The notes beneath the pieces were generated by a model that was given only the letters and a program-made list of their open reading frames with translations, was not told where the DNA came from and searched no databases. The position numbers and the translations under genes were made by a program. This document shows positions 1 through 64,000 of a stretch of 64,000 nucleotides of DNA, in pieces. The DNA comes from Agaricus subrufescens (taxonomy: Eukaryota; Basidiomycota; Agaricomycetes; Agaricales; Agaricaceae): positions 1-64,000 of the forward strand of contig JAQOTE010000017.1 of the NCBI GenBank assembly GCA_029945375.1, written 5' to 3'. How positions within the stretch are numbered: the stretch's first letter is position 1; each line of letters starts with the position of its first letter.

Positions 1-1429
1 AAACAGGAAGGGAAACACGAAGCGGCTCAAACCCTTACTTTGAAATCGGTGTCAAGAACAATGGTTTCATTGTCTGACCTGATGAGTTCTTCTGCAGAAG
101 GTATATCGGCGGGGTCCACTACTGTCGCGCCAAGTCCACGAATAACCTGAAGAGCTTTCTCAAAGGCAACATTTACTGAAGGATCATCACCAGATATTGA
201 AGTGTTGAGGAATACATGTCGAGGGACACCAATTCGCTTTCCTTTTAGCGCGTCCTTCCTTAGCGCCCGAGTAAAATCGGGAACTGGATCGGGTTGAGCG
301 AGAGTAAAGTTGTCGTTTGGGTCTCTCCCCGCAATCACGGATAATACGATGGCTGCATCAGTGATTGACCTTGTAATAGGTCCAACAGTATCTTGATGTT
401 CTGAAATTGGTATGACTACAATTCGTATTTCAGTTCGGTTACCCCCGCAGTCATGAATGTAAAGAATCCTCACCCCCTGCTCGGGATGTCAGCCCAACGG
501 TCGGCTTGATTCCCACAGCATTATTATTACTTGAGGGACACGTTATACTTCCATCTGTCTCTGTTCCAAGTGTGACGGCAGCAAGGCCAATAGATGCACC
601 AACACCGGAACCAGATGATGACCCGCAAGGGTCAGCCTGTGGGAAGTATGCATTCGTGCACTGGAGACCGCGGCCAGACCAACCAGAAGGTAAATTACCT
701 CGGAAATGCGCCCATTCTGACAAATTCGCTTTGCCTATTTTAAGAGGATGAATTCCCAACAGGAATAATTTTAGAGGAATGAGTCACACCCACCAAGAAC
801 GATGGCACCAGCTTTCCTAAGCCGTTTGACCACCCCAGCATCATCTGGAACAATCGAACCAAGAAGACTGAAAGAACCAGCGGTCGTGTTCATGCCTATT
901 TTGTCTGAATGTCAACGGAAACTGCAATACTTTCCCAAAGCGTACCCTCGGAGGCGACAGTGGCAATGTTATCCTAAAATCATAGTCAGACAGATAATAG
1001 ACGCAGCCCCCAGGGAATGAAAGTGTTCACTTTGAGCAGGATAGGAATCCCATGTAGCGATCCTCGCTTGCCCGTTGCCTTCCGTTCACGATCCAAAGCA
1101 GCGGCTTGAGACAGAGCCGAAGGATTTAGCTCGATAACGGCACGCAAGGCTGGTCCCTTTAGGTTGACTTCATCTATACGAGCAAAATAGGCCTACAACG
1201 TTTGCTTTTGGCTCTGGAAAGAATCAGAGTGAATTTGCAGAGAACGAACCTTGACGAGGTCGACACTGGTAAATGTCCCAGCGTCTAGTCCTTCCTGAAG
1301 TTCCTCTACAGAGGCCTCGTAGAGATCGGGAAATGCACTTGTAGCATCCCGAGTGAGTGAAGGCCCAGCAAATGCACTTTCGAGAAGAAAGAATAAAATA
1401 ATACAAGCCAGATAATGAAGGCGCAGCAT
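1..1429 (-). CDS. Amidase-signature family hydrolase, secreted (C-terminus outside window)
   Basis: Amidase-signature enzymes hydrolyse C-N amide bonds with a Ser-cisSer-Lys triad. The start at 1429 gives a hydrophobic leader (LACIILFFLLESAFAG) that looks like a signal peptide, followed by a typical N-terminal helix (PDLYEASVEELQEGL). A later exon (about 1190-1030) reads HGIPILLKVN, holding the expected catalytic Lys. The exon at about 730-485 carries GSSSGSGVG and TLGTETDGSI, the Gly/Ser-rich signature with the cis-Ser and the nucleophilic Ser. The next exon contains DTVGPITRSITDAAIVLSVI. Several short introns separate these parts (for example GTGAGG...TAG near 473-430), so the gene is open although no single frame spans it. 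The left window edge removes the C-terminal part. The family call is firm; the substrate is unknown. Confidence 0.86.
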
Positions 1430-1895
1430 TGCGGGGAAAGTCGCGGGGCTCGGGTGACGCCCGCGTTTTTGCAGAACAAGCTATATAACTCATTCCAGAA
1501 GCCCTTCTTATCTCACATATGGCCACAGGTTGTACGGCAATAAAGAAGGGGACGAGCCATGCAGAAATAGGACTTTATACACACACAAGACCCGTTTAGA
1601 AGTTTAGCCCCGGCGCTGACCGGTTTGAATCATGAGGTAGAGCGAACCTTCGATACTCTCGGAAACCAAAGATGGCCGCTCGAGGAATAGAATCTTTTTT
1701 TGATAATGTACTTTCCCAGTCACTCCACCCTTCGACTTATCATGAGGTGGCAGTTGTGTCGGGCCATAGTGTACTTCTGTGCGTCGCAGCCCGAGTTTCC
1801 CGAGAGTAGCTGTAAAAGAACGCGATTCGTTCACACCGACAAACACTGGCAAATCTGCCATCTAATCTTATCTCCAGGCTCCTTGTTCGACAATA
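1430..1895. other. Intergenic region between divergent genes, with one unassigned small ORF
   Basis: This is the shared upstream region of the amidase (leftward) and the methyltransferase (rightward). A leftward open frame at 1861-1604 could encode 85 residues (starting MADLPVFVGVNESRSF) but matches no family I recognise and has no other support. Transcript data would be needed to call it a gene. Confidence 0.4.
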
Positions 1896-3302
1896 ATGTT
1901 CTTCTACCTCTCTTTTCTGCGCCCTCCTCCTATACAAGCAGCGCCTGCTGGAACGATACTTATTACTCCGCAAATTTCCAATGACTTGCGAACAGAATCG
2001 TATGAAGCTTCGCAAGACATTTTTTACTCTTGGGCACTTTGTTCACAGGGTGGTTCTGCAACATCCGTTGCTGTAACTTCAGGCTTAAAACCCACAAAAC
2101 CAACAAAACTCACAACGTATAGAAATATATCAGCGTACAAAGAGATTCCTGTCCCTGTTCCCCCGGGTGTGCGAGAGGGACAGCAATGGCAGCTTATTCT
2201 TTCGCCATCTGCGGGTACCACACCTCTGCAGCCCAATTACATCATCAACATGCATGATCCTGACATAGGAAATACAGCGCTTCCCGTCATCTCAATGCCA
2301 ATAATTTTCTCAGCTAAAGGATTGAAGGGGAGTGTGAAGAAACAAGAAAGAATCGAGCGCATTTATCTGGTCCCTAGTACCTTCGGCATGGATGAATCGA
2401 ACAACAGCGGGGCAGCCTCTACAAGAGAACTGAAAATAACAGAACAAACTTCCTTTGATCTGGACAAAGTGAGCGAACCTCACACTGTAAATGGCTTTGA
2501 AAATGATGTCCTGTACCAGAAAATCTGGGACAGCGGCATAGGCCTTAGTTCATGGCTCGTTGAACTGCAACAGCTTGATAAAGCCTCACGGAATGAGTCA
2601 CTTGACATCGTATGGCACACATTATTTTCCAAAGAATCTCGATGTATGGTCGAACTGGGTTCGTGCGACCCATGATGTTTCTAATGCGCGTTTAACGTTC
2701 TGCAGGAGCGGGGACAGGAATAGTCTCTCTGATGATCGCTTCCCTGCGCGCTCAACTAGACGCAACCGAGGATAGGAGCGATGAAATCATTGCTACGGAC
2801 CTTGGTGAGGCCGATCACTAATTGTAAGAGCTAAATACCAATCAGGAGCGTAGACAGTGCAATCCCTTTGTTGAATCACAACATTCATTCCAATCTTTCT
2901 CTATATCCTCACGATACACCTAAAGGCACAGTCTTGGACTGGGAGGACGAGGAACTTCCCTCGAGTATCAGATCTCTCGAGAAAATTGATGTCATACTGT
3001 ACGCCTTATATTTTTATCACTCAGCGCCAATCTTATCCTATCTTTGGAATGACAGAATGTCAGACGTTACATACAACACGTCTTCGTTCCCTGCGCTCTT
3101 GGAAACGATTACAAAGCTTATTGAGAGGCCAGAACCTCCAATAATTCTCTTAGGGTATAAAGAAAGAGATGAAGCAGAGCGAGGTGTATGGAACATGTTA
3201 GGAGAGAGAGGGATTTGTCTTGAAAAGATTGGACAAAGGCTAGGAGCCGCAAATCCTAGCGTAGAGATTTGGCTCGGGAGGATCACCAGGCGTTCTGCGT
3301 AA
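1896..3302 (+). CDS. METTL-type (Methyltransf_16) protein lysine methyltransferase
   Basis: Class I SAM-dependent methyltransferase of the METTL21/FAM86-like group (Methyltransf_16), whose members methylate lysines on proteins such as translation factors and chaperones. Three exons are readable: 1896 to about 2658; a middle exon after the acceptor near 2704; and a third after a TAG acceptor near 2852. Joined, they give motif I as ELGAGTGIVSL and the downstream motif as ATDLDSAIPLLNHNI, the usual family signature. Later, VILYALYFYHSAPILSYLW replaces the post-II DCIYW-type segment, and PPIILLGYKERDEAE is the conserved strand 5-6 region. The N-terminal extension (IWDSGIGLSSWLVEL before motif I) also fits the family. 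Length after joining is about 415 residues. The exact target protein cannot be inferred. Confidence 0.82.
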
Positions 3303-3748
3303 CGGGCTTTTTTATTTGACCACATGATAAACTTTCCAACTTCTTTCCCTTTCTCATATAACGTAACACGCTAGTGGTGGAAGTGGTGAGTTCATCAAAG
3401 GACGATTACTGGCAAAAATGACATGACTAGGTCGTCTGATTGATAGATAGATTGACCTGTTGAGGTTGTGTCAGGGCAATCAGATATTCATTACTTTCCT
3501 CAGGTAACTAGCCTCTCAAGCTCAGAAGAAACATTATCTCTTGCAACAGTCAGTTGTGGCATGGGTAAGCTGTCGACCGGAACTTCTCTATCCCGGTTTT
3601 CATTTATATATCTCGCAGCTTCGAGATACACCCATCACCCTCTTGCTCAGCGAACACTTCAGTCTCAGTTCCTATACGCGGTCTTTCCTACGGTTGCCAC
3701 GGCTTGCCTGACTCTAATCAACTGTCCTTTTAAGGCTCTGTTAGTGAC
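3303..3748. other. Intergenic region, nothing recognised
   Basis: AT-moderate sequence between two rightward genes. A 105-codon open frame at 3468-3785 runs into the next gene in another frame and has no recognisable motif, so it is treated as chance. Confidence 0.4.
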
Positions 3749-5253
3749 ATGTCTACGGAAGTTGGGGGCACAAGTGTTGGGTTAATGTAAGTGAATATCC
3801 TTTCTTATGTGTTCCTTCTATTTTCTATCGCAACGTCAAATAAGGGAAGATGTCCCTCGATTAGATGCTCATTTTCTTGTATCGCATCATTTACACTGCT
3901 TTACTGCTTCAACTCTATAACTTGCTTTACCGTTGACTGACTACATGATTAATCAGACAAGTGCAACAGATGCTGAATATGATGTCTTTGGGTACCTATA
4001 TTTGACCTATTGTTCCGTCTTTCCGTCACATCTAATTCTTGATTTACTATATTAGCCCTTCTTATATATGACTATTTCCTAACGCTGAACGCTGAAGTAG
4101 AGAGGTTTTGGAGAAGAAAAGCCTATCAACGACCAGCTTTAGGCACACTTCTTTTCTTCGCAAACAGGTATCTAGCGCTCTTGGTGTATGTTCCAATCTC
4201 TCTATTCAGGATCGCAGACGTGGCTCCGAAGGTTAGTCTCACTGCCATTCTGAAGCCAACGCACCTTTGAACGAGCGGATTTATTTCAGAGGTTGGTACA
4301 CTAATATTCTTCTGGGAGCACTTACGTATGCTTCATTGCTTAGTTGCAGGTATTTGCATCTCTGCACTGTATCTTGGCAGATTGTACTGCAAATCATTAT
4401 TGCCTGTATGTCACTCCTAACTTCTGAAGTGAGAGAAAACCAATACAATGCGTGTAGGCATGATGTTGATGCGCATTTGCGCATTGTACGAATGCCGAGC
4501 AGGCATCCTGACGTTCTCCGCTATCATTGCCATATATACCATCGTCATCGTCACTGTAGGTTGCCAAGAAAACTTCATAACATCACTTTCAAAATTATTG
4601 ACATGACTTCAAAAGGTGTTGATGACTAAATATTCAAGCCACGACAGGCCTATAATTGCAGCTGGTTGTCATTTCACTTTAGCTATCGGCGGGTATGTCA
4701 CAGTTCGCTATGTTTTATTCTTTTCTAATGTGATTGGCAGGACTTATTGTATGTTGATCTTACAGATTGTTATGGACAAGAAGTTGAATACATCCATTGA
4801 TAGACTTGGCAGCTGCATGGGCTGCACAGTTTGTTTTTGATGTTGTCATTTTCGCCATGCTTCTTTACAGAACGTTTCCAAGTGGGAACAACATCGGAAT
4901 CTTGAAAATGATAATGCGAGACGGTAAGTACTGCTGATAAGTTCTCCATTTGACTACATATGTAATTCTTGCAGGTACCATGTATTTCGGGTAATCTTCC
5001 CATTTACCACATACCAACCCTTTGACACCCCTTTCAATCTAGTGTAGTGAGTACACTCAATCTTGCAAATGTTCTCATTTTCGTCGTAGGTAAATATTAA
5101 TAATGAAGCCTCTTGATTTACTCAACCGAAAAAATCACAGCTCGCACCCGTAGGTTCCTCTTAACCAGAAAAATAAATAACTTAAGCCTCATTTTTGCTG
5201 GATTCTTTCAGTCATTAAGCAAAGCGTCCATGACCGATCCCATGTGCATGTAG
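3749..5253 (+). CDS. DUF6533-type multi-spanning membrane protein, probably C-terminally short
   Basis: Fungal seven-helix membrane proteins with an N-terminal DUF6533 domain form large families in agaricomycetes; their function is not established. The ATG at 3749 starts MSTEVGGTSVGL, and after a short intron (GTAAGT at 3787) the next exon reads QVQQMLNMMSLG. Then comes the family hallmark LLIYDYFLTLNAEVERFW, followed by GTLLFFANRYLALLVYVPISL. Later exons give MRICALYECRAGILTFSAIIAIYTIVIV (about 4466-4560, helix 3 or 4) and AAAWAAQFVFDVVIFAMLLYRTF, ending KMIMRDG before a GTAAGT donor at about 4923. The final readable exons are STLNLANVLIFVV and a short tail ending at the TAG at 5251-5253. 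Typical members continue into a soluble tail, so this copy may be truncated. Internal exon borders are approximate. Confidence 0.72.
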
Positions 5254-6621
5254 GTTGAAACAATTGTTATGGTTTCAAGTGGCTGATCTTTCCAACCCCC
5301 AACGTCCTGGAATAGCGTGTCGTCTGTTTTGATGACTCGCCTGGCGTTGAATCTCCGTGACCCCGAATTAAATGGCAGTTCGGAGAGATTTAACCTGACT
5401 CCACTTATATTCAACGAGTACGTAGGATCTGGGACAACAAAATAGCGTGATCAGGCAGTAATTTGATTACTTCCGGGTCAAAGATCAATTTCAGTGAACA
5501 ATCATAGTGGTTTATTACGACCGAGCATGCGCTTACAGGGGACCTGCATACACTGTTCTATTAGAAAATCAGGTCTCTTGACTTATTTTTATGATCTACA
5601 TGACGGTTTTGATTGGGCTAGATTGTTCTATACCTGCCCTCACCAAAACCGATGTCTCATACCCACGACCTTCCTTACAGTACATACAGATCAATTCAAT
5701 GAAGTGCATTCGAATAGTTTCTTGACTCTATTGGCGGTGTTTTGATATTACTATTCTTCGCCAAATCGAAATTCTTGCTGTCATTCAATACACCTTTACA
5801 ACGTCCATGACAGAGCGTAAGGGCGGAGAAGAAGCAGGGGTATTGATTGACCCTGAAGCGAATGTACCAAAACACAACTTCGGAGCGTGTTCATCAGCTT
5901 CAGTTCAGAACTTAGTCATTTGATAAGTTCTGGTGTGATTAATTGCATTTTATTCATAAATATAGCTGAGAACTATGTTCCTGGCATCCTTACTTTGAAA
6001 GTGGAGCGCGCTGAAGACTCACAAGATAAGACCGGTGAAAATAAAACCCTTGCAGAGGTTGGGAGCGCTGGGATCTGCAACAAGAGGAAGCTTCCGAAGA
6101 TAGGCAATATTCAAACCAGACGGGGTATTTGATCAATCACTGATATGTTAGATGACACAGGAGCGTTTTGGTGATATGATGGGTACCTTTCTAATATATC
6201 AGCTTTCGTTGTGCAAAAGGGTTGTCCATACAGTGCAAAACTTCCGCACCGTATACAAACCTATAATACTGTTCTTTGTGAACTTGAACAGTATATATGT
6301 TGCATTGACGAGTTCTTGTTTAGATACGAGGGTACCACATCTCAGCTGAAGAAGTTCCAATCTTACATTTCCCGCCTTTAGTTTTACGGGTCAATCGGCC
6401 GGTGTTTCTCGAATTTTGTATTACCTTATGATCCTGGCTTTGGCACCGAGCGACTCGCGGCTCTAGCATCATCTTTTTAGTGCCACTGCGGGAACTCTGC
6501 TTGGACGTGAAGTTCCCAAAAGTTCCGTGTTCGGCTTTTCCTTCTGTAACAAATGACGATAATTGGTACACGCGCGATACAATTTGAAGTCAGTAAGTAC
6601 GTGTATTATTAGTGGCCGAAA
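5254..6621. other. Intergenic region, no confident gene
   Basis: About 1.37 kb with several 60-83 codon frames (for example 5494-5745, 5887-6132 and 6152-6349). None shows a domain, a coherent splice chain or a clear start context. It may include a decayed tail of the upstream DUF6533 gene, but I cannot show this. Confidence 0.35.
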
Positions 6622-8183
6622 TTAAGACGTTTCGTCGTCGTCGTCATCATCATCGTCTAGGGGAATAAATCTTCTCCTATCCCGCTGTTTTAAAGTTAGT
6701 ATATGCATTATATGAGTAGAACAATGACTGACAGGACGAGAACTCCGATGGTTCTGCTTGGATCCTCGAGGTCCCATACCCATCTTCACCAGTGTCAGGC
6801 CGGATCTATCAAGCTGAAGTGACGGAATATTGCTTGATGTCTCTGGCAAAATCGTTTGTGCCTTGGACGGAGTTTGGTTGGACGTTATTAAATGCCAGGA
6901 GGTGGGTGGGGGCATAACACTGGTAGTGTTATTTGATGTGGAGGGTCCCTGGATCTTGGTTGTAGCACGTGGAGGTGGCATTGTAGTGGGACAGGGAGGA
7001 GTATGGTTATTGGATAGCGGCGTTTTAGAACTGTACCAGAAATTAGTGGAACCACGTCGACTCCCGGAAGGGGTGTTTACAGTAGAGGACATAGAGACTT
7101 GGGGGGTTGAAACGTGACCAGAAGGGGCTTGGAGGTGTGAAGGCCGTTTGATACTGTCGGTACAGATTAAGTAGGTGGAGGAATCCTGCGTCTTTCGTAC
7201 TACATCGGACTGTGTAGTGGTAGATGCGGAGCGCTGAATGTTGACTGGAGCACGGTCGATCTTCGGAGAGTCCAATTTGCCTGGTATAGCTAGACGTGTA
7301 GAGAGGGGTGTATTACCTTTGCTTTCGTGGGTTGCAGAAAATTGCGAAGTGAATGAGTCCGTGCGTGCTTTCTTTTTATGAATCGGTGAGCTGGTGGCAG
7401 ATTGGACAGAGAGTCGCCTTTTATGAGCATCCTGTGATTTAGCCCGCTGCATAGTCAGAAAATTGGCCATATCGTGTCCAAAAGCCGCCAAAGTAGAGGT
7501 CGAATCAGCTTTAATTTCTTGGATGTGGCCTTTGATCTTTTCTATTTGTGGAAAAATAGACTGAACTAGTGTGAGGAGAGGCAGGACAGCAGAAAGTAAG
7601 GCATTTTGTTGATCCTGTATGCTCTTCAAGGTTTGTGAGTGAGTTTCGAGGGCTTGGCAGTGTGTCTGATTGAACTGGCAGCAGCATAAGCGACAGTTGT
7701 TTTCGTAGATAGGGGAATACCATCTGAAGGGCATCGAGACGTTGGTTAAGACCCTCAACACGAAGTTCTAGCTTTTCTTGAAATGCGAGAAATTCGGGTT
7801 GCTGGGCGGGTCTACCAGTACCTCGGAGAATCTCTGTCTGGCATCTATTGACTATCCGGTACGGGTCAGCGGCGCGCAAGGCGAGCATATAAGCTATCAG
7901 AAGCCAGACCCAGGTCAATCATGTCGCTCGTCTGGGTTTCCCGGTCCTTTTCAAAGAGCATTCCGACTGTTTTCAACTGATGGCTTGCGTCGTGCATTTC
8001 CTTGATCATGGCGTCTGCCCTGGACGAGAACTGTTCAAGGCGGGCTTGGGTATCGTAGAGAAGAATGCGAGCCGAGGTGGCATTTCTGTCGACGGGGCCA
8101 GAGGGTACGGCGGGCAGCTCGACGCTGTTTTTGCGGAGGACATGGGCCCAGAGCGCCTCCATCGGGCTTTGGTGGGAGGCCAT
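6622..8183 (-). CDS. Hypothetical coiled-coil protein with a disordered Ser/Thr/Pro-rich tail
   Basis: Unrecognised family. The start is the ATG at 8183 (MASHQSPMEALWAH); the open frame extends upstream only through a GTG. Two introns join the frames. One is GTCTGG...CGGATAG (about 7919-7862) with a CTGAC branch-like site, giving MIDLG-VNRCQTEIL. The second is GTATTC...GCCAG (about 7728-7676), giving LDALQM-FNQTHCQALETHSQT. The N-terminal half is rich in heptads (EKLELRVEGLNQRLDALQ; TLKSIQDQQNALLSAVLPLLTLV), consistent with a coiled coil. The rest is low-complexity, with a basic patch (HKKKARTDSF) that could be a nuclear signal and an acidic Asp run at the very C-terminus. It shares a promoter with BRN1. 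The coiled-coil and nuclear statements are inference. Confidence 0.68.
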
Positions 8184-8271
8184 GATCACGCAGACGCGTG
8201 ACGGTCACGAAGAACGCGTCGCGCATTTGGATCACGTGCACAGCCTCCTTTCTCTCTCGTAGATACCAGAA
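8184..8271. promoter_or_regulatory. Compact bidirectional promoter with two MCB boxes and an E-box
   Basis: Only 88 bp separate the two start codons. The interval contains ACGCGT at 8194-8199 and 8214-8219 (MluI cell-cycle box, bound by MBF in yeasts) and CACGTG at 8233-8238. A cell-cycle element in front of a condensin gene is biologically sensible, but binding here is inference. Confidence 0.6.
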
Positions 8272-11130
8272 ATGCCTGCCGCGCGTCGAGTCCGCGTCCA
8301 GGACGGCTCCGACACCGATGGAGACGACCACGACAACCACGAAACCCCCAGACCCCAGCGAGCAAACCTCAAGAAACGCCTCAGCGAGGTCCATCCTGCC
8401 GACGATGGCAGTTTCTCCAGTTCGGACCCCTCCCGCATCCCTCTTAAATCTGTTAGTCTCAACGACGACGCGGCGGAGAAGCGCCGCAGGCGCAAGAGCA
8501 CCAAACTGACGGTCATTGATGACCTCGCCATGGGTGGGCCTACTGCAGATGGAGCTGGCGACCAGGAGCATGCTGAATCCTCAAGGTCAAGCAGACAGAA
8601 ACAGCAGATAAACACCGTCGAGCCGCCAGCGGAAATGAATGTTCCGCCTGATGTCATGAGCTCTAATTTCGAAGAGTGGATGAAGATGGCCACTGATAAC
8701 GTATGGTTTTCCTCATACTTGTCCGCGGCTGCTTCTCTAAGATGTCCCTCCTGTACAGAAAATCAATGCCACTAATTCGTGGAACTTTGCCCTCATCGAC
8801 TATTTTCATGACATGTCGCTTTTGCGAAACACCAGTGACAATTCTATCAACTTTCAGCGTGCCTCATGCACCCTCGACGGATGTGTAAAAATCTGGACAA
8901 GTCGTGTCGATAGTGTGGGTACCGAAACAGGAAAACTTCTGGGAAGTCTGGCCAACCAAGGTCGCGACGACGACGACGACGAGAACTCTGACAATCCAGA
9001 CGCAGATCCAACACAAGCCAAGAAGAAGAGGGCTCACAGACCAGCTGCAACCCTCGCCAAAGACCCTGCTCAACTCAGAAGCAAGAAACTCGATCTCGAA
9101 TTCCATGTCGATCCTTTGTTCAAGAAAACATGCGCAGATTTTGACGAAGGGGGTGCTTCTGGCTTGCTCATGAACCACCTCAGTCTCGGCTCAGGCGATG
9201 ATGCCCTCAGAATTATTTTTGATGCCGGAGACTCAAAGCGCAAGATGGAGGACGATGAGGAAAAGACCGAGGAACCGTACGCGGAAGTCAGTATCAACTC
9301 CTTGCGTAAGTCTTCCTATTCTCTGCTAGCTACTTTGCTTGACCATTCAATTACAGTCCAGTTCCTACCAGAGTTATCGACATTCGAAAGCAAAGAGATA
9401 GCACCCTCACTCACAGGGTTCGAATTTGCTGGAAACTCGTTTTCTTTCCTCAATGCCCCCTTCCTCGCTACCGTCGGGGAGGATAACGATGATGACGACG
9501 ACGATGATGATTCCGGCCCTCCTCTTCAAGATATGGACGGTATCAACTTTGGGGACAATGCCGCGCCAGTAGAAGACTTCTTCAGTGGTCCTGATGCCGT
9601 CAATGACGACTTTGGGGGTGGTATGGGAGGTGATGATTATTCAGGAAACAGTGATCCTCCTGGCCCTATTGGAGAAGGAGAGGGCGATGGTTCGGCTAGT
9701 GGCCCATTTGTTCCCTTCGATCCGCGTAAAGCCCCGAACCAACGGGACCTGGTCATGGCCATGGCCGATGCTAATGAAAACGGAGCACTTGACTATTTCG
9801 ATAAAAATTTCATGAAGAATTGGGCTGGGCCTGAGCATTGGAAGGTTCGAACAGCCATTAAGAAACGTTTGTGCTCTTTCTTTTCAACTGGCTTTCGTTG
9901 CTGATTCGCTCTGCATAGCCGAAGGTGATAACAATGCCGCAAAGTCGAAAAAGAAAGAGAAGAAAGAGGCCTTTACGATCGACTTCTTTAAGCCGCTCGA
10001 CAAAGACCTTAAGCAGCTGAATAAAGAGCTCTTTGCGCCCGTCGGCAAGAACCAAAGTATCAATTTACCAGGTACTGGTGGCGCAGTGAAGAAGGGTGCG
10101 AAAAAGGCAGTGGAGAAAAAGAGTGATCATCGTCTACCTGATGATATGCACTTCTCCAGCAGGCAGCTTGTAAGGCTCTTCTTGAAACCTAAATTCGAGG
10201 TTTGTGTTTTGTTGTGTTTCATTCGTGTTCCCACTTAAATTGCTGCGCAGCTTCGAATGCGGGGAAGGAGGGTCAAAATCAATGAGGATGGTGATGGTGA
10301 AGTTGATGTCAATTTCTGGGCTCAGGCTGCCGCGGATCAAGCCAATGGCCGGAGAGAGGACGATGATGGGGATGAAGGTCTTTATCATATCTCATTCCTC
10401 CATTTGCTATCTAAGGCTCACACTTTCAATTAGATGGGAGTGGCAACATCCCCTTCAATACCCAGTTCTTCCAAGATGACTATGACGATGGAGGAGGTTT
10501 CGGGCCTGGTTTCGACGATGACGGTGATGGCCCACGCCATGGAGTAGACGAAGATGAAGATTTGCTCACCTTGAGTCCAAAGAAGCGCGTCCGTCCAGAG
10601 ATTTTCAATTACGCGAAAAAGGCAAAGAGGGTCGATGTGAGGAAGTTGAAAGATAATATCTGGAAAGGCTTAGACATTGTTGTGCCACATAAGAAAGAAA
10701 CTGCCGCCGAAGAAAGTGATGAAGACGACATGGTATTTCTAACTCATTTCTTCACACTTCAAACGGGGACTAATACCGTAAAAAGGATGTGGATTCAAAT
10801 ACACCACTTACAGATCCATCGGAAGCGCGTCAATTCAGTCAAGTAATCACTGGACTCCAAAAGACGTATCCGAAAGACAAAATGGAGGAGATCAGCACCA
10901 GTTTTTGTTTTATTTGTTTGTTGCATCTGGCCAACGAGCAAGGATTGAAACTAGAGTCATCGGTGAAAGAGGAGGATGGCACAACGATAGATGCGGAAGA
11001 TGTCATGAAAGAAAGAGTTGGGGACATTTGGGATATCAAAGTAGGTTGTTCCTTTGAGTCTTTAGCTCAAACCGTGATTAACGTTCTTGCACAGATCTTC
11101 CGAGATCCTACAGCGACACCGTCAGCTTGA
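8272..11130 (+). CDS. BRN1: Condensin complex subunit 2 (kleisin, Barren/CAP-H)
   Basis: Brn1 is the kleisin subunit of condensin, bridging the Smc2/Smc4 heads during mitotic chromosome compaction. The start at 8272 gives a disordered basic N-terminus with RRRRKSTKLTVIDD. After an intron near 8701-8755 comes INATNSWNFALIDYFHDMSLL and then FQRASCTLDGCVKIWTSRVDSV, the conserved N-terminal Barren block. FHVDPLFKKTCADFDEGGASGLLMNHL follows. Further exons contain NWAGPEHWK and, after more introns, FTIDFFKPLDKDL, the middle Barren blocks. YAKKAKRVDVRKLKDNIW (about 10605-10660) is the C-terminal block close to the winged helix that contacts Smc4. Acidic Asp/Glu runs at 8965-8990 and 9490-9510 are usual. 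The stop is at 11128-11130. At least six short introns are needed. The final codons and 3' flank are duplicated at 13922. Confidence 0.9.
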
Positions 11131-11360
11131 TAATGACTTTTTTTTTTTTTTACGTTTATTCTGGTTTTCTGGCTATTATTCCATTTTACTCGTCTATGGT
11201 CAGGTCGATGCGTATAATTCCCCCCCGGCTCTTGATACATGAAAATTTTCTTATGCCTTTCCTCACCCCGCGATTCTCGTATTTAAGAAATCATTTTGTA
11301 CAATATCCGCTCTTAAGGTATCACGCTCTCCGTCCGGCTAGTGTACAACTTATTTATATG
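11117..11360. repeat. Direct repeat 1, copy a (BRN1 last codons and 3' flank)
   Basis: About 244 bp beginning within the last codons of BRN1 is repeated at 13922-14164 in the same orientation with modest divergence (shared blocks CCGTCAGCTTGATAA, TTCCATTTTACTCG, AATATCCGCTCTTAAGGTAT). The two copies bracket a 2.5-kb duplicated segment. Confidence 0.85.
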
Positions 11361-11524
11361 TATCACCTCCTACCATAAGGATTATTGATAAGGAATTTGA
11401 GAGCAAGTCGAGTAGAAGATAATGAAACGGAAAGATTTGGAGTAATAGAAAGAGAGACGGAGAGAAAAAGGAGTTGAAGAGGAAAAGGAGAAAGAGGAGT
11501 GAGGAGTGAGGAGTGAGGAGTGAC
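11361..11524. repeat. Purine-rich stretch with a heptamer tandem array
   Basis: G/A-rich sequence ending in four copies of GAGGAGT at 11494-11521, at the left edge of the duplicated segment. Such tracts are slippage-prone. No coding signal is seen. Confidence 0.7.
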
Positions 11525-13920
11525 GTATGGGGCATAACACAAAGTATAGACGGCTAGAGGTGATGTTGCTGTTCCCAGATTATGGCTTGTGCACAAGGTT
11601 TAGGCGGCCTTTCACACACGGCGGCATACTTATGGCGGCCCCTTTGTTTGCTCGTCTCAATTGCTTGTTTTACCACACCGGAGTTCCATTTCATGCCACA
11701 CTGACAAGCATGATGATACAGGTCTGAGAGGTGGAATGAAACTGATTTAGCACAATCAAGGCTGGTATGTTGTCCCTCTTACTCGGATAGAACATTAACG
11801 CTGGCGCTTTTACACTGAGTCGGGGGCCGGCAATTGTTTCCCACTCCAATCCAATGGTGCATTGTGTTCAACGACACCGTCTTTAGCGGCTTCTCCGCCT
11901 GTCCTTTGCCATTCTGATAGAAGGCTGAGAAGGTAGTATCTATGCACAGAAAGGGATCTAGCTCCGATAGCTGGTTAGTTTGGTCACTGACAAAGTGAGT
12001 AGTACTAGTGAAGGACCAAGTGTTACAACTCACAACATTTACTGTGGGATAAAGCTGACGCAGATTGAACCTCTGAATGCCTTCATTTGTATCGAAAGAA
12101 TCTTTTTTTGGTATGTGTCCAGTGCGCATCGTTAACACATCTCAAACTCCGTCAGGCTTTTTTCCAACAGAATGGCCGTGATTCTACGACAGCTGCCAAC
12201 AGCCACACATGGTCATTTTACGCATCCATTCATCCGGCCATCCTTTGTCGCTGCCTCTGGAGGTTGGGAGCCGAGCAGAAGAGGATGAGATACAACAAGT
12301 GTAAGGTCGACAGTCCGAAAATGTCCTTGAGCTTGTTCAAAACCATACACCAGTGTCACCCAACCCTTAAAGTAAGATAAATTCAAGGGATGTGATGTGA
12401 GGAATAAATACAAGAAGAATTCCGGTTCTGATAGTTGGTTTGTTTGGTCACTGACAGAGTCAATAGGATCGAAGGGCCGGAATGGTCAAACAGCCAATGT
12501 ACGTGGGGACATTCCAAGCAAAAGTGGATCAGCTGATCTGACGAGCTGTGATGGTTGACAGGCTTCGAATCACGCCTCTTAATCGTTAAAATAGAAACCT
12601 CACACCGCACCAGTCAAGTATCGTAAGACATGTATCATACTCCAAGCCAGTCCTGGTAGTCTGCCGAACTTCGGTAACGAAATATCGCAATCAGGATCAA
12701 TAGAATTCAAGGTATCTATTGACTATGCAATGTGAGGATCTTGCGGCAGAATATTTAGACCGCTATCCGTCTGGTGCATTTGCTATCATCAACCTCCCCG
12801 ATAGTTCACAGTACTGCGTGAGGCTCATAATCCTTCTCCGCTGCAGCCCCCCCGCTGACTCTACTTGATGATAGCAATTTATCTGAGAAAAGATGTCAGG
12901 TCAGTGGTCAAACAGGCTGATCTCGGCGTTCTCTGATCCCGACATGTTTCCACCAGCTACGCGTGGCGCCAAGGATTCTCGTCCTCATGGTGAGGAGACT
13001 AGGCTTCATAGTGCCGCTTGCTTGTCTGATATAACAGTCTCCCTTAGTCAACTCGCAGGTTAACTCGATCACAATCACGAACACAGGCAGGGTACCGAAC
13101 GTACGCGTGTTGAGGTCCAACGACCCTCTTAATCCATGGCCCCTCCGTGAAGGAAAAAGTGTCACCATCAACCAGGTTGGGACTTATTATGTTCAAGACG
13201 GCAGCCAGCGCAATTATTTTTTCGTCGTATACGACTCTGCCAACGCCACCCTTACCTGGCAAGACACTGTAGCGCCTGGACCCTTTGAAGTCACTTTCAA
13301 TCTCAACGGTAGTCAAAGCGGATCTAGTGTTCCGGACAGCCTCCCATTGGCGGTGGCTGATGAAGTCAACACTCATGTTACCCCTCCCCACAGTAAGAAA
13401 ACCAAAATTTGACAATATGGAGTGTCCCTTTAATCTTCGACGGCTATCTCTTAGTCAACTCAGGGGTTAAAACAATTGTTATCAAGAACATCGGGAACGC
13501 GGTGAAAACAGAGGTGGTCAGGGGCGCACAGACATAGCCACTCCCAAAGGGCGCGAAATTGACTCTTCAAGACGCTGGAACTTACTCTGTTCTTCACCAA
13601 GTTGGGGCGCCATATTTCGCCGTCACTTATGACTGGGCCAGTGTAGCCATCACCAGCTCCCTGATTCCATCGAATGGGAACTTTTCAATTACTTGTACAT
13701 TATCCGCTAGTCATCGCGACAAGAAGAAGCAATGAATGTCTGGTACTGATTGTCACTGTATTGATACATATGACCTCTGTTGACCCGTGAATATAAGATC
13801 ATGTTTTGGATTGGTGGAATCTGGCACTCCCTAGAACTTCTGTCGAGAATAAAGCTGAGAATGGTAAATCACAAAGTGCTTTTTGTCACGATTTTTAGCC
13901 TTTCTTGGAAATGACCTTTC
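11525..13920. repeat. Segmental duplication 2, copy a (carries the beta-domain gene)
   Basis: This segment is collinear with about 24645-27345. Examples are AACATTAACGCTGG at 11791 against the same motif after 24930, and the shared 3' trailer ATAAGATCATGTTTTGGATT at about 13793 and 27220. Homology stops at about 13920, exactly where the duplicated BRN1 flank begins. Apart from the pseudogene it holds no recognised gene. Confidence 0.8.
12893..13735 (+). pseudogene. Two-domain beta-rich protein, copy a, disrupted by a nonsense codon
   Basis: Paralogue of the gene at 26340-27163 with the same structure: a tiny first exon (ATG TCA G, 12893-12899), intron 12900-13047, exon 2 13048-13392, intron 13393-13454, and exon 3 from 13455. 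Exon 2 encodes a beta-rich domain containing NPWPLREGKSVTINQVGTYYV. Exon 3 should encode the second, related domain. At 13535-13537 the codon is TAG where the intact copy has TGG (Trp in the motif TWPLPRG). Beyond it the frame stays open to a TGA at 13733-13735 (LTLQDAGTYSVLHQVGAPYFAV), so the decay is recent. A product ending at the stop would keep domain 1 whole. The family is unrecognised and no signal peptide is seen. Confidence 0.75.
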
Positions 13921-13921
13921 G

Positions 13922-14164
13922 ACCGTCAGCTTGATAACGACCTTCTTTACATTTATTCTGGCTTTCTGTCTGTTATTCCATTTTACTCGTCTATGGTCAG
14001 GTCAATGTGTATAATCAATCCCCCCCCCGGCTCTCGATGCATAAGTTTTCTCTTGTGCCTCTCCCACCCCGGCGCGATTCTCGTATTTTATAAATCATTT
14101 TGTGCAATATCCGCTCTTAAGGTATCATGCTCTCCTCCCGGTTAGTATACAGCTTCTTTATATG
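13922..14164. repeat. Direct repeat 1, copy b (duplicate of BRN1 3' flank)
   Basis: Counterpart of 11117-11360, including the sequence of the last BRN1 codons and stop, here without the rest of the gene. Confidence 0.85.
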
Positions 14165-14498
14165 GGTAATATTGCATGCTAGGTATTTGCTTATATGCAT
14201 CGTTTATGGGCTGTGTGGATGGTCGCATCGAGACAGTAGCGTTATATCCCCGCATTATCTTTGTAAAACTTGCTAAAAGCTGTGAAGATTATTACTTGTA
14301 CCGAAAGACATGTTATCATACGGCGTCGAGTCATACTTGATACATAGACATGTTCTGAAAAGCTACAGGCTTGGCGTTAAAAATACAGTGAATACCAGGA
14401 AGACTATCGCTACAAAAGGGGGTGGTAGATGGTAATTTTATCTTGACGGGGGTAAAAGAAAGAAATAGGATGAATAGAGGATCGGATTAAAGCGTTTC
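14165..14498. other. Intergenic region, nothing recognised
   Basis: Non-coding sequence downstream of the repeat copy. No motif or reading frame of interest was seen. Confidence 0.4.
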
Positions 14499-15400
14499 TC
14501 AATGCTTAGCAGTCCAAGCACACCACGCATCTTCAAGTCTTTTTTGTTGGCGCTCAGAGTGCACTAAGTACTCTGAAAAGGCCCGCTGCGGAAGTTCGAT
14601 TATTCCGTGAGAGCACTCCATATCAGATGCTGGGGTATTGAGGACGCTCAAGATATCGGAGACTGCGATACGTGCGCTCGCGGTCTCGGATGCAAGAAAT
14701 ACTCGTTCACCAAATGATGAATAAGTCTGTACGTAGAGATATTTGTCGCCCTTCAGATGCGTACGAGCAGCTATGGATAAGGTCATCGTCAGTTAATGAG
14801 TTGGAATAGAAAATGGGGATGCGTTACCTTGGACGATCATGACCTGGCGCCTCACGAGGGCAACAGCAAAAGAACCGTTGTTCAACATCTCGATATTATG
14901 CTCTCGGGGAATTGGAAGAATGAGCGAATGTTTATTGGGGACCGAGGAGATGAAGAACACAGGAAAGCAGCTTATGTTGGCAGATAGGAGAGCGCGGACG
15001 TTGAGGAGGGCTCGGGTTAGCGGGAACCAGAGGACGGTCAACTCATTTATACCTCCTAGCGGCCTTGTATTCGAACCATGCTCATGGATGGGGGGCTTGG
15101 AAATTGTTGTTGTACCTGAATCGGCTCATTGTTTAGACGTACAAAGATAACCGGGAAGAAAGGAGTCAAGGAACATACAATTAGTCCTAAAGAAGAAGTG
15201 ACGTATCGTGCCCACAAAGGATACTCTATTTTGGGAGGGCCGTCAATGCGGAAAAATCCGTCTTGTCCCCGGTTACCCTGATTGACTTTGTAATCTGTAT
15301 ACCTCCTTGCAGTTGTCCTTTTGAACGCAGAACATCTTCTACGATAAGAACAACAACCAAGGATGTCGCACCTTGTCCTTGTGGCGGCCTCATATTCCAA
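14499..15400 (-). CDS. Hypothetical protein, last two exons clear, upstream exons uncertain
   Basis: The C-terminal part is well supported: an exon ending RREVMIVQ-like (actual residues VRRQVMIVQ, ending near 14830 at a GTAACG donor) joins in frame to AARTHLKGDKYLYVQTYSSF after a TAG acceptor near 14781. It stops at 14499. Upstream, ANISCFPVFFISSVPNKHSL (about 14985-14925) and YPLWARYVTSSLGLI (about 15230-15180) look coding and partly hydrophobic, as in a small membrane protein, possibly mitochondrial. I could not find a splice chain that joins all the upstream frames, and the start codon is not fixed. Family not recognised. The two hydrophobic stretches, followed by a soluble domain with beta character, are vaguely like TMEM223-type proteins, but this is only a suggestion. 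Confidence 0.5.
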
Positions 15401-15626
15401 TCTTAGCTCTAAGAAGAGAATAAGTGATATACGTATGAAGACTCTTGTCCTCCGGTTCCATTCTCACTCACAAAGGACTCGAGCACATGAGCGACTTAGA
15501 ATAACCATAGCCGAAAGGTATCTAGGATGAATACGACAGGAAAATTATGATAGCTTTCAAAAACACTGCAGATCAAATTATCTGGACGTATAAAAAGGCT
15601 GAGAAGCAAAAAGTGAGGTCGAGATC

Positions 15627-17636
15627 TTATGAAAAGGGAGGGTCCATTTCGCCTCGAGAAAGCGCTTTCCAGTTACTAGCCCACGAAAGCCTAAGAACAC
15701 TGTCACACGTTACCGAAAATAAACGGACGTACATATGTTTGAACAAAGAATGCTTCTTCATGTGGGAAACACTGGGTCGTAAAACAGGGTTCGGCAGAAG
15801 TGCCTATGAGCGTGAAAGCAACAGTCAGTAAGCAGGTCTGCATAAGCATCGAAAGAAAAAGGGTACCTTCTTCAGGAAGTCGTGTTGATCTTCGGGCAAT
15901 ACATAATCAGGGTCAACAACAATCGACATGGTATCGTAGTTGCCCGTAACGGGGTCATGTGCGAAAGGAAGCTGATGCAGATATTGGCTCTCTCATCACA
16001 GGCGGTGGTCAATCACGCACCTTGCCGGTCAAAAGTTCGTAAAGTACACAAGCCATTGCAAAATAGTCAACACCATAACTGTAATATTTGCGCTGCCAAA
16101 CTTCGGGGGGTGTGAAGCCTTGCGTCCCGAAAGGTTCATTAGTTGTATGGGGATTAGTCTCTAAAGCCCATATTTGCGGGAACAAGTCTCTTCCGCTTCG
16201 TCGTAGGGTGTGAAACAACGGCCATTGTTCCTTAGAGACGGCATCGTGGTCGAATAGTTTGGCGAGGCCGAAATCAATGATTTTGACGTGTCCACAGGCG
16301 CTGAGCATGATGTTCTCGGGCTTGATATCGCGATGGATGATTCCCAGTACATGCAACGAGTGTAGACCGATGAGCTGGAACATGTTAGATATCGGACGAG
16401 TCGAGATAGAAAGATAGATACTTACTAACTCTGCGGCCCAGAATATGGCGAGATTGGGTAGAAAAGTTTCCTGTGACTTGGCAAACTCATATATGTTACC
16501 AGCGGGTAAGTACGACTAATTTTCCTCTCTGTGAGTAACAGCATGAAACCTGAACTTTGGCGACTTACCATGGCAAGCATAACATGCTCTTCTGAATATT
16601 TCCAATAGCTTAGCTTAGCCACCCAGTCAGAGGGATTTGCTCGTTCCATAGCATTAATTTCTTCCTGTATTGCGGAATCTTGACTAGGAGTCCCGTCCCT
16701 CGTCATAACCTTGACCGCGAAGAGCATCCCGCCATGTCCTGTTCCGCGGTAGATGCGACCATAAGCTCCCTCGCCTATCTCCTCAGTAAGAACGAGACTT
16801 TCTATAAAGGGGTCTGAAGGGTCGAATGATGATAAAGGATTATAATTGAGGGAACTTTGCACTCCTTCAGCGATAGTGGTAGCACTCGCAAATACTTTTC
16901 TGAAAGAGCTCGGTGGGCTAAGCGGGGTGAAGGTAGGGGTTGTTTGAGACAATAGCCAAGCTCTAGTAGAACATGGAGAACGAGAACGAAAGTCGTTGAA
17001 GGAGAATCTTGTGGGTGTGGCCGGTGGCGTAAACAAATGGCGTGAATAGATGTCAGAAGGGATGGGATGGAGCTTTGTTTTCGGTTCATCCACGAGGGTA
17101 CTTCTCGTCGCTAGTCGACAGGTGTGTCCCGTCATAATTCTCGAGTGATTCAAGTGCATAGAGACGTGACTGTCTCGTGTCCCGGAAACATCAGACGGCT
17201 GGTTGTCAGGCCCTTGTAGGACTCGAAGGAGTGAACCGACCCGCTGGCCGAGCGAATCGTTGAAAACCAAAATCCAAGCGAGAACAGCGATAAGTCTGGG
17301 TTGTAGAGGCTGTAAAATTGATTGAAAGCTAGCATCAGGACCAGCCACGCGATTGCGGATATAGAGGTCTTGAAAGTGGGAAATAAGTTTCCAAACTGGT
17401 TCGAAACGTTGTCCAAGGATATAGGCGCCGATCTCGAGAAGTGTTCGCGAGAAGAAATTTATAACCATTTGGGTGGTCATAAATATGGATGCCGAGAAGG
17501 CTCTAGTAGCAACCAAAGATATTGCGTAAATGACATACAGAAAGAAATTCAGAATGGCGGTCAACTTGTTCAAAGCTGGGGACACGATCTTGGGGAGGGA
17601 AAAGAGCTGAGTAAACATATATGAGATGGAAAACAT
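15627..17636 (-). CDS. Protein kinase with hydrophobic N-terminal region
   Basis: Eukaryotic Ser/Thr protein kinase. The ATG at 17636 ([12 protein letters not shown]) was chosen because the frame upstream opens only with TTG. Residues about 20-70 ([20 protein letters not shown] onward) and about 130-145 ([11 protein letters not shown]) are hydrophobic and may be membrane helices; a Ser/Pro-rich linker follows. The kinase domain shows [12 protein letters not shown] (Gly loop), LFAVKVM (ATP Lys), a joined exon reading [19 protein letters not shown], then [11 protein letters not shown] (catalytic loop), [10 protein letters not shown] (DFG), [11 protein letters not shown] (APE position) and [20 protein letters not shown]. 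Further short exons give [19 protein letters not shown] and [20 protein letters not shown], with the stop at 15627-15629. The catalytic residues are all present, so it should be active. An N-terminal membrane region is unusual for a fungal kinase of this type. Confidence 0.82.
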
Positions 17637-18035
17637 GTCCTCTGTCTGGTGAAGAGCCAAGATAGAAGAGTGAGGGAGGCGGGGACTAGAATTGAGAGCA
17701 GTCCAATGGGCCCGGACGGTTACGATCCCGCCGAGACCTGTCAGCCATTATCATAACAAGGTATCAGTCGAGTAGCAGCCAGGTCGAGACTAAATGTTCT
17801 ATTGTCCACAAGCGGAGACCGCAAAAATTGCTTTTTTCTTTGAGAGTGAGTGACGCTTGTAGAGAGGAAGTCGGTACAAACGACAGTGTTATTCAATGAC
17901 GGTACCGGAACTAGCTAGGCCCAAGAAAATTGCATTTGAACATATGGGACCAAGACTGGCGCAGGAAATTAGGTTGTTGGAGTGTTCCAAGGAGTTCTGG
18001 AGAGTGAGTGTGGGCGTAATTCGCGAAGACAGAAA

Positions 18036-18055
18036 AACGCGTGACGTCACGCGTT
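18036..18055. promoter_or_regulatory. 20-bp perfect palindrome: CRE core flanked by two MCB boxes
   Basis: AACGCGTGACGTCACGCGTT is its own reverse complement. The centre TGACGTCA is the full CRE/ATF site; each arm contains ACGCGT. It lies about 400 bp upstream of the kinase start on the opposite flank. The regulatory role is inferred. Confidence 0.6.
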
Positions 18056-18810
18056 GACGAGTAGCATACCGCCGGTAGAAATAGAAAGCAACGGCAATCT
18101 TTGTCGTTCAGAAACAGCCGCACCGCAGCCGTTGCCAGGAGTTTAAAAGGTTCGGATATCAGCAGGTTCCAAGTTTCCGGGTATACTGCCGCTTTCGAAC
18201 CGTACATCATGTCTAGCATCATTGATGACCTCGATATACTTCCAAGTTCCGGGCGTGGAATGAATAGGGAGCCGGGTCATGAAGATGCTCCAAAAATGTT
18301 TAACTAATCCGGTTGAGTGTTGGAAGAAGAGACCGGAACCAGAAAATTTGAATTATGACAAATAGGCTTGATGATCCATCTTTTTATCTGGTTGGTGTAG
18401 CCTCAGAGAGCTCCGCACCATCGCGTTACACCGGTCCTCATCCGTACGTCATTTATTAAGAGAACAAAGATGGCATGCTGCATCCAGAGGATTTTACGGA
18501 AGGAGCAAAGGCGCGTAGTTAAATAAGGGACGTTGTGTGGCGTTGGCACCGATGTTATCGGATAGGAAGGCAGAAGTTCATCACGGCGAAGGAGCTCCGA
18601 ACCACGATAGGAGATGAAGGATAATGAGGCGTCAACGATAGGGTAAATGACCCGCATCTGGAGCGGCATTTTGATAAGGCGTTGACCGAAGGAAAATATC
18701 AGATATGGGCTGTGTGAAATGTACGCGATGCCGACACACCGCGGGATTCCTGGGGTGGATCATCGTTTGCGGCGAGAGAACAGGGACGATTGCGGGCCAG
18801 CTGTATCTGT

Positions 18811-18856
18811 TTGATAAATTAGTGGGCGAGCGGCTGCCAGTTTTTCCCAGCAGTTC
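18811..18856. repeat. Short dispersed repeat shared with 27781-27826
   Basis: The motif TTTGATAAATTAGTG followed by GCGAGCGGCTGCCAGTTTT is found at both places in the same orientation. The second copy lies directly next to the TPT1 fragment, suggesting a shared dispersal history. Confidence 0.65.
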
Positions 18857-20124
18857 ATGTAGTATCTCGGCAGTTGCGCCGATCAACTTGATCATGCAAT
18901 GCCATAATGCCGAGCTCATTCTGGAGCCCTGTAGCGAGGAATGCATGATATGCATGATATAGATGCACACTGACACACTGGCGACTCACGGGTGTCGTTC
19001 TTATTCTGTCTCATCACGCAGAAGGACCTTGTGGCCTTCGTCGGTACCGGAATTGATGCGTCCTTTGAATGGATTTGGGAATTCACTGAATTTGGGATCG
19101 GTGTTTAGTATTGTACTGTAGTGTAGATTACGACAAAGTGGGAGTTTGACTTCAGGACAAGACAGTGTTTGAGCCGAAATAGAGGGAACTATAGAGTACA
19201 CATGAGGGGATAGGCTATTCATGGTTAGTCCGTGGTATTTGTCGTGCTTCGACGTTTCGTATGCCTGCTGTCTGGGACCTGACATGTCTCGTGGACAAGG
19301 ATAATTCAGATGGGAAGTAGCGTGATTTCTGAAAGAGTGGATGGCGTTGCTTCGAGACAGGATAGGAGCCGAGGAGTCACCGACTCGAGACGGAAGATGA
19401 AGGTAAAGAACTCTGCATCGACGCGGTGGTTCTCTGTCAACGAACAGCAGGCAGCGCTCGATGCCCTATACGTTATGCATGGATTAGAAAAGCAACAGAG
19501 TTGTCGGCGGTTAGGACCGTTGGGGGTAGAGAGGTTTGTGCAGGGATGAAATGTCCGAAGAGTCACCGCAGCTTTCCAAATGACGCGGTAGGGTTCACTT
19601 GTTGCATAATTTGGATATGAGCCGTATAATACACACCCCTGTCAAGCACACACACGTGTTTGGGCAGTGTTACCCACTTTGCCCCACGATTAAAAGACTC
19701 TCTCAGGACGAGAAAAGAACTCGGGGTGGAGTACCGTGGAATTTGTGTGAATGACATTTCTAATGCTGTGGCTTCCAGTCGATAGAACGAGTCCATTCAA
19801 TGCTTCATCAACCCCTGACGAAGCGGTAGAGACAGATGGCCAAGAAGTCTTGTTGAAATAGATGAGCAAGCGACAGCGTTCTTTACCTGGGCCTGAACTA
19901 TGGAAATCTAGGCTTATTTCCCGCGGTTTAAGTCGCTGTCACAATGCGAAAGGTGGCTGACGGGAATGAGGAATGCAGAAATAGGGGTGGGCGACCAATC
20001 GCCATCGCAATTCTGCCGTAGAAGTAGCGAACAGGCTTGGAAGGAGCTATACTTGCACCATCAAACAAGCTCTTCACATCAGCGAGGCGATCTGACAGTC
20101 CCTTGACATAGGGATAAAGGAAGG

Positions 20125-21300
20125 TCAGAGTTCGTTCATGCGCCACTGGCTGTTAAGGTCGAGAAACCATTCAGCCTGGGAGGGGAAAACTATGGTTCTG
20201 ATGGAAGGACATGCACGACCATACTCTGTACACAGTACCCTCTCATCTGCAGGGTTTGCACGGCCACCTTCTAGGGTGGGAGAAAGGTCGAGGTAAACTA
20301 AATTTGGGAACTTGCTGAGGACGGAGGAAAGGCCAACAAGTAACGTCTGTAGAGGTAGGACACCAGATTGAGCAAGGGGTGATATGTATATTTATAGACC
20401 AAAGAGAGGAAAGGTAGCACTCACAATACCGGAGAGGGCATAGTGGAGGGTGTGGCGCAGAGCGAGCCTTATACGGAGCCGTTCGAGAGTAGGCAGGTAA
20501 GAGGAAACATTTCCCAAAAGAACAGGTCGGGCAGAAATGGCGGACAGATCTAGGGATCGGAGAGGGGTGGAGGCTGATGCCATGCAGGAGAGATTCTCTC
20601 GTGTGACATCAGAGTCCTGACCAATGAGAGCAAGATGCTGGACGGGACGCCCAGGAAGGATAGAGGCGGCAGTGGCGGCAGAGCCTCGAAAAGTGTGAAG
20701 GAGTGGAAGGACATGGGTGCCAGGGGGGAGGCTGAGAGATGCATGGTGATCGGCAACGCGGAGGTGTCTGAGGGAGGGCGTGTGAGAGAGAAAGGATATG
20801 ATGTGGGCGGTATAGGGCTGGATGCCTTTGGTATAATCTGCACCGAGGGAGCAGAAACGGAGGGCTGGAAGAGAACAAAGAAAAACGGCACGTTCGATGG
20901 CATGCATATTCTCCCTTGGCAAGGAGGCGAAGTTGGCGGGGCCTAGGAAAAGGTCGAGGTACTCTAGACGGGTGAGGTTGCGGATGACCAGAGAAAGCTG
21001 GTCGCAGACAGCGAGAAGCAGGGGAGAGGGGGGCGGATGGTACTCGGCGGTCCAGCGGATGTGGAGGCGTTTGACGCCATCCGTGAGATGGGGTCTGTTG
21101 CGCATCGCCTGGCACCAGGAGACGGTGCGCCAGGGAACATGGGCAGCATCCTGGAGGACATCGGTGAAGGAGACAAAGGTATAGAGCTGGTATTCTGCGA
21201 CAGCGTTGTACTGGTGCGAGACGGCGGCGAGCTGAACGAGAGTGGCAGGGTCGAGACGGGCAAAGATGGCGGCGAGGAGTTCGTTGGGAAGGGGAGACAT
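20125..21300 (-). CDS. F-box protein with LRR-like repeats
   Basis: Probable substrate receptor of an SCF ubiquitin ligase. The start at 21300 gives an N-terminal F-box (LPNELLAAIFARLDPATLVQLAAVSHQYNAVAE). Leucine-rich segments follow, such as LTRLEYLDLFLGPANF, TPSLRHLRVADHH and TPLRSLDLSAISA, ending exon 1 at ALSGI with a GTGAGT donor near 20425. After a TACAG acceptor near 20347, exon 2 reads TLLVGLSSVLSKFPNLVYLDL and ends WRMNEL with the stop at 20125-20127. The architecture is typical of the large F-box families of agaricomycetes, whose targets are mostly unknown. Length is about 380 residues. Confidence 0.85.
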
Positions 21301-21429
21301 GCGGGGGGCAGCAGGGGCCCATTTCCGACTTGTTCTTATCCAACGGAGAAATTACGGTCGACGGAGGATCAGCGGAGTCCGCGTCATCAATAAATAGAAT
21401 ATATAATACACTATCGTTACACGGCAGAT

Positions 21430-21849
21430 CTATGCACCAAATCCATATAGTGTGCGCCCTGAGCGCTTGAGCGCGTAGACCACGTCCAGCGCTGTAACTG
21501 TCTTCCGCTTCGCATGCTCCGTGTATGTCACAGAGTCCCGAATCACCTGCACAAGATGCTCAGTTCTCTCGCACACACCGCCCCTGTCAGGCCAACTCAC
21601 ATTTTCGAGGAAGATCTTGAGTACCCCACGTGTCTCCTCATATATCAGCCCAGAGATACGTTTTACACCACCACGACGGGCCAGGCGACGAATAGCCGGC
21701 TTTGTGATTCCTACCCAGACCAATAAGTTTAAAAGGTTATCCCCCGACCGTCGGAAGTACATACCCTGGATGTTGTCACGAAGGATTTTGCGGTGACGCT
21801 TGGCACCACCCTTTCCGAGGCCCTTTCCACCTTTTCCGCGTCCAGACAT
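21430..21849 (-). CDS. Histone H4
   Basis: Core histone H4, component of the nucleosome. Three exons: [19 protein letters not shown] through DNIQG; then, after an intron with GTATGT...GTAG ends, [20 protein letters not shown] through LENV; then, after a GTGAGT...GCAG intron, [20 protein letters not shown] to the stop at 21430. The joined product has the standard 103 residues and is near-identical to H4 of other eukaryotes. The frame reads straight through both introns, so a naive open frame is longer than the true protein. It is divergent from H3. Confidence 0.97.
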
Positions 21850-22078
21850 GAGTGATTATTGGTTGGTTGAGTGAGGTTGGAGATGAGAAGATGGGGAGTT
21901 GGGGGAACGAGGACGGACCCGCGGAGCCATTTATAGCGCGGCCGGTGGCTGTGCTGCTTTTCGCTTGTTTGTTGACACCCCCGGTGCGCGTGCATCACGT
22001 GGCGCGCGCGCTCGCGGGTATATATGACCCAGCCCGTCTTCTCCTGCTTCCTACATACCCACTACTACTACATCTCTC
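21850..22078. promoter_or_regulatory. Divergent H4/H3 promoter
   Basis: The 229-bp shared promoter has a TATA box for each gene: TATAAA on the minus strand (21935-21930) about 80 bp before the H4 ATG, and TATATA at about 22019 some 60 bp before the H3 ATG. CACGTG lies at 21996-22001 inside a GC-rich stretch. The arrangement supports coordinated S-phase expression. Confidence 0.8.
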
Positions 22079-23929
<1,851 letters not shown>

Positions 23930-24645
23930 TCTTCTGTCACCTCTCGGTCTACTCCCTTGACAAGGCAACCAGAGCTAGTACAAAAACATGGTTCAGTTTA
24001 CGGTAAGTGAAGGATATAGCTCGGCCGTTATGGTGCTCTTGGTGTTCCTTCAGCTAGATGTATTTTTCCGAATGGCGAGGATTGGTACATTTCGTATACC
24101 GCCGACACCGGTCAAAACAATAAATGGCATTTCACGCCCTTGCCATGCAACTGAACTGAACTACATCCGCGAATCGGCTTACAACGACTTTTGCAGCTCA
24201 ATTACGTGGTTTCTTACTGAAGAAGTTGATACATCGGCTAATCACCCCGTCCGAATATATGACAAAGATACGAAAGGTGGAATGCAGTTCCTAGTAAGCC
24301 AATGAGTCATTTTCGAGATTGTATCAGCTCATACGACCCAGTCGGAGATCATAAGAATACCAAATGTAGTATTCCATGCACCGATACACCTCCATAAGAA
24401 TATTCACGTAACCGGACAAGAAGTTCATCGGCGGACAACCTGGCCGAATCCTGAAAGTACATGCGTCATCTTAGATGCTCACGGCCTTACAATCATCCGA
24501 TTACTCTTATGCCAAATTCATTTGCTCAAAAGTGGTATTCACTTAGCATCTGGCGATTACTTTTGATTTCAAATTTTATTGTCGCATGGTTTGGGCGACC
24601 GTAGTGACTAACTTTGAGCATCGGCATTATTCCGTGAAGCTGGGT
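23930..24645. repeat. Segmental duplication 3, copy a
   Basis: About 700 bp collinear with 27855-28540 (shared blocks include CTAGTACAAAAAC, TTTTTCGAATGGCGAG-like sequence, AGCTCAATTACGTGGTTT and CATACGACCCAGTCGGAG). It lies immediately left of segment 2 copy b. The same order 3-then-2 recurs at 27855-28735, so the unit was duplicated as a whole and then truncated. No coding potential recognised. Confidence 0.8.
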
Positions 24646-27345
24646 ATAATCACTACAAGAGGCACGCCCAAGTGTAGACAATTAGAGGTGGTGTTGCTGT
24701 TCCCAGACTATGGATCGTACACAAGGTTGAGGCGGCGTTTCACTCACGGCACACTTCTGCTTATGGCGGCCTGTGAGTGCTCATCCCAATTGCCTGCTTA
24801 ACCACACAACAAAGCTCCACTTTGTGCGACACCGACGGGGTTGATGCTACGGGCTGAAAGGTGGAATGAGACTAATTTAACGACCCATGATTCTGTCTGA
24901 TATGTTGTCCCAGGCTCTGGCTCGGATAGAACATTAAGTATGTAACGCTGGGCGGCCCGGGAGCTTCTACAGCGTTCGCTAAGCCTGAGTTTGGTCCAGC
25001 AGTTGTTTCCCACTCCAATCCAACGGTGCATCATGTTTAATGACACCGTCCTTGGTGGCTTCTCCGCCCGTCCTTTGCCATTCTGATAGAACAATTAAAA
25101 ATGCGACATTAGTAGAATTTCTACTGCTCCAGGTTTGCCCGACACCCTTTTTCTTGTCCAAAATGATGCATGATATTCAATCATACTGTATTTGGCGCTT
25201 TGATTCTGATCGACGATGCTTCTGGGCTCTTCTAGACCTGCCTTACGGCAACCTGCTGGACCCCCTCGTGGTCATTTTGCGCATCTATCCATCCATCGTT
25301 GCTGCCTCTGACTGGCAGCCGACCAGGGTATAAGATATCAGGAACGTTTGATGTAAGATCCACAGTCGGAAATTATTTTTGGACCGGTTCAAAGCCCTAC
25401 TAGTATTTCAACTCACCTTAAAGCAAGATAGATCGATGGTGTGATGGGATGCATGTTGCATGAGAATCAGAGGGTAGTATTTACATGTGGAAAGGAATCT
25501 AGTTCTGATAGCTGATGAGTTTGGTTACTGACAGAGCGAATTGTTACAGTGAAAGGCCGAGTGTTACAACTGGCATTTACTATGGTATTTGGTTCGATCC
25601 GCTTTAACTTTACCCCTTCATTTGTATTGAAATATTCTTTTTTTGGCATAGGTCCCGTTATAATTAACACATCTCAAACCCTTGCAGGTTTTCCTAATGA
25701 AATTGCCATGGTTCTACGACAGCTGCCAAAAGCCACATATGGTCATCTTGGGCACCCGTCCATTCGTCAATCCATCATTGCTGCCTCCGAAGGCTGGGAG
25801 CCGAGCAGAAGATTAGATAGTGAGAATGTCTGATGTAAGGTCCAAAGCGCGAACTGACAAGGTCAATAAGATTGAAGGACAGAAATTGTCAATTAACCAA
25901 CGTACGTGGCAACATTCCAAGCAAAAACGGATTAGCTGATCTGTCAGCGGCGGGGCCAGCCTTGTTCACCCGTGATACATGATGGCTCGCAGACTTCGAA
26001 TCAGGCTTCTTAACCATTAAAGTATAAACCTTGCGTCACACAAGCCAAGCATCGTAAGACATGTACTATCATATTGCCTGCCTGATAGCCGGCCGAACAT
26101 TTGTAACGAAACATAGCAATCGAGATCGACCAATAGAGATAGAATTCAAGGTATCTATTGACTATGCGCTGTGTAGGGTCCTGCGGCAGACTATTTAGAC
26201 CGCTATGCGCCTGGTGCATTTGCTATCATCAACTTGAAATTCCCCCGCAATAACTCACAGTACCGCGTGAGGCTCATAATTCTTCTCTGCTGCACCCCCC
26301 GCTGACTCTGTTTGATGACAGCGATTTATCCGAGAACATATGTCAGGTTAGTGGTCGAACAGGTTGATCTCGGCGTCGTCTGATCTCGACATGTTTTACC
26401 AGTTATGCGTGGTACCAAAGATATCAATCCTCGCAGTGAGAAAACTAGGGTTCATAGTGTCGCTTGTTTGATATAACGATCCCCCTTAGTCACTTCGCAG
26501 GTTAACACGATCATCATCACGAACAAAGGGAGGGTATCGAACGTACGCGTGTTGAGAGCCAGCGACCCTGCTAATCCATGGCCTCTCCCTGAAGGAAAAA
26601 GTGTCACCATCAACCAGGCAGGGGTTTATTATGTCCAAGACAACGACACCCAGCGCAACTATTTCTACGTCACGTACGACGCTGCCAATGCTACCATTAC
26701 CTGGCAAGACACCGTTGCGTCTGGACCTTTTGAAGTTACCTTCTATCTCAACGGTAGTGGTGAAAGCGGATATAGTGTTCCGGACAGGCTCCCATCGACA
26801 GTGGCTGATAAACGCAACACTCAAGTTACCCCTCCCCACAGTAAGAAAGCCAAATCTTGACAAAATTGTGTCCTTCTAACCTTCGATGGTTTTTCTTTAG
26901 TTAGCTCGGGGGTCAGGACAACTGTTATCGAGAACTTTGGGAATGCGGTGAAAACAGATGTGGTTAGGGGCGCACAGACATGGCCACTCCCAAGAGGCGC
27001 GAGGTTCACTCTTCAGGATGCTGGAACTTACTATATCCGTCACGAAGCTGGGAAGGAATATTTCGCGGTAACTTTTGACTGGGCCAGTCTAACCGTTACC
27101 GCCCTGCCCACACCGACGCCTGGGAGCTTTTCGGTTACTTGTACATTATCCGCTAGTCATTGAATGTCTGCAGTATTGTCACTGTACTGATACGTATGAC
27201 CTCTGTTGATCCGTGAATATAAGATCATGTTTTGGATTGGTGAATCTGGCACTCCTTAAAACTTCTGTCGAGGATGAAGCTGAGAATGATAAATCACAAA
27301 GTACTTCTTGTTACGATTGTTGACCTTTCTCGGAAACAATCTTTC
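24646..27345. repeat. Segmental duplication 2, copy b (carries the intact beta-domain gene)
   Basis: Collinear with 11525-13920. It includes the intact gene at 26340-27163 and a non-coding upstream part of about 1.7 kb with no recognised gene. A third, short remnant starts at about 28540. Confidence 0.8.
26340..27163 (+). CDS. Unrecognised cytosolic-type protein of two related beta-rich domains
   Basis: The model is exact at every junction: exon 1 26340-26346 (ATG TCA G), intron to 26489, exon 2 26490-26840, intron GTAAGA...TTTAG to 26900, exon 3 26901-27163. It encodes 206 residues starting MSVTSQVNTIIITNKGRVSN. Residues about 1-95 and 120-206 are an internal duplication: SNVRVLRASDPANPWPLPEG and TINQAGVYYV in the first match KTDVVRGAQTWPLPRG and TLQDAGTYYI in the second. 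Each unit alternates polar and hydrophobic residues and is likely a beta-sandwich. There is no signal peptide. The size and fold recall fungal lectins or other small cytosolic defence proteins, but no such family motif is visible, so function is left open. The first intron after only seven coding bases is unusual and is conserved in the paralogue at 12893. Confidence 0.75.
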
Positions 27346-27595
27346 TACTGGTTTAATGCCACTGTGAGATGCCTCAGTGACTTCTAAGTTATCAGGTCTA
27401 TCCCACCAAGCTATTAGTGGCGAATGAACGGGCATTCTTTGTGATCCTCTGTCAAGATCGTTTGGCTGTTTTGTGTCTTACACCTGTTCACACCTACATT
27501 CACCGTGCTACATCGCCTTTGGCTATAGGTGACAGTGGGAACCGCAGGTATGGACCGGAGGCGGCAGAGATGTCAACGACCAAGGTCAAGTGCGC

Positions 27596-27738
27596 TGGGC
27601 GAAACGGAGGATGGCTGGGATCCAGGCGCGCTGCTCGTACGGCGCGAGGGGTCTCCAGGCGTGGCACGGAGGAGCCTGAGCAAAGAGCATGGGTTTCGGC
27701 GGGCGGGTGCGCAGGAGGAGGGACTATGGTACGTGACA
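27596..27738 (-). pseudogene. Fragment of the TPT1 5' end, inverted
   Basis: Read leftward, this stretch matches the start region of the TPT1 gene at 34665-34810, including the pre-ATG motif GTCACGTRCCAT and the block CCGTACGAGCAGCGCGCCTGG. The start codon is ATA instead of ATG, a small deletion removes part of the first codons, and the match ends after about 45 codons. No other part of TPT1 is nearby. Confidence 0.82.
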
Positions 27739-27854
27739 GGGGATCAAATTTTGTTCGGGTGCGGGCCCTTGTGTGTATGTTTGATAAATTAGTGTGCGAG
27801 CGGCTGCCAGTTTTTCCCTGGAATTCATGTCCGGCCCCGGACTTGAAATTTCCG

Positions 27855-28735
27855 ATATCCCGGTCTACTCTCTTGACAAGAGAACTACAGCTAGTACAAA
27901 AACGTTGTTCAGCTTACGGTGAGCAAAAGATCGAGCATGACCGTTTTATGTTCTTTCAGGTAGAACTGTTTTTTCGAATGGCGAGATCTGGTATTTTTGT
28001 GCACCCCCGAAACCGGTCAAGCAACAAACACCTTGTCACGCAACTGCACTCAATAACATGATCAAACTTGGCTCACAACAGCTTTTGTAGCTCAATTACG
28101 TGGTTTTCTGCTCAAGAAGTTGGTGCATCGGCTAATTATCCTGTCCCACCGAATATATGACTGAGATCCGAAAGGTGGAATAGTAAGCCAAGTCGGTTTT
28201 GAGACTTTGTCATACGACCCAGTCGGAGGTCACTAGAATACCAAATGTACTATCCCATGCACTAATACTCCCTAGATAATCGGAACATTCACGTAACTTG
28301 ACAAGAGCTCCATCAGCGGACGATTTGGCCGAATCTCAGAAGTACACGCGTCATCCTAGATGGTCACGCCGGCCTTAGTACAATCATCCACTTGCTGGTA
28401 TGCTAAATCTTGTTGAGGGTCGAAACTGGTATTCACTCAGCATCCACACTTATATTTTAATTTATTGTTGCCTGGTCTGAGCAACCGTAGTGACTAACTT
28501 TCGACATCGGCATTATCCCGTGAAGTAGGGTATAAGCATCACAAAACGCACTATGATGCCGAAGTGTAAACGACTAGAGGCGGTGTTGCTGTTCCCATAC
28601 TTTGGATTGTGCACAAGGTATAGACGACCTTTCACACACGGCGCACTTCTGCTTATCATGGCAGCCTCTGATTACTCGTCCCAGTTACCTACTTTACCGC
28701 ACGACACGGACTTGCTCCTCCGTCAAAATCGGTTC
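27855..28735. repeat. Segmental duplication 3 copy b with a remnant of segment 2
   Basis: Positions 27855-28540 match 23930-24645. From about 28540 the sequence continues as the first 190 bp of segment 2 (AGAGGCGGTGTTGCTGTTCC) and then breaks off. No gene is seen in it. Confidence 0.78.
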
Positions 28736-29642
28736 CCTTGATACGATTTCTGTCCATTAGGTCTCTGGCGTGAACTTAATGCGTTGGTTTTAACTTAAAC
28801 CTCCACTGAGAAACAATTCCTCCGGCAGCAATGCATACAAAGACACCAATCACGGTCGCTGGTTCATATCAGAAATAGAACAGACTAAGCGACTTTGGTC
28901 AAGGTCATTTGAGCCGTCTGGAAGCGCTGTTTTAGTAGTAACTATTTGGCATTGCTTGATCATCCTACCAGAGAGGAATCAGCCTTTTGGGCATCGTAAA
29001 TCGTGATCACGGTTTTTGATATGAGATCCAAAACAGAATTGACAGATAGTATGCTTCGTTGAGATATAGTGGTGGCCCTGATATGGCCCTCTAGCTTTCG
29101 GGCGGGTAATTAGTGGGAGCGGTGGGGTTATAATACATTATAGAGGCATTATAGAGGACGATACTATATTTGGTAGATGGTTGGTAATAATAGTTTCTTC
29201 CTTTGCCCCAGCATCTACCTCACCGATGTTGGTATTAATTCTTCATTCTCAAAGCCTTTCAGCTGCTTCAGATGTTTCGGATAGCAATATCAGAACATAA
29301 TCTCGACAAAGGTCTCCTGCACAACTCAGACCTCTCCGCCCAGTCTAGTTCAGAATGCCCCTTTCGACCTTATCAAAACCGTCAGGATGCTTTCATTCCG
29401 TTTCTTTGACTTTCCCGTCCCGACCACATTCACTACTCTCTTCTCCTGTTTGAAACAGACCAAACTTTTTTCTCACTCGCTGCGCGAGGTGTCATTGCTC
29501 TACGTCGATCGTATTCTAACCGCTTTGGACCGGCGTTCTTCACTCTTGCAAACAATTTCTCCTGTGTGCAGCTGGACTTTCATTGGCAGTCTCTCATAAT
29601 ATATTTCCTGCCGCTTTCCTGGTCGAATCTACTTGATCAAAG
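28736..29642. other. Intergenic region upstream of the aspartic protease
   Basis: About 0.9 kb. It contains a small direct repeat CATTATAGAGG near 29136 and 29147 in an AT-rich patch and a pyrimidine-rich tract just before the gene. No ORF is supported. Confidence 0.4.
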
Positions 29643-31469
29643 ATGGCAAAATCATCACTCGTCTTTGCCATTCTAGTGGCTACTACTTTCGCCTCTGCCC
29701 TACCACAGTTACCGAGGCGAGGTCCCGATTCCAATTCTGGTACAACTACACCGTTGCTACGCCGCGCACGAACACCGAAAACTGCTGAAGAGTGGGGTGC
29801 ATGGGCTTACGCCCATAGACAGGGATTGCAAGCCAAGTACAGTCGTAGTAATGAACGTACAAGGAGGAGTAGCGGGACGAACTTGTGAGTTCTTAATTCT
29901 CATTTCCAAGGTCTTTGTGATAAACTGAGAAATTTCCACCAGGATGGTCAATCAAGGAAGTGATTCTAGGTAGGAGATTTGCTAGGCAGAGATCTGATAC
30001 TTATCGCCAAACAGCTACTACGGGACAATGTCACTTGGGACGCCGGGCACTTCATATAATGTCATCCTTGACACAGGGTCTTCGTGAGTTAATGAGTGTC
30101 TTCATTAAATAATAATAATGGTTGACGCAACCCTGTCAGAGATCTTTGGGTGGCGGACTCGAATTGCCAAGCCGGGTGCAACTCCATTCCGACCTTCCAA
30201 TCCTCCTCAAGCAGCACCTTCCAAAACCTCTCAACACCTTTCCAAATCACTTATGGTTCAGGTCAAGCACAGGGAACCTTGGCTCGAGACGTAGTTCAAA
30301 TGGCCGGCTTCACAGTTCCCAACCAAGTTTTCGCCACTTGTGACCTCGTCTCCTCTGGTCTGTTGCAAGAACCCGTTTCGGGGTTGATGGGTTTGGCGTT
30401 TTCAACAATCGCTTCGTCTGGAGCTGTGCCATTTTGGCAGACGTTGGCGAGTGGAGGTGCTTGGGATGCTCCGGTTATGGCGTTTTATCTAACGAGGTTT
30501 AACAACGTTTCGAGCGCGCAAAGGTTGGAGCCTGGTGGATCGTTTGACATGGGTAAGTGTACGAAATAGAAACTCGTGAATTCATATTAATCGGTAAACC
30601 AGGATTCACAAATTCAAGTTTATATCAGGGGGATATCGACTATGTGGGGTTGCCGACCAGAGCTACATATTGGATACTTCCCCTCAGCTGTCAGTCTTCT
30701 ACTTCACACTATCGCACTCCTTTATTACTAAATACTTCTTCACTAGCACTGAGCGTCAATAGCAGCTCTATTTCCCTTCCGTCAGGGTCCTCTTCATATG
30801 CAGCTATTGATACAGGAACAACCCTTGTCGGTGGACCAAGATCAGTCATATCCCGTATGTTTGATCAGATCCCAGGCTCGCAGGCCGGTACAGGGAATTT
30901 CGAAGGGTATTACACCTATCGTGCGTTTTCGTCCTTATTTACTTCTGACCACTCAATAGAACTAATTTTTTTTTGGGTCAGCTTGTAATACACCTGTGAC
31001 CGTTCGACTTGGTTTCGGAAACTCTAGTCAAACATGGCCAATCAGCCCCGACGATTTCAAGCTCTCAGAATTGAGCCAGGGACAATGTCTAGGTGCATTC
31101 TTCGAACTTTCCGGCGGCGGATCTGCTCCACCTTGGATCGTCGGAGACACATTTTTGGTGAGTTCTGGCAACCGTCTTACCGTATCGAACATGTCGTGTT
31201 AATTCATATTGCAACAGAAAAATGTTTACTCGGTGTTTCGTTACGACCCCGCCTCTGTGGGTTTCGCCAACCTTTCAAGCACAGCGATAGCGATGAATGG
31301 GGTACAAGGTCCCGTTCCCTCTCCAACGCAAGGTTCTACAGCGGCGACTGTTTCTGCGACGGGCGCACCGACCGCGCTTTCGGGCGGCACTATTCCAGCT
31401 TTTGGAGTGGGGGGAATGACACTCCTTACTACATCGTTGATGGCTGCAATGGTAGGGATACTTATGTAG
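29643..31469 (+). CDS. Secreted, possibly GPI-anchored aspartic protease (A1, pepsin-like)
   Basis: Pepsin-family endopeptidase. The start at 29643 gives a signal peptide (SSLVFAILVATTFASA) and a propeptide with basic pairs (LPRRG, LLRRAR). Short exons follow. YYGTMSLGTPGTSYNVILDTGSS holds the first catalytic Asp, and the adjoining exon continues DLWVADSNCQAGCNSI. The flap region reads FQITYGSGQAQGTLARD. After further introns, SYAAIDTGTTLVGGP holds the second catalytic Asp, and PPWIVGDTFL-KNVYSVFRY is the conserved C-terminal hydrophobic-Gly block. The tail is Ser/Thr/Ala-rich and ends in a hydrophobic helix (MTLLTTSLMAAMVGILM), as in yapsin-like GPI-anchored enzymes. About eight exons; all catalytic residues are present, so it should be active once processed. 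Confidence 0.9.
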
Positions 31470-32125
31470 GGGTTTATATCTTCTTTGGCTGAGCCACAAT
31501 ATGAATAGACACCTTCCCCTTCTTCCCGCCGAAAGTAGTGTATAAATCTATTGCAAAATGAATCATACGTGGAGGTCGGAATTGGGTAGGGTTTGATTCA
31601 AGTCAACAAAAGATACGACGTCTTGAGCAAGCTCAACGCATGCTCGCAACACTCAAAAGTCCATTCATCTAAGCTAACAACTAGAAAATCCGCCGGTCAT
31701 TCAAGATATTGTATCCGATATCCACAGCATTTCCGGTAGTACAAATGTCCAATCTAAAAACAATAATAATATGGATATCATGGATGCAACTAAATTACAA
31801 TACATGTATAACATACAAGCTTATCACACACCCTGACCAAGGAGGGGACCTGAAGAAACAAATTATAAAACATATTGCCTGTTCTAGAAGGGCCGATCTT
31901 CTTCCATCCATTCCATCTGTTGGGTAGCTAGCAGCTTGAGCCGTTTCCAAAAAAAAAGAAAAAGAGAAAAAACGAAACAAACAGACAAGGGGTTCCCAGA
32001 ACTGGAAGAACGAAAGAAACGGTGGAGGAGAGGATAAGGAGTGTCCCAAATGTGAATAGAAAAAATTACGACTAGTGCTATAAGTAGCGGGCTGGGATTG
32101 AAAAGGACAATGTGTGATCCGATCT
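31470..32125. other. Intergenic region between convergent genes
   Basis: AT-rich 3' flanks of the protease and the RhoGAP gene, with an A-rich run near 31948-31980. No feature recognised. Confidence 0.45.
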
Positions 32126-34645
32126 TCAAGTTTCGGGTTCATCCACAAATATATCCACATAATGCATTAATATGGTCTCAATCGCCTGCAGGCTCGCATC
32201 AGAACACTTGTCAAATAAAAGTCTGATCGAGGGGCGACGTACCAGATTCTCATGGAAGGTGTCAGGCATGGTAGGTCCGCTGGCACCGTCGGGTGTAAGC
32301 GGTTGGCCAAACAACGTCGGGCCAAAAACAATAGCAAGATTCTGCATGGACATTTGATTTTCAGAAGAATGTTGGTTGATCCTGGAAAGGGTGAACAGCT
32401 GTTATCAACAAGCTACCGGAATGGGGAAGAGAGCAAACCGATGCAAGTGTCCCAAGAAGTATTTCAGCGTTGAATAATTAGGATCTGGTAGTTCGTTCAC
32501 GCGTTCATGTAGCCGTATATGCCGCAGCCGGTCGTTCTCAATCTCTGTGTAGAAACGATGTTAGATATTGCTTGTGGAAGAGGAGAACATGAACGACGCA
32601 CTGGCAGCCTCGACGAATCCTTCATGGAGCGAGTACGTCAGCAGGGGGTTTGGCAACTCCCTCAACCACATCTTCATCACACTCGATACGATACTGATAT
32701 CATTTGCCCACTCTGGAGCGTCAAGATCAACGGATTCCATATCTGCAGTGTTCATAGGTCGGGAAGATTGTCATCATGGAAGGGGAGAGTTGTGCCCACC
32801 TTTGTCGAGCTTTGCTTTCAATCCTGCGACTTTGCTCTTCATTCCACTGACCCTGTATATGCCTTGGCTCTGTATGCCATGCTTCTCAATCGCTTCGCAA
32901 CATTTGACCATGAGCGATGGAATCTCCACTTTGTCTCTGGCCATCTGTTCGGCCAGATCTACACCAAAGGTTGGTCGGCCTTTGTCGATAATACCGTTCA
33001 GGCTTGCATGGGTGATAGATTGAGAAGATTGATGGTGGTTTGTAGAACCGGGGCCCGTCGTCGGTGTTCCGGCTGTGCTTCCATGACCTGCCGTTGAGCT
33101 GGGAGGCGAACGAAGTTTTTCTGGATTATGCGTTGGTAATGGTGGTAGCTAGTGGTGCAAATAATGAAAAAGTGAAAAATGAAAAACTGGATAAAGGCTT
33201 ACGAATCCGTCTTCGGGAGGGCCCTCTCGTCGTGGACCTTTGGGTGCTACTGTCCCGCGTGCGTAGATGTAATTCTGCATATAGGTCTTGAAATCAGAGC
33301 GATTATCAATACCCTCAATTGTTATTTTCAAACCCGAACCTATTGTATTGGATTAGAGTGCTTCAAATGGGACAAGTAGAGAGGTTTACCATCGCCGTCT
33401 GGGGGGATCAAAATTTGCCCATCGCTGAGTACGATGCTTTCGTACAGAAAGGCGTATCGGGTGAGATGGTATTGAGTTCCCAGGTCTATTTCGTCTGCGC
33501 ACTCTTTAAGAGCCTGAGAGGGGGCCGGGTTAGTTGGCTGAGGAAATATCAGACAAGGGCATACCCGTAAGATCCGTGGCAACTGAAAGTTGAAGTACTC
33601 TTGACGGGTGGTCTGTGTATCGGTTACCGCCTTTTTGTACTGATCTGATGCATTTGAGACGCGAGTTCTGATATCGCCCTCCTGACGTTGGATCTGAGTT
33701 GATTTCACAGGCGAATGCAATCAAAAATGACGGTCAGTCACTAAGGGATTGGCGACAACTCACGTTGCCGGGGTTCTTGCCCTTGAGGAGGAGGCCGCCC
33801 TTGGCGACGGCCTTGCCAATAGCACGCTTTCCCGAGGGGCCAGATCGATTCTGGTGGACGGCAGTGTCCTTGAAAGACTCACCCTCTTTTTGGAGAAGGA
33901 CACGCTCGAGCTCCTCGGAGGCGACCTCGAGCCTGATCTTGAACTTTTCGGTGACGGCCTCGGAGTCTTGGAGGGCGCGCTCGTAGCGTGTGGCGAGCTC
34001 TTTTGTCTGAGGGGGATGAGGTTGACAGGCGGTGGGTGATTGATTGCAGGGATTGGACATGCCTGTTTCCTGTTCTTCTCGACTTCTTTTACGAGATTCG
34101 ACAGCTCGTCGCTCATTTCGTTTAGCCGTTGGGCAAAACGCAGTCTATTCTCGGCCATCATTTCGTGCACGCGCATAGAGGACTGCCACGCTGAGACAAA
34201 GGAGCTGGGGACGGCGGTGAGGGTGAGGAGAGACGCGGCAGGGGGAACGCCTACCCAGCCTTGCCGTCGTTGAGGGAGTACGTCTCTGAGGTAGCACGGG
34301 CGACCTTTTGGAGATTGCGGCCGTACTCATCCTCGACGGCGGCCCGTTTCTTGAAAAAGGCGGCGGCTTCCTGGGGGTGCAGTGAGGCATGGGACGCAGA
34401 GGCAGCAGGAGAGGAGGAGACGGACCCTACAGGACACGGTGCTCTGCTTGATGCGATCGAGGAGGAGGGGAACAGCACACTAGACGGGGGTGAGTGCGGG
34501 GGCGCAGCGGGAGAGAGAGACGCACGTCGAGCTCGCAGAGGGCGCGGAGGATGTCCTCGTCAAAGTTGGGCTCGAGGACGAGGACGGGGGCGTCGGGCGA
34601 GTCCTCCATCGGGTGCTCGCTGTCCGGGTCTGACCCAGCGTCCAT
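32126..34645 (-). CDS. RGD1: F-BAR and RhoGAP domain protein, Rgd1-like
   Basis: A GTPase-activating protein for Rho GTPases that also binds membranes; yeast Rgd1 acts on Rho3 and Rho4 in polarity and wall control. The start at 34645 gives an acidic leader (DSPDAPVLVLEPNFDEDILR). The F-BAR domain spans several exons: EAAAFFKKRAAVEDEYGRNL, MMAENRLRFAQRLNEMSDEL, TKELATRYERALQDSEAVTEK and TTRQEYFNFQLPRILR. After a Ser/Thr-rich linker, the RhoGAP domain begins FGVDLAEQMARDKVEIPSLM. GIYRVSGMKSKV carries the Arg finger, LRELPNPLLTYSLHEGF follows, and MQNLAIVFGPTLFGQ is the conserved last block. The stop is at 32126. The domain order F-BAR then RhoGAP is that of Rgd1. At least eight introns. Its ATG lies 31 bp from the divergent TPT1 ATG. 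Confidence 0.88.
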
Positions 34646-34676
34646 CTCATCAGCCCATCACTCCCCGTCACGTGCC
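34646..34676. promoter_or_regulatory. 31-bp interval between divergent start codons, with an E-box
   Basis: Only 31 bp separate the ATGs of RGD1 and TPT1. CACGTG at 34669-34674 is two bases before the TPT1 ATG. Core promoters must therefore extend into the opposite gene's coding sequence or 5' UTRs must overlap. Confidence 0.7.
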
Positions 34677-35482
34677 ATGGTCCCTCCGCCCCTCCTCCTG
34701 CGCGCGCGCCCGCCGAAGCCCGTCCTCCGGCTCCTGCGCCACGCCTGGAAGCCGCCCGCGCCGTACGAGCAGCGCGCCTGGACCCGCGCCACCCTCCGCC
34801 ACCTCCGCCACTCCCCGCTCCTCCCCCCCGACGGCTGGCTCCCCCTCGCCCACTTTGCCCGCCCCGAGCACGCCGCCACCGCCCTCGCCTGGATCGACAA
34901 CGACCGCCAGGGCCGCATCGAGGTCGAGCGGCGCCCCGACCCCCCTGGCACCCACATCCGCGCCCGCGCCGGCCACTCGGTCCCGGTACGTCCCGTCTCT
35001 CCTCCGTCCCGCCCTCCCCCTCACTCCCTCCGCAGGACGTCCGCCTCTCCACCGTGCGCGTCCGCCACCCCTCCGCCATCCCGTCCCTCATATATGCCAC
35101 CGACCCGGCAAACTGGCCGGATATAGGCATGTTTCCTCCTCCTTGAAATATACCCTACTTACCTGCTCCAGAGCGCGACGGCATCCGCCCCCATCTTCCG
35201 CCACTCCTCGTCCCCAACCCCTCCAACCGGAATTTCATTTATTTCTCGCACTACATCGCAAGCCTCGCCCCCCCGGTCCACCCGCCCTCCGCCCTGCAAC
35301 TACACATCAGCATCGATGTCTCTGCCGCTATGAAGGCAGGCATCAAGTTCTATGCGACTAATACGAACCAGATAATCTCGACTGGCCTTCCCGACAGCAC
35401 CATCCCTCACCGCTTCTTCAATGGTGTCTGGGCTGTCTCTCTCAAGTCCCAGCAACTCGATGATTTCGCTCAGAGCGCCTGA
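34677..35482 (+). CDS. TPT1: tRNA 2'-phosphotransferase (Tpt1/KptA)
   Basis: Tpt1 removes the 2'-phosphate left at the splice junction of tRNAs, transferring it to NAD. The start at 34677 gives a basic, GC-rich leader, then TLRHLRHSPLLPPDGWLPL, matching the N-terminal LRH...DGW block. RIEVERRPD and HIRARAGHSVP match the RAxxGHS signature. Exon 2 reads DVRLSTVRVRHPSAIPSLIYATD (position of the HGT motif, here YAT). Exon 3 begins ERDGIRPHLPPLLV, then IYFSHYIASL and the terminal block ALQLHISIDVSAAMKAGIKFYATNTNQIISTG. Introns are GTACGT...GCAG (about 34990-35035) and an apparent GC-AG intron 35127-35171. The stop is at 35480-35482. The sequence is very GC-rich at the 5' end. Loss of the usual HGT makes reduced or altered activity possible. 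Confidence 0.85.
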
Positions 35483-36092
35483 CCTCGGTCGTCACCTGCT
35501 TGTTGGAAGGAGCAGCACGCTGGCGAGAGAAGGCTTTTGCCAACAAGCGACCTTTGTTTTATCGGTTCGTCGCGGAACCAGAGCCTTCCTCCGCGCTCCC
35601 CTAGCCGATTCTTACAAGGGGTATCTTATTCAAGAGGGAATGTAGCGAAAAGCAATGTAGATATGAACGTATCCAAGTCTGGTCCAACTGATTTCGATGC
35701 AGAGGATCCCAAGGAAAGTCTGTCGGTCTGCCGCTAATGGCTCGGCGGGATGGACCTGATGTTGTACCTAACTGAGGTATTAAATTGATATAAAGATTGT
35801 TTCCGAGAGAGGCAAAGAATAAGAAAAACTACTTTCTCAGCTTCACCGTGCCAGTCCAAGATATCACGGATCACCAGAGGTCATATGTATCAATGCAGTG
35901 ACAATACTGCAGACATTCAATGACTAGTGGATAATGTACAAGTAACTGCAAAGCTCCCATGCAATGGATGAGTGACAAATACACTGGCCTAGTCAAATGT
36001 CAGGCTCCTACCCAGCCGACTCACTGCTTCCTAAACGGGCAGAACATACTTTGCTCACGCAGTGAGTGGCTGCAGGGGCTGTCACACGGCGG
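35483..36092. other. Boundary between host genes and repeat block
   Basis: 3' flank of TPT1 followed by anonymous sequence. Small frames at 35421-35737 are out of frame with TPT1 and show no motif. CpG becomes rare toward the right as the repeat block begins. Confidence 0.4.
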
Positions 36093-36640
36093 GCATTTAA
36101 ATGTCCAATCCCAATTTGGATGCAACTGTCAAGTGACCTGTCCAGTCGATCGTCACTTGAGTTGTCAAGTCAGCCATTGGACCTCGGTCACACTAGTGTG
36201 ACACCGCTACTTTTCTTGTGCTCTCCTTTCATTACAAGCGTTTCAAATTACGTCTAGGCTGCCTCTGTTCTTCTGTTAGTTAGGTAGTCAGTAGTTGTTC
36301 CATATCTCTCTTGTTTGTTGATAAGGCAGCTTAAGTAATTTTCAAACTGTGACCTGGGCAATATCATGTTCCGCCTTTAAACCTCCTGAGTCTGGTGCCT
36401 GCAGATCAGAGCAAGGTCTCTTTGTGCAACTACTGTAACTAGGTAGTCCTAGAGATCAAGTTCTGTGAACTGTACTATCATCCAAGTCAATAAATGAGAA
36501 GAGGCAGATGACTTGCAACTGCAACATCAAGAAATTGTCACACAAGTGTGACCAATAACCCACTGGACAACTCAAGTGATGACCAACTGGACAGGTCACT
36601 TGACAGTTGCATCCAAATTGGGATTGGACATTTAAATGCC
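36093..36640. mobile_element. Foldback/MITE-like element with ~105-bp inverted arms
   Basis: Left arm 36093-36202 and right arm 36537-36640 are inverted copies, beginning GGCATTTAAATGTCCAATCC and each ending inside at a 16-bp near-palindrome of the form GTCACACNAGTGTGAC (36187-36202 perfect; 36537-36552). The loop of about 334 bp has no coding potential. No target duplication is evident at the outer ends. The element abuts the decayed transposon-like ORF at 36.65-38.6 kb and may be its derivative. Confidence 0.75.
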
Positions 36641-38576
36641 TGCCATGTCACCCAAGCAAGCTGTGAAATCAACTGGTGCAGCATGGTCATGGAAAATTGC
36701 CTATTTCGGAATTCTCACGAGGACCCTGTTTGATGAAAAACATCACACTGAGAATCATGCTGGGAATCATGCTGGGAGAATATCAGTCACGGCATCAATT
36801 GCATCAGAGTGATCTGATTGCTGATAAAATTGCTGCAATAGCATATGATCTGAGTAGCATTGACCATATGTCTATATGTGCTTAATATACACATTTCAAA
36901 TTGTCAGTGATATACAAAATTTAACATAAGATTTATCCAGACATACCTACCCTCATTATCAATGTGCTCACAACCTGAGCATCTTCATGAGGATGTTACC
37001 ATCACTCTCACCGATGGGACAGAATTTGACATGCAATATGATGGGAAATGGCATATTGTGGCTTGTGATATGTGTGCCACCCTAATACAACTTCTGGTGA
37101 CTGCTAATCCATATTTGTTGGACTCCCACAGGGTGGCATGTAGAAACTGCAGGCCAAACAAACTAAAAAGAAGTATCAACTAGTAGATGCAGAATCGAAA
37201 GATAAAGCAAGCTTTGGTCAGCTACTTATTTTCTGCACACCATCAACATCATTTGATTCTGAAGGAAGGACACCAGTTGAATGCCCTGGCCAATGGATCT
37301 GGTGGTCTCCTGGGTCCATTTGGGAAACTTATCCATTTTGTCTCCACAAAGCCAAGGATGTATGCTGGGTACCAATCAGCATCAATGAGGTGCATAATGG
37401 GTTAGTAGTTTGGGCCAAGAAATGCTGGAAGACACTTCAGGAATTTGACAGTGAGGATGATCCTATTCCTTGCTTGGCCTGTAAAGGAGTATCACATCTA
37501 CTCAAATACTGGACAGTTGTAGAACAAGCCAAGCATGCCAAAGATCACACACCTTGGATATATTTGACCAATCTGCAAAAGGAGAAACTCATGTGGCAGA
37601 TGGCTATCACTATTTGGAGACTCCAAAGTCAGGTATGCCATATAATAAAATTGTGATCAGTGCTTACTGGTTGGTTTTCCAGATTAACAATGGGGCATGA
37701 TCATGTCAAGTACTGAGCAGCAAGATTCAAGAGTACAAGCAGATAATGATGCTTATTGCATCAAATAACATTCCTTGTCTCAAACAACTTCTCTCAGTTT
37801 CTCATTGCCATGGTAGTAGTGCTAAGCCATAGCTGCCCAGATTCAACATGCTGTCGATAGCCTGTACTCACCACAGGGTGGATTTACAGGTCACAATCTT
37901 GATGTAGCATTCCTTGCACAAGCAATGGGGGGAAGGTGTCTTCTACATGCTTTGGGAAAATCACATGGTCTGCAATCAGAGTCTACTGTCTGTCGTAACA
38001 CTGTAATTCCTAGGTTATTGCCTTTGGTTGGGGTATCTTCTGAAGAAGATATCAAGCACAATATATCAGCTTTCCTTAATCCCACTATTAAACCACTGTC
38101 AACTCTTATAAACACATTGCTACCAGGAAATATCCTTTGTTTTGATGGCATCACTATACAAAAGAAGTGCTGTTATTGCCCAAGTTGAGGGTTAGTATTG
38201 GGTATATGTTGCAAGCACCCTAACAACATAGACTCGCATGTTGGTGCAGATTCCACTGTGATTGGAAAGCTCTGGGATGCCTTGGGATCTAATGATGCAA
38301 ACTTAAAAGTCTGTTGGGGTTCTGAGGCCACAGTTGTTGTTGTAGCACCATATGGCAAGACCAAGCATTATTCCCCTGTCCCTCTTGTACTGTCTCTGAC
38401 AGACAAGTCAGAGAAAGCCAAAGAACTCACCAAATGGATGCAAACAATCATTGATGTATGGAACAGACACAAGAATGGCATGTTACAGTATGGTCCGCTG
38501 TGGTCCATAGCTAGCAATGGAGATGCAACTTTTTGACAAGCACACCATGAATTATGCAATTGCTGTCAACTGGACC
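36641..38576 (+). pseudogene. Decayed transposon-like ORF, broken by stops and shifts
   Basis: Coding-like pieces appear in order on one strand but in changing frames: 36962-37183 (DGTEFDMQYDGKWHIVACDM, with paired Cys such as CDMC and CRNC), 37390-37656 (IPCLACKGVSHLLKYW), 37925-38188 (GGRCLLHALGKSHGLQSES) and 38198-38536 (GICCKHPNNIDSHVGADSTV). The style matches large repeated proteins of basidiomycete DNA transposons, judged from memory of that family only. CpG is nearly absent. At about 38577 the sequence changes abruptly to Copia reverse transcriptase, so its 3' end is lost. No function can be assigned. Confidence 0.6.
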
Positions 38577-40316
38577 ATTCAAGGTTAAAAGGCATGCTGA
38601 CAGCTCAATAGAGTGCTACAGGGCTTGCCTTGTCACTAGGGGCTTCTCCCAGTGTCCAGGCTTTGATTACACTGAGGTTTTTGCTCCTACATTCTGTCCT
38701 GCCTCCCTGTGCCTCATTGTAGCCTTAGCTGTAAGAGAAGGCTTCAAAATGCACTCTGTCAACATCTCCTCTGTCTTCACCTATGGGGAACTCAAAGAAG
38801 AGATCTATATGAGACAACCAGAAGGCTACCACACTGGGTGACCTAATATGGTCTTCAGGCTCCAAAAATCCCTCTATGGCCTTAAGCAGGCTGCCAGGCA
38901 ATGGAGCAAGAAGCTCAGAAGCATCCCAGAAGGTATTGGCTACACCATACTTCACTCCAACAACTCTATCTACATCTATTCCAAGGGAGACATCAAGGTC
39001 ATAGTGCCTGTCTTCATTGATGATATAACTCTAGTGTCTAAAAGTGATTCTGCTGTCTCTGCTGCTGTCTCTGAGCTGTCTATCCACTTCAAACTGCAAG
39101 ATCTCAGGTCTACCACTCTGCTACTGGGTATTCAGGTGAAGCAGGACCATTCTAAGTGCACTATTTCACTCTCACAAGAGTGCTACATCAAGGAGCTGCT
39201 AGAACAATTCAATATGGATGATTCCAACTCCCTTTCCACCCCACTTGCACCAGGTTCCGAACTCTCCAACATTGTGCCCTCTCTTGAGGAGCAAGCTGAG
39301 ATGAAATCAGTTCCTTATCTCTCTGCTGTAGGTGCCCCACAGTATCTTGCCACTATGACTCATCCTGACATTGCCTATGCAGTCTTCTACCTTGGGAGAT
39401 TCAATCATAACCCAGCCCCTCCTCACTGGCTTGCTGTAAAGCATTTACTTTGCTATTTGAAGGGCACCCTGCACTACCAGCTTGTCTATAGAGGTGGTGA
39501 CTCTGGGGAACTGTTTACCACCTATTCCGATGCCTCTCATGGTGGCTGCAAGGCCACAGGTTGAGCTACAGGTGGATATGTGACCATTGTCTCTGGTGCT
39601 GCTGTGGGCTGGTCCTCAAAGCATCAGCCCTTTGTGACTCTCTTGAGCACTGAAGCTGAATTTGTGGCTGCTATTGAGGCAGGAAAGGAGATCAAGTGGA
39701 CTAGGAACATTCTCAGCAAGTTTGGCTACCCCCAGACACTTGCTTTGACTTTATTTGTTGATAACAAGTCTGGAATCAGTGTGGCAAAGAATCCTGAGCA
39801 CCATGGGCACATGAAACACCTAGATCTTCAGTTCTACTGGCTCCCAGAGGCTGTAGAAGAAGGAATCATTGATCCCCTCTATGTTTCTACTGATCAGCAA
39901 GTGGCAGACATTCTGACCAAGGCTGTAGCACCAAAGGTGATTGATTTTGCTGTCCTGCTATTGGGACTTGGACACTAGACTGCTTGGATCAAGGGGGTGT
40001 GTTAGAATGCCCCAAGCATTCAGTTATTAGAGTGACTGGACAATTTGTTTTGTGTATATCTTGACTTAGAGTAAAGCAGACACTTTTGCTGACATGATAG
40101 ATTAGTCAGTGCATGTTGAACTTGCCTGTGGACAACTTAGAAGTCTTTAGCTTCTTATACTTGTCCACAGGTGAGCAATCTCTTTGTATTGTTGTTACAG
40201 CTTCTTATACTTGTCCACAGATTAACTGTGCTAATACTAGCTCATTTCTTATCTGGTCTGCTTGATACTAATGTTGTTAGGATTGCCACTGCGAACTCTA
40301 TGTTCCACTTCCAACA
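38577..40316 (+). mobile_element. Copia D: 3' half of a Ty1/Copia retroelement with LTR
   Basis: The 5' half is missing; the copy starts inside the reverse transcriptase at FKVKRHAD. It continues through LYGLKQAARQWSKKL and VFIDDITLVSK (where other elements have a YVDD-type motif; here FIDD) to the RNase H (HQPFVTLLSTEAEFVAAIEA, and ADILTKAVAP near the end). Stop codons (for example TGA at 39562-39564 and one after YHTG near 38839) inactivate it. A purine tract AAGGGGG precedes the LTR at 40000. CpG is almost fully lost. Confidence 0.88.
40000..40316 (+). repeat. LTR of Copia D, 317 bp
   Basis: Starts TGTTAGAATGCC and ends TTCCAACA. Contains the internal repeat CTTCTTATACTTGTCCACAG twice. 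Two other 317-bp copies occur at 40839-41155 (inverted) and 56411-56727. Confidence 0.92.
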
Positions 40317-40838
40317 ATAAGTGACTGGAGGGACTCCTTGAGTTTACAGATGCTGAACAGCTCATCATAGGCATTGAACCGCATTCCAGCCTTTTTCTGA
40401 CAATGTACAGCCTCTAGAGCAGCCCACATCTTGATTGGATTGTCCTGGATGCCTGCAAAATGCACCCTTTGGTCTTCTTCAACCATAAGATAGAGCCAGC
40501 CAGCTGCCTTGTCAAGTTTGTCCTCCCAGAGTGACTGGGAAGCAAAATTGTGGGGAGTAGGGGAAGAGGGAATGGAGGGAGCACTTTGTTTGCCTGAAAC
40601 AAGTCTCCATAGGCCAGAGGCATGTAGCCAGGCCTCCATCTTGCCAGACCATGTGGCATAGTTCTCCCTGTTGAGCTTAACAAATGCTGGCAAATCCAAA
40701 GCCATAGGAGTGAAAATGAGAGCAGGGGAAGTGAAATAGTTTGAGGGAGGAGAGATGGCAGAGAGTAGGAGTTGAGTCAATGATGGTTGAAGAATGAAAA
40801 ATCAATTTGTAGGTTGTTAGAAGCCAGGGCCCATAACC
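40317..40838 (-). pseudogene. Copia gag N-terminal fragment with leader
   Basis: On the minus strand, a short untranslated leader after the LTR is followed by a gag start with KLNRENYATWSGKMEAWLHA and KLDKAAGWLYLMVEEDQRVH, matching the intact gag of Copia A at 56861. It is cut at 40317, at the codons for LQSLI, where the inverted LTR of Copia D begins. All eight CpGs present in the first 100 bp of the Copia A gag are TpG or CpA here. Confidence 0.87.
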
Positions 40839-41155
40839 TGTTGGAAGTAGAACATAAAGTTTGCAGTCACAATCCTAACAACATTAGTATCAAGTGGATC
40901 AGATAAGAAATGAGCTAGTATTAGCACATTTAATCTGTGGACAAGTATAAGAAGCTATAACAGCAATACAAAGAGATTGCTCACCTGTGGACAAGTATAA
41001 GAAGCTAAAGACTTCTAAGTTGTCCACAGGCAAGTTCAACATGCACTGACTAATCTATCATGTCAGCAGAAGTGTCTGCTTTACTCTAAGTCAAGATATA
41101 CACAAAACAAATTGTCCAGTCACTCTAATAACTGAATGCTTGGGGCATTCTAACA
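40839..41155 (-). repeat. LTR shared by Copia B (3' end) and the gag fragment (5' end), 317 bp
   Basis: Read leftward it starts TGTTAGAATGCC at 41155 and ends CCAACA at 40839. Pol of Copia B lies on one side and a gag start on the other, so two elements share one LTR, as after recombination between tandem copies. Confidence 0.9.
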
Positions 41156-42264
41156 CACCCCCTTGATCCAAGCAGTCTAGTGTCCAAGTCCCAATAGCAG
41201 GACAGCAAAATCAATCACCTTTGGTGCCACAGCCTTGGTCAGAATGTCTGCCACTTGCTGATCAGTAGAAACATAGAGGGGATCAATGATTCCTTCTTCT
41301 ACAGCCTCCCGGAGCCAGTAGAACCAAAGATCTAGGTGTTTCATGCGCCCATGGTGCTCAGGATTCTTTGCCACACTGATTCCAGACTTGTTATCAACAA
41401 ATAAAGTCAAAGCAAGTGTCTGGGGGTAGCCAAACTTGCTGAGAATGTTCCTAGTCCACTTGATCTCCTTTCCAGCCTCAACAGCAGCCACAAACTCAGC
41501 CTCAGTGCTCGAGAGAGTCACAAAGGGCTGATGCTTTGAGGACCAGCCCACAGCAGCACCAGAGACAATGGTCACATATCCACCTGTAGCTCAACCTGTG
41601 GCCTTGCAGCCACCATGAGAGGCATCGGAATAGGTGGTAAACAGTTCCCCAGAGTCACCACCTCTATAGACAAGCTGGTAGTGCAGAGTGCCCTTCAAAT
41701 AGCAAAGTAAATGCTTCACTGCAAGCCAATGGGCAGGAGCTGGGTTATGATTGAATCTCCCAAGGTAAGAGACTGCATAGGCAATGTCAGGACAAGTCAT
41801 AGTGGTGAGATACTGCAGGGCACCTACAGCAGAGAGATAAGGAACTGATTTCATCCCAGCTTGCTCCTCAAGAGAGGGCACAATGTTGGAGAGCTCAGAA
41901 CCTGGTGTAAGTGGAGTGGAAAGGGATTTTTTTTTTTTTGTAATCAATGGGATTTATTTCAAAATTGCCCTCATACATGGGATGCCATAACACATTTCTC
42001 CACCTTTCAACCCTCAGCAGTGTACATTAAGCCCAAAACAACATGCACAAACCTGTGTTCTTGTATCCACAGGATGAGGTCAACCACTCAACATAAATAA
42101 AGACTAATCATAAAGTCCATAGTGAAATGAAAGAATGACTATGAAAAGGCCATCATGATGCAAATTAAAAGAAATATTTATTCCACCTCTAAATGCAAGG
42201 GAATTGACATTGAAGCCAACTCCAATCAAACCGATGTTTCCAGAACAGGCACAAAGTGTCTGTT

Positions 42265-44014
42265 GCAGAATGATTTACCTTAGCGCACTTTGAAGTGACG
42301 CAGTTGATGCAGCAACATTGATCAACTTGTTTAGGGTTAACCAATGTGGAATGATTATGTTCAGTGTGAGGACCACTGCAAAGAGGGCAGTGGATGCCTT
42401 GTTGGCGACACTGATTTGCATGGTGGCCCCATCAATGACAACGTTGGCATCAGACGGAGCTGGAGTGGGGGCATGCACCCTGGATACAGCACAAGGTTCC
42501 TGAAACAGAAACCCTCTGGCCAATGAAAGTGCAGGCATTAGAGCCCATCGTGGTGTCGGAGATATTGACCCAAGCAATGCAAGAGTTGGAATGAGCAGAA
42601 GTATGCATGATGTGCACTTGGTGTTGGATGAGATGGCCCAAGCGGGCATGTGGAGAAGCAATGATAGCATCTAGAAGACACTTATGCATGAGATTAACCC
42701 AATCATTTTTGGGCATAGACTGGGGAATGGGGACATCCACAATCTTCAGAAGGAGGTTGAGGTGGCTGGCATGGCTTGGATTGGCTGAGGGAGGCCTGTA
42801 GGGAGGAGATGGCAGATGTGTTTGAGCATGAAGGTGGCCTTGGGTGGGGTCAGGACAGTAGTGGTGGCTAAGAAAATCTTCCTGTTGCCACCTGGTTCTG
42901 CATGAGTAATCAGCATCTTGGAAGAACCAAGATCTGATCCAATAAGCTTGTTGATCTCTGCGATAAGAGATAGGGAGATATCAGCAGTGGACTTATTAGA
43001 TCTGGCTGGTGGAGTTAGGATAATGCTGTGGTGCAAAGCACCATGGACAGTGTGGCGGAAGTTGCGCTTTGACCTAGGTTTGGGCACAATGCAAGAGACA
43101 GCAGGAGCAGCCTTGGGAGGAGGATGTTCCTTGACTTCAGTGACCACTGGTTCTGCAATGACCTCCATTGCTGGAGGCGGAGCACTCAGTGGGACCGGGG
43201 TAGAAGGTGGGGCAGGAGTAGCCAGGCCAGATCGCAGCTTCTTCCTAGGAGGTGAGACATTGCCAGGAATGGCAATCTCAAGCTTCTTTTTGGGTGGTTG
43301 TGCCCTAAGAATAAGACAATCAATCCCCGCAGACATAGACATGCCATTGGAGAGGACCGTGCACTTGTGCTTGCCAGCCTGGACAGCAACAAGGAGAGAA
43401 TTAAGAGCTTCAAAGGCAAAGAAGCCCATGAACTCTCTGTTCTTGTAGATCTCCCTGTTGTTAGAGAGCCAATTGAGAACCTCAGCAGGGCCAAAGGCCG
43501 GCTGAGGCTCGGGGACTGGGGTAGGGGCCAGGACTGGAGTGGCAGAGCACACTGACTGCTGCTCCATGCCAGATTCTTCATCCCAATTCTCTGGGGGGCC
43601 AGAGGTAGAGGGGGAAGGGGAGGGGGAAGGAGGCAGGGCAGCACTGGACAATCCAGATGCTGTTGGCTTCATGGGGAGGGAGGGGAATGGTTGATGAACA
43701 TTGACTCCCATCATTTGAGCAATTGCATGGGCATTGGCCCACATGTGGAGAGCTTTGTAGTCTGCTGAGTTGAGGTACTCAGCAAACTCAGGATAGATCT
43801 TGAGCACATCCTTCTCAGCAAGGTGAGGAGGAGGTTTGGGTTTGGGCATGGCTTGGGGAACGTCCTGGCCATACTCATATGTGATGGTCATGGGGTTGGG
43901 AGTACCCTTGGGGAGGCAGGGGTTCTTCTTGTGCATCAACTCCTCAGCAGCATCCCAGATGGACTGGGGCATGCCAGGAGGCTTGGACAGTTGTTTAGAT
44001 TGCTTGGGCAGCAT
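42265..44014 (-). pseudogene. ORF1-like protein of retroposon copy 1, frameshifted
   Basis: Starts MLPKQSKQLSKPPGMPQSIW and has a long Pro/Ser-rich disordered region, then a basic region (PRSKRNFRHTVHGALHHSII) and a conserved domain (SLIAEINKLIGSDLGSSKML; ATFMLKHICHLLPTGLPQPI). A frameshift near 42742 leads to VDVPIPQSMPKNDWVNLMHK. A further shift or shifts precede a Cys/His region containing WGHHANQCRQQGIHCPLCSG. This matches copy 3 at 58473-60236. Zinc knuckles of this form are known from LINE ORF1 and gag proteins and suggest RNA binding. Confidence 0.8.
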
Positions 44015-44045
44015 ATCAGATGATGAATACTACTTCTATGCTATG

Positions 44046-44079
44046 ACCACTGAGACTTCCAAAAGAGGAAGGTAGTGGT
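44046..44079 (-). other. Conserved 5' hairpin of retroposon copy 1
   Basis: Leftward, outer stem ACCACT/AGTGGT and inner stem CTTCC/GGAAG around the loop TCTTTT. The same structure is at 58407-58440 and 61150-61183 and, degraded, at 53757-53790. Confidence 0.8.
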
Positions 44080-44340
44080 AACAGGTCAAGAAGCATGTTG
44101 GTGAAAAGGGAGTTGGAATCATCCATATTGAATTGTTCTAGCAGCTCCTTGATGTAGTGCTCTTGAGAGAGCAAAATAGTGTGCTTAGAACAGTCCTGCT
44201 TCACCTGAATACCTAGTAGCAGAGTGGTAGACCCAAGATCTCACAGTTTGAAGTGGCTAGACAGCTGAGAGACAGCAGCAGAGACAGCAGAATTGCTTTT
44301 AGACACCAGAGTTATATCATCAATGAAGACAGGCACTATG

Positions 44341-44589
44341 TGTCAGGTGATGACAGGTCAAGTCATCTGACAGCTTTGGAGCTCTGAGTTCTCATGAGAA
44401 ACTGCCTAGTGCCCCAGCCCCTGGAGTGGGCCTGCAGTAGTGAGTTTCAACTCTAGGCCTAGGGTACATATATATAATATCCTAGCTCCTATAATACCAA
44501 GACCATGTAGCTCAGTAGTTAGAGCTCCCTGGTGCAATTGGGGTGGTCCCAGGTTCAAACCCTGGTGTGGTCACTTTTCCATCCTAACA
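44341..44589. mobile_element. 249-bp TG...CA element carrying a tRNA-like gene
   Basis: It begins TGTCAGGTGATG and ends TTTTCCATCCTAACA, flanked by CTATG on both sides (44336-44340 and 44590-44594). The uninterrupted Copia D sequence at 38998 confirms the empty site. Alternatively the duplication is CACTATG (7 bp) and the element 247 bp. TG...CA ends with 5-bp duplication are LTR-like (solo LTR or TRIM). A tRNA-derived SINE is the other reading, but there is no poly(A). A second, truncated copy lies at 56341-56410. Confidence 0.72.
44501..44573 (+). tRNA. tRNA-Cys(GCA)-like sequence inside the 249-bp element
   Basis: Folds as a complete 73-nt cloverleaf. The acceptor stem is 7 bp (GACCATG with TGTGGTC; two G-U). 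The D stem is GCTC/GAGC. The anticodon stem is CCCTG/TGGGG (two G-U) with loop GTGCAAT, giving anticodon GCA after T33. The T stem is CCAGG/CCTGG with loop TTCAAAC. A box (TAGCTCAGTAG...) and B box (GGTTCAAACCC) are intact, and CTTTTCC follows as a Pol III terminator. Oddities: discriminator A73 rather than the U73 usual for tRNA-Cys, no GG at 18-19, no encoded CCA, and location inside a mobile element. It is probably not a working translation tRNA. Confidence 0.7.
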
Positions 44590-45632
44590 CTATGACCTTG
44601 ATGTCTCCCTTGGAATAGATGTAGATAGAGTTGTCGGAGCAAAGTCTGGAGTAGCCAATACCCTCTAGGACACTTCTAAGCTTCTTGCTCCATTGCCTTG
44701 CAGCCTGCTTAAGGCCATAGAGGGATTTTTGGAGCCTGAAGACCATATTAGGTCCCCCAGTGTGGTAGCCTTCTGGTTGTCTCATATAGATCTCTTCTTT
44801 GAGTTCCCCACAGGTAAAGGCAGAAGAGATGTCAACAGAGTGCATTTTGAAGCCTTCTCTTGCAGCTAAGGCTACAATGAGGCACAGGGAGGCAGAGTGG
44901 AATATAGGAGCAAAAATCTTGGTGTAATCAAAGCCTGGATGCTGGGAGAAGCCCTTAGCAACAAGGCAAGCCCGGTAGTGCTCAATTGAGCCGTCAGCAT
45001 GCCTTTTAACCTTGAATACCCATCCAGAGCTGACTACCTTCTTTCCAGGAGGTAAATCAACGAGTTCCCAAGTCCTGTTGGCCTCCAGATTGAAAATCTC
45101 AGTGTTGCAAGTGTCTAGCCTGTAGGAGCGAGGATCTGCATTAGAAACTGCTCCAGCAAACTCTACATCACAGAAGTCACTGTCAACCAGAAAAGTGGCC
45201 TCTTCTTTCAGTTCTGGGTTGTCTCCAGGTAGGTCAATGTTTTTGACCCTCCACCACTCACCAGGAGGTTGTCTAACTTGATTGGTGTGCCTAGGGACCT
45301 GTGGGGGCTCAGCAGGCACAGGAGCAGTCAGAGGAGTGACAGGGAGTGGTGCAGGAGGTTGTGGAGGTGTTCTAGGTGGAGAGGAAGTGATAGGAGATGC
45401 AGGAGCAATCACAGGAGCTTCAGGAGCATTTTGAAGTGCTTTAGGCTCTTCAGGAGGAATAACACTTGCAGGAGTCAAACTATGTGGCAGAGACAGTGCA
45501 GGGAGAGGCCAGATACCACCCCCTTCATCCTGGAGAGGTGGGAAGTTGAAATGCAACAAGGGGAGCGCTGGAGAGGGCTCTGAAGTAATAGGAGTCTCAG
45601 GAGAGCTGAGAGGGCCAGCAAATGAAGGAATA

Positions 45633-47051
45633 CAGTGGGGGACAAAACTGTTCCAATGTTTTGTACCTTTGCAAAGAATGCTATATACCAGTGCATGTAA
45701 AATGTTTAAAATCTTGGGAAAATTCATATATATACCTTGGTATCAAAGCTACAAATGGTAGCTTTAGTATTGATGCCATCAATATCTGATCAAATCCTGC
45801 TGATATGATATCAGAATCCACCTATATACTACTCTAAAGATTAGATACTTTATTAAGTAGTAAATCTTTAATCTCTAGCTTATTATTACAATGTCTTCAA
45901 GGTCTGTGATTTAATTTATATTAAAACAGTTATCTAAGTACAATAATATATTGTATTATGTAATCTATTCCATTTAAAGACTTATTTGCTGACATAAATA
46001 TGATCATCCTTAGGTAGAAATATACTTTCATCTATTTTTTGCATACAAACAACCCACTTGCTGGAAAGCTGATTGTTCCAATTAATGCTATGATTGTTAG
46101 TGCTTATGTAACAATCAATCAAAGAGCAAATAAAAGCTTTGACATTCCTCCACAAGCCTGTATCTACATAAGTATATAGTAGGCTTTAGAGAGCATCTGT
46201 AAAAGTGCATCAGGGCTTGTTTCTGATCACTAATCAAGATACAAATAGACTCAAGATATTGAGAATGATAGATTATAATCATATGTAACTGAAAATAATA
46301 TGCTGATGAAAGGGTAAGAGCTTTACAAGTAGAGGGTAAAAAGTGCTAGTGTGTATAAATGAAAAAAATTGTAACCTAAGATTGCATAGAATGTGCAAGA
46401 GCTCAAATAACTACTAAACATGAAGTATTATTGAATGTTAGTCTTTTCAGATATATTTTGGAATTTTCACATGATTTAATCCTAGAGTATCAAAGGTAGA
46501 ATATATCAAGTACAAGCTTAACAAATGTGATATAGCAGCAAATCAACTTTAAGATAGTATGGATTACATAAAATTAGATACTGTTGAGTTTAACCAGCCA
46601 CTTAATATGAGTTTTGCCAAATACAGTAAATAAATATCAATAGTGAGGTAAAAGTTAATGAATTTCTACCTAATAGATTATTACATCTATAGAGCAGCAT
46701 ATAGATGGATTCTGATATCATATCAGCAGCATTTGATCAGATATTGATGGCATCAATACTAAAGCTACCATTTGTAGCTTTGATAGTCAGAAAATAGTAT
46801 CCTCTGCCTTAATAAGTAGCCAATTCTGTATTTTCAATGTACAGGGACAAAACTGTTCCAATGATGCTCTGACTTAAAAGTATTATATAATGACCAATAA
46901 TAACTGTACGGCCGCGTTACATCACACATTGATAGCTTAGATACTAAGGTATATCCACAAATATTCCCAAGATTTTAAACATTTTTCATGCACTAATATA
47001 TAGCATTCTTTGCAAAGGCACAAAACATTGGAACAGTTTTGTCCCCCACTG
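45633..47051. mobile_element. Tc1/mariner-type MITE 1, 1.42 kb, TA target duplication
   Basis: Ends are inverted (CAGTGGGGGACAAAACTG...CAGTTTTGTCCCCCACTG), flanked by TA at 45631-45632 and 47052-47053. No ORF; AT-rich. The right arm, 46842-47051, is a 210-bp unit that itself ends in inverted CAGGGACAAAACTG and is preceded by TA. The left arm lacks the matching inner part. It interrupts Copia B between integrase codons. A transposase must act in trans. Confidence 0.88.
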
Positions 47052-48320
47052 TAGCATTGAGTTGAGCTCTAGAAGTGCCAGGAAAGTACCTTTCATCAAA
47101 TTCTGCCCTTTCTGAGATGATTGAATGCTTGGTGACTGGGTTATAGAACTTCCAGCCCTTGTAGCCAGTTGGATAGCCTATGAAAACACATTTTTCATAG
47201 TGAGGCTGAAGTGAATTGCATTTATCTTGCTGTATATGCACATAGGCAGTGCACCCCCATACTCAGAGGTGGGAGATGTTGGGCTTTCACTTATAGAATG
47301 CTTGGAAGGGAGTAGAACCAGGGAGAGATGACATAGGAAGCCTATTCCATACATGCACCATAGAGGAGATGCATTCACCCCAGAAACTGGGGGGCAATTT
47401 TGACTCAGAGAGCATGGCAGTGATCCTTTCACCCATAATTCTGTTAGCCCTTTCAGCTAGACCATTCTGCTGAGGCCTGTTGTGAGTAGAATGCCTCCTA
47501 TCAATGCCACACTGCTTTGTGAAGGCCAGGAAAGCTTTAGATATGTATTCACTGCCTTTATTGTCCTGTAGAGCGTGCATTTTGACTCCTAGTTGGTTTT
47601 CAGCCCAAGATTTATAGATTTTGAATGCTTCAAAGGCCTCAGACTTGCTTTTCAGCAGATATACAGCCTGGAAACATGTCGCATCATCTATAAACATGAT
47701 CCAGTACTTGTAGCCTGAGTGGAAAGCAATTGGCAGTGGTCCATGGAGGTCTGAGTGCACCAGCTTGAGTGGGGATCAATTATGGCTGGTAGAGGAGGGG
47801 AAAGGAAGTGAATGCATCTTGCCAGCAAGGCAGGGCTCACATATAGGGTCAGGGGATGCTTTAGAGTCAATCTTGAGGCCTGTAACAAGCTCCTTGTTCA
47901 CCATAGACCTCACATCAGCATAATTGTGGTGAATAAAGCAACGATGCCATAGGGAGAGGTCACAGGGAAGTGTAGAGACTGAAAATGCAGCCTCTGAGGT
48001 CAGAGTTGACCATCTAGCTCAGCAGAGTTGTTAGGGTGGATTGTAGCAGTGAAAAGTGTCATCCCCTTGCAGCAGAAGGCCATAGAACAAGCAGAAATGG
48101 TGATGATGAAATTCTTGTGCTGTGCAAGGTATAGACAAGACAGCAAGTTGCTCCAGAGAGCAGGAACATGCAAAACTCTAGTAAACTCGACCGCTCTAGC
48201 CACTTTTCCACTCAAAACTGGCTCAAAGACCACAGACCCCACCCCAGCAGAGTAAACAACTGAATTATCAGCTAAGTGGATGGGAATGTGATGGGGGGAG
48301 TAGGACTTGAACCAATGCTT

Positions 48321-48635
48321 TGTAAGTCTATACTAGGGTAGTGGAGTAAGAGAGATAGAAAGGTAGATGCGAATAGCTCACCTCAGTCACTCATAAGTCC
48401 AATGAGAACTGAGGTGTTGGTACATGATTTAGCTCTATATATATGTAGTTGTATGTGAGCATGGACTACGCATAGACAAATGTAAGTAAGAGGTTGAAAA
48501 TGAGTTGGGTGCTATAGTTGTCTCAATGTAATCTATGAGTCATGGGTCCAAGCAACATTGTGCATGGACATTCCTTGAGTGGCACGCATGCCACATGTCC
48601 TCCAGCACTTGACGAGTGCTTGTGTCATTCCAACA
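48321..48635 (-). repeat. 3' LTR of Copia C, 315 bp
   Basis: Leftward it starts TGTTGGAATGACAC at 48635 after the purine tract TTGAGGGGGAG, and ends ACTTACA at 48321. The sequence is unrelated to the 317-bp LTR family. Confidence 0.85.
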
Positions 48636-49952
48636 CTCCCCCTCAAGCTGAGGCGAGTCCCAATAAACTGGCAAAATGTTTCACCTTTGGGGATGGAAGT
48701 GCCTTAGTGAATATATCTGCTACCATGTCATTGGTAGGACAGTAGATGAGTCGGATTTGACCATCTTCTATGATCCATCGGATGAAGTGATAGTGTATGT
48801 TGATGTGTTTAGTGTGAGGGTGGTATTGGTGGTCTGATGTGAGTGCAATTGCAGACTGATTGTCAGAGAATAAAGTGGTAGTGTTGAGTTTGGTGGCAAA
48901 AACCTGCGAGATAAATAAATGAAGCCACAAGGCTTCTTTAGATGTGTAGACAGTGCCGACATACTCTGATTCAGTGGTGGACAGCATTACCAGCTCTTGC
49001 CTTTTGGTGCTCCAGGAAACAGTGCCCCCATTTATCATGAATGCATAGCCAGATGTGGATCAATGGTCCTCTGCCATGCTTCCATCTGTGTCAGTGAAGC
49101 CCTCAAGTTTATCGCCTAATCCGCCATAGGTGAGGCAATGGTCATGGCCACCTTTAAGATATTGGAAGACGCGTTTTACTGCTTCCCAATGTGCCTCCCC
49201 GGTGCCTTGGTGAAATGTGATAAGACCTGTATGGCATATGCAATATCCAGTTGCGTTCCCAATGCAGCATACATCAATTTCCCCACCACTTCTTGGTAAG
49301 GAACCTTGGCCATGCAGGCAATTTCAGTGGTGGACTTAGGCGAATGTTTGGATGTGAGTTGAATAGAGGGGTCCATGGGTATGCTGAGCGGCTTCAAATC
49401 TTTGAGCCCAAAAAGTCAAATAGAGGCATCAATGTAGGATTTTTGTGAGAGTGAAAGTGTACCCTTAGCCTGATCTTGCTTTATTTTGATTCCCAGTAGC
49501 CAATGGATTTCACTGAGATCTGTTATCTCAACATGCTCCTCTACTCCTCTTTTTACCCAGTCAATCAACTCCATTGTAGTTGAAACAATGGTACAGTCAT
49601 CAATGTGCACCAATATGATGATAAGGTCTGAGGCCTTGAATTTGTAGAATACTGCATTGTCAACATTGCATCATGAAAGCCCTAGGTTGTCAATTAATAT
49701 CTCACACAACTTTTGATACCATCGGTGGCCTGATTGCTGTAGGCCGTACAGTGTCTTTACTAATCGACATACTCAATTTGGATGGGCAGGGTCATGGAAT
49801 CTAGGGGGTTGTTTCATGTAAATGATTTTGTTCTTGGTGAGTTTTCCATTTAGGTAAGCCCCTTTTATGTCAATCTGATGGATTTCTAGATTTCTCACGG
49901 CTGCAATGGCAAGTACTATCTGGATTGAGGGAAGGTGTGCAACTGGCACATA

Positions 49953-51529
49953 CAGTGGGGGACAAAACTGTTCCAATGTTTGTACCTTTGCAAAGAATGC
50001 TATATACCATCACACATAAAATGTTTAAAATCTTGGGGATATTTATGAATATACCTTAGTATCTAAGCTACCATTGTGTGATGTTATGTGGCTGTACAGT
50101 TATTATTGGTTATTATATAATACTTTTAAGTCAGAGCATCATTGGAACAGTTTTGTCCCTGTACATTGAAAATACAGAATTGGCTACTTATTAAGGCAGA
50201 GGATACTATTTTCTGACTATCAAAGCTACAAATGGTAGATTTGGTATTGATGCCATCAATATCTGATCAAATGCTGCTGATATGATATCAGAATCCATCT
50301 ATATGCTGCTCTATAGATGTAATAATCTATTAGGTAGAAATTCATTAACTTTTACCTCACTATTGATATTTATTTACTGTATTTTGGAAAAACTCATATT
50401 AAGAGGCTGATTGAACTCAACAATATCTAATTTTAGGTAATCCATACTATTTTAAAGTTGATTTGCTACTATATTACATTTGTTAAGCTTGTACTTGATA
50501 TATTCTACCTATAATACTCTAGGATTGAAACATGTGAAAATTCCAAAATATATCTGAAAAGATTAACATTCAAGAATACTTCATGTTTAGTAGTTATTTG
50601 AGCTTGTGCCCATTCTATGCAATCTTACAGTACAATTTTTTTCATTTATACACACTAACACTTTTTACCCTCTGCTTGTAAAGCTCTTACACTTCCATCA
50701 GCATATTGTTTTCAGTTACATATGATTATAATCTATTATTCTCAATATTCTGAGCCTATTTGTATCTTGATTAGTCATCAGAAACAAGCCCTGGTGCACT
50801 TTTACAGATATTCTCTAGAGCCTACTATATATTTATGTAAATACAGGCTTGTGGAGGAAGGTCAAAGCTTTTGTTTGCTCTTTGATTGACTGTTACATAA
50901 GCCCTAACATTTATAGCATTAATTGGAACAATCAGCTTTCCAGCAAGTGGGTTGCTTGTGTGCAAAAAATAGATGAAAGTATATTTCTACCTAAGGATGA
51001 TCATATTTATGTCAGCAAATAAGTCTTTAAATGGCATAAATTACATAATCCAGTATATTATTGTACTTAGATAACTGTTTTAATATAAATTACATCACAA
51101 GCCTTGAAGACAATGTAATACTAAGCTAGAGATTAAAGATTTACTACTTAATAAAGTATCTAATCTTGAAAGTAGCATATAGATGGATTCTGATATCATA
51201 TCAGCAGGATTTGATCAGATATTGATGGCATCAATACCAAATCTACCATTTGTAGCTTTGATAGCCAGAAAATAGTATCCTCTGCCTTGATAAGTAGCCA
51301 ATTCTGTATTTTCAATGTACAGGGACAAAACCGTTCCAATGATGCTCTGACTTAAAAGTATTATATAATGACCAATAATAACTGTACAGCCACATAACAT
51401 CACACAATGGTAGCTTAGATACTAAGGTATATTCATAAATATCCTCAAGATTTTAAACATTTTATGTGTGATGGTATATAGCATTCTTTGCAAAGGTACA
51501 AAACATTGGAACAGTTTTGTCCCCCACTG
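49953..51529. mobile_element. Tc1/mariner-type MITE 2, 1.58 kb, composite structure
   Basis: Same terminal sequence as MITE 1, with TA at 49951-49952 and 51530-51531. Here both arms are complete 209-210-bp units, 49953-50161 and 51320-51529, each bounded by inverted CAGTGGGGGAC and CAGGGACAAAAC ends and by TA on the inside. They flank a core homologous to MITE 1 in reverse orientation. No ORF. It interrupts the RT of Copia C between FDT and PVAHLPS codons. Confidence 0.88.
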
Positions 51530-51993
51530 TATGTGTCAAAATAGTTGACACCAGGCACTTGCAAAAAAAGCCTTGTGCCACTTTTTTTTTTTGTATCAAT
51601 GGCACCTCTCAGTGGACCTTCTATTCAGGTAGCTATAAGGACATCCAGGTAGATAATCTGGGCACACTACAAGAATATGGCAGCCATGATGCATCACCAA
51701 AGAAAAGAAAAAAATTAAGCCCCTAACAACATGATTAACAGAAAAACATATCTGGCAGAAAGATCATTGCCTCGAGGAGAGATAAAAAACAAAACATAAA
51801 GGAAAAAGAAATGATAAGTCCAAAAGAAAAGCAAGTGAAGCAAGCTGTAGCTCAAACAAACACATATCACCTATGTTCAGACTTGGATACACCCCCAATT
51901 TTCAGATGAGACAGTTACCGATTGTGGACAAGATGGTGAGGGAAAGTGGTGGGTGCCGGCAGCACATGCTCCTGAAACAGGCAGTGAGACCTA

Positions 51994-53757
51994 CTACTTC
52001 TTTGATGGGAACTGGCACTTGAGCCAATCCTGATCAAAGCAATTGTTCCAGAATGGACACAAAGTGCCTATTGTGGAGTGTGCCAAATTCTTCTTCTTTG
52101 CTGCAGAGCAGTTGGTGCAGTGGCAGTTGTCTGGATTCCTCTTCATTGCTATGGATGCCTGAACATGCGAGTCAGCTGAGTGTGGACCTGTGCAGTGAGA
52201 ACAGCATATGCCCTTGGACTGGCATACATCAGTGTGGTGACCCCACCTCTGGCACTGAGTGCAGAGGGCAGAGCCGTGGATTTGGCAGTTGCACCTGCCA
52301 ATAAAGACATGCTTACCAATGAAGTCCTGGGCTGTGTGGCCTGAGATGGAGTCTGCAATGTCAACCCAGGCTATGCAAGTGTCAGACTTACATGATGTCT
52401 GCATGAAGCAGACAGCATGCTTGATGTGTGTAGATAAAGGTTTACCCACAGGCAAGTTGTGCATTGTGAGGGTGAAGGCCTTGCGCTGCACCTGGATCCA
52501 GGTGGCTGGGGGAGCCAGAATGAGTGGTATGTCCAAGATCTTGAGGTAGGATGTGGAGGTGGGAATTGCAGACTGGAGTGGTACAAGTCCATTGGGGTCA
52601 ACAAGGCAGTGTACATGCCTAAGCACGCATGCAGACTCAGGTTTAGAGAGTACCTGGGAAGTGGCAATGAAGATGCCAGAGGCCAAGTTGATGGAAGATT
52701 CTAGAATGACCTCGGACTTGAGGTTATCCTTGAGATGTTGGTTGCACTCCCAGAGAATATTGGGAGTGATATTAATAGCACGAATTTGAGATCCAGCCAG
52801 TGGATGGATGAGGACTCCATGGCACTTTGTGCCGTGGCTGGTGTGCTTGCCCTTGTGTGTGGGAGCGCACCTGGACACAGTGGGGGCAGAGGAGGGAGCT
52901 GGGGCCTTTGGAAGAGAGGGGACGGGGGCCGGCTTGGCCTTGAGAGAGCTCTTGGAGAGAGCTTGAACAGCTGCGGGCACAGCTGGGGCACACTTTCCAG
53001 AAGCAGCTTGCTTGGGTGTAGACCCAGGTGGCTGAATCCGGACTTTTTTCAGGACTGGGGTAGCTACCTCACCCTCGGTCATCAGGGACCAGGGGCAACT
53101 TGAGGGAATGACCGGGGTGGAAGGGGGGAAAAGGGGGGTGGTGGGCTTGACTGGGGAAGGGGGCAGCAGTCCAGCTTGGGCAATGAGCATGGCAAGTGTG
53201 ACCTCAAAGGAGGAATGGCCTGTCATGTTTTGAAACTTGACATTCTTGTGGGCGCTACTCCGCAAGATGATGAAAACAAGACGAAGAAGTTCACCAGCAT
53301 GGCCAATGAAGTTCTCATCAGGGGAGGTGGTTTGGACAATGTCAGCAGCTGTTGACAGCATGCTGGTGAGGTGATGCTTCTTTCCAGGCACCTTGGAGGG
53401 CAAGTAGAGAGAAGCAGTGTGGGATGTGGTGGAGAGCACTGGCAAATTGAGGAAATTCATCAAGTGCTCAGGTGTCATTCCCCTGCCCTGGCAAGAGGAC
53501 GAAGGGGTGGGGGTTACCAGGGTGGTGGGATGGGAGGGTCGTTGCAAGCAATGGCCTTTCCAAATTTTGCACACATCTTCTTAGCACGCATCATTGGCTT
53601 GGGTGGCAGGTTGTCCTGGGCCATTAAATGAGATGTGGACTCCTGTACCTCCGCAAGGATGCACTTGAAGTCCATATCAGAGATGGCAGGGACAGTATCT
53701 TTGAACCACTTGCCAGACATGTCCATAGCACTGCATTTATTGCTACTCATAGCTCTA
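51994..53757 (-). pseudogene. ORF1-like protein of retroposon copy 2, one frameshift
   Basis: N-terminal frame reads MSSNKCSAMDMSGKWFKDTV and ISDMDFKCILAEVQESTSHL to about 53545, where a shift leads into a long 500-codon frame (TPEHLMNFLNLPVLSTTSHT onward). Order of parts: disordered Pro/Ser/Lys region, KGKHTSHGTK, domain (LKSEVILESSINLASGIFIA), and the Cys/His region CTQCQRWGHHTDVC (CCHC) plus a second CSHCTGPHSADSH. The C-terminus is CPFWNNCFDQDWLKCQFPSK. The same last motif (CPFWxxCFDxxWL) ends copy 3. The piece at 62704 onward is the same subfamily. Confidence 0.8.
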
Positions 53758-53790
53758 GCACTGAGACTTCCAAAAGAGGAAGGTATTGGT
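53757..53790 (-). other. 5' hairpin of retroposon copy 2 (decayed)
   Basis: Inner stem CTTCC/GGAAG and loop TCTTTT are intact; the outer stem has changed (ACCAAT against AGTGCT). Confidence 0.7.
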
Positions 53791-55991
53791 TTGAGTTCAA
53801 GAAGTGATGAGCCTTGTGCCACTAGTTGAGCTTTGTAGTGGACAACATTTCTGGCCACATCCTTCTTTGCCTTAAATACCCATTTGCAGCCTACAATGTT
53901 TACCCCTTTGGGTGCTTCTGTGAGTTCCCACATACCCGCTCCCTTCAAGGTTGATAATTCTTCTTCAATTGCCCCCTTCCACAACAACCAATCAGATCTC
54001 CTCATTGCATCCTTCAAACTGGTAGGTTCTAATGCCTCCATTTCTTCTACTTCTGATGCAAATGCCCAGACCTCTTCCCATTCAGTCATTTTAGCAAGCA
54101 TCATGTCTCTCTCTTCTAGGATATCCTTTATTTTCTGGCTCAGTGCTTGGACGTGTTGGGGGCAATCAGGGATGGCAATTGATGATGGGTGAAATTTGGG
54201 TTTCATGTCTTCAGGTTTCACATCTGGAGGACAGTCTGGTGTGGGGTTGGTTTTGGTGGGGGACGGCTCTGGTTTTTCGGGGTTGACTTTTGGGTCTGAG
54301 GTAGGTTCCTTGTCACTGTCAGTCTTGTCAATCAGAAATGATGTGTCTTGCTCCCCCTCAAGACTGGAGTGACCATTTTTGGCGAAACAAAAGTTCTGTT
54401 CTACCTTGACACTGCCAGAGTTGACAAACCAGATGCGTGAGCCATTACTCTCAGCATCATATCCTAACCATCGGCCCTTCTCTGCTTGACCACCCAACTT
54501 GTCCCCTTTGGGATTGTGCACCCAAACTTCTGTTCCCCACTCATGCAAGCCGTTTAAATCTGGTTTCCTTCCATACACAACCTCATACAGTGTCTTTCCC
54601 TCCACAGCCTTGGTCCTGGTTTGGTTTATTAACCATACAACATGCGAGACAGTGTTGGCCCACAAGTACTTGGGCAAATGTTTTGTGGCATGGAAGATAG
54701 TGTGGCCATGTTCAACAATAGTTCTGTTGCATTGCTCTGCCACACCATTATGTTGAGGGGTGTCATGTATGGTAAGTTTGGCTTCTGTTCCTTGAGTCTT
54801 CAGGTGCTGTTTGAATTTGGCAGATGTATATTCCCCTCCTCGATCAGAATGAAGTGTTTTGATATGGGCACACAGCTGGGTCTCACACCAGCTTTCAAAG
54901 TTTCTGTATGCCTGGAATACGTCTGATTTCTTTTCAAGGAAGGAGATGTGAGTCTACTAAGAGTGATCATTGGTGAATGTGACATAGTAGTGCCAGTCTT
55001 TTCTCGTGGCAACTTTTGCTGGTCCCCAGACATCTGAGTGGACCTCCTGTCTGAATTCCTTAGCTCATTCCCCACTCCATTCCTTGGCTATAGGTAAGTG
55101 AGTAGCTTTTGCGAAAGCACATGACTCGCAGAAAAGATCAACATCCATTCTCCCTTCCAGCTTAATGCCTGTCACCATCCCATCATTTACAAGTTTTCAA
55201 GCAGCAGTGGGTGCAATGTGTCCAAGGCAGTGGTGTAGCATATCCAAGGTGAGTATGTTGCCCATGGTGTTCACCTCAGCCGCATTTTCATGTATCAACT
55301 TGTATAGGCTGTTCTTGTTTCTTGGTATCTCTGCCACCTGCATTGAGTCTTTGTCTTGGATGATACATTTCCCATTTGAGAATGTAGTGACAAAGCCTGC
55401 CTCATTGAGTCGCCCAACAGATACGAGTGTATATCCAACGTTGGGTGCATACAAGACTTCAGTCAGTCTTAGCTGTGATGTATTAATGCTGTTTGGTAGG
55501 TCAAGAATGACCTCCCCTTTGCCTAGTGCACAGAATGTTTCTTTGTTTGCAGCTCAGATTGGGTGGGGTAAGATATTTTCAAAGGTGATGAAGGCATCTT
55601 GGTAGGGAGTAATGTGTCTGGAGGCTCCTAAGTCAAAAAGTTCGATATGCACACTTGAGGTGGGTCCATCCTGAACATGTGTTATGTGATCTCCGGCTTC
55701 AACAATTGTTGCATAGGCCTCTACCAACTCCCCCTCAAACTTGTGATCTTTGCTCAAGAACTCCTCTAGTTTGGCAACCTCCATATTTATTGATCCAGGG
55801 ATTTCCTTCACAGTGAAAGCAGCATTGTCATCATTGATGGCATTTGCACTTGCCTTTGTTTTATCATTTCTGGTAGACTTCTCATCCTCCTTCTTTTTAG
55901 GACAGTCCTTTTTTAGGTGGGGGCCTCCACACTTCCAACATGGTCCAACATTCCCCTTTTTCTTCTTCCCCTTATCTTTGGGTTCAAACAC

Positions 55992-56410
55992 GAGTAGCTA
56001 GCACTTTTTATCATTATTATTGGGTGTATCCAATGATAGCAACTTCATTATTCCCAACAACCTTTCATATCATAACTTCCCAATGACTCTACCCATAGAA
56101 TCTTCATTCATTATGTATCCTTCCCATGGATTTCTTCATTCATTAGATCAAGAAGCGGTGTGAATCTCTTTGTATTGCTGTTACAGCTTCTTATACTTGT
56201 CCACAGATTAACTGTGCTAATACTAGCTCATTTCTTATCCGATCCGCTCAATACTAGTGTTGTTAGGATCGCCACTGCGAACTCTACGTTCTCGTTCCAA
56301 CAGGCCATAGAGTGAGCAGAAATCATGATAATGAAATTCTTGTTAGGACGGAAAAGTGACCACACCAGGGTTTGAACCTGGGACCACCCCAATTGCACCA
56401 GGGAGCTCTA
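55992..56410. other. Junction zone: LTR remnant, Copia fragment and truncated tRNA-bearing element
   Basis: Anonymous sequence to about 56162, then the 3' part of a 317-type LTR (about 56163-56307, ending TTCCAACA). Next comes a short Copia fragment (56308-56340, matching 48078-48115), then 70 bp of the tRNA-bearing element (56341-56410) read from its TGTTAGGACGG end. The tRNA portion (about 54 nt) is identical to that at 44520-44573. The element is cut where the Copia A LTR begins. Confidence 0.72.
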
Positions 56411-56727
56411 TGTTAGAATGCCCCAAGCATTCAGTTATTAGAGTGACTGGTTAATTTGTTTTGTGTATATCTCGACTTAGAGTACAGCGGACGCTTCCGC
56501 TCATGTGATAGATTAGTCAGCGCATGTTGAACTTGCCTGTGGACGACTTAGAAGTCTTTAGCTTCTTATACTTGTCCACAGGTGAGCAATCTCTTTGTAT
56601 TGTTGTTATAGCTTCTTATACTTGTCCACAGATTAACTGTGCTAATACTAGCTCATTTCTTATCCGATCCGCTTGATACTAGCGTCGTTAGAACCGCCAC
56701 TGCGAACTCTACATTCTCGTTCCAACA
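56411..56727 (+). repeat. 5' LTR of Copia A, 317 bp
   Basis: TGTTAGAATGCC...TTCCAACA. It retains CpGs (for example ATCCGATCCGC) that are TpG/CpA in the copies at 40.0 and 40.8 kb. The primer-binding region follows at GGTTATGGGCCCC. Confidence 0.93.
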
Positions 56728-58406
56728 GGTTATGGGCCCCGGCTTCTAACGACCTACAAATTGATTTTTCATTCTTCAACCATCTTCAACTCAACTCCTA
56801 CTCTCTCCCTTCCCTCCTCCCTCAAACTATTTCGCTTCTCCTGCCCTCATTTTTGCTCATATGGCTTCGGGTTCGCCAGCATTCGTTAAGCTCAACGGGG
56901 AGAACTATGCCACGTGGTCCGGCGAGATGGAGGCCTGGCTACGAGCCTCTGGCCTATGGAGACTTGTTTCAGGCAAGCAAAGTGCTCCTTCCATTCCCTC
57001 TTCCCCTACTCCCCAGGATTTTGCTTCCCAGTCACTCTGGGAGGATAAACTCGACAAGGCAGCTGGCTGGCTGTATCTAATGGTTGAAGAAGACCAAAGG
57101 GTGCATTTTGCAGGCATCCAGGACGATCCAATCAAGATGTGGGCTGCTCTGGAGGCTGTACATTGTCAGAAGAAGGCTGGAATGCGATTCAATGCCTATG
57201 ATGAGCTGTTCAGCATCCGTAAACTCGAAGAGGAGTCCCTCCAGTCACTTATAAACCGTGTAGAGGGCTGCAAACGTCGTCTGAAGGAGCTCAGACTGGA
57301 GAAATTCACTTTAGACCAGCTGGATGATGAGCTGGCCTCTATGGCACTCATTAGGGCGCTCCCAGACGAGTTTTCGGCCTTTACATCGTCTCTCCTGCTC
57401 ATGGACAAGCTGGACAAGACCACAATCCACCAGGCCTTCGTTACAGAGGATATCCAGCGAAGGAAACGTGCTCAGGACGCCTTGGGAGGCTCCCAGGCCC
57501 TAGCAGCGCGTTCTGGCTTCAAAAACGCGTCGGAGACCTGCGATTTCTGTGGGAGGACCGGTCACAAGGTGGCTAACTGCTGGACGTTCGAAAAAGCGAA
57601 GAAACGCGCTCAGGAGGACGCTCAGAAGCCCAGAACTCGAGGAAACAAGGCCAACAAGGCCCAGGACAGCTCCAATGACTCCCCCACTGCTTCTGGAAGC
57701 TCTAGCTCGACTCCTGGTGCCGAAAAAGCGCAGAGAGTGCAAGGATTTGCTGGAAATGCAAGTGCTCCCTCCCCTACCTCTTCCCCTTTGCTCTCTGCCC
57801 CTCTGCAGCTCGATGCTGACTTCCACTGGCTTGCAGATACAGGGGCCACTTCTCATATGACCCCCCACAAGCATTGGTTCAAATCCTACTCCCCCCATTG
57901 CATTCCCATTCGCTTAGCTGATAATTCAGTTGTCTACTCTGCTGGGGTGGGGTCTGTGGTCTTTGAGCCAGTTTTGAGCAGAAAGGTGGCTAGAGCGGTC
58001 AAGTTTACTAGGGTTTTACATGTTTCTGCACTCCGCAGTAATCTGCTGTCTTGTCTATACCTTGCACAGCACAAGAATTTCATTATCACGATTTCTGTTT
58101 GTTCTATGGCCTTCTGCTGCAAGGGAACAACGCTTTTCACGGCCACCATCCATCCCAACACCTCTGCTGAGCTAGATGGCTCAACTTTGACCTCAGAGGC
58201 CGCTTTTTCAGTCTCTACACTCCCCTGTGACCTCTCCCTATGGCATCGTCGCTTTATTCACCACAATTATGCTGATGTGAGGTCTATGGTGAACAAGGAG
58301 CTTGTTACAGGCCTTAAAATCGACTCTAAAGCATCCCCAGACCCCATATGTGAACCCTGCCTTGCTGGGAAGATGCATTCGCTTCCTATTCCTTCCTTGA
58401 CCTCTT

Positions 58407-58440
58407 ACCACTACCTTCCTCTTTTGGAAGCCTCAGTGGT
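58407..58440 (+). other. 5' hairpin of retroposon copy 3
   Basis: ACCACT and AGTGGT pair as outer stem, CTTCC and GGAAG as inner stem, with loop TCTTTT. Starts 19 nt after the insertion point. Confidence 0.8.
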
Positions 58441-58472
58441 TTAGTTGTAATAGTAGGGAGTACATCTTATTC

Positions 58473-60236
58473 ATGCCTCCTAAACATCACAACAAAGCAT
58501 CCTCCCAACCTCCTGCGGCAGGTATGCCTGCCCCTCTGCGTCATGAGATGCTCCAGGAATTTGTGGATGAGGACTGGGATTCTCCAGGCCCCGCCCCTCC
58601 CGTTCCCAAGCTTGAGCCCTCATTCTTTTTGGGCACTCTTTCTAATCCTAGCCAGACTTACGTCGGTGCTACTCCCTTCCAGTCTGAATGGCCTTCGGTC
58701 TCTAGACCTGGAAATCTTCTTCCACCAGCAGAGATTCTCTCTGCTTTTGATTCAGCTCCTCGACATGAGTTGACGCAAGTCACTCAGTCTCTTCTGGGCA
58801 AACAGCCTGAACAGCCGTCTCCGACCCCCTCCGCCATGCTGACCACAGAATCGCCTGCTCACATTCCTGTGGAAGTTTCACCTGACCCCCCAGTTCCAGA
58901 AATCCCGTACACTAGAGATAACGTTCCAGGGCGCGATCTCTTCTTCTCTACTCTTGAAGATTACACATCTTCACTCACTGCAGCAGATAGCGACACCCCC
59001 CGTTTTCTATCCATGATACTCACCAGCCTTCAGATCCTACTTTGGGACTGGGCTGTCCTCGACCTCAAATGCGACAGTGGTTTCACCGTTGCCAATTTAC
59101 TTGACGGACTACCACGTTCTCAATGTGTGGATTTCGCTCCTCTCCCTACCGGTACCTCGGGCCAAGCTCCCCGGCCTATCCCAAAACCTCATGTCAAGCG
59201 GACCAAGGTTACGCCGCCATCCCCACATCCCAAGCCGAGTGCTCCAGCAAAAGCTGATCGTGCACCGGCTCCTGTTCTCCAACAGCGTCCGCCTCCTTTG
59301 GAGGCTCCCGCTGTTTCTGTCACTGCGCCCAAACGTCGTCGTCGCCAAGGCAAACACACTATCCACGGCCCTTCTCACCGTGGTATCTCCATTTGTACGC
59401 CGAGTGTCTTGAACTTCAAGGCTACTCTAATCACCTCGGAGATCTTATTTGATCTCAACAAGCTTATTGCGAAGAATCTACCCAAGTCCAACAACTTGAT
59501 TATCCTTTCTTCCCTTGATGAAGGCGGCCCAGGGAAAGTTTTCTTATCTACCAGCCGCGTTCCCACTAGATCTGAAACCGACTTCGTGCTCAAGCACATC
59601 AAGGTGTGTTTCCCTGTCCCAGAAGGTGTGAATCCTATTCGCAAATCCGCCATCAAATCCACCACCTATCTCAAGGTGCTGGATATTCCAATCACCGATC
59701 CTACCTCCAAGGAATGGCTCGCCCCCACTTCGGCTCGTATCCACGACGAGTTCTGAAAATCTATAATCGGCTCCACTTTAGCCGATGAAACTCGCAACAT
59801 CCACATCATGCAGACTTCTCCCCACTCTGACACATGTGTAGCATGGGTCAACATTATTGATTCGGTATCCGGTACTAACGGAAGAGGTTATATTGGTAAG
59901 CATATTCAAGTCGCTGGCGTCAACTGCAGGATTGCCGGCGCTTGTCCCCACTCCGGTTCCGTCTTATGCACCCGGTGCTATAGATGGGGCCATCATTCTA
60001 GTCAGTGCCACTGGGAAGGTGTGCGCTGTCCACTCTGCGGGGGTCCTCATTGGGAGGAATCGCATCATCTCATGGTTCCAGCCAAATCGGTTGAGAACCG
60101 GCATTGCATGAATTGTACCGCATTGAAGTGGGAAAAGCGTGATCACTCCGCCCTGGACAGAAAGAGTTGTCCGTTCTGGGCTCATTGTTTTGATAGGGAA
60201 TGGCTTCGTCGCCAATTTCTGCCGAAGAAGATTTAA
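58473..60236 (+). pseudogene. ORF1-like zinc-knuckle protein of retroposon copy 3, one in-frame TGA
   Basis: A 588-codon frame interrupted once, by TGA at 59754-59756. Starts MPPKHHNKASSQPPAAGMPA; the first third is disordered and Pro/Ser-rich. Then RTKVTPPSPHPK and KRRRRQGKHTIHGPSHRGIS (basic), a folded-looking domain (LITSEILFDLNKLIAKNLPK; SETDFVLKHIKVCFPVPEGV; STTYLKVLDIPITDPTSKEW), GYIGKHIQVAGVNCRIAG, then CTRCYRWGHHSSQC (CCHC), CPLCGGPHWEESH and a further Cys pair, ending CPFWAHCFDREWLRRQF. The knuckles indicate nucleic-acid binding, as in LINE ORF1. No endonuclease or RT motif. The stop is most simply CGA to TGA. Confidence 0.85.
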
Positions 60237-60486
60237 CAGAGGTGTCCTGTATTTTTAACCACTTCTAATCTTCATTTTCATCTCTCACCGTCTTGTAAGT
60301 ATCAATTTGGACTCTCTTTTATGCGTACCACTTCGATTCTATGGAACATTCTCTAGTTTACGTATGCAGTTTTTCCTTCCACTAGTTATCTACTGGTGTA
60401 GGGCTGGCAGGTGATGTAAAGCTGGGGGAACGCGTCATGGCACCCCACGTACAAGGCCAGTTTTGAAATAAACCCCATTGATTACA

Positions 60487-60512
60487 AAAAAAAAAAAAAA
60501 AAAAAAAAAAAA
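60487..60512 (+). repeat. Poly(A) tail of retroposon copy 3
   Basis: 26 A residues directly before the downstream target duplication, about 20 bp after an AATAAA. Confidence 0.93.
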
Positions 60513-61097
60513 TGCATTCGCTTCCTTTCCCCTCCTCTACCAGCCATAATCGATCCCCACTTGAGCTGGTGCACTCAGACCTTCACGGACCGCTCCCAGT
60601 CGCTTCCCACTCAGGCTACAAGTACTGGATCATGTTTATAGACAATGCAACGCGTTTCCGGGCTGTATATCTGCTGAAAAGCAAGTCTGAGGCCTTTGGA
60701 GCATTCAAAATCTACAAATCTTGGGCTGAAAACCAACTAGGAGTGAAAATGCGCGCTCTACAGGACGATAAAGGCGGTGAATACATGTCTAAAGCCTTCC
60801 TAGCCTTCACAGAGCAATGTGGCATTGATAGGAGGCATTCTACTCGCAACAGGCCTCAGCAGAACAGTCTAGCTGAAAGGGCTAACAGAACTATGGGTGA
60901 AAGGATCACTGCAATGCTCTCTGAGTCGAAATTGCCTCCAAGTTTCTGGGGTGAATGCATCTCTTCTATGGTGCATGTGTGGAATAGGCTTCCTACGCCG
61001 TCTCTCCCTGGTTCTACTCCCTTCCAAGCGTTCTATAAGCGAAAACCCGACGTCTCCCACCTCCGAGTATGGGGGTGCACTGCCTATGTGCATATAC

Positions 61098-61130
61098 AGC
61101 TAACTGTGCTAATACTAGCTCATTTCTTCC
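61098..61130 (+). repeat. LTR scrap at an element junction
   Basis: CTAACTGTGCTAATACTAGC and the following TCATTTCTT match the inner part of the 317-bp LTR (for example 56636-56662). It sits directly between truncated Copia A integrase and a retroposon 5' end. Confidence 0.8.
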
Positions 61131-61352
61131 AATCGCTTCTTGACTTCTTACCACTACCTTCCTGTTTTGGAAGCCTCAGTGGTTTAGCTGTACTAGGAGC
61201 AATACACGTTCTGCAATATGGATACTCGTCCGGACTTTGACAACGGAGGCTGGGAGACCGATAGCGACAATGATTCGAAGCTGCTGCCCGCTATGCGGGC
61301 TGCAAGTGAAGCGTTGGAGATGGAGTTGGAGACTCCAAAGGCCGCACGTTGA
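61131..61352 (+). mobile_element. Retroposon copy 4, 5' end with a short ORF
   Basis: Starts with the family 5' end (GCTTCTTGACTTCTT), then the hairpin at 61150-61183 (loop TGTTTT). An ATG at 61219 opens a 44-codon frame (MDTRPDFDNGGWETDSDNDS, ending TPKAAR at a TGA at 61350-61352) that is unlike the other ORF1 starts. Whether this is the leader of a larger element that reaches 62704 and beyond, or a truncated copy, cannot be decided here. Confidence 0.65.
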
Positions 61353-62703
61353 AGAGACTAGATCGGTGTGAATGTGGAAAATAAAATATAAAAATATAAA
61401 TTGAATGCGAATGCAACCCTTTGAATTACACCGAGTCTCGAGTGCGGTTCGTGGGGAGAATAAATCAGAAAGAAAGTGAAAATAAGCGTCTTGATTAAGT
61501 ATTAAATGAAAATAGGAGTAGAATAGAAATGTGAAACAAGTCTCGACTGAATAGAAACCTCTTCCACACCTATGCCGTTTCGATTAGAACCTTCGCGACA
61601 AGGGGCTAAGCTCGCAACAACTGTCCTCAATAGGGTGGGTTAGACACCTATCTAGGAGGGGTAGCAAGTCCGCCCTAGTGATGCCTCAACAAACTCAGAG
61701 AGCCTTGACCTGCCTTCGCACTTCGAGACAGACTGCAAGACAAGTCGAGCTAGCACCGAATGCTATTGCGATCCTATTAGACCAGTGAAGATACTCTCTC
61801 GAGCAGAACACAAGTCCTTCCGAGTTGAGAAAGAACTTTAAGAAATGCTTAGAACACTGCAAAGTTTAACCAAACTCGATTTCACTCGCACAGCGCTTGG
61901 GCAAAGATTCGATCCCGAACCTTGTCCTCGACTGGCGACTATATACAATACACAATAAAAAACTGAGACAAAATAAACAAATATGAAACAGATAACCAAG
62001 TCCGTATCCAGCACTGAATGGGTATAGTCTCCTCGACTCATCTTTCTCCACCAATCAACAGTCTCGACTATTCAGTCTCCTCGACCGAACATCGCACTTG
62101 CCTAATCTTCCACTCCTCATTGGCTAACGAGCTTCTAACCCTAGACCCTAGTCTAGAAACTCTCGAGGCGCACCACCCACTGATTATCCCGTCGATAAGA
62201 TGTCCTCGATTAAACTATGCTTCTATCCCGCCTTTAGTTGCTTCGAGATTATCACTATTACTGCCTGATCCAGAGTCTTGACTGACAATTCCAACAGTCT
62301 CGCTTCAGGTTAATTCAGCCTCGACATGTGTGAGTCGTCTACTTCCTAGCCTTTTCCTTATTAGGCAGGTAGTAGTTATAGATTCAGTTTAGCATAAGGT
62401 CCGCTGAAGGAACCGCGTTTGATAATTTCCAGCAAAGTCTCCCTAGACTCAGTCTTGAGACTTCCATTTTAAGTCCTCAAACGCAATTATATTTCCCCTA
62501 GCAGTACGGTTTTCCTGCTAGGAATCGCGGATGCAATCTCGACTGTCCCCTAGGTTAACCTCTCTCCACACATGTCCTCGACTGAGCTTATCTGTAACGG
62601 GGTGACCGACTGTTCATTCTCGAACTTAATACGTACACCTAGCCACATTAAACGTAGATTTTCACGCATAAAATGGCTGGGGCTGTAACAACATATCACG
62701 AAG
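61353..62703. other. Anonymous region with a recurring CTCGACT motif
   Basis: About 1.35 kb without a supported gene. The motif TCTCGACT or CCTCGACT occurs many times at irregular spacing (near 61543, 61929, 62032, 62063, 62535 and 62576, with close variants near 62081, 62206 and 62321). It may be the leader of the retroposon-like element that follows, or an unrelated repeat. Confidence 0.45.
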
Positions 62704-64000
62704 ATGCGTGCACATCTCAAAAGTAAGGGCAAGACCAGGGGCACTAGCTACTCAGACACTACCCCCGCCGTTTCCTCGTCCGACTTCAATCGCGTCCTGG
62801 CAGACACATCGGAGTCTATCTCTAGGCTGATGAAGGAGGATTCCCCCGCCCCTCAGAAGCAAACTCGTGCCAAACGCAGGCGTGAAAAACTCAACACGGC
62901 CCCCTGGCCTACCACCCCCGTCACCCCCACCCCATCAGGCTCTCGCCAGCCTTTGGGGACGACTGCTGAACAGCTGCTTGAGGGACTCTCCTCACCAGCT
63001 ACTCCCCGCACCCCCCACGCTGCTTCGATCTACACACCTACTAAGGTGCCAGGTAAGAAGCACGGACTTGCTGTATCGTTGTCGACTGCTGCCGACATTG
63101 TCAAGCAAACCCCCCCGATGACAACTTCATCGGCTATGCCAATGAACTTCTCTGCCTCATATTCAACATCTTGTCGAGTGGCGCTCACAAGAATATCGAC
63201 TTTCAAAACATGGCTGGAGTGTGCTCTTTCGAGACCGCTCTTGCCATCATCATTGGTCAAACTGGCGCTGCCTCCCCCCCGTCTCCCACTAAACCCACCA
63301 CCCCCCTCTTCCTCCCTTCGACCCCAGTAGTTCCTACTGCGCGTCCCCGGTCCCCAATTGCCGAGGACGAGGTAACTACCCCAGTCCCGAAGAAAGTCCG
63401 CATCCAGTCTCCACCTGGCTCTGCACCCAAGAAACCCACTTTAGGAAAGCGTGCCCTGGCTGCTCCCGCAGCTGTTCGAGCACCTTCCAAGAGCTCTCTC
63501 AAGGCTAAGCCGGCCTCCGTCCCCTCCCTCCCCAAAGCCCCGGCTCCCTCTTCTGCCCCCACTGTCTCTCGCCGTGCTCCTGCACGCAAGGGCAAGCACA
63601 CCAGCCACGGCGCTTTGCACCACAGCGTCCTCGTTCACCCACCGGCCGGATCTTCCATCTGAGCTATTAATATCACTCCCAATATCCTCCGGGAGTGCAA
63701 CAACCATCTCTGGAATGACCTCAAGTCCGAGGTTATTCTGGAATCTTCCATCGACACGGCCGACGGCATTCACATAGCCGCCTCCCAAGTCCTCACCAAG
63801 CCCGAGACCGCCTGCATGCTCAAGCACATACGCTGCCTCGTAGATCCCAATGGACTCGTCCCCCTTCAGTCCGCCACTCCCACATCCACATCATACCTCA
63901 AGGTAATTGACGTTCCACTCATCCCAGCTCCCCCTGCCTCATGGATCACCGCGCAACGCGAGGCCTTCACCCTCGCTATGCACAACTCGCCTGTTGGTAC
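62704..64000 (+). pseudogene. ORF1-like protein, copy 5 (copy 2 subfamily), runs off the window
   Basis: Starts MRAHLKSKGKTRGTSYSDTT, then SSDFNRVLADTSESISRLMK and TPTKVPGKKHGLAVSLSTAA, clearly homologous to copy 2. At about 63111-63117 a run of seven C shifts the frame; the correct continuation (GAHKNIDFQNMAGVCSFETA) lies in another frame to a TGA at 63661-63663, where copy 2 has a sense codon. Beyond it homology continues (AINITPNILRECNNHL; HIAASQVLTKPETACMLKHI) to the edge. CpG-rich, so young. Because the element leaves the window, an autonomous second ORF downstream cannot be excluded. Confidence 0.8.

Follow-up and report, generated by a model that had tools for sequence, protein, structure and literature searches.

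ORF1-only retroposons of Agaricus subrufescens share end sequences with full-length LINEs of the same repeat clusters, the probable source of the enzymes that copy them in trans

The genome of Agaricus subrufescens contains retroposons that encode an ORF1-type protein only and that share their ends with full-length LINEs located in the same clusters. Because these retroposons are without a copying enzyme and their ends are common to LINEs, it is likely that the LINE endonuclease and reverse transcriptase copy them in trans, a reading based on sequence comparison to which we assign a probability of roughly 85%. The original prediction, made from a contig stretch of 64,000 nucleotides (the window), had anticipated a LINE that combines the retroposons' 5' hairpin region and 3' end with an endonuclease and reverse transcriptase of its own, and the genome search identified such an element. 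Furthermore, among the copies read, none continued past its own end into its own reverse transcriptase frame, and 5' ends were conserved. Since the partner LINE with both ends was found and the results that would contradict the proposal were absent, trans-mobilisation is well supported as far as sequence can tell.

The window contains three complete copies, one each of families A, B and C, and the start of a fourth (Table 1). The complete copies are real: each has a target duplication of 11–15 bp and a hairpin region about 20 nt from its start, and each ends in CCATTGAT(T)AC followed by poly(A). More specifically, the A-type copy terminates in CCCATTGATTAC-poly(A), while the target duplication of the C-type copy is TCCCTTTTCAC/TCCCTTTCCAC (11 bp, one mismatch) and that of the B-type copy is GTGGCACAAGGCT (13 bp, read by eye and by script). 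An in-frame TGA at 59754–59756 interrupts the frame of the A-type copy. That the window copies lack reverse transcriptase and endonuclease agrees with a Pfam scan of four window frames, which returned zero matches. The claim that no copy is 5' truncated holds for the three complete window copies; elsewhere, at least three A-like copies among the best candidates scored (C6:1754744, C7:1624096 and C2:3421463) appear to be truncated.

Table 1. Positions of retroposon features in the window.
Feature	Position	Strand	Description
A-type element	58388-60512	+	Complete, 2.1 kb; codes for a CCHC protein, without reverse transcriptase
A-type target duplication	58373..58387 (5') and 60512..60526 (3')		ATGCATTCGCTTCCT, 15 bp
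A-type 5' cassette	58388..58465	+	First 78 nt; common to LINEs and families B, C, S
A-type hairpin	58407..58440	+	Outer stem 58407-58412/58435-58440; inner stem 58415-58419/58426-58430
A-type ORF1-like frame	58473..60236	+	C-terminal CCHC knuckles
A-type 3' cassette	60408..60485	+	Match to 77-nt 3'UTR of LINE1/LINE2
A-type poly(A)	60486..60511	+	
C-type copy	41927..44100	-	Frame broken; 5' cassette 44023-44100, 3' cassette 41940-42017
B-type copy	51583..53809	-	Frame at 51994-53478, 494 aa counted from ATG; terminates in GGTGCCATTGATAC; hairpin without its outer stem
Fourth copy, B-type	61131..64000	+	Start near 61131; extends beyond window; ORF match to C17:64463

Genome-wide, the 5' motif ACCACYACCTTCCTSTTTNGG (up to two mismatches) was found at 288 places compared to 3 for the reversed control, and the 3' motif at 96 places compared to 1, both more than expected by chance. 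Considering the 100 listed places of these 288, at least 13 pairs of retroposon ends could be formed. Exact target duplications of at least 10 bp accompany 10 of 36 5' ends in loci longer than 1 kb, and 9 of the 26 among these that have at least 2.4 kb downstream. Both counts come from a scan repeated without the best-match setting, under which early scans of 5' ends had skipped weaker matches and missed the B copy of the window; reading by eye added further duplications to those found by the script. Poly(A) and target duplications of 11–15 bp are present on copies of A, B, C, the non-coding family S and the LINEs. An alignment of 28 of the 39 5' ends has 24 invariant columns; the 11 ends omitted are a false match (L028:5796), L014 and nine close to ends that were kept. 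The L014 5' end has a short internal duplication. The elements are also strongly clustered, with 91 of the 96 3' ends lying no more than 60 kb from another (the mean for random placement is 21.8).

The partner LINEs are about 8 kb long, and their ORF2 contains endonuclease (PF14529/PF03372) and reverse transcriptase (PF00078) domains. A LINE-type 5' motif occurs at 34 places (control, 0), 11 of which are followed on the same strand by the shared 3' end 7.9–8.4 kb downstream, eight of them at 8.01–8.05 kb. Among the best candidates scored, ORF2 is free of stops over 1,615–1,616 aa at C20:1450, C13:1250843 and C8:581523, and over 1,568–1,569 aa at no fewer than five LINE3 places. Two of the five LINE3 copies with open ORF2, read further, also have a stop-free ORF1 (1,002 and 1,006 aa). 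LINE1 ORF1 carries stops or frameshifts in all four copies read, including the C8:581 copy with open ORF2. Target duplications were read at the LINEs C8:537, C8:498, C8:581 and C40; by eye, none was seen at C8:591038, C13:1250770 or C1:4964055. Two loci in which a long frame follows the 5' motif were rejected as partner LINEs: judging from motifs in the translations, L014 is a copia host, whereas L010 is a nested Ty3/gypsy element. At L019, which had looked like a single LINE bearing both ends, a B-like copy is nested inside a LINE. A by-eye comparison among the matches listed revealed no retroposon-type ORF1 joined to a reverse transcriptase.

Retroposons and LINEs resemble each other at their ends, and the DNA between is unrelated. 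Over the first 78 nt, identity to LINE1 is 54 of 65 aligned positions for A (z 8.5 relative to shuffles), 57 of 68 for B (z 11.6) and 54 of 68 for C (z 11.1). Over the next 78 nt, similarity is at shuffle level (z of -0.3, 1.6 and 0.5, respectively). At the other end, the last 78 nt match LINE1 at 63 of 73 aligned positions in A (z 21.0) and 62 of 70 in C (z 14.6). The 77-nt LINE1/LINE2 3'UTR extends from the ORF2 stop to the end of the element; beyond the last 11 nt or so, B (48/70, z 2.9) and S (41/49, z 2.5) match that of LINE1 weakly. The single other LINE compared as a 3'-end control, L064, gave zero match. Thus, A and C combine the LINE 5' cassette with the LINE 3'UTR, and B and S combine the 5' cassette with the final CCATTGAT(T)AC. 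Family S is 1.3 kb long and non-coding, without a conserved frame among the best candidates scored; in four of five copies read, it terminates in CCCATTGATTAC, like LINE1 and LINE2.

Under trans-mobilisation, the 5' cassette would be carried along in every new full-length copy and would act chiefly as internal promoter and as start module; the RNA made from it may form a hairpin. Poly(A) together with the 3' cassette would be what the LINE reverse transcriptase accepts. Each ORF1-only element would make its own RNA-binding protein, for which two RRM-like folds are predicted in addition to the zinc knuckles, to coat its own RNA, and would borrow the ORF2 protein alone; S would borrow everything. 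A more elaborate version, which we put forward tentatively and as a whole, treats the 78-nt 5' cassette and the CCATTGAT(T)AC tail as the entire ticket, such that any RNA with both could become cargo of cluster-restricted LINEs. The LINEs, coding for both ORFs, would form one layer of this guild, A, B and C, with ORF1 alone, a second, and S, which encodes nothing, a third. Sorting would depend on the final nucleotides, with GCCATTGATAC pairing B with LINE3 and CCCATTGATTAC pairing A, C and S with LINE1/LINE2, and parasite ends would have been kept in step with their helpers while the interiors became unrelated.

The original prediction also proposed, as an inference, that the 5' hairpin functions at the RNA level. 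In the window, the copies that begin at 58388, 44100 and 61131 have the full hairpin (-13.4 kcal/mol each; z -3.8 for the 58388 copy), and only the inner 5-bp stem is retained in the B copy at 51583–53809 (-6.4 kcal/mol, z -1.6). A functional role in RNA, for example as a docking site for ORF1p or the reverse transcriptase rather than as a promoter, is in our view doubtful. On the one hand, a two-part hairpin is predicted for each of the 11 sequence forms that were folded (-8.9 to -19.5 kcal/mol, z -0.8 to -3.8), and with the first 20 nt fixed, the 3' arms pair better than shuffles in the retroposons (p 0.002), S (p 0.008) and LINE2 (p 0.03). On the other hand, the same test fails for LINE1 (p 0.26) and L046 (p 0.17), the outer stem is missing in the B copy, and most of the conserved letters fall in the 5' arm of the hairpin, as in a binding motif. 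Covariation did not support the hairpin either: RNAalifold reported three pairs with zero compensatory changes, and in the retroposon structure a single two-sided change was seen, a number that 207 of 500 shuffles also reached. A promoter is at least as likely an account of the cassette. A known ribozyme, HDV-like or other, was rejected, as an Rfam scan of 10 5'-end loci gave zero matches up to E 1. A scan for bacterial promoters and terminators was uninformative on this eukaryotic DNA.

An alternative origin for the shared ends is direct descent, in which ORF2 was deleted from the LINE now mobilising each ORF1-only family and the ends were inherited. The common ends, the ORF1-only coding and a C-terminal zinc-knuckle region common to the retroposon protein and LINE ORF1 (probability 97.6, E 4.1e-12) are all compatible with this scenario. 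We nevertheless consider it unlikely, given that DNA similarity drops to shuffle level right after the 5' cassette and that protein identity is 25%, over 125 columns only; any deletion would have to date back very far, the ends having been retained while everything else diverged. The CCHC pattern of the retroposon protein was identified by eye, two RRM-like folds are predicted in the B-type protein, and no Pfam family scored above the cut-off with the retroposon proteins. Purifying selection acts on the retroposon frame, with a median dN/dS of 0.27 and 0.30 in two overlapping sets whose pairs have copies in common and whose silent sites are near saturation. These sets comprise matches of at least 250 aa, in pairs of at least 200 codons with a silent difference above 0.05.

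Less likely still is that template switching or recombination between nested elements transferred the ends from one to another, without selection for recognition. The heavy nesting within shared clusters (91 of 96 3' ends; the B-like copy nested in L019) would favour such exchange, which could partly explain the end sharing. However, the same 5' end is found across unrelated interiors, with 24 invariant columns in 28 sequences: capture may be the origin of the shared ends, yet it leaves their persistence unexplained. Finally, processed pseudogenes of a host gene for a CCHC protein would also have poly(A) and target duplications, but this origin is very improbable for several families with a common start that coincides with the LINE start and with a frame under selection.

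LINE parasites are best known for mimicking the 3' end of their helper. Family S resembles SINEs with a LINE 3' tail in being non-coding and in having the CCCATTGATTAC end of LINE1/LINE2; it differs in also having the LINE 5' end, and at 1.3 kb it exceeds the usual SINE length. In the present genome, the same start is found on open-frame LINEs, on parasites that code for ORF1 and on one that is non-coding; their interiors are unrelated, and A and C have the LINE 3'UTR as well. Common ends around unrelated interiors in one genome make it testable which features of either RNA end the LINE enzyme requires, and why a parasite should retain an ORF1 of its own beside that of its helper.

A short 5' sequence on both coding and non-coding elements is also a feature of Pr77 of trypanosomatids, described as a 77-nt sequence with promoter activity on non-LTR elements of both kinds (PMC4748587) and as including an HDV-like ribozyme (PMC4035085). 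The likeness lies in this description, and the 10 5'-end loci examined here differ in lacking an Rfam match. HAL1 (half-L1) of mammals is described as a non-autonomous LINE derivative that codes for ORF1p only (PMC5753468). The retroposons reported here similarly code, without ORF2, for an ORF1-type, predicted RNA-binding protein under selection. The originally proposed comparison with HAL1 is thus apt in its logic; it probably does not extend to simple deletion derivatives of the present LINEs, since these have nothing in common with the retroposons beyond the ends and a remotely similar zinc-knuckle region. HAL1 is described as derived from L1, whereas the retroposons reported here resemble the present LINEs at their ends alone and have a protein that is only remotely related. 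They are also distinct from HAL1 proper in that their ends and knuckles match LINEs of the same genome and their named relatives are Agaricus proteins. The HAL1-like kind is known, and what is unusual is that the ends alone are in common with the LINE.

A parallel in location is with Agaricus bisporus, for which four HaTad families (we guess 'half-Tad') are described as present in all putative centromeric repeat clusters and exclusive to them (PMC7473861). The elements described here are likewise confined to large repeat clusters (91 of 96 3' ends), and A. bisporus var. burnettii has proteins related to A, B and LINE ORF1, whose Agabi119p4 labels suggest strain H119p4 of that study; the comparison is by location and protein relatives. 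Should the clusters prove to be centromeres, which is the proposal for A. bisporus, these elements would bear on centromere content.

The A-type retroposon at 58388-60512 carries its hairpin 19 nt from the element start, an ORF1-like frame that is interrupted by one TGA, and CCCATTGATTAC directly ahead of the poly(A). Three further window copies belong to families B and C of the ORF1-only retroposons (see table). The contig is 215 kb long, with the window as its opening 64 kb, and belongs to a genome of 44.65 Mb, probably that of a mushroom-type fungus. Across this genome the 5' motif was found at 288 places and the 3' motif at 96; their reversed controls matched 3 and 1 times, respectively. 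Transposon frames predominate right of about 38 kb; further left, gene-like frames surround a frame at 21430-21849 (minus strand) that we take, by its look, to be histone H4-like.

Elements located in the window and elsewhere in the genome (contig:position; L021 is an extracted locus); ORF2 of the LINE3 copies runs 1,568-1,569 aa without stops
Feature	Location	Strand	Remarks
A-type retroposon	58388-60512		complete 2.1-kb insertion; target duplication 15 bp, ATGCATTCGCTTCCT
C-type copy	41927-44100		plan as in the A-type copy
B-type copy	51583-53809		plan as in the A-type copy
Fourth copy, B-type	start near 61131		extends beyond window end
S element	L021:4544-1	-	1.3 kb, interrupted by a LINE; 5' cassette and CCCATTGATTAC present
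LINE3 copy	C13:1230604
LINE3 copy	C5:3311092
LINE3 copy	C40:23796
LINE3 copy	C11:2026864
LINE3 copy	C1:6072128

The original prediction was that such elements are mobilised in trans by a LINE that has the same ends and encodes endonuclease and reverse transcriptase (RT). A genome search identified this partner. At C5:1866639, a match to the 96-nt 3'-end query lies immediately downstream of an independently found RT frame, and at the loci of this kind that were read the 3'UTR terminates in ...GAAATAAATCCCATTGATTAC-poly(A). The LINE opens with CRCTTCTTGATCTGTAACCACCACCTTCCTGTTTAGG..., and encodes an ORF1 of ~1,000 aa with CCHC motifs and an ORF2 with apurinic-type endonuclease and RT domains. 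Its specific 5' motif occurs at 34 places (0 control matches). Judged by coordinates alone, the shared 3' end follows 11 of these at a distance of 7.9-8.4 kb, and in eight cases the spacing is 8.01-8.05 kb. For five more 3' ends the distance is 8.5-11 kb, and one of these (locus L019) has a nested B-like element inside. These findings support the predicted interpretation, in which the retroposons would be moved by the enzymes of the partner LINE; the mobilisation itself we infer.

Sharing is confined to the ends. In gapped alignments of 78-nt blocks, with z taken against shuffles, the first block matches that of LINE1 at 54/65 aligned positions in A, 57/68 in B and 54/68 in C (z 8.5, 11.6 and 11.1), and the second block is at shuffle level (z -0.3, 1.6 and 0.5); the second blocks of LINE1 and LINE2 are still alike (z 9.2). 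The last 78 nt match LINE1 at 63/73 positions in A (z 21.0) and 62/70 in C (z 14.6), a stretch that is LINE1's own 77-nt 3'UTR, to which B and the non-coding family S match weakly (z 2.9 and 2.5) apart from the terminal motif. As a control, a single further LINE from this genome was compared and matches none of these ends. One B-type copy (L014:9127-9211, minus strand) has a short internal duplication within its 5' cassette, the first 78 nt.

The labels LINE1, LINE2 and LINE3 were made in this analysis. Among the matches listed, ORF2 relatives of the L015 query fall at about 84-100%, 71-76% and 62-66% identity, the last being LINE3. LINE2 denotes the 5' variant TTACCATCACC... (reference copy C5:1915685), and because the ORF2s downstream of this variant fall in the 88% group as well as in the 71-76% group, the label marks a 5' end and not a clean lineage. 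Stop-free ORF2s occur, among the matches listed, at three first-group places, five LINE3 places and some of the middle group. ORF1 has stops or frameshifts in all four first-group copies examined and is open over 1,006 and 1,002 aa in both LINE3 regions examined. Among the ORF2 matches listed, 56 of 63 internal stops are TGA, an excess that fits, as expected, C-to-T decay at CGA codons. LINE3 copies share the 5' cassette; four of five terminate in GCCATTGATAC and one in GCCATTGATAA.

Most termini are of two kinds. A, C, S, LINE1 and LINE2 have the CCC-type (CCCATTGATTAC or slight variants of it); B (7/7 ends examined) and LINE3 (5/5) have the GCC-type (GCCATTGATAC or variants). Exceptions are L015 (GCC-poly(A)), one S copy (CCCATTGATA) and the divergent B-like element nested in L019 (CCCATTGATTAT). 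That retroposons are sorted among helpers by these terminal letters is a tentative proposal, its odds lowered by the L019 element, which breaks the grouping.

Could the retroposons be fresh deletions of present LINEs? In profile comparison their protein matches LINE ORF1 over 125 C-terminal columns only (25% identity, probability 97.6), and from this match they look like old, separate lineages. Their frames are under purifying selection, with median dN/dS of 0.27 (187 pairs) and 0.30 (332 pairs), compared to 0.26 for LINE ORF1 (48 pairs) and 0.14 for ORF2 (109 pairs), where copies recur between pairs and silent sites are near saturation. A B-type structure predicted from 33 sequences (mean pLDDT 60.9; above 75 in each ten-residue block from 351 to 530) contains two RRM-like units, followed by zinc-knuckle-like groups recognised by eye. 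The top Foldseek match, the only one below 0.001, is the tandem RRM of IMP3 (E 3.6e-4), with nucleolin second; the TM-score to IMP3 is low, which we read as the two predicted units being placed differently.

The S body has 56 genome matches; the best 40 of these 56 candidates were scored. Many copies of the family, with the 5' cassette and a CCCATTGATTAC-type end, lie within the same clusters as the other elements (other loci, L078-L081). Five copies are 78-95% alike; in 32 of their 35 gaps the length is not divisible by three, which gives no sign of a conserved frame. The L081 copy has a 13-bp duplication.

Of the about 28 A-like 3' ends among the matches listed (grouped manually), at least three lack their 5' end, with no missing piece nearby; the majority of the remainder retain it. 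LINE copies L009, L016, L020, L021 and L023 are also 5' truncated. Of the 96 3' ends, 91 lie within 60 kb of another (random mean 21.8, maximum 40), and together they form 29 clusters, with no contig having more than two. On most large contigs, LINEs, retroposons and nested copia/gypsy elements are piled together in clusters. A different LINE of the same cluster has an unrelated 3' end, AATAAAATCTGATTT-poly(A), in locus L064 (C5:1878000-1879700), which lies downstream of the minus-strand RT frame at C5:1881365. Full-length LINEs at C8:581443 (L049/L051) and C13:1250770 (L050/L052) have a common 5' flank, differ right after the poly(A) and then become similar again, which suggests duplication or exchange between clusters.

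The two-part hairpin forms in all 11 sequence forms folded and in three of the four window copies, the exception being the B-type copy 51583-53809, where the inner stem folds alone. Selection on pairing is uneven: 3'-arm shuffles gave p of 0.002 for the retroposons, 0.008 for S, 0.03 for LINE2, 0.17 for L046 and 0.26 for LINE1. The covariation looked for in a functional RNA hairpin did not appear in alignment-based tests, conservation lies mainly on the 5' arm (24 invariant columns, 28 sequences), and an Rfam scan of 10 5'-end loci matched no family. For the 5' cassette, an internal promoter close to the start explains the data at least as well as an RNA element does; the roles of both cassettes, 5' and 3', are putative.

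Agaricus bisporus is the named source of nine of 10 relatives for the B protein, four of four for LINE ORF1, and nine of 31 for the A frame, where the remainder come nearly all from metagenomes. Some locus numbers lie near one another: retroposon-type proteins are numbered 8323 and 8336, and a LINE ORF1 is numbered 8329. A literature search with related terms, with subscription journals mostly outside its coverage, returned no title describing this arrangement, and PMC7473861 was the sole paper found for HaTad with retrotransposon. Its accessible text reports four 'HaTad-type' non-LTR families in A. bisporus, exclusive to and always in putative centromeric clusters, and leaves the term HaTad undefined. 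The one or two repeat clusters per contig found here resemble those putative centromeres, and may be centromeres themselves. For the 5' end, trypanosomatids offer a precedent: Pr77, according to the accessible text of PMC4748587, is a 77-nt 5' promoter carried by coding and non-coding elements alike.
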